Below, piece after piece: positions 1-64,000 of a stretch of 64,000 bases of DNA. The notes under the pieces are model-generated. The model worked only from the letters and a program-made list of their open reading frames with translations, had not been told where the DNA came from and made no database searches. Origin of the DNA: Candidatus Altimarinota bacterium (GTDB lineage Bacteria; Patescibacteriota; Gracilibacteria; BD1-5; UBA6164); contig JAQVDN010000002.1 in NCBI GenBank assembly GCA_028698305.1, positions 124,001 through 188,000 of the forward strand. Reading direction: 5' to 3'. The number at the start of each line of letters is the position of its first letter. Within the stretch, counting starts at the first letter, position 1. A program made the position numbers and the translations under genes.

Positions 1-279
1 AAAGGTGATTCTTATATTAAAGAAATTGAAAGTAAATTTTTAGATAAAAAATTAAATATTATAGAAAAAATATATAATAAAAAAGATGATATAATAAAAC
101 TCAGAGAAATAACACTAAAAAATAAAATAGAATATAGAAATAATTTTATAGTAAAATGGATAATAATTTGATTATTAATAATAATTTTTTGATTAATTAT
201 AAGTTATTTAGCATTTTTTAAATTAATTAATAGAATTTTTTATTATATTGTTTTATGAAAATTTAACCCAAAAGAATAA
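1..279 (+). CDS. C-terminal part of a membrane protein, function unknown
   Basis: The gene is open from the first base of the window, so its start lies outside. The visible 92 residues begin with a charged Lys/Glu/Ile-rich stretch (about residues 5-50) that looks coiled-coil. A strongly hydrophobic segment follows (about residues 52-72, containing two TGA-coded glycines) and then a short basic tail ending FNPKE. It is separated from the next gene by 2 bases, so the two are probably co-transcribed. Nothing identifies a family; a single-span membrane protein with a helical extramembrane part is all that can be said. Confidence 0.6.
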
Positions 280-281
280 TT

Positions 282-1139
282 ATGAATAAACCAATAGAAA
301 TAAATATAAAGAATATAATAATATTTTTAAAATATTTATTTAAAAAAATGAATAATTTTTTTAATAGAGAAAATACATGATTAGTTATATTTATAATATC
401 TTTATCATTATGATATAAATATTATAATATAACAGAAAACACAACTAAAATTTTTATAATTTTTTGGTTTTTAATTTTTATATTTTATAATTTATTATTT
501 AAGTTTAAAGAGACAGAAAGATTTTTAATAAAAAATATATCTATTATTATTTTCTTATCACTATTATTTATTTTCTATAATCAAAATAAATTATGATTAT
601 CTAATAATGAATTATTTATAATAATATGATGAACTTTTGCTTTCTGGTATTGATATAAAAAATATGAAAGAGATAAAGAATTAGAAATAATAGAAAAATA
701 TACAAAAAAATATAATGAAATATGAGATAAAAATGATATTAATAATTACAATAAAATATTAGATTTATGGTATGAAGAATTTTATCTATTTAATCAATGA
801 TATATATCAAAAAATCTTTGGAATGAATGGGAAACATGGATATATATAGATATTTATGAAATAATAAAATATGAAGCTAATAATAATTATAAATGAAACT
901 TTTTTTATACATTATTTATTAAAAAATATTTACCTTACAATGCTAGTATAAATATAAAAAATGAAAATAATATAAACTTTATAAAATTTATTAAAAATAA
1001 TTTTGATTCATTATTTTATAGTGCAAAAATTATTGGAAAATTAAATATTAAAAATATATATAAAATTAATAAATTAAATATAGATTATTTTGAAAAATTA
1101 AATAAACATATTCCTATTGAAAAATTTAAATTTAAATAA
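282..1139 (+). CDS. Uncharacterised multi-span membrane protein
   Basis: The protein has 285 residues. About four hydrophobic segments lie in the first 125 residues. A soluble C-terminal half follows, rich in Asn, Lys, Tyr and Trp, with the cluster [20 protein letters not shown] near the middle. The ATG at 282 sits 2 bases after the previous stop, suggesting one operon. The layout (membrane anchor, then a cytoplasmic alpha-helical domain) resembles many small uncharacterised bacterial membrane proteins, but no motif gives a function. Six TGA codons fall inside or beside the hydrophobic segments, as expected for glycine. Confidence 0.65.
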
Positions 1140-1156
1140 ACCTTAACAACCCCCAT

Positions 1157-4100
1157 ATGAATTTTAAAGAAGTAAACCCTCGCCAATCTTTCCCAAAACT
1201 AGAAGAAGAAATCCTATCTTTTTGGAAAGAAAATAAAATATTTGAAAAAAGTATAGAAAATAGAGCTGATGCTCCTGAATTTAATTTCTATGATGGTCCT
1301 CCATTTGCAACTGGGACTCCGCATTATGGTCATATACTTGCTGGTACTATTAAAGATGTGATTCCTAGATACCAAACTATGAACGGTTTTAGAGTTGATA
1401 GAAAATTTGGTTGGGATTGTCACTGATTACCTATTGAAAATATCGTAGAAAAAAAGATGGAAATATCTGGAAAAGACGATATAGAAAAAAGAGTTTGAGT
1501 TTATGAATTCAACGAAGCTTGTAGAAGTAATGTTTTCTGATTTGTAGAAGATTGGAAAAAAACTGTTGATAGAATGGGTAGATGGGTAGATATGGAAAAC
1601 TCATACAAAACTATGGATAGTGATTTTATGGAATCTGTTTGGTGGGTTTATAAATCTCTTTATGATAAATGACTTATCTATGAAGGTCATAGAGTAGTTC
1701 CTTATTGTCCTAGATGTAGTACTCCCCTTTCAAATTTTGAAGTAAATCAATGATATAAAGATAAACAAGATAAAACTGTAACAGTTAAATTTAAAGTAGC
1801 TTGAAGTTCAAATAAATATATACTTGCTTGGACAACTACTCCTTGGACTTTGGTTTCAAATCTAGGACTTGCTGTTTGAACAGAGTTAGATTATAGTGAA
1901 TTATTGGACAAAAAAACATGAGAAACTTATGTTTTAGCAACTGATAGAGTTTGAAGTTATTATAAAAATGCTGAAGATTACACTATTGTAAGAAACTATA
2001 AATGAGCTTGTTTAGTTGGTATAAAATATGAACCTATTTTTGATGATTTTTTCATTTTAAATGAAGCAAATTCTATGCCTCTTGGTATGAATTTATGAGT
2101 TAATGCCTATAGTGTTGTTGCTGGTCATCATGTAACGACTGAATCTGGTACTGGTATAGTTCATATTGCTCCAGCTTATTGAGAAGATGATAATTTAATC
2201 GGTAAAGAACAAAAGCTAGGTTTTGTTTCTCATATAGCAGATAATTGAAATACTGAAAATCTACTTACAGATAACTGAATCCCAGTATTTGAATACAATG
2301 AATTAGCAATAACAAAATTAAAAGAAAAAAACGCAACTATTTTGATAAATACTTATGATCACTCATATCCACATTGCTGGAGATGTGATACTCCTCTTAT
2401 ATATAGAGCAATTTCTGCTTGGTATGTAGCTGTTGAAAAAATAAGAGATAAAATGGTTGAAGCAAATAAAAATATATCTTGGGTTCCAGGAGAAATAAAA
2501 GCTTGAAGAATGTGAAAATGGCTTGAATGAGCTCGTGATTGGAATATTTCTAGAAATAGATATTGGTGAAGTGCAATTCCAGTTTGGCAAAGTATTGACA
2601 AAAGTGAAGAAATTTGTATATGAAGTATAAAAGAACTTTATGAATTAAATAAAGATTTCTGACAAATAAAAGAAGTAAATGGTAAATATTTTTATACAGA
2701 TACAGATAAAGAAGTAGATATTCATAAACATTTTGTTGATAAAATATTTGTAAAAGATATTAGTAAATTTGAAGCTAAAAATATATTATTAATTCATTGA
2801 AGATGAAGTGATATATCAGAAAAAAGAATATTGGATATTAAAAATGCTTTCTCAAAAGATTGAATAAATTTAGACTTATATCAATTTGATAAATCAGATG
2901 ATCCTACTTATGAGTCATGGAAAGAAACATTTGAAAAAATAGATTTTTCAAAATATGATACAATTTATACAAGATCAATGTGATGAGCAATGACATTAAG
3001 CTATATAAAAGAAAACAATATAAAAATAAAAAGACTTGTATGTGTTGCACCTTGAAAATCAATTAATTATTGAAATGAAGAAAAGAAAAATTCATCTAAA
3101 ATGTATAATGATTTATATGAAAATAAATATGATTTTTCAGAATTAATTGATGAATTTACTGTAATTCATAGTAAAGATGATGAAATTGTAAGATTTGAAA
3201 ATTGAAAAGAATTTGCAAATAAATTTTGAGCAGATTTTATTGAGATTGAAAAATGATGACATTGATTAGATGAACATAATAATTTATTAACATGATTAGT
3301 TAGATTTTGAACTCCACTACAAAGAGTTCCAGAAGTTCTTGATTGTTGGTTTGAAAGTTGAGCTATGCCTTATGCAAGCAAACACTACCCTTTTGAAAAA
3401 GACTCTAGTTTTAAATTTCCTTGAGATTTTATAGCTGAAGGTCTTGATCAAACAAGAGGTTGGTTCTATACTCTTATAGTTTTATGAGTTGCATTGTATG
3501 ATGTTGCTCCTATGAAAAATGTAATAGTAAATGGTATAGTACTAGCTGAAGATGGGCAAAAAATGTCGAAATCAAAGAAAAACTACCCAGATCCACAAAT
3601 AATATTTGATAATTATTGAGCTGATGCAATGAGATTTTATCTTATGAATTCTCCTGTAGTTGAAGCACAAGATTTGAGATTTATGGAATCATGAGTTGAA
3701 GAAGTAGTTAAAAAAGTAATTCTTCCATTATGGAATACTTATAGTTTTTTTACAACTTATGCAAATATAGATAACTTCTCCCCTCGCCCATTGGGAGAGG
3801 GGTTGGGGGTGAGGGCTCTAAAAAATAATCTTGATAAATGGCTGATTTCAGAATTAAATGAATTAACAAAAGAAGTAGGAAAAGGTTTTGATGAATATAA
3901 GCTTAATGAAGCTGCAAAACCAATAGTTAAATTTATGGATAATTTAACAAATTGGTATATAAGAAGAAGTAGAAAAAGATTTTGGAAAACTGAAAATGAC
4001 ACAGATAAATTAGAAGCTTATGAAACTCTTTATTTTACACTTGTTGAAACTTGTAAAATAATTGCTCCATTTATGCCTTTTGTAAGTGAACATATTTACA

Positions 4101-4939
4101 AAAATTTAACTTCTGAAACTTCAGTTCATTTAACAGATTTCCCTAAATATGACTCAGGTTTAATTAATTTAGAATTAAATAAAGATACAGATTTAGTTCA
4201 AAAAGTGATTTCTTTAGGTCTTGCTTGGAGAGCAAATCAAAAAATAAGAGTAAGACAACCTCTTAAATCTATAACAATTACATTTAAAATAAGTGATTAT
4301 TACAAAGAAATAATTAAAGAAGAATTAAATGTAAAAGAAGTTTTAGTTGTAGAATGAACTACTCTTGCTAGAAAAATCTGTAAACCAAATGGTAGAACTA
4401 TCGGTCCTAAATTTTGAAGCAATGTAAAGTTTATAATAAACGAAGCTAAAGCTTGAAACTTTATAGAACTTGAAAATTGAAATGTAGTTATATGTCATCC
4501 TGAACTTGATTCAGGAACAATAGAAAAAATTAAACTTTGATTAATAAATGACTCTGAAACAAGTTCAGAGTGACAATACTTTATCCTTGAAGATTGAGAT
4601 TTTGAACTTGTTTATGAAGCTTGAAGCTCAGAAAATGCTATAGAAGCAGGTTTTGGTATGGTTATATCTATGGACTCACATATAACTCCTGAATTGAAAA
4701 ATGAAGGTTATATCAGAGATATAGTTAGACATATTCAAGAATCTAGAAAAGAAGCAGATTACAAGGTAGATGATAGAATACAAGTTTCTATATCTGGTTG
4801 TGATGAAGTAATAAAAGATTTCAAAGAATATATTCAAAACGAAACTCTTTCAACTATTGTAGATAATCTAGAAACTTTTGAAATAAACAAAGATTTAGAA
4901 ATAGAAGATTTAAAAATTAATTTAAGATTAAAAAAATAA
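1157..4939 (+). CDS. ileS: Isoleucyl-tRNA synthetase with inserted alpha/beta-hydrolase-like domain
   Basis: This 1260-residue enzyme charges tRNA-Ile. The class I signature PHYGH is at residues 55-59 and KMSKS at 802-806. The editing region (WTTTPWTL, then [18 protein letters not shown]) and the post-insert segment [16 protein letters not shown] are typical of the long, eukaryote-like IleRS, whose usual length is near 1040. The extra length comes mainly from a block at about residues 541-715 that reads as an RBBP9/YdeN-type serine hydrolase: IHGRG, then RSMGG with candidate nucleophile Ser607, a candidate acid near Asp674 and GGHG with His702. It sits between the strand [12 protein letters not shown] and the catalytic-domain return. 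Three palindromic repeats are also read in frame (3776-3821, 4494-4516, 4550-4574). A terminator follows directly. IleRS identity is secure; hydrolase activity is inferred. Confidence 0.97.
2777..3300 (+). other. RBBP9/YdeN-like hydrolase domain inserted within IleRS
   Basis: Residues about 541-715 of IleRS have no counterpart in ordinary IleRS. They begin with a hydrophobic strand and an oxyanion-type turn (NILLIHGRG). A helix and the [12 protein letters not shown] segment follow, comparable to the DAPxxxxW region of RBBP9-like hydrolases. The nucleophile elbow reads TRSMGGAM (Ser607), and then come a strand with VCVAPG, an acid-bearing loop HSKDDEIV and a terminal GGHG. All elements occur in the correct order for a single-domain alpha/beta hydrolase. 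The reading frame runs through both junctions without a stop. Confidence 0.75.
3776..3821 (+). repeat. GC-rich palindromic element inserted in frame in ileS
   Basis: A block of C- and G-runs (CCCCTCGCCCATTGGGAGAGG and flanks) stands out from a background with almost no GC-rich stretches. It forms a hairpin between CCCCTC and GAGGGG and is translated within IleRS as [13 protein letters not shown]. The flanking protein (TYANID before, [13 protein letters not shown] after) would join normally without it. A homologous copy lies in galE at 61831-61868. It resembles the short palindromes known in many bacteria that are read as PSPxGEGLGVR-like peptides. Confidence 0.85.
4494..4516 (+). repeat. Short palindromic repeat (CTGAACTTGATTCAG type) in ileS
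   Basis: The sequence GTCATCCTGAACTTGATTCA plus the following GGA matches, by recollection, a widely scattered palindromic repeat family known from several bacterial phyla. It is read in frame as CHPELDSG within the C-terminal region of IleRS. A related, oppositely oriented copy begins 33 bases downstream. Confidence 0.65.
4550..4574 (-). repeat. Second CTGAAC-type palindromic repeat in ileS, inverted
   Basis: GACTCTGAAACAAGTTCAGA and the following GTGAC are a variant, in reverse orientation, of the element at 4494-4516. It is read as DSETSSEGQ, where the G is an in-frame TGA. Under the standard code this insertion would stop translation; under code 25 it is silent. Confidence 0.6.
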
Positions 4940-4968
4940 TAATTGCTTTTTAAAAAGCAATTATTATT
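4938..4968 (+). terminator. Terminator after ileS
   Basis: A perfect 14-base stem (AATAATTGCTTTTT and its complement) directly overlaps the ileS stop codon. Termination is inferred from position; the T-run is part of the stem and the tail is short. Confidence 0.6.
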
Positions 4969-5028
4969 TGAAAAATATGATTTTAAAAGTATATTAAAAA
5001 TATATTAAATTTTTAAATTAGATAAAAA

Positions 5029-5598
5029 ATGCTTGATTTAACTAAACAATTAAAAGAATTGAAAAAATTAAAAAATAATTTAGAAAAAAAAGATGAAATA
5101 TTGATTGTTTCTGATCTTGATGATACAATTTTTTGTAGAAAAGAGCAATTAGAAGACAATGAACTTTTAAGAAACAATAGATGAGCCGATTGAATAAGAG
5201 TTATTTTAGAACAAATATGAATAGAAAATTTCATAGAAAAATATTATAAATGAAAATCATTCCCAAAAACAATAACTGATAAAATGATTTCTTGAAAAGA
5301 CCTTATATTAACTGCATGAGAAATAAATCTACAAACAAGTAAGATAAAAGCACTAAATTTAGAAAATATAAATCATAGTATTGTTTGGGATTGAGAGAAA
5401 AAACCATTTGAACTAGTAAGATATGTTGTTGAAGATTTAGCTTATATTCCAAGTAAAATAATAATTTATGAAGATAGACCTGAATATTTTATAGAAAATA
5501 AAAGATTAATAGAAGATTTTTTATGAACAACTCTTGAAATTATATTAGTAGAAATGATAGATAATAATTCTGAAGCACAAATAAAAAGAGTTGCATAA
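5029..5598 (+). CDS. HAD-superfamily phosphatase
   Basis: The protein has 189 residues and a haloacid-dehalogenase core. Motif I is DLDDT at residues 29-33 (nucleophile Asp29, acid Asp31). A LTAGEI segment near residue 90 fits motif II, and IIYEDRPEYF near residue 148 fits the metal-binding motif IV. The protein lacks a large cap domain, so the active site may act on a phosphorylated macromolecule or large metabolite; the substrate cannot be read from sequence. It stands alone between two terminators and therefore probably has its own promoter in the AT-rich gap after ileS. Confidence 0.8.
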
Positions 5599-5610
5599 AT
5601 TTTATAAAAC

Positions 5611-5643
5611 AAAAAAAGATAATTTAAAAATTATCTTTTTTTG
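5611..5643 (+). terminator. Terminator after HAD gene
   Basis: Stem AAGATAATTT/AAATTATCTT followed by a T-run, 12 bases after the stop codon. Confidence 0.75.
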
Positions 5644-5736
5644 TTTGGGTTTTGGCTTTTTTATTTTGGATTCCAAAGATCTTATAAGTATCTTTTGGAT
5701 TATTTTTTAAGATATCGTAAATCATAATTATATATA

Positions 5737-6360
5737 TTATTTTGTAGTGACTGGTAATTCTTTCATTTTTTCAAGTGCCTTTCTATTTTTTACAATAGCT
5801 TGTTTTTCTGTATTTAATCTTATAACTTCTTCGTTATCATCATTAACTGCTGATTCTAAAGAAGCAATTTGTTCTCTTAATGATTTAATATGTTCTTCTC
5901 TTGATAAAATACTAGAAGATATAACATCTTCTCTTTTAGAAAATTTTGCAATTGCTTCATCAAGAATATCTGCCATAGTTCAAGTTGTTCAAACTGCTTG
6001 ATTTAAAGGAATATTTTCTATATTTAATTTAGAAGATAAATCAGATTCTTCTATATCTTTACTTTCTTCTTTTTGAGTAGTTTCTCATGAAGAAAATCAA
6101 AAATAATCATTGTCTCCAGATTCTTGAGTTTCTTGTGATAAATCATTTGAAAGTCATAACATTTCATTTTCATCTTTTTTACTATCATCTCAAAGTGAAA
6201 TATCAAAACTAGGTATATCTGAATCAAATGAAATTGGTTCATCATTTGAAAAACTTTCACCATTATTATTAATCATTTGTTCATCTAAAACAAAATCTGA
6301 TCAGATGTCAGCATCATCTGATAATATTAATAATTCTTCATCATTTGTAGTTCAAGCCAT
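5737..6360 (-). CDS. Acidic protein with C-terminal coiled coil, unknown
   Basis: The protein has 207 residues. The first about 110 are strongly acidic and Ser/Asn/Asp-rich (DDADIGSD, SFDSDIPSFD, ESGDNDYFG) and look intrinsically disordered. Residues about 125-200 form a heptad-like helix (HIKSLREQIASLESAV, EEVIRLNTEKQAIVKNRKAL). No signal peptide or membrane segment is seen. It is transcribed divergently from ebfC with a shared 128-base intergenic region. The family is not recognised; the shape suggests an adaptor or scaffold that oligomerises through its tail. Confidence 0.75.
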
Positions 6361-6488
6361 TTTTAAATTGTTAATTTTAATATACAATAAAATAATATCA
6401 TAATTAAAAAATATTTGCAAAAATTTGATAATTTTTAATTATTTAATATAATAATGAAACAAAATTTAATATCTAAATATATAAGAAA

Positions 6489-6821
6489 ATGGATTTTAGT
6501 AAAGCTTGAGAATTAATGAAACTTCAACAAGAAGCTATGAAAATTAAAAAAGAATTAGAAAATACATATATAGAATCTGAAGTTGGTTGATTAGTTATAA
6601 CTGTAAACTGAGAAATGAAAATAGAAAAAGCCGATTTTGAAACTCTGGATTTAATTCCATGATTAAATGATGAACAAAAAAAAGCTTTAGAAAAAGCTAT
6701 AGTTGATGCAGTAAATAAATGAGTAAAAAAATCTCAAGAAGTAGCTGCTGATAAAATGCAATGAGTAATGAGTAAGATGGGAATGTGAGATATGCTTGGC
6801 TGATTACCAGGATTAAAATAA
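6489..6821 (+). CDS. ebfC: YbaB/EbfC family nucleoid-associated protein
   Basis: The protein has 110 residues, the normal length for this DNA-binding dimer family. It shows the family plan: an N-terminal helix rich in Met, Gln and Lys (MKLQQEAMKIKKELENT), the strand pair (ESEVGGLVITVNGEMKI) with the conserved VxVNG turn, then a long C-terminal helix ending in a Gly/Met-rich tail (MGMGDMLGG). Family members bind DNA as dimers and are often near recombination genes; here the gene is alone with its own terminator. TGA supplies most glycines of the conserved turn and tail. Confidence 0.9.
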
Positions 6822-6849
6822 AAAAATGGCTAATTCGAGCCATTTTTTT
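6821..6849 (+). terminator. Terminator after ebfC
   Basis: Stem AAAATGGCT/AGCCATTTT with loop AATTCG and a T-run. Confidence 0.85.
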
Positions 6850-6921
6850 ATTTTAAAAATATTATTGAAATATATATTTTTTTAATTAAAATATGTTAAA
6901 TAATTTATATAAAAAAAAGTA

Positions 6922-8370
6922 ATGAATTTTAAGAAAACAAAAATTATAAAAAAACAAAATAATTTAATAAATATAATCTGAATAGTTTCTATCTGTATGA
7001 TTTTTATCATAGCATTAGTTATGATAAAAAATATAAATATAATTCAAATAAAAATTGATGAACAAAATATACTTAAAGAAAATCAAGAAAAAGAAAATCA
7101 AGAAAAAAGTTTATTAGAAAAAATATTATTATGAAAAAAGGATAAAGAAATAGAAAATAATGAACAGGATGAAAACAACTTAAATATACTAGTAGTTTGA
7201 AGATGATGATGAAATCATGATGCACCAGATTTAACAGATACTATTATACTAACAAAAATAAACACAAAAGATAAGATAATAAGCATGCTCTCTATACCAA
7301 GAGATTTATATGTAAAATATCCTTGAAATGATAATTATTATTGAAGAATAAATTGAATATATTCTAGATATATGCATCAAAAACAATCAGATTCATATGG
7401 AATGGAGATGCTTGAAAAAAAGATAAGTGAAATAACTTGAGAAAAAATAGACCATTACATTAACATAGACTTTAATTGATTTAAAGAGATAATAGATACA
7501 ATTTGATGAATAAATATAGAAATCCCAGAAAATTTTGTAGATTATCAATATCCTGATTGAAATTGATCATATAAAACTCTTGTATTTAAAAAATGAATAT
7601 GGCTTTTTGATTGAGAAAATGCTTTAAAATATGTAAGAAGTAGGCATTCTACAAGTGATTTTGATAGATCACTAAGACAACAAAAAGTTATAAATGCTAT
7701 AAAAGAAAAACTTACTGCTTGATATTTTTTCTCTTCACCTATGAAAATCAAAGAATTATACGATGTTTTTAATAAAAATGTTAAAACAGATATTTGATTA
7801 TCAAAAATATTAAAACTAGCATATGCTGTAAGCTCCAAAGATGATTTTGAATTAAATTCATCAAATATGAATGATACTTGTTTTTATTATAGTGATTCTT
7901 GTCAAAAATGATGAATATTATATGTTCCAAATAGAGATTTATTTTGATGAATGTCTATATTACTTATAAATTGAACAGATTTATGAAAATTATCAAATTA
8001 TGAAGAATCAATTAAATATTCTAACATAATTTTCAATTATTCTTTAATAGAAAGAGAAAAAGCAGATATAAATATATTTAATTCTCTAAAAGTAAATAAT
8101 CTAGCTTTACCTTTAGCTAATGATTTTAAAAAATATGGTTTTATTATACCAGATGAAAATTCTATATGAAACACCTGAGTAGAATATGAAAAAACCACTA
8201 TTTATTATAATAATATATCTAAAAATTCTGACACGATAAAAGCACTTAAAACATTTTTTAATTGAGAATTTATTGAAACACAGTTACCAAAATATTCAAA
8301 AAACAGTGCGAAAATAGAAGTAGTAATATGAAAAGACTATTTAGTAGAAAAAAATATTTTTAAATTTTAA
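6922..8370 (+). CDS. LytR-CpsA-Psr family protein (cell-wall glycopolymer ligase)
   Basis: The protein has 482 residues. A short basic N-terminus is followed by one transmembrane segment (about residues 18-40) and a polar coiled-coil linker (ENQEKENQEK). The LCP catalytic domain contains DTIILTKINT, SIPRDLYV and, near residue 250, KYVRSRHSTSDFDRSLRQQ, the conserved Arg-rich site that binds the polyprenyl phosphate. The C-terminal region (KVEVVIGKDYLVEKNIFKF type ending) fits a LytR_C domain. LCP enzymes attach secondary polymers to peptidoglycan outside the membrane. The gene is followed after 9 bases by a class A penicillin-binding protein, probably co-transcribed. Confidence 0.9.
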
Positions 8371-8379
8371 AATTATAAA

Positions 8380-11300
8380 ATGAATTTTAATAGAGAAAAA
8401 ATAAAATCTCAATCATCTCCTATTAGTAATAGAAGACATAGATTAAAAACTAACTTTACAAAAAAGATAACTTATTCTAAGAAAAAAAATAATACTAGTA
8501 TATCTAAAATAATACTTTATATTATATTATTTTTCATATCAATATCATTCTTTTTAGGACTTATATTGTATACAAAATACATCAAAGAACTTCCTAAAAT
8601 AGAAGAATTAGAAAATCTGGAAATTGCAGAATCATCAGTTATATATGATAAAAATTGATGAGTATTATATAAGATATTTAAAGAAAAAAGAACTTATTTA
8701 AATTTTGATGAAATAAATAGAAACATGGTAAATGCAATTGTTGCATGAGAAGATAAAAGATATTGGGAAAATCCATGAGTTGATATAATTTGATTAATAA
8801 GAGCTTGAATCTATGGTATACTATGAAAAAATGAAGGATTTTGAGGTACTTCTACATTGACTCAACAATTAATTCGTAATACTATAATTGAAAATAGAAG
8901 TTCAAATGAAAGCATTTCAGATAAGATAGAAAGAAAAGTTAAAGAAATATATCTATCATATAAACTTACTAATTGAGTTTCAAAAGAAAAGATTCTTGAA
9001 TTATATTTAAATAAAATATCTTATTGACACAATGCTTATGGTATAGAAGAAGCTGCAAAAACATTTTTTTCTAAAAGTGCAAAAGATTTAAATATATTGG
9101 AATCATCTATCCTTGCATCTATACCTAAATGACCAACTTATTATTCTCCTTATAATCATCAAGACAGAGTAGTTTGATATCCATATTTATACGAAAAAGA
9201 AGATAGTGAAAATAAAACTGAAATATTAAATAAAACTGATTTTGAAGAAAATAAAGAATGAGTTGAAAAAATAATTGATTTTATAAAAAATCTAAAATGA
9301 AATTGATTAGAATCAACTGATAAACTAGTACTTTGTAATATAAAAAAAGAAAATTTCAAAATAAATTATTCTATTGATAATGAATGATGTATAGTCTTAA
9401 AATATAGTGATTTATTAACTTTTCTTAATAATATAAGACTTGAAACAGAACAAAGTTTTATTGAATATCAAACTTGAAGAAAAGATTTTATATTATGAAG
9501 AATGCTTGAAGATTGATATATAAATTTTGAAGAATATAAAACTGCCATAATTGATTCTATTGCTATAGAATTTTCAAAAGAAAAAGAAAACATAAAAGCT
9601 CCACATTTTGTATTTTATATAAAAGAATATTTAGAAGAAAAATATTGAAAAGAAATTATATCAGTTTGATGACTACATATTTATACTACACTAGATCCAG
9701 ATTTACAAGAAAAAGCAGAAGAGTTAGTTACAAAACAAGTAAAGGCAAATAAAGCAAATTTCAATGCTTGAAATGCAGCTTTAATAAGTATAGATAATAA
9801 ATCATGAGACATACTTGCAATGGTTTGAAGTGTTGACTATTTTGATAGTGAAAATAAATGAAATGTAAATATAATAACTTCACCTTTACAACCTGGTTCA
9901 TCATTTAAACCTTTTGTTTACTCTCTTTGAATATTTAATAAGGAACTTTGATCAAAAACTCCTATATATGATGTACCTACAAAATTTCCTTGAAATTATA
10001 GTCCAAAAAACTTTGATTGATGATTTATGTGAAAAATGACTATATCATCTGCTCTAAATCATTCGAGAAATATAACAGCAATTAAGATGTTTTATATGGC
10101 TTGATGAGAAGCAAATATAGTTAATTTTATGAAAAAATTATGAGTTACTTCGCTAAAATCAGATTGAAGTTATTGAGCTCCATTAGCACTATGAACAGGA
10201 GAAATAAGTCCACTTGAACTTGCAGGAGCATATAGTGTTTTTGCAAATTTATGAGAAAAAGTAGAAATTAATCCTATTTTAAGAATAGTTGATTCAAAGT
10301 GAAATATAATAGAAGAGAAAAAAGAAATAAAATGAGAAAAAGTAATTAGTGAAGCACAAAGTTATGTTATAAATTCTATACTTAGTGATACAAGTACTCG
10401 TCCTAGTTCATGGAATGCTTTTGTAAGTATGAAATCTAGACCTGTTGCAGCAAAAACTGGTACATCAACAAAACAATATAGTAAAACAGAAATCTTTCCT
10501 GCAAATTTATGGACAATATGATATACACCTCAAATAACAACTGTTGTTTGGGCGTGAAATACGACTTGATGAAAACTATGAATGAGGTGAGATTGATTAA
10601 ATTGAGCATGACCAATTTGGAGAGACTTTATGGAATATGCACATAAAAATAAACCAGTAGAAAGATGGCCTATGCCCAAATGAGTGAGTGAAATAAATAT
10701 ATCTGAAATAACTTGATTATTACCAAATCCAGAAAATGCATTAGCTCAAAATTTACTTGTAAAATCATATTTTGTAAATAAACCTACAAAATATGATAAT
10801 AGTTTTATAACTGTTGAAGTAGATGCTTTATGTAATTGAAAAGTTACAGAAAATACACCAGAAGCTGCTATAAGAAATGCAACTTTAGTAGAATTTCACT
10901 CATTAAAACCAGAAGATCCAGCATGGGAAAACCCAGTTCAAGAATGGGCTAAGTGAGAAGATGCAAAGAAAAAATATGGAAACATCTCTAATCTTATAAC
11001 ATCTAGAAGTGAACAAATATGTGAAAGAAATTCTTCTAGTTGAAATATGATTATAAGATCAAATATAAAAAATAATAATAATTATTTTATATGAGAAAAT
11101 TATATAGAAATAGCATATCAAAGTGATTCTAATGTAAAATCAATTGAAATTCTCATAAATGGAGCAATCACTCAAACTATATCTACTGAAAATAAAAAAG
11201 AATGATTATATATATGAAATATTTTCATACCTTGAATGTATAGAAATCAAAGTGTAGAAATAGAAATAAGAGCTATTGATGATAATTTTTATTCATCATC

Positions 11301-11625
11301 AGAGAAAAATACTATAAATATACTAAACAAAGACGATATAGTTCCAGAAATAAATTTAGAAAACCCAATTACATGAAATATAAAAATATATGAAAATGAT
11401 TTTTTTAATCTAAAAGCAAATATATTTGATAATTCAAAAATAGGTGTGGTAATTTTTATAGATGATATAGAATATAAAAATTTATGAGATAACAGAAAAA
11501 TAAATATTTCTATAAATTGAGAAAAAAAATTGGATATTTGAAGTCATAATATCAAGATTGTTGCAACAGATTCTGCTTGAAATAAATCTATAAAAGAAGT
11601 AAGCCTAGAAATAATGAAAAAATAA
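8380..11625 (+). CDS. Class A penicillin-binding protein (PBP1A-like) with Ig-like tail
   Basis: The protein has 1081 residues and both synthases of peptidoglycan. After a basic cytoplasmic start and one membrane anchor (about residues 46-66) comes the GT51 glycosyltransferase with VAGEDKRYW (catalytic Glu) and STLTQQLIRN. The transpeptidase has SSFKPF (Ser508, Lys511), SRN in NHSRNITAI and KTGTS (Lys692). Beyond the transpeptidase about 300 residues remain, including a beta-rich stretch ending DSAGNKSIKEVSLEI that looks Ig/Big-like. The inserted region between GT51 and transpeptidase domains is large. It follows the LCP gene closely and ends in a strong terminator, making a two-gene cell-wall operon. 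Confidence 0.95.
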
Positions 11626-11630
11626 TCTTA

Positions 11631-11678
11631 GTCAAATAAAAATGAGAATAATTCTCATTTTTATTTGACTTTTTTTTT
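11631..11678 (+). terminator. Strong terminator after PBP gene
   Basis: A perfect stem of about 18 base pairs (GTCAAATAAAAATGAGAA and complement) is followed by eight T. Confidence 0.9.
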
Positions 11679-11746
11679 AACTTAAATATTCTAAAGATAT
11701 GAGATATAAAATCTCAAATAAATTAATATTTAACCATATAAAAAAA

Positions 11747-12358
11747 ATGGAAAATTTTGAATTTGCTTCTATTGTAAAAATAGATAATGAAGCACCTAGT
11801 TTCGAACTACCAGCTTATAATCCAAAAACAGATGATGAAGAAAAAGTATCTTTGTCAGAATTAAAAAATAAATGGGTTGTTTTATTTTACTACCCTGCTG
11901 ATTTTACTTTTGTATGTCCTACTGAATTAAAAGATATGGCTGAACAAGAAACAAGATTTAAAGAATTATGAGTTGAAGTTCTTGCTGCATCAACTGATAC
12001 AATTTTTTCACACAGAGCTTGGGTAAAACATGAAAAATTAATGCAAAATTTCCCATATAAGATGCTTGCTGATCATACTACTGAAATAGCTGATATTTAT
12101 AATATATTGGATGAAAATACTGGTGTTGCAGGTAGAGGTACTTTTATAATTGATCCAGATGGGATAGTTAGAGGTATAGAAGTAACTAGTGGACCTTTAT
12201 GAAGAAATAGTGATGAATTAATTAGAAAAATAGAAGCTTTACAATTTATGAGAAATCACCCAGGTACTGCATGTCCTGCTAAATGGGCTGTTTGAAGCAA
12301 AACTCTTACTCCAAGTATAAAAATAGCTTGAGAAGTTTGAGAAGCTTTAGAAAAATAA
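11747..12358 (+). CDS. AhpC-type 2-Cys peroxiredoxin
   Basis: The protein has 203 residues from the chosen start. It reduces peroxides with a peroxidatic Cys in DFTFVCPTEL and a resolving Cys in HPGTACPAKW, as in AhpC/Prx1. FYYPADFTF and GTFIIDPDGIVRGI are also typical. An in-frame ATG at 11699 would add 16 residues with no family counterpart, so the ATG at 11747 (MENFEFASI) is preferred. No AhpF or thioredoxin reductase is adjacent. The gene is bounded by terminators and is probably monocistronic. Confidence 0.93.
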
Positions 12359-12450
12359 AAAAAATGTTATTTTTTAAAAAAAGTTAAATTTTATAAAATT
12401 TTAAACTACATTATAAGATAAATTTTTATCATAAAATAATAATTAATATT

Positions 12451-12492
12451 AAAAATATCTCAAAAATATTATATTTTTTGAGATATTTTTTT
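12451..12492 (+). terminator. Terminator after peroxiredoxin gene
   Basis: Long stem AAAAATATCTCAAAAA with its complement and a T-run, about 90 bases after the stop. The 90 bases between hold no visible gene or RNA. Confidence 0.8.
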
Positions 12493-12494
12493 AT

Positions 12495-12509
12495 TTGTGA
12501 TAAAATGAA
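12495..12509 (+). promoter_or_regulatory. Candidate extended -10 promoter for the GHKL/zincin gene
   Basis: TGTGATAAAAT lies 3 bases after the terminator T-run and about 30 bases before the ATG at 12535. If it is the -10 element, the alternative in-frame ATG at 12505 lies inside the promoter and the later start is the true one. Confidence 0.4.
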
Positions 12510-12534
12510 ATATATTTATACCTTATATAATTTT

Positions 12535-15500
12535 ATGTCTCAAGAATCTTTAAATAGAAATAATTCAGATTTAATAGCTTGATTAAAAAATCTAATATCA
12601 TCTGGAAACTTATCAGAAGAAGAGATAAGAGAAATTCAACTTGCTTTAAACGAGTTAATGTGATTATTAGATGAAAAACAAGGTGAAATAACTAAAAGAA
12701 AAGAAGAAAAAAGACTAGCATTATTAAAATCTTGAACAAAACCACCAATCTGACTTCAATCAGAAAGATGAAGTATTTTTATGAGTATGTTTATTACTGA
12801 AAATAAAAGAAAACCAGAAACAAGAACTGAATTTGCTGAATATATATTAGCAAATAGAAGTAAATTAAAGCAAGATTTTCAGAAATTTATAGAAAATAGA
12901 AGATGAAAAGTTAATAATACTTTAAAATTACAACAAAGACCAAAACAAGATTATTCTGATTTTTATGCTTATATAGTAGAACAAAGAGAAAAATTATGAT
13001 TAAAAAAGTTTATTTCTCTTGATACATTTAATTCATATATTCAATCAGTAGTTGTTTTGGGAAGAGATATTTCATTTGATGATTTTTTGAAATTTATGAC
13101 AAATAAAGAACTATCTTTTGCTCACAGTATAAAATCCCCAAAAGTAGATCAAACTATAAAAAATCAATGATCAAATCTAGCTCAATGAATTACTGAAATT
13201 GTTGCAAATGCAATAGATGCTTATCATCAAGATAACAAAATCTCAAGATTTTGACAATGATTTTATCAATCATTAAATTTTCTTGCTTGAAAGGATGATT
13301 TATTGACTGTAAAAACAAAAAAGCAGTGAAATAATTGATTTGAAGTTCAATTTAGAAATATTATTTGAGTAGAATTATCAACTCAAAATATAGAAAAAGA
13401 ATGAATATGAACAGAAATTGAATTAAAAAGAAAATTATCACAAGAAGAAATAAAAGATTTACAAGATTTTATAAAACTTAGATTTAGAACAACTGAAAAA
13501 GTGGATTTGTATTTAAATTGAGAATTAATTAATTCTAATTGATTTACAAAAATTGATTGAAATATTTATGAATCTGATAATAAACCAAGAGTAGATGTGA
13601 ATATATGAACTGAGTGATTTAAGGTTATTGATAATTGAATTTGAATGGACAGTAAGACAATTGCAACAAAACTTATTTATCCAAAGAAAAAAAATAATAA
13701 ATTTAAAAAATTAAGTGATAAAGAAACTAAAGAAAAAGTCCCAAATGAAGTAGATTTAAAAGTAAAAAAATGAAATTCTCCAAAATCAAATGTCAGACTT
13801 CAAATAGCTGGAGTTTGTATAGAAGAATTTGAATTTGAAAAATCTTGAGAAATTGATGAATTAATTATGGAATTACCAAGTTTTACTTGGCTTCCAGATT
13901 CAAGAAATACTATAGTTCCAACTAGAGATATAGTTTTTGCAATGGAGTATTTTATGAACTACATAAATACTCAAAATATTTCATTACAAACAAAACTTGA
14001 TTTTGTAAGTTTAATTTGAAAAATTGCAAAGAGAATTAATCAAAGACCAACAGATGAATCAAAAAATGAACATAATCTTTCTTTTGTAATGAAAAAATGA
14101 TTTGAACAATATAAAAATAAAATAACTGAAAGTTGAAAAATAGTTTTACCTTACTCACAAGATTTATTTTCTGTTTTTAGTTGAAATGAAAATATAGTTT
14201 TTGTTTGAGAAGAATTTGTTTCCCTTAATTTAGAATCTATTCCTGGAATAAAAAGGATGATAAATGTTGTAGATAATACAAAACCTTTTTATGAAATAGA
14301 ATTTCCTGAAAATTTTCAAGAATCATTTATAGAAACAAATTCTTGAGTTTTAGTTAATTCAAGATATACAAAAGATGAAAAATCGGTTAATATATTAAAT
14401 GTTTCACTAAATTTAAAAATATATTGAGAATGACAAACTCTATGAGAAGTAAGATTTTTTGATGTTTCAAAAGTAGTAGAAAATCTAAATTTAGAATGAT
14501 GATGGAAAGTTCAAGAATTAAATAAATTAAAAGAAAGTTCAAAAGCAAATAATTATACTTATTTTTTATTAAGTATTTCAGAAAGTCCAGAACAATTTGA
14601 AAAATTTATGTTTCATTTTGACAGATTATCTCAAGTTGCTAATCCAAAAGAATTTTTTATAAATTTAAGAAATTATGAAAATTTATGAATAAGGAAAGTA
14701 GTTTCAAATTTAGAATTATTATGAGAAGAATTGAGTCTTAATGAAATAGATTTATGAAATTGATATAAAATTATAGATGAAAAACTTTATAATGATTCAG
14801 GAGAAATTTTGTCTGGACCACCAATTCGGGATTTTTATGTTTTGGCTGATTGAAGTTTTACTGTGAATGATTTTTTATTTAATTGAAAAACAAAAGAGTT
14901 TAAAAATCTGAAACTATTAGAAGTAATAAAATATAAATGAATAATATATTATTTTGAAAAATCAGATAGGACTAACTATTGAAGTGAATGGAAAATATAT
15001 AAGTTACCATGATTTGATGAATATGGTACAATAAATGACAAAAGACTTATTACGGGAACAAAATATTATTTAAGTTACAATTCTTCATGAAAACCTTATT
15101 TAGTATTTGAATATCAAGGTAAAGATAAATATTATGTAGGATTAGATGATTTGAGTTCTATACATGAATTAAAAGAGTGATATGTATTTAAACGTACAGA
15201 AAAGCCACCAGAAACGTTTACTTTACAATGAATTACATGATCTTATGAAAATATATTTCAAAAACCAAAGATACTTAGATATAGTGGATATGAATTTAAT
15301 TTTTCTTATAAATTATATGATGTAATTAATTTACCAAATTGAGATGTTGCAATTTATACAAATAGTTGTGTATTTTATTTAAATGAATTAATAAAATGTT
15401 GATGAGTATTAAAAACAGAAGTTCTAAAAAATAGAATTGATTTATGAAATTGAGTTATTTTATTTATAACAGAAAAATGAGTTTATGATGTTAATTGAAT

Positions 15501-17985
15501 ATTATTAGTTGAAAATAATAGTATAAAAAATATTTATAAAAGAAACGATGATTCTTTTATAATCGGATATAGTATTTCTAGAGATATCCATAGTTCAACA
15601 TATTATATCTATGATAGTAAATTATGACAAAGCTTTTTAGATTATTCTTGATTATATTTTGCATCTGATATAGATAATTTTGCATTTACAAATATGCATC
15701 AAAGACTTAAATCTTACTGAGAAGATTTATATGATGATTATTTTAAATGAAAGCAAAATATTTGAAATTATGTGTTATTATCAGATTTATCAGATGAGCA
15801 ACTTGTTTTTTATATGATTTTTTGATATTTTGATAAAACTGATAATACTAAATTAAAAAATATCATAGAATTTTTTAGAGATGCAAATAATGATATAAAA
15901 AGAATCTATAAAAATTTTGTTTCAGAAAATACTAAGTATTATATAATTAAAGATAATATAATTGAAGATAATATAATTGATATATTATATAATGCAATAT
16001 TAATAGCAAAGGAAAATACAAATTATTTTGTAGAAATGTTTAATAATTGGACTTATTCTAAACAAAGAAATTTTAAAGAATATTCTAATGATAAAAATAC
16101 TAAACTACCAGAAAATATAAAAACTTTTTATGATTTACTTTTAACTTGAGCTACAAAGTTTAAAGATTGAAAAACAAAGATAGAAGATTTGAAAAATCCT
16201 CAAATAAAAACAACTCTTTCACAAATTATGTGAATAAGTAGATTTCATAATAATAATTTAAAAACTATTTCTTGAATTGATTGATTAAAATATTTATTTT
16301 GAAAAACAGTTTTTACTGATCTATCATTATATCAATGAGAAATTTATTCAACTATAGAATGACAAGATAGATCAAGTATGATTTGGATAAGAGAAGTAAT
16401 TCAAAATAGTCTTGATGCTATTTTAAAAGATCAAAATGAAAATAAAAAAATAAATATTGATTTCTTCAAACAAGATTGATATTGGACCACATCAGTAACA
16501 GATAATGTTTGAATGAATTTATATGAAGTAATGAATTATTTACTTGTTCCTTGAGAAAGTTGAAAACAAAAATGAGAATGAGAATGAATGTTTTGACAAT
16601 GATTTTATTCTTTGGCAATCTGAGCTAATCTTATAAAAGTTAAAACTTCAAAATGAGATTGAAAAATTATATATCTAGAAATGATTCCTATTTATAGTAA
16701 TGATTGATTTATTATAGACTTTGATATAAATATTGAAGAAAAAAATGAAGATTTTAAATGAACAATAATTGAAAGAGTTGATGAGGATAATTCTTGAGTA
16801 GAAATAAAAATGGCTATATGAACACAAATGTTGCAAAGATATACTTGATGTATAGAAGATGTTGATGTAAATCTTTGAGATGAAAAAATAAATAAACCAG
16901 AATATAAAAAATTTTTATTTTGAGAAAATATTCCTGAATTATGAGAATTAAAACTTTTTAAGGCATTAGATGGCATAGAAAGACTAAATAAAAAATGACT
17001 TTATGTTTCAGAATTACCAGAAAATATGTTGTCGTTTTTCCCTAGCTGGATAATAAAAATACTAAAATCATCTAAATTAATTTTAGAACTTCCAAATTGA
17101 GTGGAACTTACAAAGTCAAGAAATGCTATAAAAAGTTTTGAAGATAATTTCGCAAAAATTAAACCTTATTTATTCAGAATAGTTATTAAATACATAATTA
17201 ATAATGTAAAAAATAATGATATTGTTTGATTACCAGTTGATTATACTCAAAATATTTGATTTGATATATATATGCCATCAAGAGTAAAAACTTACAAAGA
17301 AAATATAAAATATTTTACAATATTAGCAAAATATTGACATATAAATGATTGAGTTATTTCGTATATTTCAGAAACTGATATTCAAAGAAACAGAATTGAT
17401 GATTTAGTTGTAAGATTTAATTCTTGAGAAAATTTTTGAGAACAAGAAATAAAAGAAATATTTAATTATCATAATTTTTGACAATTTATCACTTGAGTAA
17501 AAGTTGATTGATATAGTATGTTTGATTCAAAAATAAGTTATATAAAAAACTTAGCTAATTATTTAGAAAAACAAAATATATGAATAGAAAAAGAAGAAAC
17601 TGAAATAAGTCTTACTAGTGTGAAAGAAAAATTATGAGTTACTATTGAACAAATAAATTGATTTACTTCTTTTTTAAAATCATATTTTTCAGAAATTATT
17701 TCAAGAAAATTTAGTTGAAATTTAAAATTTGCATTTTGAATAAATAAAGAAGAATCTATAGCTTATGCTATAAAATGATGAGAAACTGTTTATTTTAATG
17801 TAAACTATAGCAGATTGAAAGACTTTATTTTAAACCCAAAATGAAATATAAAAGAATTGGTTGATATAGTGACTCATGAAATGGTTCATTGCTTAGAAAA
17901 TCCAAATGATTGGTGAACTCATACCACTTGAAAACATTCTAAAAGTTTTGAGAGAATGCAAAGAGATTTATTAAATATGTTATAG
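12535..17985 (+). CDS. Giant protein with two GHKL (Hsp90-like) ATPase regions and a SprT-like zincin
   Basis: The protein has 1816 residues with no signal peptide or membrane span, so it is probably cytoplasmic. Region one has an N-box-like EIVANAIDAY (residues 221-230), then FGQGFYQSL, and about 120 residues later DNGIGMD (from residue 366). Region two is in canonical order: REVIQNSLDAI (N1291), DNVGMN (1323) and GMFGQGFYS (about 1352-1360). The middle is beta-rich with repeated WD-like short strands. The C-terminus has THEMVHCLE (His1781, Glu1782, His1785) and GKHSKSFERM, matching the zinc-site order of SprT-like peptidases. GHKL pairs recall sacsin or Hsp90 relatives used in chaperone or defence proteins. 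The function is unknown; the domain reading is from motifs only. Confidence 0.85.
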
Positions 17986-18115
17986 ATAAATATATTTTTA
18001 AAATTTAAATTTTATTAATTTCTAAATTCCTATATAAAAAAATAGAAATTTAGCAAATATATGAATAAAACTATATTCATTATAACTATAAAAAACCTCA
18101 ATGAGCAAGAAAAAA

Positions 18116-18144
18116 GATGATTCCTGTTCAATACAGAAATCATC
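18116..18144 (-). terminator. Reverse-strand terminator hairpin
   Basis: GATGATTTCTG pairs with CAGGAATCATC (one wobble) and, read on the minus strand, is followed by a T-run. It lies after a first hairpin at 18172 and may back up termination of the YtxH-like gene. The rest of 17986-18211 shows only an imperfect hairpin near 18021-18053. Confidence 0.5.
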
Positions 18145-18171
18145 TCATAAATATCGATTCTCAATTTTATT

Positions 18172-18205
18172 AAAAAATCCAAAGCAAAAATGCTTTGGAT
18201 TTTTT
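18172..18205. terminator. Bidirectional terminator
   Basis: Perfect stem AAAAAATCCAAAGCA/TGCTTTGGATTTTTT placed just after the stop of the minus-strand YtxH-like gene. Confidence 0.85.
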
Positions 18206-18211
18206 AACTCT

Positions 18212-18700
18212 CTATTTTTTTATTTTTTTTATTTCTTTTTTAAGTTCTTCAAAACTCATAAATAATTTATTTTTTAATTCATTTATTTTTTCTGGAGCAA
18301 GATCTTTTAAAGAATCAATTTCAGTTAATTTTTCATTATATAAATCTTCCAATTTTTTTTGTACAACTAAAATATAACCCTTTCAATTTTGTTTTAATTC
18401 ATTGATTAATTCATTTCATCTTTGTTTATATGAATCAATTATTTTCAAAACATCTTCTTTATGAGACTCAAACTTAGCTATATTTTCAGGTGTCAATATA
18501 TCTTTTTTTAAATCGTCAAGTAAATTTGAATGAGTTTCTAAAAAGTTATCAATCAAAACCTTAAAACTACCTTCTCCTGATTCTTTTGCTTTATTTAATT
18601 CCTTTTTCAATTGTTCTGGCTTTTTTTTGTTATAAAAAGAAGCTATAAGTCACCCCGCTACATATCAAGCAGCTAATAAAAATAAATTTTTCTTAGACAT
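18212..18700 (-). CDS. YtxH-like membrane-anchored coiled-coil protein
   Basis: The protein has 162 residues. The N-terminal hydrophobic segment (residues 5-22, LFLLAAGYVAGWLIASFY as read with the third glycine possibly TGA-coded) followed by KKKPEQLKKEL is the pattern of YtxH-like small membrane proteins. The remainder is charged helix with heptad character and ends in a Lys/Ile tail. Such proteins are often stress-linked, but the role here is unknown. The gene is convergent with the GHKL/zincin gene and divergent from clpC. The stop is TAG. Confidence 0.7.
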
Positions 18701-18863
18701 AATCTTAAAGTTAAAAATTAACTAAAAAAGGATTAAATAAAAAGTCCAATAGTTTTTAACACAAAATAAACTACAAAACTTTATTAGTCCCCTTTTTATG
18801 ATATAATAATTATATAAAATATTTATATATTTGCAAAAAATTAATTATTAACAAAATAAAAAT

Positions 18864-21446
18864 ATGTCTTATAACAATTTTTCTGACGGTTATAGAAAAG
18901 CACTAATAAATGCAGAAAACAATGCAAAAGAGATTTGAATAAAAGAACTTACTATTGAAGATATATTTATAGAAATAGTTAAAAACTCTACTTGATGAAT
19001 AAAAGAAATTTTTAATTTATATGGTATAAATGAGAAATTAACTATTGAAATAATAAATAAATGAATTTTTAATGAAAAATTGGAAAAAAGAAGATGAGTT
19101 TATGCAGGAATGAATAGTAGATTAAAAAATGTAATATTATGAAGTGTTAAAATAGCAGCATCATATTCTAAACAAAAAGCTTCAATAGAAGATTTCTTAT
19201 TATCTATAATAAGAAATGATTCATGGCTTAATAGTTTTCTTGATTATATAGGGATAACTCCAAAAGATATAGAAAAAAATATAATGGATTTAAACCAATT
19301 ATGAACTATAGATTGAATAAAATCAAATATCAATTTAACAGAAGAAAACATATGAGAATTTGAAATAAGTGATGAAGAAAGTATAAATAAATTACTTTGA
19401 GCTATAACTCAAAATCTAATGGGTGGGCAAAAAGATGACAGTACTCCGTTTGATCAAAATAAAGAACAAAAAACAAATAAAGCAATTGAATCTACAACTC
19501 CTGCACTAGATTTTTTCTCAACAGACTTAACAAAAGAAGCAAAAGAAGGAAAGATAGATAAAATAATATGAAGAGATATAGAAGTAGAAAGACTTATATC
19601 AATTTTAAATAGAAAAACAAAAAATAATCCTGTTTTGATCTGAGAACCTTGAGTTGGTAAAACTGCAATAGCAGAATGATTAGCACTTAGAATCTTTGCA
19701 TGAGAAGTACCTTTTTCTATGAAAGAAAAAAGAGTTTTATCTCTTGATATGTCTTCTCTTGTTGCTGGAACAAAATACAGATGAGAATTTGAATCTAGGA
19801 TAAAACAAGTTATTGATGAAGCATCAAAAGTAGAAAATGAAATAATTTTATTTATAGATGAAATACATACTATAATTTGAGCTTGATCATGAGAATGATC
19901 TCTTGATGCATCAAATATACTTAAACCTGCAATGGGTAGATGAAAAATAAGGGTTATTTGAGCAACTACTCATAATGAATATAAAAAATATATAGAAAAA
20001 GATTCAGCTCTAGAAAGAAGATTTCAACCTATAATTGTAAATGAACCTGATAAAAAAACTACAAATTTAATTTTAGAATGATTAAAAGAATCTTTTGAAA
20101 ATTATCATAACCTAAACATAAGTAATGATGCTATTGAAGAAGCAGTAGAATTATCAACAAGATATATTACTGATAGATTTTTACCTGATAAAGCTATAGA
20201 CTTAATCGATGAAGCTTGTAGTATAAAATCTATGAAATACAATTTTGACGAAAGTGAAACAAAGAAATTAAAAGAAAGAATAGCTAGAAATAACAAGATG
20301 ATAGAAGAAGCTGTTATCTCTCAACAATATAAAAAAGCTTATAAATTGAAAGAACTTCAAGTTGAACTGGAAAGAAAAATAGTTGAACTAAAACAAAAAT
20401 TTCAAGTTCCAAAAGAAAAAAGGATGACCATTGATAGTAGTGATGTACAAAAAATACTTAGCATATCTACTGGTATTCCTGTTTCTAATTTAAGTAAAAA
20501 TGAAACTCAAAAATTAAAAGATCTAAGCAAAAATATAAAAAATGAAATCATAGGACAAGATGATGCTATAACTTCTATTATCAAATCTGTTATGAGAAGT
20601 AAAGCTGGTATATGAAACCCAAATAGACCTCTTTGAAGCTTTCTATTTTTAGGACCAACTTGAGTTTGAAAAACTGAATTAGTAAAAGTTTTAGCAAAAT
20701 ATTTTTATGATGATAAAGATGCTCTTATAAAAATAGATATGAGTGAATTTTCAGATAAAACTTCTGTAAATAAACTTATATGATCAAATGCTTGATATGT
20801 ATGATATGAAGAAGGTTGAATGCTTACTGAAAAAGTAAGAAAAAAACCATATAGTGTTATACTATTTGATGAAATAGAAAAGTGAGATTTTGAAGTTTAT
20901 AATCTACTTTTACAAATCCTTGAAGAATGAATTTTAACTGACAATAAAGGTAAGAAAGTAAATTTCAAAAATACTATTATTGTTATGACTAGTAATATTG
21001 GTCAAGAAGAATTTACAAAAAAAGCATCTACTATTTGATTTGATATAAAAGAAAATGATGAGAAAAAAGTTCTAGATGATTATAAGAAAGCAGCAGAAAA
21101 TATAAAAGCAAATTTAACAGATTATTTTTCTCCTGAATTTATAAATAGGATAGATAAGATAATAGTTTTCAATCCTCTTGATAAAAATCAAATCAAAAAA
21201 ATAGTAACTCTATGATTAAAAGACCTAGAAAATAGACTACAAAAAAGAAATTATAGTTTAAAATATGATTTAAAAGTAATAAATCATATAACAAAAACAG
21301 TATACAATCCTGATTTTTGAGCTAGAGAAGTAAGGAGATATATAGTTGACAATATAGAAGATTTAATTGCTGAAAAAATCATAAATAATACTAATTTAAA
21401 TAATTTTGAATTATATATAGAAAAAGACAAATTAAATATAAAATAA
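18864..21446 (+). CDS. clpC: ClpC-like AAA+ unfoldase
   Basis: The protein has 860 residues. An N-terminal Clp_N region (about 1-150) precedes AAA+ module one with Walker A GEPGVGKTA and Walker [11 protein letters not shown] short middle domain follows, with a UVR-like [17 protein letters not shown], and then module two with GPTGVGKTE and [10 protein letters not shown]. The sensor and arginine-finger stretch [12 protein letters not shown] and the end motif DFGAREVRR are present. The short middle domain favours ClpC over ClpB. As a ClpP partner it would unfold substrates for degradation; no clpP is in the window. I did not confirm a ClpP-docking loop. Confidence 0.9.
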
Positions 21447-21452
21447 AAAATG

Positions 21453-21484
21453 AAAAAAGCTTATTAAAAACAAGCTTTTTTTTT
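21453..21484 (+). terminator. Terminator after clpC
   Basis: Stem AAAAAAGCTT/AAGCTTTTTT followed by a T-run. Confidence 0.8.
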
Positions 21485-21539
21485 GATAAAAAAATATTTT
21501 TATATATAATAATTTTAATTAATTTTAAGTTATTTCTAG

Positions 21540-23117
21540 ATGAAAAAACTATTTTTCATATTATTTTTAATAACAAGCTTTTTTTTAAATTCAAAAGTTA
21601 TAATGGCTTTTGATTTTTCTGGTAATACAAAATGATTTTACTCTACAATTGCTGACAATATTGATAAAATGGAGTCAAATTTATACAAGATTGATATTGT
21701 ATGAGAAGAGTGAACAATGAAAAAAATAAATGATTTAGTTTGAAATCAATGTTTAAAAGAAAATCTATCAATTGAAGAAATAAACTATGTGTTAAATGAA
21801 TGAAAATTGGATTTAATTTTTAATAAGATAGATGAAGAATGTAAAAAATGATTAACAAATGAATACATTTTAAATCTAGTAGATTCTATTTCTAGTTTAG
21901 ATAAAGAATATAAAAATCAAGCAAAACAAAAAACAAATCAAATATTTAACCTGTGAAGTACTTGAATATATGCTGATTGAATAGAAGCAAATTCTCCTTT
22001 TGATCTAATAATTGACCTACAAAATATTGATTCAATACTATTTACACAAGAGTCTGATGTATATGAATGAAATACAGACTATGATTTATGATGAGCAATC
22101 TTATCATTATTAAACAATGCTGATAATAATAATCAATCAGAATTAACAAAATTAAATAATGACTTAATAAATTTATATAATTCAAATAAAGAATTTGAAG
22201 AAATAAAAAATTATGACAATAAAAATTCAAATAATATATATAGTAATTTTATATGTAGTATAGAAAATAGTAATTCTTGACTAAGTAAAGAAAGTTTAGA
22301 TTTTTTAAAATCAGATGAAATTATTAATAACAAAAATAAAGAAGAAACTAGTTCTTGAAATATAATTGAAAATAAATCAAAAAAAGAATTAACAAAAAAA
22401 GCAATAGAATTACCTGAAAGTAATTATTCAAAAGTAACTGACAATAACCAATTTCCTTGTAATGATTTCATATGTATAGATATACAATTTATAACATATA
22501 ATCACAATTTATTATGATGAGCATTTCAAACTCCATCTATTGAATATCTATTAAATAGGTCAAATGATCATCTAAAAAAATTTACAAATACATCTCTTAT
22601 AGGTTCAAAAATGACTTTGAATAATTTTGAACTATGATTAAAAAATTTTGGTCTTCCTGACATCTTTCATATTTGAGTACAAATAACAAAAAAACCGGTC
22701 CCAATATTAAATATACAAAAAAAAGAAAAGGTTGATGAAAGTATATATAAAACTGAAAATCAATTAAAATTTTATTATGAAGCATATTGATTAGATTATA
22801 ATAGAAGAAATGATCTATCTATATTTAAAAAAGTAGACATAGATAAACAAATAGCTTTAAATTCGTCACTATTATTAAATAGTGAATATTTAGAAAAAAT
22901 ACCTGATTTCAATAATATTGTCAGATCAAAATTAAATGAAAAAGATTTAATGAATAGGATAATAGAAAATGAAGTAAAAACATGAATAATGGATGATTTT
23001 GAAATGCAATTCAAAGAAATACAATCATTTAATTCTACAATAAAAGAATATATTATAAATATGGAACAAATATATTCTAATATGCTTAAAATACCTAGCG
23101 ATGTAAAAGCTAACTAA
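21540..23117 (+). CDS. Secreted protein, function unknown
   Basis: The protein has 525 residues with a clear signal peptide (MKKLFFILFLITSFFLNSKV, likely cleaved after IMA). The mature part is Asn/Asp/Lys/Ser-rich and mostly helical, with a low-complexity centre around residues 220-300. Paired cysteines occur in FPCNDFICIDIQF near residue 310. No transmembrane segment follows. It lies 8 bases before a second secreted protein of similar style, so the pair is probably co-expressed and may act together at the cell surface. No family was recognised. Confidence 0.7.
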
Positions 23118-23125
23118 AGATTAAA

Positions 23126-24418
23126 ATGAAAAAAATATTAATTACATTTTTTGTTATATTGTTAAGCATAAGCACAACTTATGCTTCTAATTGTATTATA
23201 AAAGATACACCTATTGACTCCTTAAATGAATATATAGAAAATAATAGAATTATAATTAATAATTTAAATAAACAACTAATTGATAAAGATAAAACAAAAG
23301 AAAAATCTATAATTCAAGAATGAACTGATGAATATGATAAAGTAAAAACAAGTTGATTAAAAATATATAATAGTATATTTTATTTTGATTCTTATTATTC
23401 TTATTTTAAATATTTTGCTTCATTCCCTATTTCAAATGAAATTCCTTATGAAGTTAAAAGAGATTATAGATTACTAGAAAATGAGTGAAAATGAATAAAA
23501 AGCTATTTGGATAATATAGTTTACAATTGATTAACTGATACAATTATAAAGGATATTTGTAATTGAGTAAAATGAAATTGTGATTTTGAAAGCGAAATAA
23601 AAGCTTGAGAACTTATAGCCAAATTAACTGCAAATAATGAAGCAATAATGGATCTGCTTAGAAATACTATAATTTGAGAAACATATAAAAATCCAACTCA
23701 AATTACATTAGTAAACAATAATTTTCAAGCAGATATACAAACATATTATTCAATTGAATATTATAGTAAATGTAGTGAAGAAGAGTGATGATTTTTTGAT
23801 ACTATAATGAAATCAATAAAAGAAATATGAACTTTAAATAAACAAGCTAAAGATTGAATCCAAAAATGGAAAGATGCAGTTGATTTGATGTTATGAAATG
23901 ATACTACAAATGAAACATATGCAGAAACAGAAAAATGATTATTAAAAGATGAATTATCTAAACAATGAATATCATGAGATAATCAATCAAACATGATGGA
24001 TTCTTTAGATAAATATAATAGTGAATGATTAAGTAAAGATAATAATTTTATAAGAAATACCTTTAATAATACTAGATTAAAACTAGAAAATAAATTAAAA
24101 GAGTTTAAAAATGAGGTTATAGGTGATTTTTTTCAGAAAAAACAAGAATGAAATATAGAAACAACTAGTATAATTAAAGCACAAGAAAATTCTACGAATA
24201 CAAATGAAATAAAAGAAAATATTGATAAAATGTATTTAGAATTATCAAATTTTTCAGCTATATCTGAAAACAATATAACAAACCTAAGATCAGAATTATT
24301 AGAAATGCATATTGATTTATCAAATTCTATTAATATATTAGATATATCATGTTGAAAAGCCGTAACAATATGTAATCAGCAAGATTATGGTAGATGAAAT
24401 TGTTGAAAATGTAATTAA
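23126..24418 (+). CDS. Secreted protein, function unknown
   Basis: The protein has 430 residues with a signal peptide MKKILITFFVILLSISTTYA. Predicted helices carry many Asn and Lys, and cysteine pairs occur (DICNGVKGNCDFE) with a Cys-rich end (AVTICNQQDYGRGNCGKCN). The last 20 residues could form a small metal- or disulfide-stabilised knot. It directly follows another secreted protein and precedes methionine aminopeptidase by 13 bases. Function is not inferable; the style matches large pilus- or surface-assembly proteins of this phylum only loosely. Confidence 0.7.
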
Positions 24419-24431
24419 TAATAAATAAAAA

Positions 24432-25175
24432 ATGTTAAATAAAGAAGAATTAGAAATAATGAGACAGAATGCTAAAATACATAAAAAAGTATTTGATGCT
24501 ATAAAAGAAACTGTAAAAGAATGAACTACTGCAATAGAAATAAATGAATTATGTGGAAAAATAGCAAGAGAACATTGAGTTTTATGCTGATTTAAATGAG
24601 TTTATGATTTTCCTGACAATATTTGTATAAGTGTAAATGATGTAGTTGTTCATGGTAGAGCTAGAAAATGAATAGTATTTAAAAATTGAGATTTAGTAAC
24701 TTTTGATTTTTGAATCAAAGATAAAAAATATTGAATTAATACAGATGCAGCATTTTCTCTAATAATATGATGAGATGATAAAAATCCTATTTGAGCAAAG
24801 CTTATTGAAGCGAATAAAAAAGCTTTGTATGCTTGAATTAAAGCTGCTAGAGTATGAAATACTGTATGAGATATAGGTTATGCAATACAAAAAGAAATAG
24901 AAGATGCTTGATTTAAGGTTGTAAAAGATTTAACAGGACATGCAATTTGAAAATCTCTTCATGAAAAACCATATATATACAATTATGGAAATCCTTGAAG
25001 TTGACCAAAACTTAAAGCTGGTATGACACTTGCAATAGAACCAATACTTTGAGAAACAAGCTGAGAAATAGAAGATGATTGAGATTGGGAAATATATATA
25101 AAAGATGGTAGTTTATGATGCCAATATGAGCATACTATATTGATAACAGAAGGTGAAGCTGAAATAATAATATAA
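24432..25175 (+). CDS. map: Methionine aminopeptidase type I
   Basis: The protein has 247 residues and removes the initiator methionine from nascent proteins. The metal ligands appear in order: VTFDFGI (first Asp), NTDAAF (second Asp), LTGHAIG (His), IEP (Glu) and a late EHTILIT (Glu). The conserved substrate His is in VVHGRA. The length matches the minimal type Ia enzyme. It is last in a run with two secreted-protein genes and ends at a terminator shared with the convergent small gene. Confidence 0.95.
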
Positions 25176-25207
25176 AAAAGAACTAAAATTATTTAGTTCT
25201 TTTTTTC
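25174..25207. terminator. Bidirectional terminator between map and a small gene
   Basis: Stem AAAAAAGAACTAAA/TTAGTTCTTTTTT; it overlaps the end of the minus-strand 61-residue gene. Confidence 0.85.
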
Positions 25208-25378
25208 TTTTTCTTTTTCTTTTTTTAAAAGTTCTTCAACTTCAGCTAAAGTATGTCATAATCTCCATTCAATTTTTTTAGGTTTTCAAATTTCGCTTTT
25301 TCATTTTTTGGTAATCTTTAGTTCTTCTCTTGGAAATCATCACCATCATCAAGTCCATCACCCAGGTTTATCAGCCAT
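25193..25378 (-). CDS. Small Gly/Trp-rich protein, unknown
   Basis: The protein has 61 residues. The N-terminus is unusual: MADKPGGWTGGWGGFPREEL, with five of the six glycines after Pro coded by TGA. A basic segment KITKKGKSEIGKPKKIEW follows, and then a charged helix ending in Lys/Glu repeats. The stop lies in a terminator shared with map. No family is recognised. The start is fixed by the only upstream ATG. A real gene is supported by the clean frame, terminator and phase, but the length limits certainty. Confidence 0.6.
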
Positions 25379-25505
25379 AAAAAATAAATTATATAAATAA
25401 TATTTGAAAAATATAACAATTTTTTATAAATATCAAAATAATATTTGAAAAAACTTTTTAATAAATATAATACATAACATAATATTTATTATTTTAAATA
25501 AGAAA

Positions 25506-26426
25506 ATGCTATTTAAAGAAGCACATTACAAGTTTTTAAACTATCTGGAAGTAATTAAAAACAAGTCTCCTAAAACAGTAGAACAATACGACAGGCATCT
25601 TAAAAAATTTAATAATTATATAGAAGAAAAATATAATAAAGTTGATACTTTTAAAGTTGAAGATATAAACTTAGATATTGCTGAATGATTTAGAAGTTAT
25701 ATATATGAAAAAAGAAGAAATGTATCTATAAAAACTGCTAATGCTTATATGATAACTATTAGAAGTTTTTTAAAATATCTAGAAAAAAAATGATATAAAA
25801 GTTTAAGTGCTACTGCAATTGATTTAATAAAGGCTGAAGATAGGCATGTAGAATTTTTAAATCAAGAAGAACTGGATAGACTTTTTTCAGCTCCAAACAA
25901 AGATACTATTATATGAGCAAGAGATTTAGCTATAATGGAGTGTATTTATTCAACTGGGCTCAGAATTTCAGAATTAACAGCCTTAAATAAAAATGATATA
26001 AATTTAAAAAGAAGAGAATTTGCAGTTAGATGAAAATGAAAAAAAGTAAGAGTTGTATATTTAACAAAAGAGTCAGCAACTTTGATAGAAAAATATCTAG
26101 AAAAAAGAACAGATAGTTTTTCTCCACTTTTTATAAGACACAATACAAAAAAAGATGATATTGCTTCTCTAAACGATGAAAAAGTAAGACTTACTAGATT
26201 TTTTATAACAAATATGGTTAAAAAATATGCATTAAAAGCTTATATACTAAAAGATATTTCAGCACATACTCTTAGACATAGCTTTGCTACTACCCTACTT
26301 AGTAATTGAGCAGACCTGAGATCAATTCAAGAAATGCTTTGACATGCTAGCATAACAACTACTCAAGTTTATACTCATGTTACAAATAAAAAATTGAAAG
26401 ATGTACATTCAAAATTTTTTAAATAA
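25506..26426 (+). CDS. XerC/XerD-type tyrosine recombinase
   Basis: The protein has 306 residues, the usual length for the Xer chromosome-dimer recombinases. The N-terminal SAM-like core-binding domain (KNKSPKTVEQYDRHLKKF) is followed by the catalytic domain. That domain carries Arg in STGLRISEL, Lys in GKGKKVR, HTLRHSFA, His in EMLGHASI and the nucleophile Tyr in TTQVYTHV. The residue set is complete. No attachment site or phage gene is next to it, so a housekeeping role in resolving chromosome dimers is more likely than integration. Confidence 0.9.
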
Positions 26427-26455
26427 TAAAAACTGACATAAAGTCAGTTTTTATT
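26425..26455. terminator. Bidirectional terminator
   Basis: Stem AATAAAAACTGAC/GTCAGTTTTTATT between the convergent recombinase and HAD genes. Confidence 0.9.
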
Positions 26456-27389
26456 ATTTTTGAATAAAATTCATATCATTTTTATCTATTTCAAAAATCA
26501 AATCTTTTCTTTCAATAATTATATGATAATTTATATTCTCAGTCTTAAAGTTTAAAAAATTATTTATTACTTTTCTTTCAGGATTTACAAAATAAAAATC
26601 ATTTCATTTTTCAAGAGCATAACTTATACCAAAATCACTCGCAGTATCACCCATACCTCAAATTGTTTTATCTATAACTTTTTTTTCTATAAGTAAATTT
26701 ATAAAATCTTTTTTATGATCTCTTCACCAAAGAGGTGTATAGTCAGTAGTTTCTAAAAATACATTACTTCAAAATCAAAAAACATTGTTAGCATATGATT
26801 CTCATATATTTTTTACAATATAATCTTTTAATAAATCAAGATAAATATCAAAAACAAAGTTTGGAGCTCATGAAACAAATAAAAAATTACCCCCTGATAA
26901 CAAAACTTCTTTTATTTTTGAAAATGAAAATCTATAAGGATTAATCTTTTCTTTGGTTTTAAAACTATATTTCATAAAATTTAAGTATCATTGCCAATCT
27001 ACTAAATTTTTATGTTTTAGTAACAAATAAATCCCTGCATTTAAGTATTCAAAAAATTCTATCTCTTTATTGTAAGCCTTTTTTTCTAAAGCATTAAAAA
27101 ATTCTAAATCTTTTAAAAATTCATAATAATTATCTATATCCAGATCTAAGTAATTATGTTTTTTTACAAACTTAACAAATATAGTAAAAGCTTCTTTTTG
27201 CAGAACTCATCTAAAAAAAGTACCGTCAAGATCAGAAATAAAATAATTTCATCTATGCATCAAATTTATTTTATTTTTATAATAATCTTGATTAAAATAA
27301 TCATTTCTAAAACAAATTCATAGATGTTCCAATATATCTTTTTTATTTGTTTCATCTTTTAAAACTTCTAAAACTTTTTCTAGTCTCAT
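26454..27389 (-). CDS. HAD-superfamily hydrolase
   Basis: The protein has 311 residues. Motif I is FISDLDGT with Asp53 and Asp55. FLFVSGAPN fits motif II, a Lys-rich stretch (HKKDFINLLIEKK) motif III, and GGMGDTASDFG motif IV. An inserted helical cap of roughly 100 residues lies between motifs I and II. A C-terminal extension of about 50 residues follows the core. The arrangement resembles phosphoserine-phosphatase-like enzymes, but the substrate is not determined. It faces the recombinase gene and is divergent from pth. Confidence 0.8.
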
Positions 27390-27498
27390 AGATATTTTTA
27401 ATATTAACAAATATATTATAAATAATAAATTAAAGTTTTAAAGTTTATTTTTATTTTTTTTTATATATAATTTCAAAAATATTAATTAATTATTCAAA

Positions 27499-28023
27499 AT
27501 GAAAATTATTGTTTGACTTTGAAATCCTTGAAAAGAATATGAAAAAACAAAACACAATGTATGATTTATGTTTTTAGATTTTTTTCAAAAATTAAATAAA
27601 TTTAGTGATTTTACTTTTGAATCTAAATTTAAAGCAGAAATAAGCACATGATTATATAATTGAGAAAAAACTCTACTTATAAAGCCTCAAACTTATATGA
27701 ATTTGAGTTGAGATAGTATAATCTCAATAATGCATTTTTATAAGATTGATAAAAATAATTTTATAGTTATTTATGATGATTTGAGTATGGATTTTTCTAA
27801 ATTGAGATTTAGAGACAAATGAAGTGCAGGAGGACATAATTGAATTAAAAGTATAATAAAACATCTTTGAGAAGATTTTAAAAGAATAAAAGTTGGTATT
27901 GGTTATGACACAAAATTTGAAGTAAGTGATTGGGTATTGTCTAAATTTAGTGAAGAAGAATTAATAGATTTAGAAAATGAAATTTTTAAAGAAACAAATA
28001 ATTTATTGATAAAGAATTTTTAA
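27499..28023 (+). CDS. pth: Peptidyl-tRNA hydrolase
   Basis: The protein has 174 residues and releases peptides from prematurely dissociated peptidyl-tRNA. The start VGLGNPGKEYEKTKHNVGF contains the family signature with catalytic His19 and Asn9. TYMNLSG and VIYDDLSMDFSKLRFRDKGS carry the other conserved active-site residues, and SAGGHNGIKSI the conserved Asn. The length is slightly shorter than in E. coli. The stop codon is 1 base before the murC start, so the two are translationally coupled. Confidence 0.95.
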
Positions 28024-28024
28024 T

Positions 28025-29356
28025 ATGAAAAAAATATATGTAATTTGAATTTGATGAATATGAATATCTGCTATAGCAAGATATTATAAACAAAATTGAT
28101 TCAAGGTTTTTTGAAGTGATATGACAGATAGTGAACTTATTTCAAATCTAAAAAGTGAATGAATCGATATAATTATATGAGAAAGATCTGATTTTATAGA
28201 TAATAGTTTTGATAAAGTAATATATACTGAAGCTATACCAGAAACTCAAAAAGAATTATTAAAATCAAAAAATATAAATATAGAAACTATAACTTATCCA
28301 GAAGCTCTAGCACAAATAGCAAATGATAAGATACTTATAACTGTTTCATGAACTCATTGAAAATCAACAACTACCTCTATTGGTTCTATCATACTAAAAA
28401 ATAGTTCACTAAATTTTACTAGTGTAGTATGAACTTTATTGAAAGAATTTGATTGAAAAAATTTCTATCATAGAAATGACAAGGAAAAAAAAGAGAACTA
28501 TTTTATAATAGAAGCCTGTGAATATAAAAGAAGTTTTTTAAAATATAAACCTGATATTGCCATAATTACAAATGTCGAGGTTGACCATCTTGATTATTAC
28601 AAAGATGAAAATGATTATATTCTAGCATATAGACAATTAATAGACAATGTAAAAAAATGATGATATATAATACTAAATTGACAAGAAAAAAATAGTAGAC
28701 AATTAATATGAATAAGACAAGATGTAAATTATATAGAAATTGATAATAATTGATACTATTATAATTGACAATATAGAATTTTCCCTGATTTGTCATTAAA
28801 AATACCTTGACAACATATTGTCTATGATGCAAGATTGACATACATACTATGACAAATATTGAATATAGACAATAAAAATATAATAGACAGTATAGAGACA
28901 TACTCTTGAGCTTGGAGAAGGATGGAAATAATATGACAAACATTAAATAATAATTTAATTATGAGTGATTATTGACATCATCCTACTGAAATAAAATTGA
29001 CACTTTGAGCAATAAGAGAAAAATATAAAGATAAAAAAATACTTACTATTTTTCAACCTCATCAATATAATAGAACTATAGAATTATTGCATGATTTCAA
29101 AGATGTATTTTTGGATAGTGATGAATTAATAATTCCAAATATATATGAATCTAGAGATTCTATAGAGGATAAGAAAAAAATAAATACTGATATATTACTA
29201 GATAATATAAATCATAAAAATAAAAGAAATTGAAATTGACTTGAAAATACACTAAATTTAATAAATGAATTTGATAATAAAAATAAGGATAGTTTAATAA
29301 TACTTATGTGAGCTTGAGATGTTGATAATCTAAGATATAAAATAAAAACCACTTAA
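28025..29356 (+). CDS. murC: UDP-N-acetylmuramate-L-alanine ligase
   Basis: The protein has 443 residues and adds the first amino acid to UDP-MurNAc. The N-terminal Rossmann motif [14 protein letters not shown] is followed by the Mur ligase P-loop GTHGKSTTT near residue 108. [14 protein letters not shown] and [11 protein letters not shown] supply the metal- and ATP-binding residues, and [15 protein letters not shown] opens the C-terminal domain. GAGDVDNL near the end is typical of MurC. It shares an operon with pth. With PBP1A and LCP it shows that the organism makes peptidoglycan. Confidence 0.95.
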
Positions 29357-29375
29357 AAGTGGTTTTTATTTTTTT
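29341..29375. terminator. Bidirectional terminator murC/secD
   Basis: Stem AATAAAAACCACT/AGTGGTTTTTATT; it contains both the murC stop and the stop of the convergent secD. Confidence 0.9.
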
Positions 29376-30970
29376 AATCATATAAATGTGTTTTCATCTT
29401 TTAATAACAATGAAATCCAAAGTAAGAAAACTCTTGAAATATACATAGCTGTAAAAAGTGAAATAATTATTCAAATTCATAGCATTAATCAAAATCATTT
29501 AATCATATTTATTCAAAATATAAATAATATAAGCGATACAATTAATCATGTAAAATTTGAGTCCCATATAGCTGACCATGATTTTTTGAATCAAATATCA
29601 GTAGAATCAAGTAAACTATTTCATTTTCTAATTTCCTCTTTTATTCTTTCAAATATCAAAATATTTGCATCTATAGCTATTCAAATTGATAATATAAGTC
29701 AAGCAATAGAAGCTAAAGTTAAAATTAAACCAAATAATTTTACAACAGCTAAAACTAATATAACATATAACATCAATGCTATAGATGACATAAGTCATGA
29801 TAATCTATAAGAAAATACTAAGAAAACAAATATCAAGAAAAATCATGAGAATCAAGCAAGAATTAATTTTTCAAGTGATGATTCACCTATCTTTGAATCT
29901 ATTGTTTTTTCACTTGTAAGATAAATAGGGGCTGGAACCACTCAAGTATTTATATCTTGAGATAATTTAGCTGCTTCTTTAGGAGTAAATTCACCTGTAA
30001 TAACTGCTTTTCATCAATAAATTGTAGTATTTACAACTGGTGCTGTAAGCATCTCTCATCACACAAATATAGCAATTTGTTGTCAAACAAGTCTTTTTGT
30101 TAAATCAGCAAATACTTCTGCTCATTCATCATTAAAAACTAATTCTATTTCAGGTCTAGCAGCATCATTAAATTGAACACTTGATTTTACAAAATATTTA
30201 TCATCTAAGATTCTTCAATTTGAATCAATCGCAGCAGTCCAATCAGAAGGTGTTTTTGAAACAAAAATATAATCTATTTTTTCATCTTTATTTTTTTCTA
30301 TTATAGCAAATCATTCATCTCATGTAGATAATTTAACACTATTTATTTGATTTGGTTTAATTTCATTTTCAGATGTAAAAACTTCTCCTAAATTATCACT
30401 TTCACCTATAATTATATTTTCATAGTTAAGAGAATATTTACTTCAGATAACACTAAATTTTTCTCATAAATTTACTTCATCTAAAATTCAAACTGCTATT
30501 TGTTTTCTAGCATCAAAATCTTTCTCAGTAAAAGATGTTTTTCTCTCTTTAAATTGAATTTTAACTACTTTTCAAATTGCTTCTTTTGCTTTTTCTATAT
30601 TTTCACTATTTTCTAAACTATCGTTTCATTTTAATGGAATTTGAACTATTATATGTCTTTCTCAACCATATGATGCATCATTAATTTCTGAATCATTTAT
30701 TTTTAAAGCTTCAATTCTCTTATCAATTATAGATTTTAATCATTCAACAATCTCATTTTCTTTATTCTTATCTATATTTCATGATTTTTTCAACTCATCT
30801 AAATCAACTTTATAATCCAACTCTATTCATCATTGTAAGTCAAGTCATAATCTATAATCTCATCCAGAAAATGGTACTTTAATACCATAATTATGCCAAG
30901 GAAAAATATAAGAAAATAAAAATAATCCTCAAATAAATATCAAAAATAATCTAAAAATAAGGTGTCTCAT
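29366..30970 (-). CDS. secD: Protein translocase subunit SecD
   Basis: The protein has 534 residues. An N-terminal membrane span is followed by GGDYRLGLDLQGG, the SecD signature LGLDLxGG. The large periplasmic P1 region comes next, with the conserved end TGEFTPKEA. Five C-terminal spans include SIGIAIDANILIFERIKEE, the SecD/F motif that holds the proton-pathway Asp. It assists Sec-dependent export using the proton motive force. No secF is adjacent in the window; the neighbour upstream on the same strand is rlmN, 100 bases away. Confidence 0.93.
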
Positions 30971-31024
30971 AAAATAAAAAATAAAATGTAAATTTGATTA
31001 ATTATATATTTTTTACACAAAAGT

Positions 31025-31054
31025 AAAAAAATAATGACAAAAGCCATTATTTTT
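31025..31054 (-). terminator. Terminator after rlmN
   Basis: Stem AAAATAATGGC/GACATTATTTT with one mismatch and T-rich flank on the minus strand. Confidence 0.65.
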
Positions 31055-31069
31055 AATTTGACATTTTAT

Positions 31070-32125
31070 TTACTTATTGTCTAAGTCTTTCTTTTTATTT
31101 GCTAGTTGTCAGCAAGCAGCATCTATATCATCTCACATTGTTGCTCTAATAGTAGAAACAACTCAATAATGTTGTAAAATGGTTTGAAATTTTTCTATTA
31201 TAAATCTAGGAGTCGGAGAATAAGTTCATCAAGTTCATTCTCAAGCATTATATGGTATAAAGTTTACATGTGCTAGTTTCCCTTCTAAAAGTTTTCATAG
31301 CTCATGAGCTAATTTTATATTATCATTAACTCAATTAATCATTATATATTCATAAAATATTCTTTTATTAGTTTTAGCTGTATATTCATCTAAACTTTTC
31401 ATTAATTCAGAAAGTGGATAAGTATGATCAACTGGCATTATTTGTTTTCTGATTTCATCATTTGGAGCATGTAAACTTATAGCAAGACTTGTTTGTGGAA
31501 AATCATTAGTAAATTTTTTAATACCTGGAACTATTCAACAAGTTGAAACTGTAACTCTTCTATTTGCAAGATCAAATTTTTTTTGATTATTAGCTATATT
31601 TATAGTTTCTTTTACTACTTCATAATTAAGCATAGGTTCTCACATACCCATATAAACTATATTTCTTAGTTTATCACCTTCATCATTTAATAATTTTGCA
31701 GCATAATATATTTGTTCTATTATTTCATAATTTTTAAGATTTCTTAACAATCATAATTTTCAAGTTGCACAAAAAGTACATCACATAGGACAACCTGCTT
31801 GACAAGAAACACATAAAGTAACTCTACCTGTTAAATGTCTCATTATAACTGCTTCAATAAATTCTCAAGTTTCAGTTTTAAAAAGTATTTTAGTAGTTTG
31901 TCAGTTAGAACTCGTTTTTTGATTATCAACAGATAAAGAATAAAAAAAACAATTTTCTTTGAGTATTTCTCTAACATTTTTTGATAGAGTATTCATATCA
32001 TCAAAATTTGTTATAAAATTTTTATATATAGCATTTTCAATTTGACTATATCTAAAAGCTTTTTCTCAATTTGATTCCAACAATTCTTTTACTTTTTTTT
32101 CATCATGTATAGAAATTTTTTGCAT
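31070..32125 (-). CDS. rlmN: Dual-specificity 23S rRNA/tRNA A2 methyltransferase RlmN
   Basis: The protein has 351 residues and is a radical SAM enzyme that methylates A2503 of 23S rRNA and A37 of some tRNAs. The iron-sulfur cysteines are Cys112, Cys116 and Cys119 in GCPMGCTFC; the TGA in this motif must be glycine. VYMGMGEPMLNY carries the conserved SAM-binding GEP, and VSTCGIVPG the conserved methylated-Cys region partner. The C-terminal resolving Cys is in DAACGQLA. TGA reading is also required at PYNAGEGTGGTYSP. The length is normal. Confidence 0.95.
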
Positions 32126-32192
32126 TATTTATTTAATTTATTATATTTAAAGTAATTTTATTATAATTTACTTTATTTTTCTTTTTTGTAAA

Positions 32193-32822
32193 ATGAAAAA
32201 ATCAAAAATAGCAACTACAATTGTTGAAGCCATGGTTGTTACAATAATAGTGGTTTTAGGACTAACTTGAGTATATACAATTTATTCATCTTCAATAAAG
32301 TTAAGTACTCAAACAGAAAATAAGATCCAAGCTATTCAAATAGCAAGAGAATGAATAGAAGCTGTAACAAACATAAGAGATACAAATTGACTATTATTTT
32401 GATCAAATATAGATAATTGTTGGAAAGTTCTAGATTATAATAATAATTGTTTACTATGAACAACTTGATTCAATAATATAGTAGATAATTGAGATTATAG
32501 AGTTTATAGAGATATAAATAATAGATGGATTTTAGAAAGTGCATTAGCAAGTATTTGAAATTCATTTACAAATATAAATTATAAAAACTTTTACAAAATA
32601 TATCTAGATTCAAATTGATTATATACTCACTCTACTTGAAATGATACAAAGATATTATATACAAGACAAATAAAAACAAGATATTTAAATCCAAATACTT
32701 GATTAGTACAAGCAACAGCTACTGATTGATTATTAATTACAAGTATAGTCAGATGGAGTGACTCTTCATCAAGTGAATTAAATGAAGTGAAATTAGAAAC
32801 AATTTTAACTAATTATAAATAG
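32193..32822 (+). CDS. Type IV pilin-like protein
   Basis: The protein has 209 residues. The N-terminus MKKSKIATTIVEAMVVTIIV has the prepilin layout: a short basic leader ending in Ala7, then a hydrophobic helix with Glu12 at position +5 of the mature form. A long polar region rich in Asn and Thr follows, with one cysteine pair (NCWKVLDYNNNC). It may be a minor pilin or pseudopilin of the pilus machinery used by these epibionts. The leader lacks the common Gly at -1 (Ala instead), so processing is inferred. It ends at a terminator shared with a convergent gene. Confidence 0.7.
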
Positions 32823-32856
32823 AAAATAGAACCTTTTTAAAAAGGTTCTATTTTCT
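32821..32856. terminator. Bidirectional terminator
   Basis: Very strong stem AGAAAATAGAACCTTTTT and complement between convergent genes. Confidence 0.9.
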
Positions 32857-35800
32857 ATTTATATTCATCTCTGGATAAAGAACTATTAGCTGCATCTTTT
32901 ACTGAATCAAAAACTGATTCAAATGCTCATACTTTTCAACTATTTCAATTTAAAATATTATCAATTACACCATTTATAAGACTATCTGCTTCTCAATTTA
33001 AAATCCTAGAAGGTGAGTAATCCTTATAATTTCCTAAAATTAATCCCCATGATGTTAGATCATATCAAACATCTGATGATAAATTATTATATGAAGATAA
33101 TATCTCATTTCTAAATCAAGCATTAGTTAAAATTCATCATACCACATCTCTAAGAATTAACCTTAAATATTTCTTTTTTAACAATAAATTTTCAGTTTCA
33201 TCATCACTAAATCTCTTTGATACTGTTGATTTTATATCATTTGATATCCAATTCCACATCTTTGGTCACATAATATCATCTCTATATCAACCACCAGTAT
33301 TCATAGACATATATTGAATTATCATTTTCTTAGTATCTAGTCAAGAAACTCAAGCATCTCAACAAGCATCATCCATATAATCTTTCTTAAAAGCATCTTC
33401 TCCTGTAAATTCTCTAACCTTATTAAAATATTCTCATAATATACTATCATTTTCTTTTTCAAGTAAAACCACCTTATCTGTTTTAGAGAATTCAGAATCT
33501 CATACATGCTTCATATAAAGAGAATTTGATAATGGTTTTCAGTATTTTTTCCAAAAATCAAGAGATTTATCAAATCTAGATTTTTCTGTTCACTTTCAAT
33601 TTTCAGCCATATCAAAGATTTCCTTTGCATTTTTTGCAATATTTGGAAATTTATCACTATATTGTTTTCATATTATTTCAGATAATCTTAAGATTGTCTT
33701 ATTAAACAATTTCATTTCTGGAACAGTAGAAAAAAATCTAGTTGCAATTATAGGCATACCTCATTGCCATAATCATCTAGCATTTAAATATGTTTTTTGA
33801 TCTATATCATAAGCAGCTCATGAATATAATAAACAAAAATATCATTCATTCATTTCCTCTAAAGAACCTCATCTTTCAATTGCTTTTTTATACCATCAAA
33901 GTGCATTTGAAGTAGTACCTCAAGTTGCTTCATCATGTCATCATTTAAGCATTTGAACAGCTTTTCTTTTTGCATTTGCATCCTTATATCATTTTTCTAA
34001 TTCCTCACTTATTCAAGAAGCCCATTTTCATTCATACTCCTTATGTAATCTTGATCTTCTCTTATGTCACTTAAATGGTGTATTTCAACATTGTTTTTTT
34101 AACAACATATGTACTAAATATTCTTCTGAAAAAGAAAATCAACCTTCTAAAGATTCTGCCTCTATTTGATTAAAGAAGTCATCTCATTTTTTTCAACCCA
34201 ATGCTTCATACCATAAAAATTTTCATCTATATTTATATAATGCATTTTTTGATGTAAGATGTCAATATTTAGAAAGCATAAACATAATTCAAGCCTCTTT
34301 CTTATATTCTGGAGTATTTTTATTTAAAAGCCAACCTTCAATTCTACTAACTGCAATCCAAGAATCAACTTTTCATAAACCTTCTAAAGCTTTATCCATA
34401 GAATCTCCCTCTTCTCTTTCAACTTTTATTTGTAATTCAGCTCTAAGTTCCTCAGGTAAAAATCACCCCATAGATAGTGCAAATCTAGCAGATTTTAAAT
34501 CATTTCATCTCTTCAATGTTTCTTCAATAGAACTAAAAAATAATTTTCATCATGCAAGTAAATCTACAAATGAAGCTCTATCAAAAAATCTAGACCAAAA
34601 ACTTCATTTAATGTTATTTGTACTGTCTTGTTCAGTTTTTAAACTTTTTCAAGTTTCCCAACTAGGATGAAAATCATTTTTACTATCATCCAAAACAGAA
34701 CTTTTAAACTGATTTAAACTAAAAGTATGTTTACTTGCTCATTCAATAAATAACACCTCATCTCCTGATTTTTCCTTATAATTTTTATCTTTTTTATCTA
34801 AATCTCATCTTTTCTTTCTTTCTCAAAAAGATACGGTAATATTATTTCAATTAATACTATGAACTCTTATTATATCATCACTTTTAGATGAAACAAAGTA
34901 TTCAATTTCTAAATCATCATTTTTATTTTTATTTTCTGATTTTTTAGTTATAAATTTATTATTTTCAAAAGATACATCACTCCACTTGTTATTTCAATTA
35001 TAATTTCATAATAATTCAGAAAAATTATTTATCTTCTTTACCCTCTTTGTTTCTAATTTTTTAAAAGTTTGATAAAATTCTTCATATGTAAATCTTACTT
35101 TTTGTCATTGGGTTAATACTTCAATTTCTCAATCTGAAACTCAACTAATTTCATGAACTCATCAATCCTTTGCAACAAGCATAAGTCACTTAGAAAGACC
35201 AAGTTTTTTACCATCTATATCAATCTCATTAAGTTTTGAAATAAGAGAATCGAGATTTAAAAAATCTAAGAGTAGATCTTCATCAACAACACCAGATAAA
35301 ATCTCATCATTTAAATTTTTTAATCTTGCTTTTTCTATGCTAGATAATTCAGATTCTCTTAGTTTTAATTCTTCTAATTCTTGTTTTTTTGATTCAAAAT
35401 ATCTTTGTTCATATGATTTTTTAGCATCGTCATTAGCTAAATCAGAATGAGAATATATAACTAAATCTGATGTTTTAAAAGCTCATGATTTTATATTATC
35501 ATCTATTTCTTGTTTCTTATAAAATTTCAAAGAAATATTATTTCTTGATGCAATTTCTAAAAAACCTGAGTATGAAATTTCTTTGTCAGAATCAGAAGAT
35601 AGATTTATAATCTTATCTGTTCATACCTCAACTAATCTTAAAATTTTTTTATCATCGTCTATTTCCTTTACTCTTAAAAAACTACTTGAAATTTCTCATT
35701 TTTCATTTTTTACAACAATCTCAACAAAATTATCAACTCAAAAATCATCAAGTTTACTTATCTTTCAATTTTTATTTATTTCTCATATCTTCTTTTTTAA

Positions 35801-36805
35801 TGATTCAAAAGTTTGTGGTCATCATGATATTTCTTCTTCTCTAATTTTTTCATTTAATTCTCTAAAATTATCCTCTAAATTTTTAAATCATACATCTTGA
35901 GATAATGAAAAAATACTATCTTCAGTTAAATCTAAATCATTAGTAGAAACTTGTATATCATGTAAAGACACACTTTCTATTATAGTTGAAATATCTGCAA
36001 AATTATCTTTAAATAATTCATTTAATATAGTTTCTTTTTTTATATCTGCTGCTTCTTTTGTATAAATACCCAATTCAACTAATTTTCATAAAGTTGTCAT
36101 AGGAATAAAAGTTTTAATAAAAAGCTTCTTTTGTTCTAAATCAAACAAATTTGTTTGAAATAATATTTTAATATCAGAATAAAGAATTCTACCTCTAGAA
36201 ATATCAAATAAGATTCATTCAACTTCATCTCTTAAATTTGCAGGTTGTAAATTATTTAATTTATCTCTTTTTTGTTCTTCAGTAAGGCTTCAAAAATTAA
36301 AAGGAAATAAATTTGCTCTTTTATTAATAGGAAATCATAATTTATCAGTTAAAAATCTATCTAGCTTAACTTCAGAATCAAGTAATTTCTCAATCTCAAT
36401 AATTGGTAATTTTTCAATTTCTTCAAATAAATTATCATCAAATTCTTCACTTGAAATAGTATAATCTCTTAATACTAGATTTCTTAACAATAATCTAGAG
36501 TTTTTCAATTTCAAATAATCTTTTCAAACCAATCTTCTAAGATCAAAGATATTAATTTTTGAAGTATCAAAGTTTTTTATATCTGCATCATCGCTTGTAG
36601 ATTGAAAAAGTTGTAATTTTCTCATTATAACTTTTGAATCAGATATAGAATTTGATTTCATTATATCATTTATAAATATGGTTTTATCCTTTCATGCTAA
36701 AAAAGTTTTAGAAAATTCACTTAAAAATTTTCATTTAATATTTTGATTTTGATTTTTTCCTTTTTCTACAGATTCATTTAATTCAGGGTTTAAATTTGAA
36801 ACCAT
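32855..36805 (-). CDS. Giant protein of unknown function
   Basis: The protein has 1316 residues without a signal peptide or membrane span. The first about 300 residues are helical (LRRLVGKDYLKLKNSRLLLRN and similar). A charged middle region follows, with coiled-coil character near residues 480-520 (ESKKQELEELKLRESELSSIEK). Beta-rich segments resemble short SH3-like or Hint-like strands (ISGVSDGEIEVLTQGQKVRFTYEEF). A helical C-terminal half has repeated aromatic and Gly-containing segments that might be helical repeats. No catalytic motif was found. It ends at TAG, shares a terminator with the pilin-like gene and is divergent from rseP. Similar giants of unknown role are typical of this phylum. 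Confidence 0.75.
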
Positions 36806-36939
36806 AAACTTTATATTAAAAAATATTTTATTTATTATAGCACAAAAGCTCATATTTGCAAAAAATATAAGTAAATAAAAATTTTACATTTAAAGTTAAT
36901 TAATTAATATGAAAATATTAAATTTTAAGTTTTAAATAA

Positions 36940-38250
36940 ATGCTAATTTTGTGAATAATTACTGCTATAATCATATTTTCAATCGTTGTTTTAGTACATG
37001 AGTGGTGACATTTCACTGCTGCTAGAAGATTCTGAGTAAGAGTTGAAGAATTTTGACTTGGAATTCCACCTCGCGGAAAAAAACTTTTTATAGACAAAAA
37101 ATGAACTCTTTTTACTTTGAACTGGTTACCACTTTGATGATTTGTAAAACTTACTTGAGAAACACCTCATACTTTTTTAGTGTTTGACGAAAATAAAAAA
37201 CTTTATAATAATTTTGATCTAGAAAAAGCTTTAAATGAAAATAAAGATATATTTTATAAATCAGGAGAAAAGATTTGAATTCAAGAAAAAAATGAAATAA
37301 AAAAACTTTTAATTGAAAACAATGCAGATTATAATCTAGCAAATAAAAAAAGTTGGGAACAAGCAATTATAATATTGGCTTGAATTTTTATGAATTTTGT
37401 TTTAGCTTTTTTTATATTTTTTATACTTTTTTTAATTTGAATAAAACCAATTTGAATAAATACAAAGATAGAAACTAATCTAGAACTAAAAACTATTCCA
37501 ACTTTAGAACAAGCAATAAATTCTGGACTTATAATCAAAAATCCTTGAATTGTTCTATCGCCAGTAAAATGAAGCATAGCAGAAAAAAGCTGAATAAAAA
37601 ACTGAGATATATTAATAAAAATAAATAATCAAGAAATCTTAGATACAAACTCAATAATAGAAATAATATCTAACTCAAAAAATCAAAAAATAGATCTTAC
37701 TTTTTTAAATAGTGAAAATAAAACTATAGAAATCCCAGCAGAATGAAAAATATGAGTTTATCTTTGAGAAAATCTAGAAATAAATGAAAAATACATAATA
37801 AAATATAATCTAATAGATTCTTTAAAATATGCTTTTATTGAAACAAAAAATCATATATTTTTAACATTTAAATGAATATGAATTTTAGTAAAAAATATAT
37901 TTAATCCAGAAACTCCTATAGAAAGACAAGAAGCATTAGAAAGCCTAAGTTGACCTATATGAATAGTTGATTTTATAAACAAATCTTTAAGTGCCTGAAT
38001 TATTTTTTTGATAGTTATTTGAGCTATTATTTCTATAAATTTATGAGTATTTAATCTATTACCTATTCCTGCCTTAGATTGATGAAGATTTATATTTATA
38101 ACTATAAATTCTATATTAAAAAAAATATTTGGTAAAAAAATAATTAACTGAAAAACTGAAGCAATTATTCATTTTAGTTTCTTTGTTTTACTAATAATAT
38201 TAAGTATTTTTATAGCTTACAATGATATAATAAAAATTATATCAAATTAA
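36940..38250 (+). CDS. rseP: RseP-like site-2 zinc protease
   Basis: The protein has 436 residues. The first membrane span carries the zinc site HEWGH at residues 20-24. A PDZ-like region lies about 195-270 (SIAEKSGIKNGDILIKINNQE), and the last spans contain NLLPIPALDGG with the third zinc ligand Asp. The family cleaves membrane-anchored regulators and signal-peptide remnants inside the membrane. The N-terminal half is expanded before the PDZ domain. An earlier ATG at 36909 is closed by TAA, so the start at 36940 is firm. Confidence 0.92.
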
Positions 38251-38314
38251 TTGATTTATTCTTAATAATATAATACAATTAAACAAAATAATATTTATTT
38301 GCTAATTAACAAAA

Positions 38315-38917
38315 ATGAATTCTATTTTGATTGAAAATGCCAAGAAATATGTAAATAAATTGCTTATGCCCCTTGAAAATCACTATTATCATAGCTATGA
38401 ACACTCTATAGATGTAATGACTAGAGCTATTTATCTAGCGGAAAAAGAATGATTGAATGAATCAGATATAGAAATACTTGCACTTTCTTGATTATTTCAT
38501 GATACAGGTTTTATTATTCAATATGATAAAAATGAACCAATTTGAGCAAAAATAGCCAAAAATTATTTAAAAAGTATATTATATCCAGATGAAAAAATAA
38601 AATTAATTGAAAAGATAATACTAGCAACAGACCCAGCATATAAAGAACCAAAAAATAAATATGAAGAAATAATTAAAGATGCTGATATGGATAATTTATG
38701 AAGAGATGATTTTTTGAAAAAAAACAATGATATAAAAAAAGAAATTGAATTAGTAAAAAAAATTAAGATAAAAGATCCTGAATGGAAACATGCATCTGTT
38801 GAATTACTAAAAGAATATAAATATAAAACCATATCTCAAAAACTAGAAAGAGATAAAAAAAAGGTAGAAAATCTAAAAAAAATGATACATGAATTAGAAG
38901 AAGACTGAATTTTATAG
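38315..38917 (+). CDS. HD-domain phosphohydrolase
   Basis: The protein has 200 residues. The metal ligands of the HD superfamily are visible: YHSYEHSIDV with His26 and His30, FHDTGF with His62-Asp63, and IIKDADMDNLG with a later Asp near residue 121. The small single-domain form resembles putative metal-dependent phosphohydrolases acting on nucleotides or cyclic nucleotides. The last 50 residues are a Lys/Glu helix. The gene has its own terminator. The substrate is not determined. Confidence 0.85.
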
Positions 38918-38928
38918 TCTTCTTTTTT
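38897..38928 (+). terminator. Terminator after HD gene
   Basis: Stem AGAAGACT/AGTCTTCT with a T-run; the 5 prime arm overlaps the end of the gene. Confidence 0.85.
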
Positions 38929-38988
38929 ATTTGCATTTTTACAAAAAAATTATAATATCTTGCCGATTTTATTTAACAAATTTTAAAA

Positions 38989-40179
<1,191 letters not shown>

Positions 40180-40185
<6 letters not shown>

Positions 40186-40214
40186 ATAAAAGCTTTGCCT
40201 TTTATTTATTTTTT
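40180..40214 (+). terminator. Terminator after tgt
   Basis: Stem AAATAAATAAAAG/CTTTTATTTATTT around a GC-rich loop, overlapping the stop codon. Confidence 0.85.
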
Positions 40215-40254
40215 AATATAATCACTATAGTTTATATAGTAATAAAAATATAAT

Positions 40255-40833
40255 ATGTTTTCTTGAATTATAGAAAATAAAGCTCGTATTTTAGATATAG
40301 ATAATGGAACTTTTACTGTTGAAAATATATTTAAAAAACCTCTTAAACAAGGTATAAGTGTAGCTCATGATTGAGCTTGTATGACAATTATAGAAAGTGA
40401 TAGTGATAAATATAGTTTCTTTGTAATGGAAGAATCTATAAAAAAAACTAATTTTAAAACAAAAAAAATCTGAGATTTTTTTAATGTAGAAGAAAGCCTA
40501 AAACTTAGTGATACTATGGATTGACACTTTGTTTCTGGTCATGTAGATACAACTTGAACAGTTGAAAAAATAATAGAAAATGATGATGGTTCAAAATATT
40601 ATTTCATAAATTACGATTTTAAATATAATAATCTTGTGATAGAAAAATGAAGTATTACAATTAACTGAGTTAGTTTAACAGTAGTAGATGATAAAAAAGA
40701 TTATTTATCAGTTTCTATCATTCCACATACTCAATCTATAACTAATATATGACTTTTAAAAGTTTGAGACACAGTTAATTTAGAATTTGATATCCTATGA
40801 AAATATATAAATAAATTACAATCTAACAAATAA
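40255..40833 (+). CDS. ribE: Riboflavin synthase alpha subunit
   Basis: The protein has 192 residues and dismutates two 6,7-dimethyl-8-ribityllumazine molecules to riboflavin. The two lumazine-binding repeats are clear: MFSGIIENKARI opens the first and HFVSGHVDTTGTV the second. GACMTI and NGVSLTVV are the matching substrate-binding strands of each repeat. The length is a little under the usual 200-215. It is the first gene of a three-gene riboflavin operon; only about 40 bases separate it from the tgt terminator, too little for an FMN riboswitch. Confidence 0.93.
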
Positions 40834-40837
40834 AGAT

Positions 40838-41296
40838 ATGTCAAACTACAAGATGCAAAATTGAGATTATTCAAAACTTGATAAAAATATGAAAATTGTT
40901 TTTGTAACTGCAGAATTTAACAGAGATTTTACAAAAGCATTAGAAGATGTAAATGAAGAATTATTGAGAGTTAATTGATTTAAAAATGTAGAAAAATTTC
41001 TTGTTCCTGGAGCATTTGAAATACCTGCTTTTGTAAAACTAGTAAAACAAAGATTAAATCCTGATTTAGTTATTTGTTTTTGAGTTGTAATTAGATGAGA
41101 AACAACTCATTATGAAATGGTTGCTTGAGAATCAGCAAGAGGAATCATGAATATAAGTATAGAAGATGATACTTCTACTGCTTATATAAATGGTATTTTA
41201 ACTTGTGAAAATGAAGAACAAGTAAAAGCTAGAATAAGTCCTACTTATGCACTTTCTGGATTAAACCTATTGGCTGAAAGAAAAAAAATAGATTAA
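40838..41296 (+). CDS. ribH: 6,7-dimethyl-8-ribityllumazine synthase
   Basis: The protein has 152 residues. Condensation of the ribityl pyrimidine with the four-carbon phosphate makes lumazine, the substrate of RibE. VTAEFNRDFT, VPGAFEIPAFV and GVVIRGETTHYEMV (with the catalytic His) are the conserved active-site segments, and GILTCENEEQ the last conserved strand. The start 4 bases after ribE implies translational coupling. An internal Met at residue 18 would also give a near-normal length, but the first ATG has the better spacing. Confidence 0.93.
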
Positions 41297-41315
41297 AATT
41301 TTATCAATCAAATAA

Positions 41316-42065
41316 ATGATTAAAAATATAAAAGGAGTTGTAGTAAAATGAAATCAAATATGAAGAACTATATGATTTCCTACTGCAAATATAATATTAG
41401 AAAAAGATACAATAGAAGATGGAACATATAAAATAAATGTAATTATAGACTGAAAAATCTATAGATGAGCTTGAAGTGCAAATAATACAAAAGCTTTATT
41501 TGAAAGTTTTATTTTTGATTTCAATGAAAGCATTTATGATAGAGAAATAGAAATAATTATACTTGAAAAAATAAGAGAAAATAGAAAATTTGATGATCTT
41601 GAAAAACTAAAAAATCAAATAAATTATGATACAAAAAAAATAAAAGAAAAAAATAATTATATACTTACCTTTGGTACTTTTGATTTGGTTCACGAGTGAC
41701 ATAGATATTTTTTAAGTGAAGCTAAAAAATACTGAGATATATTGGTAACTATACTTGCGACTGATAAAAATATAGAAAAATTTAAAGGTAAAAAACCACT
41801 TTATTCTATTGAAGAAAGGATTTCTCATATAAAAGAATTACAAATTTCTGATATAGTATCAACTTGAGATGAAGAAAATCCTTTAAAATGGATAGATATG
41901 TATCTACCTAGAGTTATTTGTCTTGGTTATGATCAAAAATGATTTAGCCAAGATTTAGAAAATTATTTAAAAGAAAATAATCTAGATATAGAAATAATTA
42001 GAATAGAGCCTTATAAAAAAGAAATTTATAAATCTAGTTTATTAAAAGAAAAAATAAATAAATAA
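41316..42065 (+). CDS. Riboflavin kinase / FMN adenylyltransferase fusion with swapped domain order
   Basis: The protein has 249 residues. The N-terminal half is a flavokinase: GVVVKGNQIGRTIGFPTAN at the start and ESFIFDFNESIYDREIEI, then FDDLEKLKNQI. The C-terminal half is a cytidylyltransferase-like fold with LTFGTFDLVHEGHRYFL and SIEERISHI, closer to TagD or archaeal RibL than to bacterial RibF. Normal bacterial RibF has the adenylyltransferase first and the kinase last, so this is the reverse order with a different transferase type. It would convert riboflavin to FMN and FAD. It is the last gene of the ribE-ribH operon. Confidence 0.88.
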
Positions 42066-42095
42066 AAAAGAGCAAATGCTCTTTTTTATTTATTT
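42056..42095. terminator. Bidirectional terminator
   Basis: Stem AAATAAATAAAAAAGAGC and complement with a 4-base loop; it includes the stop codons of both convergent genes. Confidence 0.92.
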
Positions 42096-43529
42096 AATAA
42101 CAATATACCATAAAATCAAAAATATAAATCAAGATAAAAACATAGTAACAGGTAATGTTAAAATCCATGCAGTTAATATATTTCTAATTGTTCAACCTCT
42201 AACTCAAGATCTATTTGATCATACACTCATTGTTCAAGCCACACTTGAAGATAAGATATGAGTTGTACTTACAGGTAGATGGAATCTAGATGCTATAGTA
42301 ATTGTCATAGCAGTTATTAATGCACTAGTTGTAGCTTGAGCATAATTCATATCTGTATTACCTATTTTTTCTCATATTGTAACAACTATCCTTTTCCATC
42401 ATATCATTGTTCATAATCAAAGTGAAACTGATATAAGTAATATTACCCATATTGGTGCATAATTAATTATTGATAAAATAGATGTTATATTGGTATCAAT
42501 CTTATTAATATTTATATCTCATATATCACTATTAACAACTGAAACTAAATACAATTTAGATTCATCTTTTAAAATAGTTTTTTCAAGTAGATTTATATTA
42601 TTTTTAAAAGTTAAAACTTCTTTTCTTAAATCATTTTTATCAAACTCAGAATTATTATTTAATTTTTGCTTTATATTTTCTATATTTAAAATAGTTTCAG
42701 CTAATTTTTCTTTTTCATATTTATTTAATAAATCTGAATTTATAGAATCTAAACTTGTTTCAATAGAGATTATATTTTTATTTATCTCATCTTTATTTAT
42801 ATTTGGATTTATTGCAAAAATATTTGGAACAAGTAAAACAAGTATAAGCATAGCTAATCAAACTCATTTTTGTCAATCATTACTACCATGAGCAAAACTT
42901 ACCCATGCTGATGTTAAAATTAATACTAAACGAAGTCATTTTTTTGGATTTTTATGCCTCTTTGATGGTGTACTAAAATAATATCTTGATTTAATAAATC
43001 TATATAAAAATAACATTATAATAGATGCCAAGATAAATCATAAAAATGGAGAAAAAAGTAATGATTCTATTACTTCAATTGCTTTATCCCAATTTGGAAC
43101 TATTTGAATATTTCAATTCATAGGAATATAAAGCATAGAAATTGTTACTCACAATATGGCTCATATAAGAGAATGTGAACTGGAAGCAGGTATACCAAAA
43201 TACCATGTTAAAAAATTCCATATTATTGCAGATAATAATAATGAAATTACTACTATTATTCAAAAAGAAGTTGATTGATAACTAATTGCTTCTAATGGCA
43301 ATAGGTAGATTATTGCCATAGCGACTCAAATTCATCATAAAAAAACTCATAAAAAATTCATAATTCAAGCAAGCAAAACTGCATATCTTGCTTTTAATGA
43401 TTTTGTATATATTACTGGAGCAACAGCATTTGCAGTATCATGAAATCAATTTATAAATTCAAAAATAGCAACTAAAAAAAGACATAGAACTAAAAAAATA
43501 AATATAGATATGTCAATTCAAAAAATCAT
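42090..43529 (-). CDS. pit: PiT-family inorganic phosphate transporter
   Basis: The protein has 479 residues with about ten membrane spans. It carries the two PiT signature repeats: [13 protein letters not shown] near the N-terminus and FAHGSNDGQKG in the middle, the latter completed by TGA-coded glycines. A large charged cytoplasmic loop of about 110 residues ([20 protein letters not shown] onward) lies between the halves. PHO4-type proteins move phosphate with a cation. No PhoU or regulator gene is adjacent. The stop is inside the terminator shared with the flavin operon. Confidence 0.93.
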
Positions 43530-43596
43530 GAAATAAAATTTATAAGATATTATATATATTAAACCATATATTTAATATTTTGTAAATTTTAAGCAT

Positions 43597-43625
43597 AAAA
43601 AATCTGGAAAATTCCAGATTTTTTT
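43597..43625. terminator. Terminator hairpin
   Basis: Stem AAAAAATCTGGA/TCCAGATTTTTT, placed after the stop of the minus-strand GT-C-like gene and upstream of the pit gene. Confidence 0.8.
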
Positions 43626-46600
43626 ATTTGATTTTAAAAAGTGCCTTATATGACATTCATATTACATTATCTAAAGATTGTAGAGTTTTAGTATTTTTTT
43701 CAAAATAACTTTTATAAGGTAATAAATATGAATAATTATTTTCATTTATCTTATCTTGATCCAATAAATTATTTATATAGTTAATACATACAATTCTTTT
43801 TTTAGATCTTGAAATCATATTATTATTTTCATCATATGAATCATAATTTACTCAAGAAATATCAAAATACTCATTTATATCATTATTTTTATCATATAGA
43901 TCTAAAGCCAATTTTAGACAAACACTGTCTGTTTCAATAAGTTCAAGTCTATCATTATTAAATGTTTTTAATAGATTTTCATATCTTTTTGTTAAATCAT
44001 GGGTATCAGATTTATCAATTGTTGCAGCATTTAAATCAATAAGTAAATATTTTAATCATAATTTTTTAAATCTATCTATAGTTATATCTGAATCATTATC
44101 GTATATATAATCATCGAAAGAGAAAAGCAAACTATCTTCATAAAGTCTATTATTATTTTCACTAATATAGTATTTTAAAAATGTACCTACCCTATAAATT
44201 TTTTCCTTATTTGCAAATTCTTTTCATGGATTTTGTATAGATTTATATAAATCTTGAATAGATTTTTTTGCTTTTAATTCATAATTTTTATCTTTTTGAT
44301 ATTCTTTTAATATATTAAAAACTTGAGAAATATCTTCTATTTTTTTATCTTTTATATTTAAATATATAGTCTCATCTATATTTTCTTTCAAAAAATCATC
44401 TATTTTTGATTCATCTATATTTAAGGTAAAAAGTATATTTTTATAATCATCATGATATACAAAAATAGACTCTGCTTGAGTGATTTTACCTACTTTAAAT
44501 TCACTATATCAAGCATTTTTTAAATTTGAAAATATATAAGGAAATAAACTATTGAAAAAATAAATTAAGATAATAATTAAAAATACTATAGTTCACATTA
44601 TTTTATAAATATATTTTTTATCATCTATATCATAATCATAATTAGTTATAAAAAATGCTCATAATCAGATCATTAATAAAAATGAAAAATACATAGTTAT
44701 ACCATACCATACTATTCAAAAAGAAGATATAGCCCATAAAAATGTGTAAACAGAAGCAAAAATTAAATTTAATTTAAAAATATAGTTTATTTTTCAATGT
44801 TTTAAAGTAACTAATAAATAAATAGTTGGTAATATAAATACTAGAAATATAAATACATATCAAAATGGGAGATTAATCTTAGCAAAAAAATCAACTATTT
44901 TTCATTTTAATGTTCTATTTTCATTCCATATATTATTTATAATTTTTATTTCCTCATCTGTTGCATGATTTTTAACAAGTAAATTATTTAAAGAAACTAC
45001 ATCTCACACATTAAAAAATCATGTTGAATTATAGATAGTATTTAATTTTTTTATATATTGATAATCATTTTCATCCAATGGAACAGTTAAAAAACTAATA
45101 TCTTTTCATAAACTAAGATTTAAAACTTTATCTTTAATTTCTAAATAAAAATTAGTATTAACTACTTTTTTAAATTCATTAAAATCATTTTCAAATATTT
45201 CATTATAATATTTTTCAAAATCCTTAGCTAATAATTCAAGATTTTTTTGATACAATAAATTATAATTTTCTTGAGTTTGAATACTTGATTTTATTATTTG
45301 AATTTTAGCATTTTCCAAAGCTATATCAGATAAATATTGCTTTGTTTTTTCTGTAATTTCTTCAGTATTTAATCATGTATAAATAACTTCATCATCTATA
45401 TATTTATATATATCTATATCAAATATATTTTCAAAATCATTATTACGAACAAATACAAGATCATTTGGTATAAAAACATTTTCTAAACTTCAAGTAGAAA
45501 CATTAGAATAAGAAGAATAATCAATTTCTTTTTTATTTCATTCAAAATAAAATAAAAATTGGATTATAGATAATCATACAAAAAACAATGCATAATGCTT
45601 TTTTCTATATGGTAAAAAAATAAAAATAAGTGGTAATAATGCTAGAAATAAGAATCAAATATCTGTATATTCTCATTTTTGATTGACTTGCATAGTCAAA
45701 TTCCATGGAAGATAAACAAAATCATTTATCCCCTTTTCATATCAAAAATATCTTAAAAAATCCTCATTTGTTGTAATAGAATTTTCCTTTTTTCTTTCAA
45801 TTACTTTTTCTTGTCTTATTTGTGAAATCTCTTCAGAAGAATATATCTTACTATAATCTACATTAAAATAATCTGCTTTTCATGAAATTATAGAAGAAAA
45901 ACTTAAATTAAGATATGATTCTCATATATTTTTTCAAAACCAAGGTAATAATACTAAAAACAATCAAAATATAAAAACTAAAAATTCTTTTCAAAAATTT
46001 AAAAAATTTTTTTTATTTTTAAAATAAGTATATCAAAATAATATGATTCATAAAACAATACTAGATATACCAAAAGTTGTTTCAAATCAAGGAATCATAT
46101 TTGGATTGATTACTACATTCATCATTTTCCATAAATTTGCTAGGGTAAATATTCAAAAGAAAACAGATAAATATGCAAAAAATCATATTATTCAAACTCT
46201 AGCAAAAGATATGACTCAAACTATGGCAACTATAAGCAAAAGTGCTGTAAATTTTATACTAAAAGCAAATCAAGCAATTATTCAAATAATAAATAGATAA
46301 TAAATAGAAATATGTTTTTCATTTTTTAACAATAAAAAATATTTATATAAGAAAAATAATAAAACTACACTTATAAAAAATAATCATTCATCAACTTTTA
46401 GATCTTTTGTAGTTTGAAATCAAACCATAGGCAAAGAGATAAAAATAGATGATAAAATAACAGGAATATTAATTATAGTATCTTTTTTATGAGAAACTGA
46501 TTTTATAAGATTTGAAAATACTACTAAAAGTACTATATAAGTTAAAAATAATCCTGAAATATTTAAGAAAAAAGCAAAAACTGGTGAACCAAACATATAA

Positions 46601-47418
46601 CCTATTCATGTAAATGTTTGCCAACTATACATAGCTCAAAGAGAAAGTAAATTTCAAGCTTCAGCCATAAGATGAGGATAATTCATATATACTCATAAAT
46701 CATCCCATCATATTGGGAAAGGTCTAACTATAGAGATAAGTCAAACTCATAAAACTAAAAAAGAAAAAATAGTAAAAAATTCAACACTTAAAAGATTTAG
46801 ATATGATCATTTTTTTATATCAAACTCATATCTTACTTCAGTTACATCTTTAAATATTTTAAATAATTCTTTATATGACAGTACCAAAAACAAAGCTAAA
46901 ACTAAAAAAACAACAACTAAGTTATAAAATCATAAAATTCAAAAAATAACTATGATTGATAAAAATGAAACTAATCAAACAACTAATTCCAACATCCAAA
47001 AAACTCATTTTCAAAATTCTTCTTTATCGCTCAATCTTTCAAGAATTTTCTTACCAAAAGATAAAGAAATAAGATAAACAATCACAGGAAAAATAGAATA
47101 AAAAAGTATTTTAAAAAATAAAGTAACTCAATTTAAAAAAATATTTCAAGAATCTATTAAATTAAAATAATAAATACATAAAACAAATAAATTCAAAAAG
47201 AAAAATCATATAACTGTTTTAAGATTTATAACTGCTTTATCTTTAGAATAATCAAGTTGAAAATATTTATAAATACTATAAATAATTCATATAATTACTA
47301 TATATGATAGATAACCATCAAAATTATTTATATGTTCTGGAAATACAAAATAATAATTAAATAAGATAAAAAAAGAAAACAAAAGTAATGCAAAAATTTT
47401 CAATAAATAACTAAGCAT
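43624..47418 (-). CDS. Very large polytopic membrane protein, GT-C glycosyltransferase-like
   Basis: The protein has 1264 residues. The N-terminal two-thirds has about 14-16 membrane spans. The loop RPFPIGWDDLGVYMNYPHLM after an early span resembles the acidic (DD/DE) catalytic loop of GT-C enzymes such as PMT or ArnT. A soluble segment of about 250 residues separates this from four to five further spans. A final extracytoplasmic domain of about 300 residues ends near LDNVIGMSYKALFKIK. GT-C enzymes transfer sugars from lipid carriers outside the membrane. The assignment rests on topology and one loop only. It is divergent from the malic enzyme gene. Confidence 0.65.
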
Positions 47419-47572
47419 TTTTTCTAAGATTAATATTAAAATTAAATTCGTATATGATTTTAATTTTAAAAATATATAAAACAAGAAAAAGTTTTGATTT
47501 TATGTTAAAAACCATTATATTATTAGTAATGCTATATAATATATAGTAAATATAAATTAATAATATAAAAAT

Positions 47573-48706
47573 ATGAATTATTTTGAAAAAAGTTTAGAAT
47601 TACATGAAAAACTAAGATGAAAAATAGATTTCAATTCAAAAGTTACTATTGATAGCAGAGAATTACTTTCTACTGCTTATAGTCCAGGTGTTGCTGAACC
47701 TTGTAGAGCTATACAAAAAGACCCTGAAAATGCATATAAATATACTATCAAAGCAAATACTGTAGCTGTAATAAGTGATTGAAGTGCAGTTTTGGGACTT
47801 TGAAATATTGGTTGACTTGCTTGATTACCAGTTATGGAATGAAAATGTGTACTTTTCAAAGAATTTGCATGAGTAAATGCATTTCCTATAGTTCTTGATA
47901 CTCAAGATACAGAAGAAATCATAGCAACAATAAAGCATATTTCCCCTACTGTTTGAGGTATAAACCTAGAAGATATAAGTGCTCCAAGATGTTTTGAAAT
48001 AGAAGAAAGATTGAAAGCAGAACTTGATATTCCTGTTTTTCACGATGATCAACATGGTACTGCAATAGTTGCACTTGCTTGACTTATAAATTCACTAAAA
48101 GTAGTAGCAAAAAATAAGCAAGATATAAAAATAGTAGTAAATTGACTTTGAGCTGCTTGAACTGCTATAATTAAACTTTTTAGATTATACTGAGTTTGAG
48201 ACATAGTTGTTTGTGATAGTAGATGAATCATATCTAAAAAAAGAGATGATTTAAATAAAGAAAAAATAGAAATTTTAAATATGACAAATAAAGATGATAT
48301 CTCTGGAAATCTAGCAGATGCTCTAGTTTGAGCAGATGTTTTTATCTGAGTTTCTGCTCCACTTGTAGTAACAAAAGAGATGGTAAAAACTATGAAAAAA
48401 GATCCTATCATATTTGCTATGGCTAACCCAACTCCAGAAATCATGCCAGAAGATGCTATCGAAGCTTGAGCAAAGATAGTAGCAACTGGTAGAAGTGATT
48501 ATCCAAATCAATTGAACAATGTACTTGTTTTTCCATGACTTTTCAAATGAGCACTAGAAAATAGAGTAGTAAAAATAACTGATAAGCATAAACTACAAGC
48601 AGCAAATGCTCTTGCAAACTATGTAACTAATCCAACTGCAAACGAGATAATTCCTAGTCCCCTTGATAAAAATGTAGCAAATATAATTGCTAGTGTGATA
48701 AAATAA
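47573..48706 (+). CDS. NAD(P)-dependent malic enzyme
   Basis: The protein has 377 residues and oxidatively decarboxylates malate to pyruvate. The malic domain shows [29 protein letters not shown] and [10 protein letters not shown] with [13 protein letters not shown] (metal ligands Glu and Asp) and [13 protein letters not shown]. The NAD-binding domain has VNGLGAAGTAI and ANPTPEI. The length equals the short bacterial form without a phosphotransacetylase tail. In a streamlined CPR cell this may supply pyruvate and reducing power. It has its own terminator. Confidence 0.95.
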
Positions 48707-48749
48707 AAAATATTAGAAAGTATTAATCAATACTTTCTAATATTTTTTT
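48705..48749. terminator. Terminator between malic enzyme and YgjV-like gene
   Basis: Stem AAAAATATTAGAAAGTATT/AATACTTTCTAATATTTTT; the last codons of the minus-strand gene are inside it. Confidence 0.9.
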
Positions 48750-49322
48750 CTCTTTTTTTATTATTTTATTTACTTCTTTTTTATTTTCAGATTTTATTAT
48801 CTTATAAATTCAAATAATTCATGTTATCATTAAAGTTGAATCAGTCATAAATCAACCAATAGAACCTCAAATCAAATTATAAATCATCCATAAAACTATT
48901 ACAAATAAAAATCATATATTTAAATATACTCATCTAACATAAAAAACTAATATAGTAGATAAAATAGCAGTAGCTAAAGGAATAAGAGATATAATTCATT
49001 CATAAGTAAAATATGAAATAATTACATATATTGATATAAATCATAATGTCATATATTTATTTTTCTCATATTTTAATGCTAAAGCATTTTTTAAAACATC
49101 AACTATATTTATATAAGCTGCTGAAAGCAATCAAAGTGCTAAAAAATGAAATCACCAAAAAATAGATGCAATCATAGTAAAAAAAATAAATCTCTTATTC
49201 TTACAATATAAAAAATTATATATTGAAACAAAAAAAGCTATCAATCAAATAATTTGTCATAATGGATTAGCTAAAAATGTAGATGTTAACATATTAAATA
49301 ATTCTAAGAAAAAATCCTTCAT
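48723..49322 (-). CDS. YgjV-like inner membrane protein
   Basis: The protein has 199 residues with about six membrane spans. PLGQIIGLIAFFVSIYNFL, WGFHFLALGLLSAAYINIVD and the later VRGVYLNIGFLFVIVLWMIYN follow the pattern of the YgjV family of E. coli, itself of unknown function. The ending KIIKKEKKILESID is a basic cytoplasmic tail. A PnuC-type nicotinamide riboside transporter is a less likely alternative because the substrate Trp motifs are not evident. It is convergent with the malic enzyme gene and divergent from the flippase gene. Confidence 0.6.
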
Positions 49323-49425
49323 AAATAAAAATAAATAATAAAATTAATTTCATTATAGTAATTATTTTTAATATTTGAAATTTAATTATATTAAATATAA
49401 TCTAAAAAAAATTAATAAAAAAAAT

Positions 49426-50946
49426 ATGATAGAAGAACATGGAAGTTTGGCAGAAAAATTTATAAAAAAAGGGTTTTGGTTATACCTTTTTTCATTCATA
49501 ATATGACCTATTTGATATATAATAAAAATCATCATATCCGGAGAACTAACAGTAAGCGAAGTTTGAATACTTTATTGAGTTATAAGTCTTATAACTTTAG
49601 TTTCAGCTTACAATGACTTATGATTAACTGATAGTCTCAATTTTTTTGTACCAAAATTTATAACTGAAAAAAGATATGATAAGGTAAAATCTATACTTAC
49701 TTATGCTTTCATAGCACAGATGACAACTGGTATAAGTATAGCTTTATTTTTCTTTTTTGGTAGTGAGTATATTGCAAATAATTATTTTGAATCTCAAAGT
49801 GCTATAGATGTACTAAAAATCTTTGCATTTTTCTTTTTAGGAATAAATATATTTCAAATAATGTCTACTTTTTTTATGGTAGTTCAAAATACATTTTACA
49901 ATAAAATAATAGAATTATTAAGGATGCTTTTTATATTATTTTTTGTAGTTTGAGTATTTTTTCTTGATATATGAAATCTAGCAAATTATTCTTATGCTTG
50001 GGTATTTTGATTGTATATTTGAATCATAATTGCAGCCAGTATATTTACAAAAAAATACTATAATGTTTATCTGAAAAATGAAAAAATATTGTGGGACAAA
50101 ACATTATTTAAACAAATATTTAAATATGCATTAACTATATTTATAAGTATGCAAGCATCTGTTATACTAAGTCAAATGGATATGCAAATGATAATATATA
50201 TACTAGGAACTGAATCTGCTTGATATTATACTACTTATTTAAGTATTATAAATATCCCCTTTATGCTTATATGACCTATCTTTGCTCTACTTTATCCTAT
50301 GTTTTCTCAAATGCACAGTAGATGAGAAACTGAAAAAATTAAAATTATAAAATCTATATTTCAAAAAAACTTCCTTGTTCTATCTCTATCATTTAGTATA
50401 TTGTTCTTTGTATTTGCAAAAAATCTAGCTTATATGTTTTTTGGTGAAAGATTTTTACCTTCTGGAGATATATTAAAATATGCTATATTATTCCTAGCAT
50501 TTAACTTTTTATTACAAATGAATAGTAGTATACTTGCTAGTATTTGAAAGGTAAAACAAAGATTAAAAATAGTTTTTATTGCTATAGTTTTTAACTTTTT
50601 TACAAATATTATTTTTATAAATACTATTTGAGTATCATGAGCAGCTTTGGCTACTGGTATGTGATGGATACTTATATGGATCTTATGAGAATATTATTTA
50701 TGAAAAGATTATAAGATAATATTTGATTATAGGTATTTATTTAAAAATATAATAGTTTTATCTAGTATTTGAACAATAACTTATTTTTATATCTTACCAT
50801 TTTTTGAAGATATAAGTAGACTAAATACTCTTATATTTTTCTGTCTTTTTTCTATATTATATTTCTTGATATTTGCAATATTAAACAAAAGTGATTTTGT
50901 ATATCTTGTCCATGAAGTGAAAAAACTTAAAAAGCAAAAAAATTAA
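49426..50946 (+). CDS. Polysaccharide flippase (Wzx/MATE-like)
   Basis: The protein has 506 residues with 12-14 membrane spans. The opening FIKKGFWLYLFSFIIGPIGY and GILYGVISLITLVSAYNDLG match the polysaccharide_synt family, which flips lipid-linked sugar units outward. The mid-protein TIFISMQASVILSQMDMQMI and SAGYYTTYLSIINIP are also typical. It is about 2 kb from the surface glycan locus and could serve it, with a toxin-antitoxin pair and a Kazal protein gene between. The stop codon lies in a long terminator stem. Confidence 0.88.
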
Positions 50947-50967
50947 TTTTTTTGCTTTTTAAGTTTT
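50922..50967 (+). terminator. Terminator at the flippase stop codon
   Basis: A stem of about 23 base pairs (AAAACTTAAAAAGCAAAAAA and complement) spans the gene end. Confidence 0.85.
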
Positions 50968-51007
50968 ATATTTATAATAAAATATATTATTAATTCATAT
51001 AATAAAT

Positions 51008-51187
51008 ATGACTACAAATACAATTAAATTAAATGAAAAAACATCTCAAAAATTCTCTTCACTTCAACTAGAAAAATTTATAAATAGTGAGGATTTTGAA
51101 GATATAGTTTTATGATACCAAATGAGTAAATGAAAAACTGGAAAAACAACTAGTTTTAATTCTTTTAAGGAAGAATTATGATTATAG
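51008..51187 (+). CDS. Antitoxin, RelB-like
   Basis: The protein has 59 residues. A short N-terminal helix (IKLNEKTSQKFSSLQLEKFI) is followed by a Lys/Gly/Thr-rich segment and a Glu/Leu tail. It overlaps the downstream RelE-type gene by 10 bases, the usual antitoxin-toxin arrangement. Sequence identity to a named antitoxin family could not be recognised, so the role rests on size and position. It probably binds and masks the toxin through its C-terminal half and represses the shared promoter. Confidence 0.75.
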
Positions 51188-51444
51188 AAATTGATGAATC
51201 TTTTAAAAAAGATTTTTTAAAAATAAAAAATTATGAAGTAAAAAAAAGAATATTATCAAAAATAGAAACTCTTGAAAAAGTTAATTTTTTAGAAGAAATA
51301 ACAAATATTAAAAAACTTAAAGGTTTTGAAAAATACTACAGAATAAGGATATGAGATTATAGAATATGATTTGAATATAATTGAGAAAAAATTATTTTAA
51401 TAAGAGTAAGAAGTAGAAAAGATATTTATAATATATTTCCTTAA
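51178..51444 (+). CDS. RelE/ParE-family toxin
   Basis: The protein has 88 residues. The fold pattern fits RelE: two N-terminal helices (SFKKDFLKIKNYEVKKRILS), then KLKGFEKYYRIRIGDYRIGF, the segment conserved across RelE, YafQ and HigB relatives, and a final strand ILIRVRSRKDIYNIF. The pattern YYRIRIGDYRIGF with late RSRKDIY is typical of ribosome-dependent mRNA interferases. Start overlaps the antitoxin gene. The terminator at 51450 closes the pair. Confidence 0.85.
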
Positions 51445-51449
51445 AAAAC

Positions 51450-51478
51450 AAAAAAATTAGGCTTCGCCTAATTTTTTT
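51450..51478. terminator. Bidirectional terminator
   Basis: Stem AAAAAATTAGGC/GCCTAATTTTTT with loop TTC; overlaps the stop of the convergent Kazal-domain gene. Confidence 0.92.
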
Positions 51479-52391
51479 AATATCTATTATTTATTTCTTT
51501 TACAAAAAGTTCTTTAACAAAAACAATTTTAGTTACATATTTTTCCAAAAATCATTGTGCAAATCTCATAAGTTTTGTTTTTTCTATCATCTCATCTGCT
51601 TTTACAAGTCAATTTTGTAAAGTTTCTGTTTTTATATCTTTTAAAGTAGATATATAATAATTTTCATATTTTTGATATCTTTTAAATAAAGATATATCTA
51701 CATTGTCTCTACATTCCCCATTATACAAAACAGGATTTTTTCAAGCCATACAAGAATTACCAAAAGTTTCTTGGATTGGAAAACATGGTGCTTTTATACA
51801 TTGTACTTGTACTTCAGCACAAACTGGAGCATATTGCATAGTACAAACTCTCATATCTTCTGGTTTTTCCAAAACTATATCAGATTTTTTAAGAGTAACT
51901 TTTTCTTGTATATGACCATCTTCAAAGCTAACAATTATATTTTCATCACTTATCCAATTTATATCTACTACATACCAAGTTCAACCTAAAACTGGTTTTT
52001 TCTCTGTAAGATTTGATATGTTTTTTGTGATATATTTCATATAATCTACTTTTTCTGTATCATAACTATTACAAGACCATTTTTCTTGTCATTTTGATCC
52101 ATAAATATCTTCACAATACATCTTTGTCATAGGTCACAATTGACCATCTATAATCATCACATTATTACAACCATCTGTTGCACTTAGACACATATTTCAC
52201 TCTGCTGATAAAAAATCATTACTAGTTTTATATATTTTTGCACTAGTATAATCTACACTATCATCACAAGTTCCATCATTTTCACAATCGTTTAAACCAT
52301 CAAAATTTGTATCCCAACTTGGATGCATTGCATAAGTATTTGCTCAAAATAAAACAAAAAATAAAACAAAAGTTAAAAGTAATTTTTTCAT
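51477..52391 (-). CDS. Secreted protein with TSP3-like and Kazal-like motifs
   Basis: The protein has 304 residues. The signal peptide is MKKLLLTFVLFFVLFGANTYA. Just after it, DTNFDGLNDCENDGTCDD resembles a thrombospondin type-3 calcium loop. Residues about 175-225 hold a Kazal-like cysteine set: VCTMQYAPVCAEVQVQC, then APCFPIQETFGNSCMA and NGECRDN. Such domains occur in many bacterial secreted proteins and may inhibit serine proteases. The rest is helical. The gene lies between the toxin-antitoxin pair and the glycan locus and is divergent from the latter. Confidence 0.75.
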
Positions 52392-52571
52392 ATAAATATA
52401 ATTTACTTATTAAAATAATTTATCTCACATTTATTATAACGAAAAAATAAAAAAAAGTGACAAAATATTAAAAATATTTTTTGGTATCTTAGTTTTTAAC
52501 AAGGAAAAAAAAGTTTGTTTGAAAAAAAGAAGTTTTTGAGTATAAAATATTAAATATTATTGAATAAAAAA

Positions 52572-53078
52572 ATGAGCTTAGAAGAACAATCATACCAAAT
52601 AAATGATAGATGAAAAATTGAAATTGTATCTCATAATGATTTATTATGATTTAGTAAACAAATAATTCGTCTAAGAGATAATTTTTACGAACAAGTAAAT
52701 CTTTTATTATCATTATGAATAGATGTAAGTTTATACAATCATTATAATCCTATAAATTCTGGCTTAATAAGAAAATTTAAAATAGATCCACAATGAAATA
52801 ATTTAGCAATTATAGCAAGAATTATAGATTCAAATAATTCTTGACCAATTTTAGATTGAGAAAGTTTAAAACAAGTTGAAGTTATTGATATGCAAAATAT
52901 ATTTTTTGAAGATATATCTATAGATGATTTAAAAAAATCTATTGCATTTAATTGACAAGAAATATGTGTTGCTAACTTGATAAAATGGTTAAGTAAAGAA
53001 TTTTATGCTTGAAGATTAACAGTAGAAGAAATACAATCTTATCAAAAATTATTTTATAGAAAAATAAAATCTAATTAA
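52572..53078 (+). CDS. Protein of unknown function
   Basis: The protein has 168 residues, with no signal peptide, membrane segment or cysteine pairs. It has mixed helices and strands with conserved-looking stretches (IIRLRDNFYEQVNLLLSLGI, NLAIIARIIDSNN, EICVANLIKWLSKEFYAG). It starts 6 bases before kdsB and is probably in the glycan operon. The family is not recognised. The 180 bases before it, shared with the divergent Kazal gene, are AT-rich with no RNA gene seen; a promoter is likely there. Confidence 0.6.
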
Positions 53079-53084
53079 AAAATT

Positions 53085-53840
53085 ATGAATAATAAAGTAT
53101 TAATAGTATTACCTTGTAGACTTTGAAGTACTAGATTACCTGAAAAACATTTAATAGAGTTAAGTAATTGAAAAACTATTTTTCAAATGACTTATGAAGC
53201 TTGTTTAAAAACAAAAGCAGACAAAGTTATAATAGCAACTGATGATGAAAAAATAATTTCAAGAGCAAAAAAATTTACAACAGATGTAGTTATGACTTCA
53301 ACTAATCATAAAACTTGAAGTGATAGAGTTGCAGAAGTTGCAAAAATGTATCCAGAATATGATATAGTTTTAAATGTTCAATGAGATGAACCATTAGTTG
53401 ATACTGAAACTATAAATGAAATAATTTATGGTATAATAGACAGTAGTGATGAAACAGTTATGTGTACTGCATGTACTAAATTTTATGAATTAGAAGAAGT
53501 AAGAAAACCTCATAATGTAAAAGTAGTACTTGATAAAAATAATATGGCTTTATACTTTTCTAGAAGTATAATTCCATTTGATAGAACAGCAAATTTAGAA
53601 GAGTTTAGTTTAAAACTTGATGACTATAATAAACATCTTTGACTTTATGCATATAAAAGAGATTTTTTATTACAATATGTAAATATGCCTCAAACTTTTG
53701 CAGAAAAAATGGAAAGTTTAGAACAACTTAGAATATTAGAAAATTGATTTAAAATTAAACTTGTTAAAACTGACTTTGATAGTATCTGAATTGATACTAA
53801 AGAAGATTTAGAAAAATTAGAAATAATACTTAAAAGATAA
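53085..53840 (+). CDS. kdsB: 3-deoxy-manno-octulosonate cytidylyltransferase
   Basis: The protein has 251 residues and activates Kdo as CMP-Kdo. LPCRLGSTRLPEKHL is the CTP-binding signature, and NVQGDEPLV and HLGLYAYKRDFL are the KdsB-specific stretches. The length matches the family. Kdo enzymes belong to LPS or capsule synthesis, so the gene suggests a Kdo-containing surface polymer, supported by a capsule-type transferase at the end of the operon. No kdsA, kdsC or kdsD is seen in the window. It follows an unknown gene by 6 bases. Confidence 0.93.
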
Positions 53841-53842
53841 AA

Positions 53843-54661
53843 ATGGAATTAAAGTTTTCTATAATAACCCCCACATATAAAAGAAATGATTTACTAATAA
53901 GAGCAATAAATTCTTTAATAAATCAAAATTATAGAAATTGGGAAATGATAATAATAGATGATTATCCATTAAATAATTTAGACAGTTTTTTAAAATCTAT
54001 AAATTCAGAAAAAATTAAATATTTTAAAAACAAAAAAAATGAATGATGTAATTATTCAAGAAACAAATGATTAAAAAATGTAAATAAAAAATCTGATTAT
54101 ATAATTTTTCTTGATGATGATGATTATTTTAATATAAATACTTTAAAAAATATTAACAACTTTTTAAAATGAAAAAATATTAATTGGCTTATAACAAATA
54201 AAATTGATAATAAATGAAATAAAATATCAAAAATTACATGAAATAAAATATCTTATAACTATATATATGATTATTTATTTTGAAAAAATATAATAGGTGA
54301 TGTAACTCATATTATTAAAAATAATATTATAAATAATTTATATTTTCCAAATTTAATTAAGAATTGAGAAGAATGGATCTTTTTCTATAAAATAGCAAAA
54401 AAAAATAACATCTATTATTTTGATGAAGATTCAACTATATGTGAATATTTAGAATGATGATTAACTCTAAGTAAAGAAAATAATTATATTTTAAATAGAT
54501 TAAAATATAAAAATATATTATTTGAAATGATAAAAAATAAAATTTATAATCTAAAATTATTAATAAAATTTTTTTGAATGTATTTATTTACATTTAAATA
54601 TATAAAAAATACCTTTGAATATATAAAGATTGATAAAATAATTAAAAAAATAATAAAATAA
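53843..54661 (+). CDS. Glycosyltransferase family 2
   Basis: The protein has 272 residues with a GT-A fold. KFSIITPTYKRNDLL opens the domain, IIIDDYP holds the nucleotide Asp, and IIFLDDDDYF is the metal-binding DxD. NGEEWIFFYKIAKK supplies the catalytic-base region (ED-like). The C-terminal about 60 residues are basic and amphipathic, suggesting membrane association. It begins 2 bases after kdsB. The sugar and acceptor cannot be told. Confidence 0.9.
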
Positions 54662-54674
54662 TAAAATAATAAAT

Positions 54675-55559
54675 ATGTATTATATAAAAGTTAGAAATAA
54701 AATTGAAAAAATATTACCTAAATATATTTTTAATATTTTAATAAATTCATGGAGAATGATTATTAGAATTAAAAGAAAAAATCAAGAAAAAAAATTAAAA
54801 AATTTTATAAAAGATATATACAAAAAAGTAAAAATTAAAAATATAAGTTTTCAATTATTAATATCACATAAGAATTGAACCGTAGATAATGAAATTTTTA
54901 TTAATTGAATATATGAAAAAGAAATTTTTTATATAATGTATAAAAATATAAAAAAAGACTATATTTGTGTAGATATTTGAGCTAATATATGAATGTATAC
55001 TAATTTTCTTCCAAAACTTGTTTGAAAAAATTGAAAAGTAATTTGATTTGAACCTATCCAAGCTATATATAATCAAAACTTGTCAAGTATAAATAAAAAT
55101 AAATACGAAAATGTTTATTTATATAATAAAGCTTGTTCCGATGTAAATTGAGAAACAATAATAAATATAAATGATTTAAATATGTGATGAAGTAGTATTG
55201 AAAGAAAAAATTCATCAAATATCACTGAAAAAATATCTACTATAATATGAGATGAGATTTTGTTAAAGGAAGAAAAAATAAATTTTATAAAAATAGATAC
55301 AGAATGACATGAATGGAAGGTAATAAAATGAATAGAAAAAACAATAAATAAATTTTCTCCTAAAATGATTATTGAATTTTCTCCATATTTATTTAGTGAT
55401 AAAAATGATTGAAAAAAAATACTAGATTTTTTTCTGTGTAGGTATAATTATGTATATATTGTAGAAAAATGAGAAAAATTAAATTTGAAAAAAGAAAATG
55501 ATATCTATAAATATTATGAACTTGAAAATGAAACTCAAGTAAATCTATTTTTCTATTAA
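54675..55559 (+). CDS. FkbM-family methyltransferase
   Basis: The protein has 294 residues. After a helical N-terminus (about 90 residues) the SAM-binding motif appears as CVDIGANIGMYTNFLPK with GKVIGFEPI, followed by IKIDTEGHEWKVIKGIE, the FkbM hallmark, and PKMIIEFSP. Enzymes of this family methylate hydroxyls of sugars in glycans. It lies between two glycosyltransferase genes with short spacing, so it probably modifies the same polymer. Confidence 0.9.
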
Positions 55560-55576
55560 ATTAAAAAATAAATATT

Positions 55577-56281
55577 ATGATACCTAAAAAAATCCATTAT
55601 TGTTGGTTTTGATGAAATAAAAAACCAAATAGTTTTAATAAGTATTTAAAAACCTGGAAAAAAATATTACCAGATTATGAAATACTAGAATGGAATGAAA
55701 ATAATTATAAAACAAATCATGTTTTTTTTAATGAAATGTATAAAAGAAAAAAATGGGCTTTTGTTTCTGACTATGCAAGATTAGATATTCTAAATAAAGA
55801 ATGATGAATATATTTAGATGTTGATATGGAAGTAGTTAAAAGTTTTAATGATTTATTAAAATTTAATTGTTTTCTTTGATATGAAGATAAAAATTTAATT
55901 AATTGAGCTATAATTTGAGTTTCAAAAGATAATGTTTTTATTAAATCATGCTTAGAAGAATATAATAATATTAAAAATTATGATTTAATTAATAGTTTTA
56001 CTATTCCACAAATCATAACTAAACATTTGAAAAAAAATTGATTAGAAAAGTATTGAGAACAAGAAATTAACTGAATAAAAATTTATACAGAAGAATACTT
56101 CTACCCATATAAAAAAATTGATTGATTTTCAAAAAAATGTATAACTAATAATACTTATGCAATACATCATTGGAATGATAGTTGGGGTGATAAGAATATC
56201 ATAAAAATAATATCTATTAAATTAACTATTTTTACAAAAAAAATATGAATATATAATTTTTTAAAAAAAATTTATAAATAA
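55577..56281 (+). CDS. Capsular-type glycosyltransferase (GT32-like, DxD)
   Basis: The protein has 234 residues. IPKKIHYCWFGGNKKP at the start, FVSDYARLDILNKEGGIYLDVDMEVVKS in the middle and HHWNDSWGDK near the end are the signature of the Gly_transf_sug/GT32 group. The DVDME motif binds the metal and nucleotide sugar. The family adds galactose or mannose residues in surface glycans; the precise sugar is unknown. It is the third transferase-type gene of the operon. Confidence 0.9.
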
Positions 56282-56285
56282 AACT

Positions 56286-56990
56286 ATGCAAACATTGAAA
56301 TTTATTCGGATAAATATAGTTCCAAATATAATAAAATATATAATAAATTATACATTACTAATTTGAAAAACTTGAAAACTTCAAATTGATAAACAAACAT
56401 ATTTCAATATTTCAATAATTGATATAATCAAAAAAAATATAAATATTAATAAAACAGTTATTTGAAGTTATAATATTAATTTTAAATGAAGTATTGAAAT
56501 AGATAAATACTCAAATGTTAATTGACCTAATACATATTTATTATGATGTAGTAATTATAAAATAAAAATATGAAAATTTTGTTCAATTGCACCAAATGTA
56601 ACAATTATTTCAAGTAATAATCATGATTATTCGAAATTAACAATTACTCCATGACCAATTTGATTAAATAATATAAATATATGAGGTGATGTAATAATAT
56701 GAAATGATGTATGGATTTGAACTAATGTAGTTATATTCCCATGAATCAAAATTGGTAATTGAGCAATTATATGAGCATGAAGTATCATAAATAAGGATAT
56801 TGAACCCTATAGTATAAATGTATGAAATCCAACTAAAAATATAAAGTATAGATTTAATGAAAAAACTATTAATTTAATAGAAAAATCTGAATGGTGGAAT
56901 TGGGATTTAGAAAAAATTAAAAATAATTATAATTTGGAATTTATAAAAAATGAAGGACAAAAAAATTTTAATATTAATACCTGAAATTAA
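56286..56990 (+). CDS. Hexapeptide-repeat acyltransferase
   Basis: The protein has 234 residues. Left-handed beta-helix repeats run from about residue 60 to 190 (VNGPNTYLLGCSNYKIKIGK, VIIGNDVWIGTNVVIFPGIK, IGNGAIIGAGSIINKDIEPY). ISSNNHDY holds the likely catalytic His and IVGNPTKNIKYRF follows the usual acyltransferase ending. Most repeat glycines are TGA. It resembles CatB/maltose O-acetyltransferase relatives that acetylate surface sugars. Its end overlaps the next gene by 41 bases. Confidence 0.88.
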
Positions 56991-58098
56991 AAATTATTGA
57001 TGAATGGTCTTATGGTGAAAAATATTATGAGACAATTTAATAAAAAATAATTATAAAGTTTCATATTTAACAATTTATAAAGAGTGAGATAATAAAAACC
57101 TAAATAATAAATCTGAATACTTTTATTTTTCACCTTGAAAAATTTCAACAAATAATTATTTAATGAAATTTTTTTATATATTTAAATTAATCATTGAATA
57201 TTTTTATTTTATATGGAAAATCAAACCTGATATAATAATAAGTTGATGAAGTTTTCTAAATATGGTAAATATAATATGAAAATTATTTAATTATAAATCA
57301 ATCATATCAATCCATTCAAGTATAAATTCAGAAACTAAGATTAATATATTTTTACAAAAAATAATATATAAAAAAGCAGATAAAATAGTAACAATAAATA
57401 TTGAAGAAAAAGAAAATTTAATCAATAATTTTTCATTTAATAAAAATCAAATTACAACTATATATAACTCAATTGATATAGAAAAAGTTAAAAAAATAAA
57501 AAATGAAAAAATAGAAGATGAATTAGAAAATATTTTTAATAATTGAAAAAAAACATATATTCATATTTGAAGATTATCAAAAGAAAAAAATCATATTTTC
57601 TTACTAAAAAATTTTAATAAATTTAACAAAGATAATATTAATACACAACTTATTTTTTTATGAGATTGACCTGAGAAGGAAAAAATTATAAAATATATGA
57701 AACAATTAAAAAATGAAAACATACATTATTTTTGATTACAAAACAATGTATATAAATTTTTGAATAAAAGTGATTTTCTGATTTTAAATAGTCTTTATGA
57801 ATGATTTCCAATAGTTTTTATAGAAGCACTTACTCTATGAATTCCTATAATATCACTTGATTTCAAAACAGGAGCAAAGGAATGTATAAGACAAAATAAT
57901 AATTTAAAAGAATGTTTAAATAATGAAATTCATACTAATGGTATATTAATTCCATATATGAATGAAAAATTATTTATTAAATGATTAAAGAAATGATTAA
58001 ATAATAAATTTAATTCAAATGAGATTAAAAAGAATAGTAAAATTTTCGATATTAATAATACTATAAAACAATGGATTCAAATAATAGAAGAAAAATAA
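56950..58098 (+). CDS. Glycosyltransferase family 4
   Basis: The protein has 382 residues with a GT-B fold. The N-terminal domain has YWMVLWGKILWDNLIKNNY-like and DIIISGGSFLNMVNII segments. The C-terminal domain carries YIHIGRLSKEKN, LIFLGDGPEKEKI and the sugar-nucleotide site SLYEGFPIVFIEALTLGIPIIS, the E-x7-E pattern of GT4. It starts inside the previous gene (41-base overlap), and its tail overlaps the next gene by 28 bases, so translation is coupled. Confidence 0.9.
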
Positions 58099-59384
58099 TA
58101 GCAATACCCTCAAAAAATTTATGAGAATCATGATACAATATGTATATATCAATTTATAAAACATTAAAATTAAATTGATACACATGTTATTTTTTGCAAC
58201 CAAATAAATTTGTAAAAGAATATTTATTAAAATCTTGAGTTGATGAATTAGATATATTAGAACTTAAAGAAAATATTTATTATATTAAAAAATATAGTAA
58301 TACTGAAAAAAAAGAATATAAACAAATTATTACTTTTATAGAAAAATTTTTTTGAAAATTATCTTTTAATTCAATTCTAAATGAAAATTTAAAAGAATAC
58401 TCAGAATATGATTATATTATTAAAAAATTTAATATAAACACTATTATTGTTTATAATGGGATTTTTAGAATATGAAGATTAGTATGATTAGATAATAAAT
58501 GTGAAATAATATATTTTGAAAATTGATATTTTCCAAATACTCTTCAAATAGATAATAAATGAATAAATGCTGAATCAAGTATTACCGATATAAAATATGA
58601 AGAATTATTAAAATATAAAAAATTAAATAATGATATTATTAAAAAAGTAGAAATATTTAATAAAAATATTAGTATAAATTATTTTAAAAAAATAACATTA
58701 AATTTAAAATCTTATAACTATAAAACAAATTTTTTCTATACATTATTTCTTATTAGAAAAATAATAGAGATAGTAAAAAAAAATCTTTATTATAATTTTT
58801 TAAAAGAAAAATGAATAGAAAAAAACTGAAAATATATATTTATAGCTTTTCAAGTTCATGATGATACTCAACTAATTTTTAACAGTCCAATAATTAAAAA
58901 TATGTCAGAAATATTAGATTTATATTATAATGATATAAATCTAATATTTCCTAATTATAAAATTGTTGTTAAAGAACATCCAATGGATATTTGAAGAATA
59001 AACTATTCTAATCTTCAAAGAAAATATCCTGATATAATATGGATAAAAAAATGAAATATAGATGATATAATTAATAAATCTGAATATGTGATTTGTATAA
59101 ACTCTAGTGTAGGATTTCAAGCATTAAGTAAATATAAAAAAGTATTTACTTTATGAGAAAACTTTTATTCAAATAATCCATGGGTTGAAAAATTAGAAAA
59201 TAAAGAATCTTTTAAAGAACAACTTATAAAATTAAAAGATAAAAAATTAGATAATAAAAAAATAGATGAATATATAAAAATTTTCAAAAATGAATTATTT
59301 ATAAATTGAGCATGAAAATGATGGGCTTGGGAAAATTATAATGAAAAAACTATAAAAAAAATTTGCGAATATATAGTTAAATAA
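58071..59384 (+). CDS. Capsule-type polysaccharide transferase, KpsC/KpsS-like
   Basis: The protein has 437 residues. The C-terminal half shows YIFIAFQVHDDTQ, VVKEHPMDIGRINY and VICINSSVGFQALSKYKKVFTLGENFY. The order KEHP-x-NSSVGFQAL-GxxxY is that of the capsule_synth proteins KpsC and KpsS, which transfer beta-Kdo residues. Taken with kdsB at the head of the operon, Kdo transfer is the likely role, but residue-level proof is lacking. The N-terminal half is a divergent GT-B-like domain. A terminator follows the stop directly. Confidence 0.82.
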
Positions 59385-59420
59385 AAAAACAGAAACTAAA
59401 ATATAGTTTCTGTTTTTTTA
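59384..59420. terminator. Bidirectional terminator
   Basis: Stem AAAAAAACAGAAACTA/TAGTTTCTGTTTTTTT between the convergent transferase genes. Confidence 0.93.
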
Positions 59421-60221
59421 TTTTCATTTTAATAATAAAAATAATTTTAATATGATTGATGAAGGAACAAAATAATATAAAAATTTTTCTAAATATAATC
59501 TAATATAATTTTTAAAAGCAAATTTAATTTTATAATTTTTAATTGCATTTTCTTTTACATCAATAGTCATTTTCAATTGTTGTTTTAATTTTTTTACCTT
59601 TCAAGAATCATCAAATATTCTATAATAATATAAATAATCATTATATATGGCAAATTGAAATCCTTTACTATAAAACCTTAACCATAAATCATAATCTTCA
59701 GCTAAATTAAACCTTTCATCATATCATCAACATTTTTCAAATGCTTCTTTTTTTATTATAGAACAGGCATGACAGATAGGGCTTTCATTTAATATAGTTT
59801 CATCTACATTAGAATTATATTCCCTCTTTCAAATTTGTTTTCAATATTTATCAATAAAATATAAATTAGAACTTAATATATCAATCTCAGAATTTTCTAA
59901 CATATAATTATATTGTTTTTCTATCCTAGATAAATCAATAATATCATCTGAATCCATTCTAACAATATATTTTCATTTTGATAATAATATAGCTCTATTT
60001 AAAGTATAAACTAATTTTGAATTTTTATCATTTCTAAAAAGTTTTATTCTATCATCTTTCTTTTCATATTCTTGTAATAATTCAAAACTTCAATCATTAG
60101 AAAAATCATCAACTATAATAAATTCAAAATCTTTAAAACTTTGATTTAAAACACTTTCTAAAGCTTCAACTAAATAAGCTTTAGTATTATATACAGGCAT
60201 TATAACTGATATTTTTTTCAT
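59418..60221 (-). CDS. Glycosyltransferase family 2
   Basis: The protein has 267 residues. It opens MKKISVIMPVYNTKAYLVEA, with IIVDDFSNDGS and YIVRMDSDDII as the nucleotide and metal sites and LAEDYDLWLRFY as the catalytic-base region. The tail is hydrophobic and basic. It is the first of three minus-strand genes (GT2, gpsA, galE) that face the main glycan operon; spacing to gpsA is 45 bases. Confidence 0.92.
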
Positions 60222-60266
60222 TTATATAAATTAATTATATTACTTTTAATTATAACAAAAAAAAAA

Positions 60267-61214
60267 TTAATCATTTATCATATGATAAAATTTCTTTGTC
60301 ATTTCAAAACCTGATTTATCTTTTACTTTTTCATAAACAGCCTTTATTGTTTCATATCATTCACTATGTTTATTCTCACTTTCTAATATCTCCAAAGCTT
60401 GTTTTGAAGTATTTCAAAGTCATAAAAGCTCTCAAAAATATCTATTTCTAGAGTTTCAAAAACAAGTTGCTATCATGTCTCAGCCTAGAGAATAATACCC
60501 AAAATCTAGATTTTCAGATCATCCATAAAGAGATATTATTTTTTTACACTCGTTTAGATAATCTACAAAATATTTTCAAATACTTGATTTTGCTTCTCAT
60601 TTTGCTTCATAATACCCTATAATAATAGCCATAATATTTTTTAGACTACCATAAAGTTCTATATTTGTGATATTTTTTGAAAGATTTATATTAAAATTTT
60701 CATTTTCAAATAATGATAATAATTTTTTTCAAATTTCTATGTCATTAATTCATAAATCAGCAGATATTTTTTTACCAGAAACTACTTCAAAAGAAAGCAT
60801 TCATCATGATAAAACTGCATATTCAAAAGATTTTTCTTTAAGTAAATCTGAAACCAATCAATATATAGTTTGATTTGTAGATATATCTATCCCCTTTGCT
60901 AGATTCAAAATAATTACACCTGATTTTAAAAATGGAGATATCGTTTTGATAGTTTCTTTTATATTTTGAGCAGGTATAGCAAGTATAATCAAATCCATAT
61001 CTGATATTATATCACTATAATCATCTATCAAAATTATATTTTGAGGTAATTTATATCAAGGAAAAAAATTGGGATGTTCTCTTGAGTCTTTTATTATTTC
61101 AACTAGAGTTTTATTTCTGCCATAAAAATAAAAATCTTGTAATAAATTATTTTCTCACAAGAGTTTATTTATAGCAAAACCAAAAGATCCAAGTCAAAGA
61201 GTCAGTATTTTCAT
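60267..61214 (-). CDS. gpsA: Glycerol-3-phosphate dehydrogenase (NAD(P)+)
   Basis: The protein has 315 residues and makes sn-glycerol-3-phosphate for phospholipids. The NAD motif is LGLGSFGFAINKLL, and LAIPAQNI and NLAKGID match the family. NIELYGSLKNIMAIIIG carries the catalytic Lys. ATCFGNSRNRYFGELLG is the C-terminal substrate-binding signature. The usual GGMLSFEV (normally GPSFA) is a divergent form. It is 9 bases from the stop of galE, in the same operon. Confidence 0.92.
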
Positions 61215-61223
61215 TTTTTATTT

Positions 61224-62270
61224 TTATTTATTATAAAATTTCCAAGCATTTTTTAAACTATCTTGAAGTGATGTTTTTGCTGTCCATTCAAGTATATTTT
61301 TTGATTTACTTGGATTACAATAAACACTTGCTAAATCTCAATTTCTCCTTGGTGCTATTTTAAAAGGGATATCTTTTCAAGTTGCATTTTTTGATTCTTG
61401 TATCATTTCAAAAACACTCACTCACTTACCTGTTCATAGATTAAAATTATCTATAAAACCTGAAAAATCTAGATTTTCAAGAAGTTCATAAGCTTTTAAG
61501 TGTCAATCTATCAAATCAACAACATCTATATAATCCCTGACTCAACTACCATCAATAGTTTCATAATCATCTCAAAATACATTTAAATATGGTAATTCTC
61601 AAGATGCAACTTTCATGATAAATGGAGAAAGATTATTTGGTAATCCATCTGGATTTTCTCAAATAAGTCAACTAGGATGAGCTCAAATAGGATTAAAATA
61701 TCTCAAATTTATAACATTGAAAGATGCAAATTTTGATAAATCATTTAATATATTTTCAATTAAAAATTTTGTAGTTCCATAAGGATTACTTGTATTTCAA
61801 GTTAGATCATTTTCAGAAAATCAATTAAAACTCCTTTCTCCCTTTGGGGGAAAGGTTGGGATTGAGCGATTTGAATCATAAACTGTTGCTGAACTCGAAA
61901 ATATAATATTTTTTACATTATAAGATTGCATAAGTTCAAATAATCTCAAACTACCTACTAAATTGTTATCAAAATAATGTAATGGTTTTTCACAACTCTC
62001 TCATACTGCTTTTAATCAAGCAAAATGAAGTACTCAATCAAAAGAGTATTTTTTAAAAACTTCTTCTAATTTTTCTTTATTCCTCAAATCAACTTCATAA
62101 AAATCTGGTTTGTATCATAGTATTTCTCAAATATTTCTATAAGTTGATAGACAAGAATTGTCTAAATTGTCTATAATAACAGTTTTATATCAAGTTTGTT
62201 CAAAAGCTATAACTGCATGACTTCATATATAACCTATACCTCATGTAATCAAAATAGTTTTTTGTTTCAT
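61224..62270 (-). CDS. galE: UDP-glucose 4-epimerase with in-frame repeat insertion
   Basis: The protein has 348 residues and interconverts UDP-glucose and UDP-galactose for the glycan locus. GGIGYIGSHAVIAF is the NAD motif, SSSATVY holds the catalytic Ser, NPYGTTKF the Tyr-x3-Lys pair, and NLRYFNPIGAHPSG is also typical. Directly after SSATVY, where homologs continue GxPxxxPIxE, the protein has DSNRSIPTFPPKGERSFN, encoded by the palindromic element at 61831-61868. The catalytic residues flank the insert and are intact, so the enzyme is probably still active. Confidence 0.95.
61831..61868 (+). repeat. Palindromic element inserted in galE
   Basis: CTCCTTTCTCCCTTTGGGGG and the following AAAGGTTGGGATTGAGC align along their length with the element in ileS at 3776-3821 on the same strand. 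Since galE is on the minus strand, the element is read there in the opposite sense and gives SIPTFPPKGERS. Confidence 0.82.
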
Positions 62271-62334
62271 AAATTTTTATAATAATTATTATTAATATAA
62301 TAATTATTATAAAGAAAAATCAAAAATTATTTTT

Positions 62335-64000
62335 TTAATTTAATAATTTATATTTTTTTAAAATAAATAATCCTAAAATAAAACTAAGAAATAAAAATAT
62401 AAAAATACTTATAATTAAATCCTTACTTTTTTCATCTTCATATTCTTCAATTACAATATCTTGAACATCATAATTATCTTGTTCTATAAAAATCTCATTA
62501 TCTTCAATAACAAAGTCATTTTTATTATTTTCTACTTTTGGTAATGATTTTATATATTCTATCTCAAATTCTTTTTCAAATAATTCTCAATTTTTTGACT
62601 CTCAAGAAAATAAAACATTATATTTTCAAAAGTCTTTATAAGTAATATATGGTGGATTTTTTCAAACATAAGTTTCACCATTTCAAAAATCCCAAAAATA
62701 ACTAGAAAAATCTCATACACTTTCACTACCATCAAAATTTATACTACAATTTTTAATACAAGTTATCTTATGAACTCCTAAAATCTTATTTGATCAAAGT
62801 TTTCATTGAGTTGAAATCTTTAATAAATAAACTTGATTTTCTTGTATATTAGACAATGCTTGTTTTTCTATTTTTTCTTCTTGTTCTTTTGCTAATAATA
62901 ATTCTTCATGTTTTCATAAAACTTCAATTTCAAAAAAATCTTGGGAGTAGTTTCAATATTCATCACTCACTTCAAAAGTAACTTGATAAGATCATTCTTC
63001 AAAAACCATAGATTTTGGATTTTTTCACTCAAAATATTCTCCATTTCAAAAGTCCCAAAAATAATTGAGTTCTTCTCAAAAACTTTCACTTCCATCAAAA
63101 TTTATACTACAACTTTCACTGTTTATACATATCATTTTATTATCTTCTAAAATCTTATTTTTTGATAATTTTCATTGCAAAGTAATTATAGATTTTGGTT
63201 CTACCAACTCATATTTATTTTCAAAAATAAAATTAGCTTTTTTACAATTATCATCATAATTTTCATCACATATTTCTAAACTTATTTCATGTTTTCATGG
63301 TCAAAAATAAACAGAATTAGGATTACATTTATTTTCATTTCATTTTCAATCTATATTTTCTCAAAAATTCCAACTACAAACTAAATCATTATGAGTTTTT
63401 TCATATAAAAAATTGATTTTACACTCTTTTTTATTACAAGTATTATCTTTTTCAAGTCATGATTGAACTTGTATTTTTGGCTCTATTACATCTATTTTAG
63501 ATTTATAAATTGTATTTTTATTAGAAGAATAAAATATATTTGTAGAACTAGAAGAATTTGTTTGAATTTGTTTTCATTCATTTTTTATCTTAAAGTTCAA
63601 TTCTCAAAAATGATTTTGATTTGTTTTATTTGATATTTTTATATTAATATTTGTAGTTCATATAGGAAAAATAATAGTATTTGGATTACACTTATTTTCT
63701 TCTCATGTGATTCAACCCAGTCAAAAATCGATTAAACAATTAAAATCAGTTTCTTTTAAAGAAGAAAAAGTAGTTCTAAAATCAAAATTTACCCTACAAT
63801 CATCTTTTGTTCTATCACAATTATAAATAATTCAATCTAAAATAATATTATCTTTTTCTAAAAGATAAGTTGGAGATTGAAAAGTATTTTTTATATCTAT
63901 ATTTATTTTTTTATTTTCAATACTTCAAGAATTTGTATCTTGATTATTTGTTTCAATTTCATAATTCTCTATACTTCAAGAACTAAAAATATTATCTTGA
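62335..64000 (-). CDS. C-terminal part of a surface protein with PKD domains and membrane anchor
   Basis: The frame runs off the right edge, so the N-terminus is missing. At least two PKD-like repeats are visible, each with a SCSINFDGSES or NCSINFDGSES start and a YFWDFGNGE core (around 62640-62800 and 63000-63200). A third more divergent unit, VCSWNFGENIDWKG, lies further upstream in the protein. The C-terminus has an acidic linker, a hydrophobic span (IISIFIFLFLSFILGLFIL) and KKYKLLN, typical of an anchored surface protein. PKD domains mediate adhesion or protein contacts. Confidence 0.8.

What the first reader, a model, noticed from the sequence alone, without database searches (positions are those of the whole stretch)
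12535..17985. Giant protein joining two Hsp90-like ATPase regions and a SprT-like zinc peptidase
N-box and G-box motifs occur twice (residues about 221-370 and 1286-1360), and a THEMVH...GKHSKSF zinc site closes the protein. Sacsin and some bacterial defence proteins carry GHKL repeats, but this combination with a terminal SprT-like zincin on one 1816-residue chain is not one I recognise. It has its own promoter and terminator region, so it may act alone as an ATP-gated protease or chaperone.
Basis: partly seen in the sequence, partly recalled or inferred. Interest (0 to 1): 0.8.

Follow-up and report, generated by a model that had tools for sequence, protein, structure and literature searches.

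The report
Rewired Hsp90-type ATPase fused to zincin
A giant bacterial protein joins two Hsp90-type ATPase modules to a probable zinc protease, and in its first module the piece carrying the ATP-binding loop has moved to a new place in the chain, a rearrangement shared by relatives in another phylum.

Summary
The protein is real: 1816 codons under code 25, with two GHKL motif sets and a C-terminal HEMVH...KHSKSF site. In the first ATPase the motif order is N-box, then the GxxGxGF box and most of the sheet, then the beta-hairpin with DNGIGM and the ATP lid: A-C-B-D instead of A-B-C-D. This is a segment transposition, not a circular permutation. Putting segment B back in silico lifts the domain from below to above Pfam's cut-off (15.3 to 31.8 bits). 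The ATP-site residues are kept. Two other Gracilibacteria/Absconditabacteria proteins and at least seven Omnitrophota giant proteins (probably about twenty) share this order and spacing. Relatives in Bdellovibrionota, Omnitrophota and one other patescibacterium keep the normal order. Transposed forms fall on one side of a branch (81-90/93-94). In two Omnitrophota proteins the second ATPase is transposed the same way. Most likely it is an ATP-gated zinc protease built from two Hsp90-like N-M modules. Exported homologues in predator or parasite lineages leave a role in attacking other cells open. Function is inferred; anatomy and transposition are shown at sequence level. Both structure models are weak.

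The parts
12535..17985 (+). Gene: 1816-aa protein, code 25, GHKL1 (transposed) - middle - GHKL2 - zincin
   Evidence: single copy in own genome
13147..13236 (+). Segment A: N-box helix, residues 205-234 (ITEIVANAIDA, E221 N225 D228)
   Evidence: block HMM 46 bits; invariant in A7
13240..13596 (+). Segment C: RFGQGFYQS helix, sheet, GTEIEL and the last N-domain strand KVDLYLNGELIN, residues 236-354
   Evidence: block HMM 116 bits; model residues 73-196 match HtpG 27-231, Z 8.0
13588..13701 (+). Segment B (transposed): beta-hairpin, DNGIGM and lid helix, residues 352-389
   Evidence: block HMM 55 bits at this place; canonical HMM positions 37-86 match here, after positions 94-194
13702..13788 (+). 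Linker that ties the moved ATP lid directly to segment D, residues 390-418
   Evidence: block limits; extra stretch seen in all transposed proteins aligned
13789..13968 (+). Segment D: Hsp90 middle-domain-like start with ELPSFTWLPDSRN (Arg457), residues 419-478
   Evidence: block HMM 79 bits; in canonical relatives this Arg aligns with the HtpG SR arginine
14452..16104 (+). Middle region, residues about 640-1190, variable between homologues (WD40 propellers in one Omnitrophota relative)
   Evidence: poor conservation; WD40 in L067
16360..16791 (+). GHKL2, canonical order, residues 1276-1419 (E1287 N1291 D1294 D1323 GMFGQGF T1410)
   Evidence: Pfam HATPase_c_3 E 2.7e-4; A4 profile matches HtpG E 2.7e-11
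17071..17169 (+). Second D-like stretch LELPNGVELTKSRNAI, residues 1513-1545
   Evidence: D-block HMM 12 bits; A4 alignment
17719..17979 (+). C-terminal zincin, residues 1729-1815: HEMVH 1781-1785, H1801, F1805
   Evidence: H, E, H, H, F and Q invariant in 7 homologues; SprT-like E 0.056, WLM in relatives E 1.6e-4
18170..18207 (+). Terminator-like hairpin downstream (17 pairs)

Best explanation
It is a stand-alone ATP-gated zinc metalloprotease. Two Hsp90-type N-M ATPase modules on one chain act as an internal clamp pair: ATP binding closes the lids and docks each middle-domain arginine (SRN), and the resulting movement presents clients, held by the variable middle scaffold, to the C-terminal SprT/WLM-like zincin. 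In the first module the hairpin plus ATP lid (segment B) has been transposed to behind the last strand of the N-domain. The lid therefore runs into the middle domain by a linker of about 27-45 residues, which would couple lid closure covalently to the catalytic-arginine domain. Shown at sequence level: domain content, transposed order, retained ATP and zinc residues, and relatives in another phylum with the same order. Inferred: fold retention, ATP hydrolysis, clamp closure, proteolysis and the coupling between them.
For: A canonical GHKL1 HMM hits the five transposed proteins in the block order 11-44, 94-194, 37-86, 209-297 (window values), and as one 140-156 bit hit after reordering. Pfam HATPase_c_3 rises from 15.3 bits to 31.8, over the cut-off of 25, for the window; three reordered relatives give 36.4, 36.9 and 30.2. 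In transposed proteins the N-box to C spacing is 17-34 and B starts 116-164 after C; in canonical ones the spacing is 70-142 and B starts 42-107 before C. ATP-site residues are invariant. Profile-profile match of canonical relatives to HtpG over N and M domains: probability 99.7, E 4e-26, with the catalytic-loop Arg aligned. AlphaFold model hits are Hsp90s throughout. Zinc ligands are invariant, with SprT-like and WLM matches.
Against: AlphaFold confidence is low (mean pLDDT 65 for the N part, 47 for the C part), so packing of the moved hairpin into the sheet is not shown. The DxGxG box of GHKL2 is one residue short (DNVGM). SprT-like stays below Pfam's cut-off in the window protein. There are no activity, partner or expression data. 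Omnitrophota and Bdellovibrionota homologues carry signal peptides, which is awkward for an ATP-dependent enzyme unless it acts in another cell.
Confidence: 0.5

Rival explanations
1. It is a secreted or injected effector used against host or prey cells: the ATPase modules switch on only in the ATP-rich cytosol of the target, where the zincin cuts a target protein.
For: Nearly all Omnitrophota and Bdellovibrionota homologues whose N-termini were held begin with Sec-type signal peptides. These phyla and Gracilibacteria/Absconditabacteria include predicted predators or parasites. Distribution is sparse: 3 of 353 genomes of the class, 2 of 330 in the phylum sample of G353. Oligoflexia paralogues sit by other exported proteins, an F-box-like one included.
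Against: The window protein and the other Patescibacteria members have no signal peptide. No secretion genes were noticed beside the gene. Target and delivery route are unknown.
Confidence: 0.3
2. It is a chaperone or structural scaffold like sacsin; the zincin is a binding domain and proteolysis is not its task.
For: Giant size and repeated Hsp90-like regions with a long variable middle part.
Against: H, E, H and H of the zinc site are invariant in 7 members at 21-38% identity to the window. The SACS Pfam model does not match the window and gives only E 0.18 in one relative.
Confidence: 0.13
3. The first GHKL is a decayed domain: order was lost with function, and the pieces are remnants.
For: Pfam sees only part of it.
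Against: E221, N225, D228, RFGxG, GT, DxGxGM and SR are invariant in five transposed proteins from two phyla at 26-43% identity to the window, and order and spacing are fixed. That is not decay.
Confidence: 0.05
4. Assembly chimera or mis-binning put the segments in the wrong order.
For: The sequences are largely metagenome assemblies.
Against: The same junctions occur in three patescibacterial genomes and at least seven Omnitrophota genomes, within single open frames.
Confidence: 0.01

Closest known systems
Hsp90 / HtpG (PF00183, N and M domains)
   Same: Bergerat ATP site; N-box, DxGxG, GxxGxGF and GT residues; middle-domain SR arginine; best profile and fold matches
   Different: Segment B transposed in GHKL1; two modules on one chain; PF00183 does not match; zincin at the end; the same genome has a separate HtpG homologue
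Sacsin and sacsin-like GHKL proteins (PF25794)
   Same: Giant chain with repeated Hsp90-like regions
   Different: No SACS match to the window; zincin at the C-terminus instead
SprT-like / WLM (Wss1-like) zincins (PF10263, PF08325)
   Same: HExxH plus a later His (H..F) in one small C-terminal domain; sub-threshold matches
   Different: Below Pfam cut-offs; fused to GHKL modules
Omnitrophota giant ORFs (PMC10066038)
   Same: Several giant ORFs of this phylum carry the same GHKL-GHKL-zincin set, some transposed
   Different: That paper's main text mentions no Hsp90, GHKL, HATPase or peptidase; the window protein is smaller and has no signal peptide

Membership tests
GHKL (Bergerat) ATPases | N-box, DxGxG and GxxGxGF motifs with catalytic Glu and Asn | tested here: met
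   Both modules have them, invariant in homologues; GHKL2 DxGxG is one residue short
GHKL (Bergerat) ATPases | Canonical sequential order N-box - DxGxG - lid - GxxGxGF | tested here: not met
   GHKL1 order is N-box - GxxGxGF - sheet - DxGxG - lid; GHKL2 is canonical
GHKL (Bergerat) ATPases | Pfam gathering score (HATPase_c_3, 25 bits) | tested here: inconclusive
   Window native 21.4; reordered GHKL1 31.8; relatives up to 73.3
GHKL (Bergerat) ATPases | ATP binding or hydrolysis | not testable with these tools
   Needs protein
Hsp90 family | N-M two-domain module with catalytic-loop Arg in M | tested here: met
   hhalign of canonical-order relatives to HtpG, probability 99.7, Arg aligned; the window carries the same SRN motif
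Hsp90 family | Match to PF00183 and a C-terminal dimerisation domain | tested here: not met
   No PF00183 match in the window at E <= 1; the C-terminus is a zincin
Sacsin family | SACS domain (PF25794) | tested here: not met
   Not listed for the window at E <= 1
SprT/WLM zincins | HExxH with a third His ligand downstream | tested here: met
   H1781, E1782, H1785, H1801 invariant in 7 members
SprT/WLM zincins | Pfam gathering score | tested here: inconclusive
   SprT-like 13.7 bits against 25.6 for the window; WLM best E 1.6e-4 among relatives; no relevant solved structure matched by the profile
SprT/WLM zincins | Zinc-dependent proteolysis | not testable with these tools
   Needs protein

The most novel reading that the evidence does not exclude
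A catalytically competent Bergerat ATPase whose chain was rewired by a non-cyclic transposition of the hairpin-plus-lid segment, so that the ATP lid is tethered directly to the middle domain. The rewiring arose once in GHKL1, is shared by Omnitrophota and Gracilibacteria, and arose again, or was copied, in the GHKL2 of some Omnitrophota proteins.
Probability: 0.7. Interest if true: 0.87.

Novelty: new variant of a known kind. Interest (0 to 1): 0.78.

Why it matters
To my knowledge, non-cyclic segment transpositions within one conserved enzyme domain are rare and usually inferred from structures alone. Here canonical and transposed forms exist side by side in one protein family, with clean junctions and an apparent repeat of the event in a sister domain. 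That makes it directly testable whether the Bergerat fold tolerates a different chain path, and whether tethering the lid to the middle domain changes Hsp90-type coupling. It also gives a first functional reading, an Hsp90-type clamp plus zinc protease, to part of the largely unannotated giant proteins of Omnitrophota and of ultra-small predatory or parasitic bacteria.

Tried and rejected
phmmer of the whole protein against the PDB gave nothing; only the alignment profile reached HtpG. PADLOC gave no match, so a known defence system is not supported. Viral contigs, phages and plasmids held no relative. L008/G137, first listed as a match, is plain HtpG. The ~620-aa ORFs hit in Omnitrophota were set aside as HtpG-size proteins, and 14 of them plus L008 served as the HtpG alignment. 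'Circular permutation' was rejected: A-C-B is not a rotation of A-B-C. AlphaFold of the C part (pLDDT 47) was too poor to use, and no coordinates were on hand to check the sheet. Random re-insertion controls reached the same maximum score as the reordered sequences; I take those to be insertions close to the canonical site but did not list their positions. One fetch failed for a length limit. Literature searches found no permuted GHKL domain; only open-licence papers are held, so absence is weak evidence.

Full report
OBSERVATION. Window 12535-17985 is a single frame of 1816 aa only under code 25. It is single copy in its genome. Pfam sees GHKL2 just under its cut-off, 21.4 bits against 25. 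The profile of the C-terminal half reaches HtpG at E 2.7e-11.

RELATIVES. A search of 60 near genomes gave one relative besides the window at 32-33% identity (alignment). The class gave 3 of 353 genomes including the window's own, plus one plain HtpG. A genome scan gave an Absconditabacterales protein (L009), an Oligoflexia protein (L011) and an Omnitrophota protein (L012). The Oligoflexia genome has three copies, and a second genome of that phylum has two. In 384 Omnitrophota genomes the profile hits giant open frames of up to 9878 aa. One other patescibacterium, G973, has a canonical-order member. No relative was found in viral contigs, phages or plasmids.

THE TRANSPOSITION. In GHKL1 of the window, RFGQGFYQS (residue 238) follows directly on the N-box (221-229), and DNGIGM with the lid comes at 366, behind the last strand of the N-domain (KVDLYLNGELIN). 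The two relatives of the class show the same order. So do Omnitrophota L067 and L068. An HMM made only from eight canonical-order GHKL1 domains hits these five proteins in the model order 11-44, 94-194, 37-86, 209-297 (window values); after moving segment B back, each gives one hit over nearly the whole model at 140-156 bits. Pfam's independent HATPase_c_3 and HATPase_c models pass their cut-offs only after reordering in the window (15.3 to 31.8 and 13.3 to 27.4 bits). Block scans of 36 proteins give two separate groups: N-box to C 17-34 residues with B 116-164 behind the start of C, or N-box to C 70-142 with B 42-107 ahead of it. Ten proteins (three Patescibacteria, seven Omnitrophota) carry the transposed order with clear B matches of 23 bits or more; about a dozen more Omnitrophota proteins show it with weak B matches. 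One canonical row without an N-box hit (L072), one weak row (L070), one row scored on its GHKL2 (L102) and the transposed row without an N-box hit (L101) should be read with care in that table.

ORIGIN. On trees of the concatenated blocks, set in one order, the transposed forms are one side of a branch (90/93 with 20 rows; 81/94 with 22 rows). One origin in GHKL1 is therefore likely but not proven. The group spans two phyla, so transfer between Omnitrophota and Gracilibacteria relatives, or great age, is implied. In L098 and L099 GHKL2 is transposed in the same manner: blocks 1-20, 70-139, 35-82 for L098, rising to 50.9 and 43.1 bits in one hit after reordering. The rearrangement therefore happened, or was copied, at least twice.

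FOLD. The AlphaFold model of residues 141-627 (three sequences, pLDDT 65) has helix, helix, four strands, helix, strand, then a hairpin and helix, as expected. Its best matches are all Hsp90 proteins; model residues 73-196 (A+C) align with HtpG 27-231 at Z 8.0, over 116 residues. Z of 8 alone would be modest, but the list is uniform. Canonical relatives align with HtpG through N and M domains (probability 99.7), with the arginine of the TDR/SRN motif on the HtpG SR arginine. From knowledge of yeast Hsp90, that is the catalytic-loop arginine R380.

ZINCIN. HExxH, a later His, Phe and Gln are invariant in seven members. SprT-like is matched by 3 of 7 and WLM by 2 of 7 members; the window's own match is below the cut-off.

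CONTEXT. Neighbours are a peroxiredoxin upstream and a YtxH-like and a ClpB-like gene downstream. Neighbours in the two relatives of the class differ, so the gene most likely acts alone. A separate HtpG homologue exists in the genome. Omnitrophota and Bdellovibrionota members begin with signal peptides while Patescibacteria members do not (judged by eye and hydrophobicity, not by a trained predictor).

MECHANISM. Best reading: an ATP-gated zinc protease (confidence 0.5). A directly testable consequence of the transposition is that the lid is covalently joined to the middle domain by about 27-45 residues (block limits). The effector reading (0.3) shares the biochemistry but places it in another cell. 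Literature: giant ORFs of Omnitrophota are described with few annotated domains and a proposed predatory or parasitic role (PMC10066038); Vampirococcus giant proteins are described without mention of Hsp90 (PMC8080830). No description of a permuted GHKL domain was found.

Noticed in passing
L067 (G794:C119), middle of the 6160-aa frame: Several WD40 beta-propellers with very high scores to eukaryote-type families (THOC3 452 bits) between the two ATPase modules of an Omnitrophota giant protein.
   Followed up: partly
L098:3566-18238 and L099:1-8853: Both GHKL modules are transposed in these proteins, suggesting the event recurs or is copied between modules.
   Followed up: partly
L097 start of frame: A phosphofructokinase-like stretch (PASIDNDVFGTDETIGYDTA) appears at the start of the same open frame as a transposed ATPase.
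   Followed up: no
L027:5955-7037, 1662-4037, 15949-17370: Oligoflexia neighbours look like exported effectors: F-box-like protein, phospholipase D-like protein and an astacin-like protease (HEIGHTVGLWHEHSR).
   Followed up: no
L067, L068, L101, L103, L108, L109, L114 N-termini: A shared N-terminal region after the signal peptide (NPLRFDFIVDxGxT...KLIKYFLAxLTVPExDxWVNLSPY) is common to many Omnitrophota giant proteins.
   Followed up: no
G000:C14:18522-19877 (outside the window): The genome's HtpG is matched in two pieces with a TAA inside the second, so htpG may be broken or mis-assembled.
   Followed up: no
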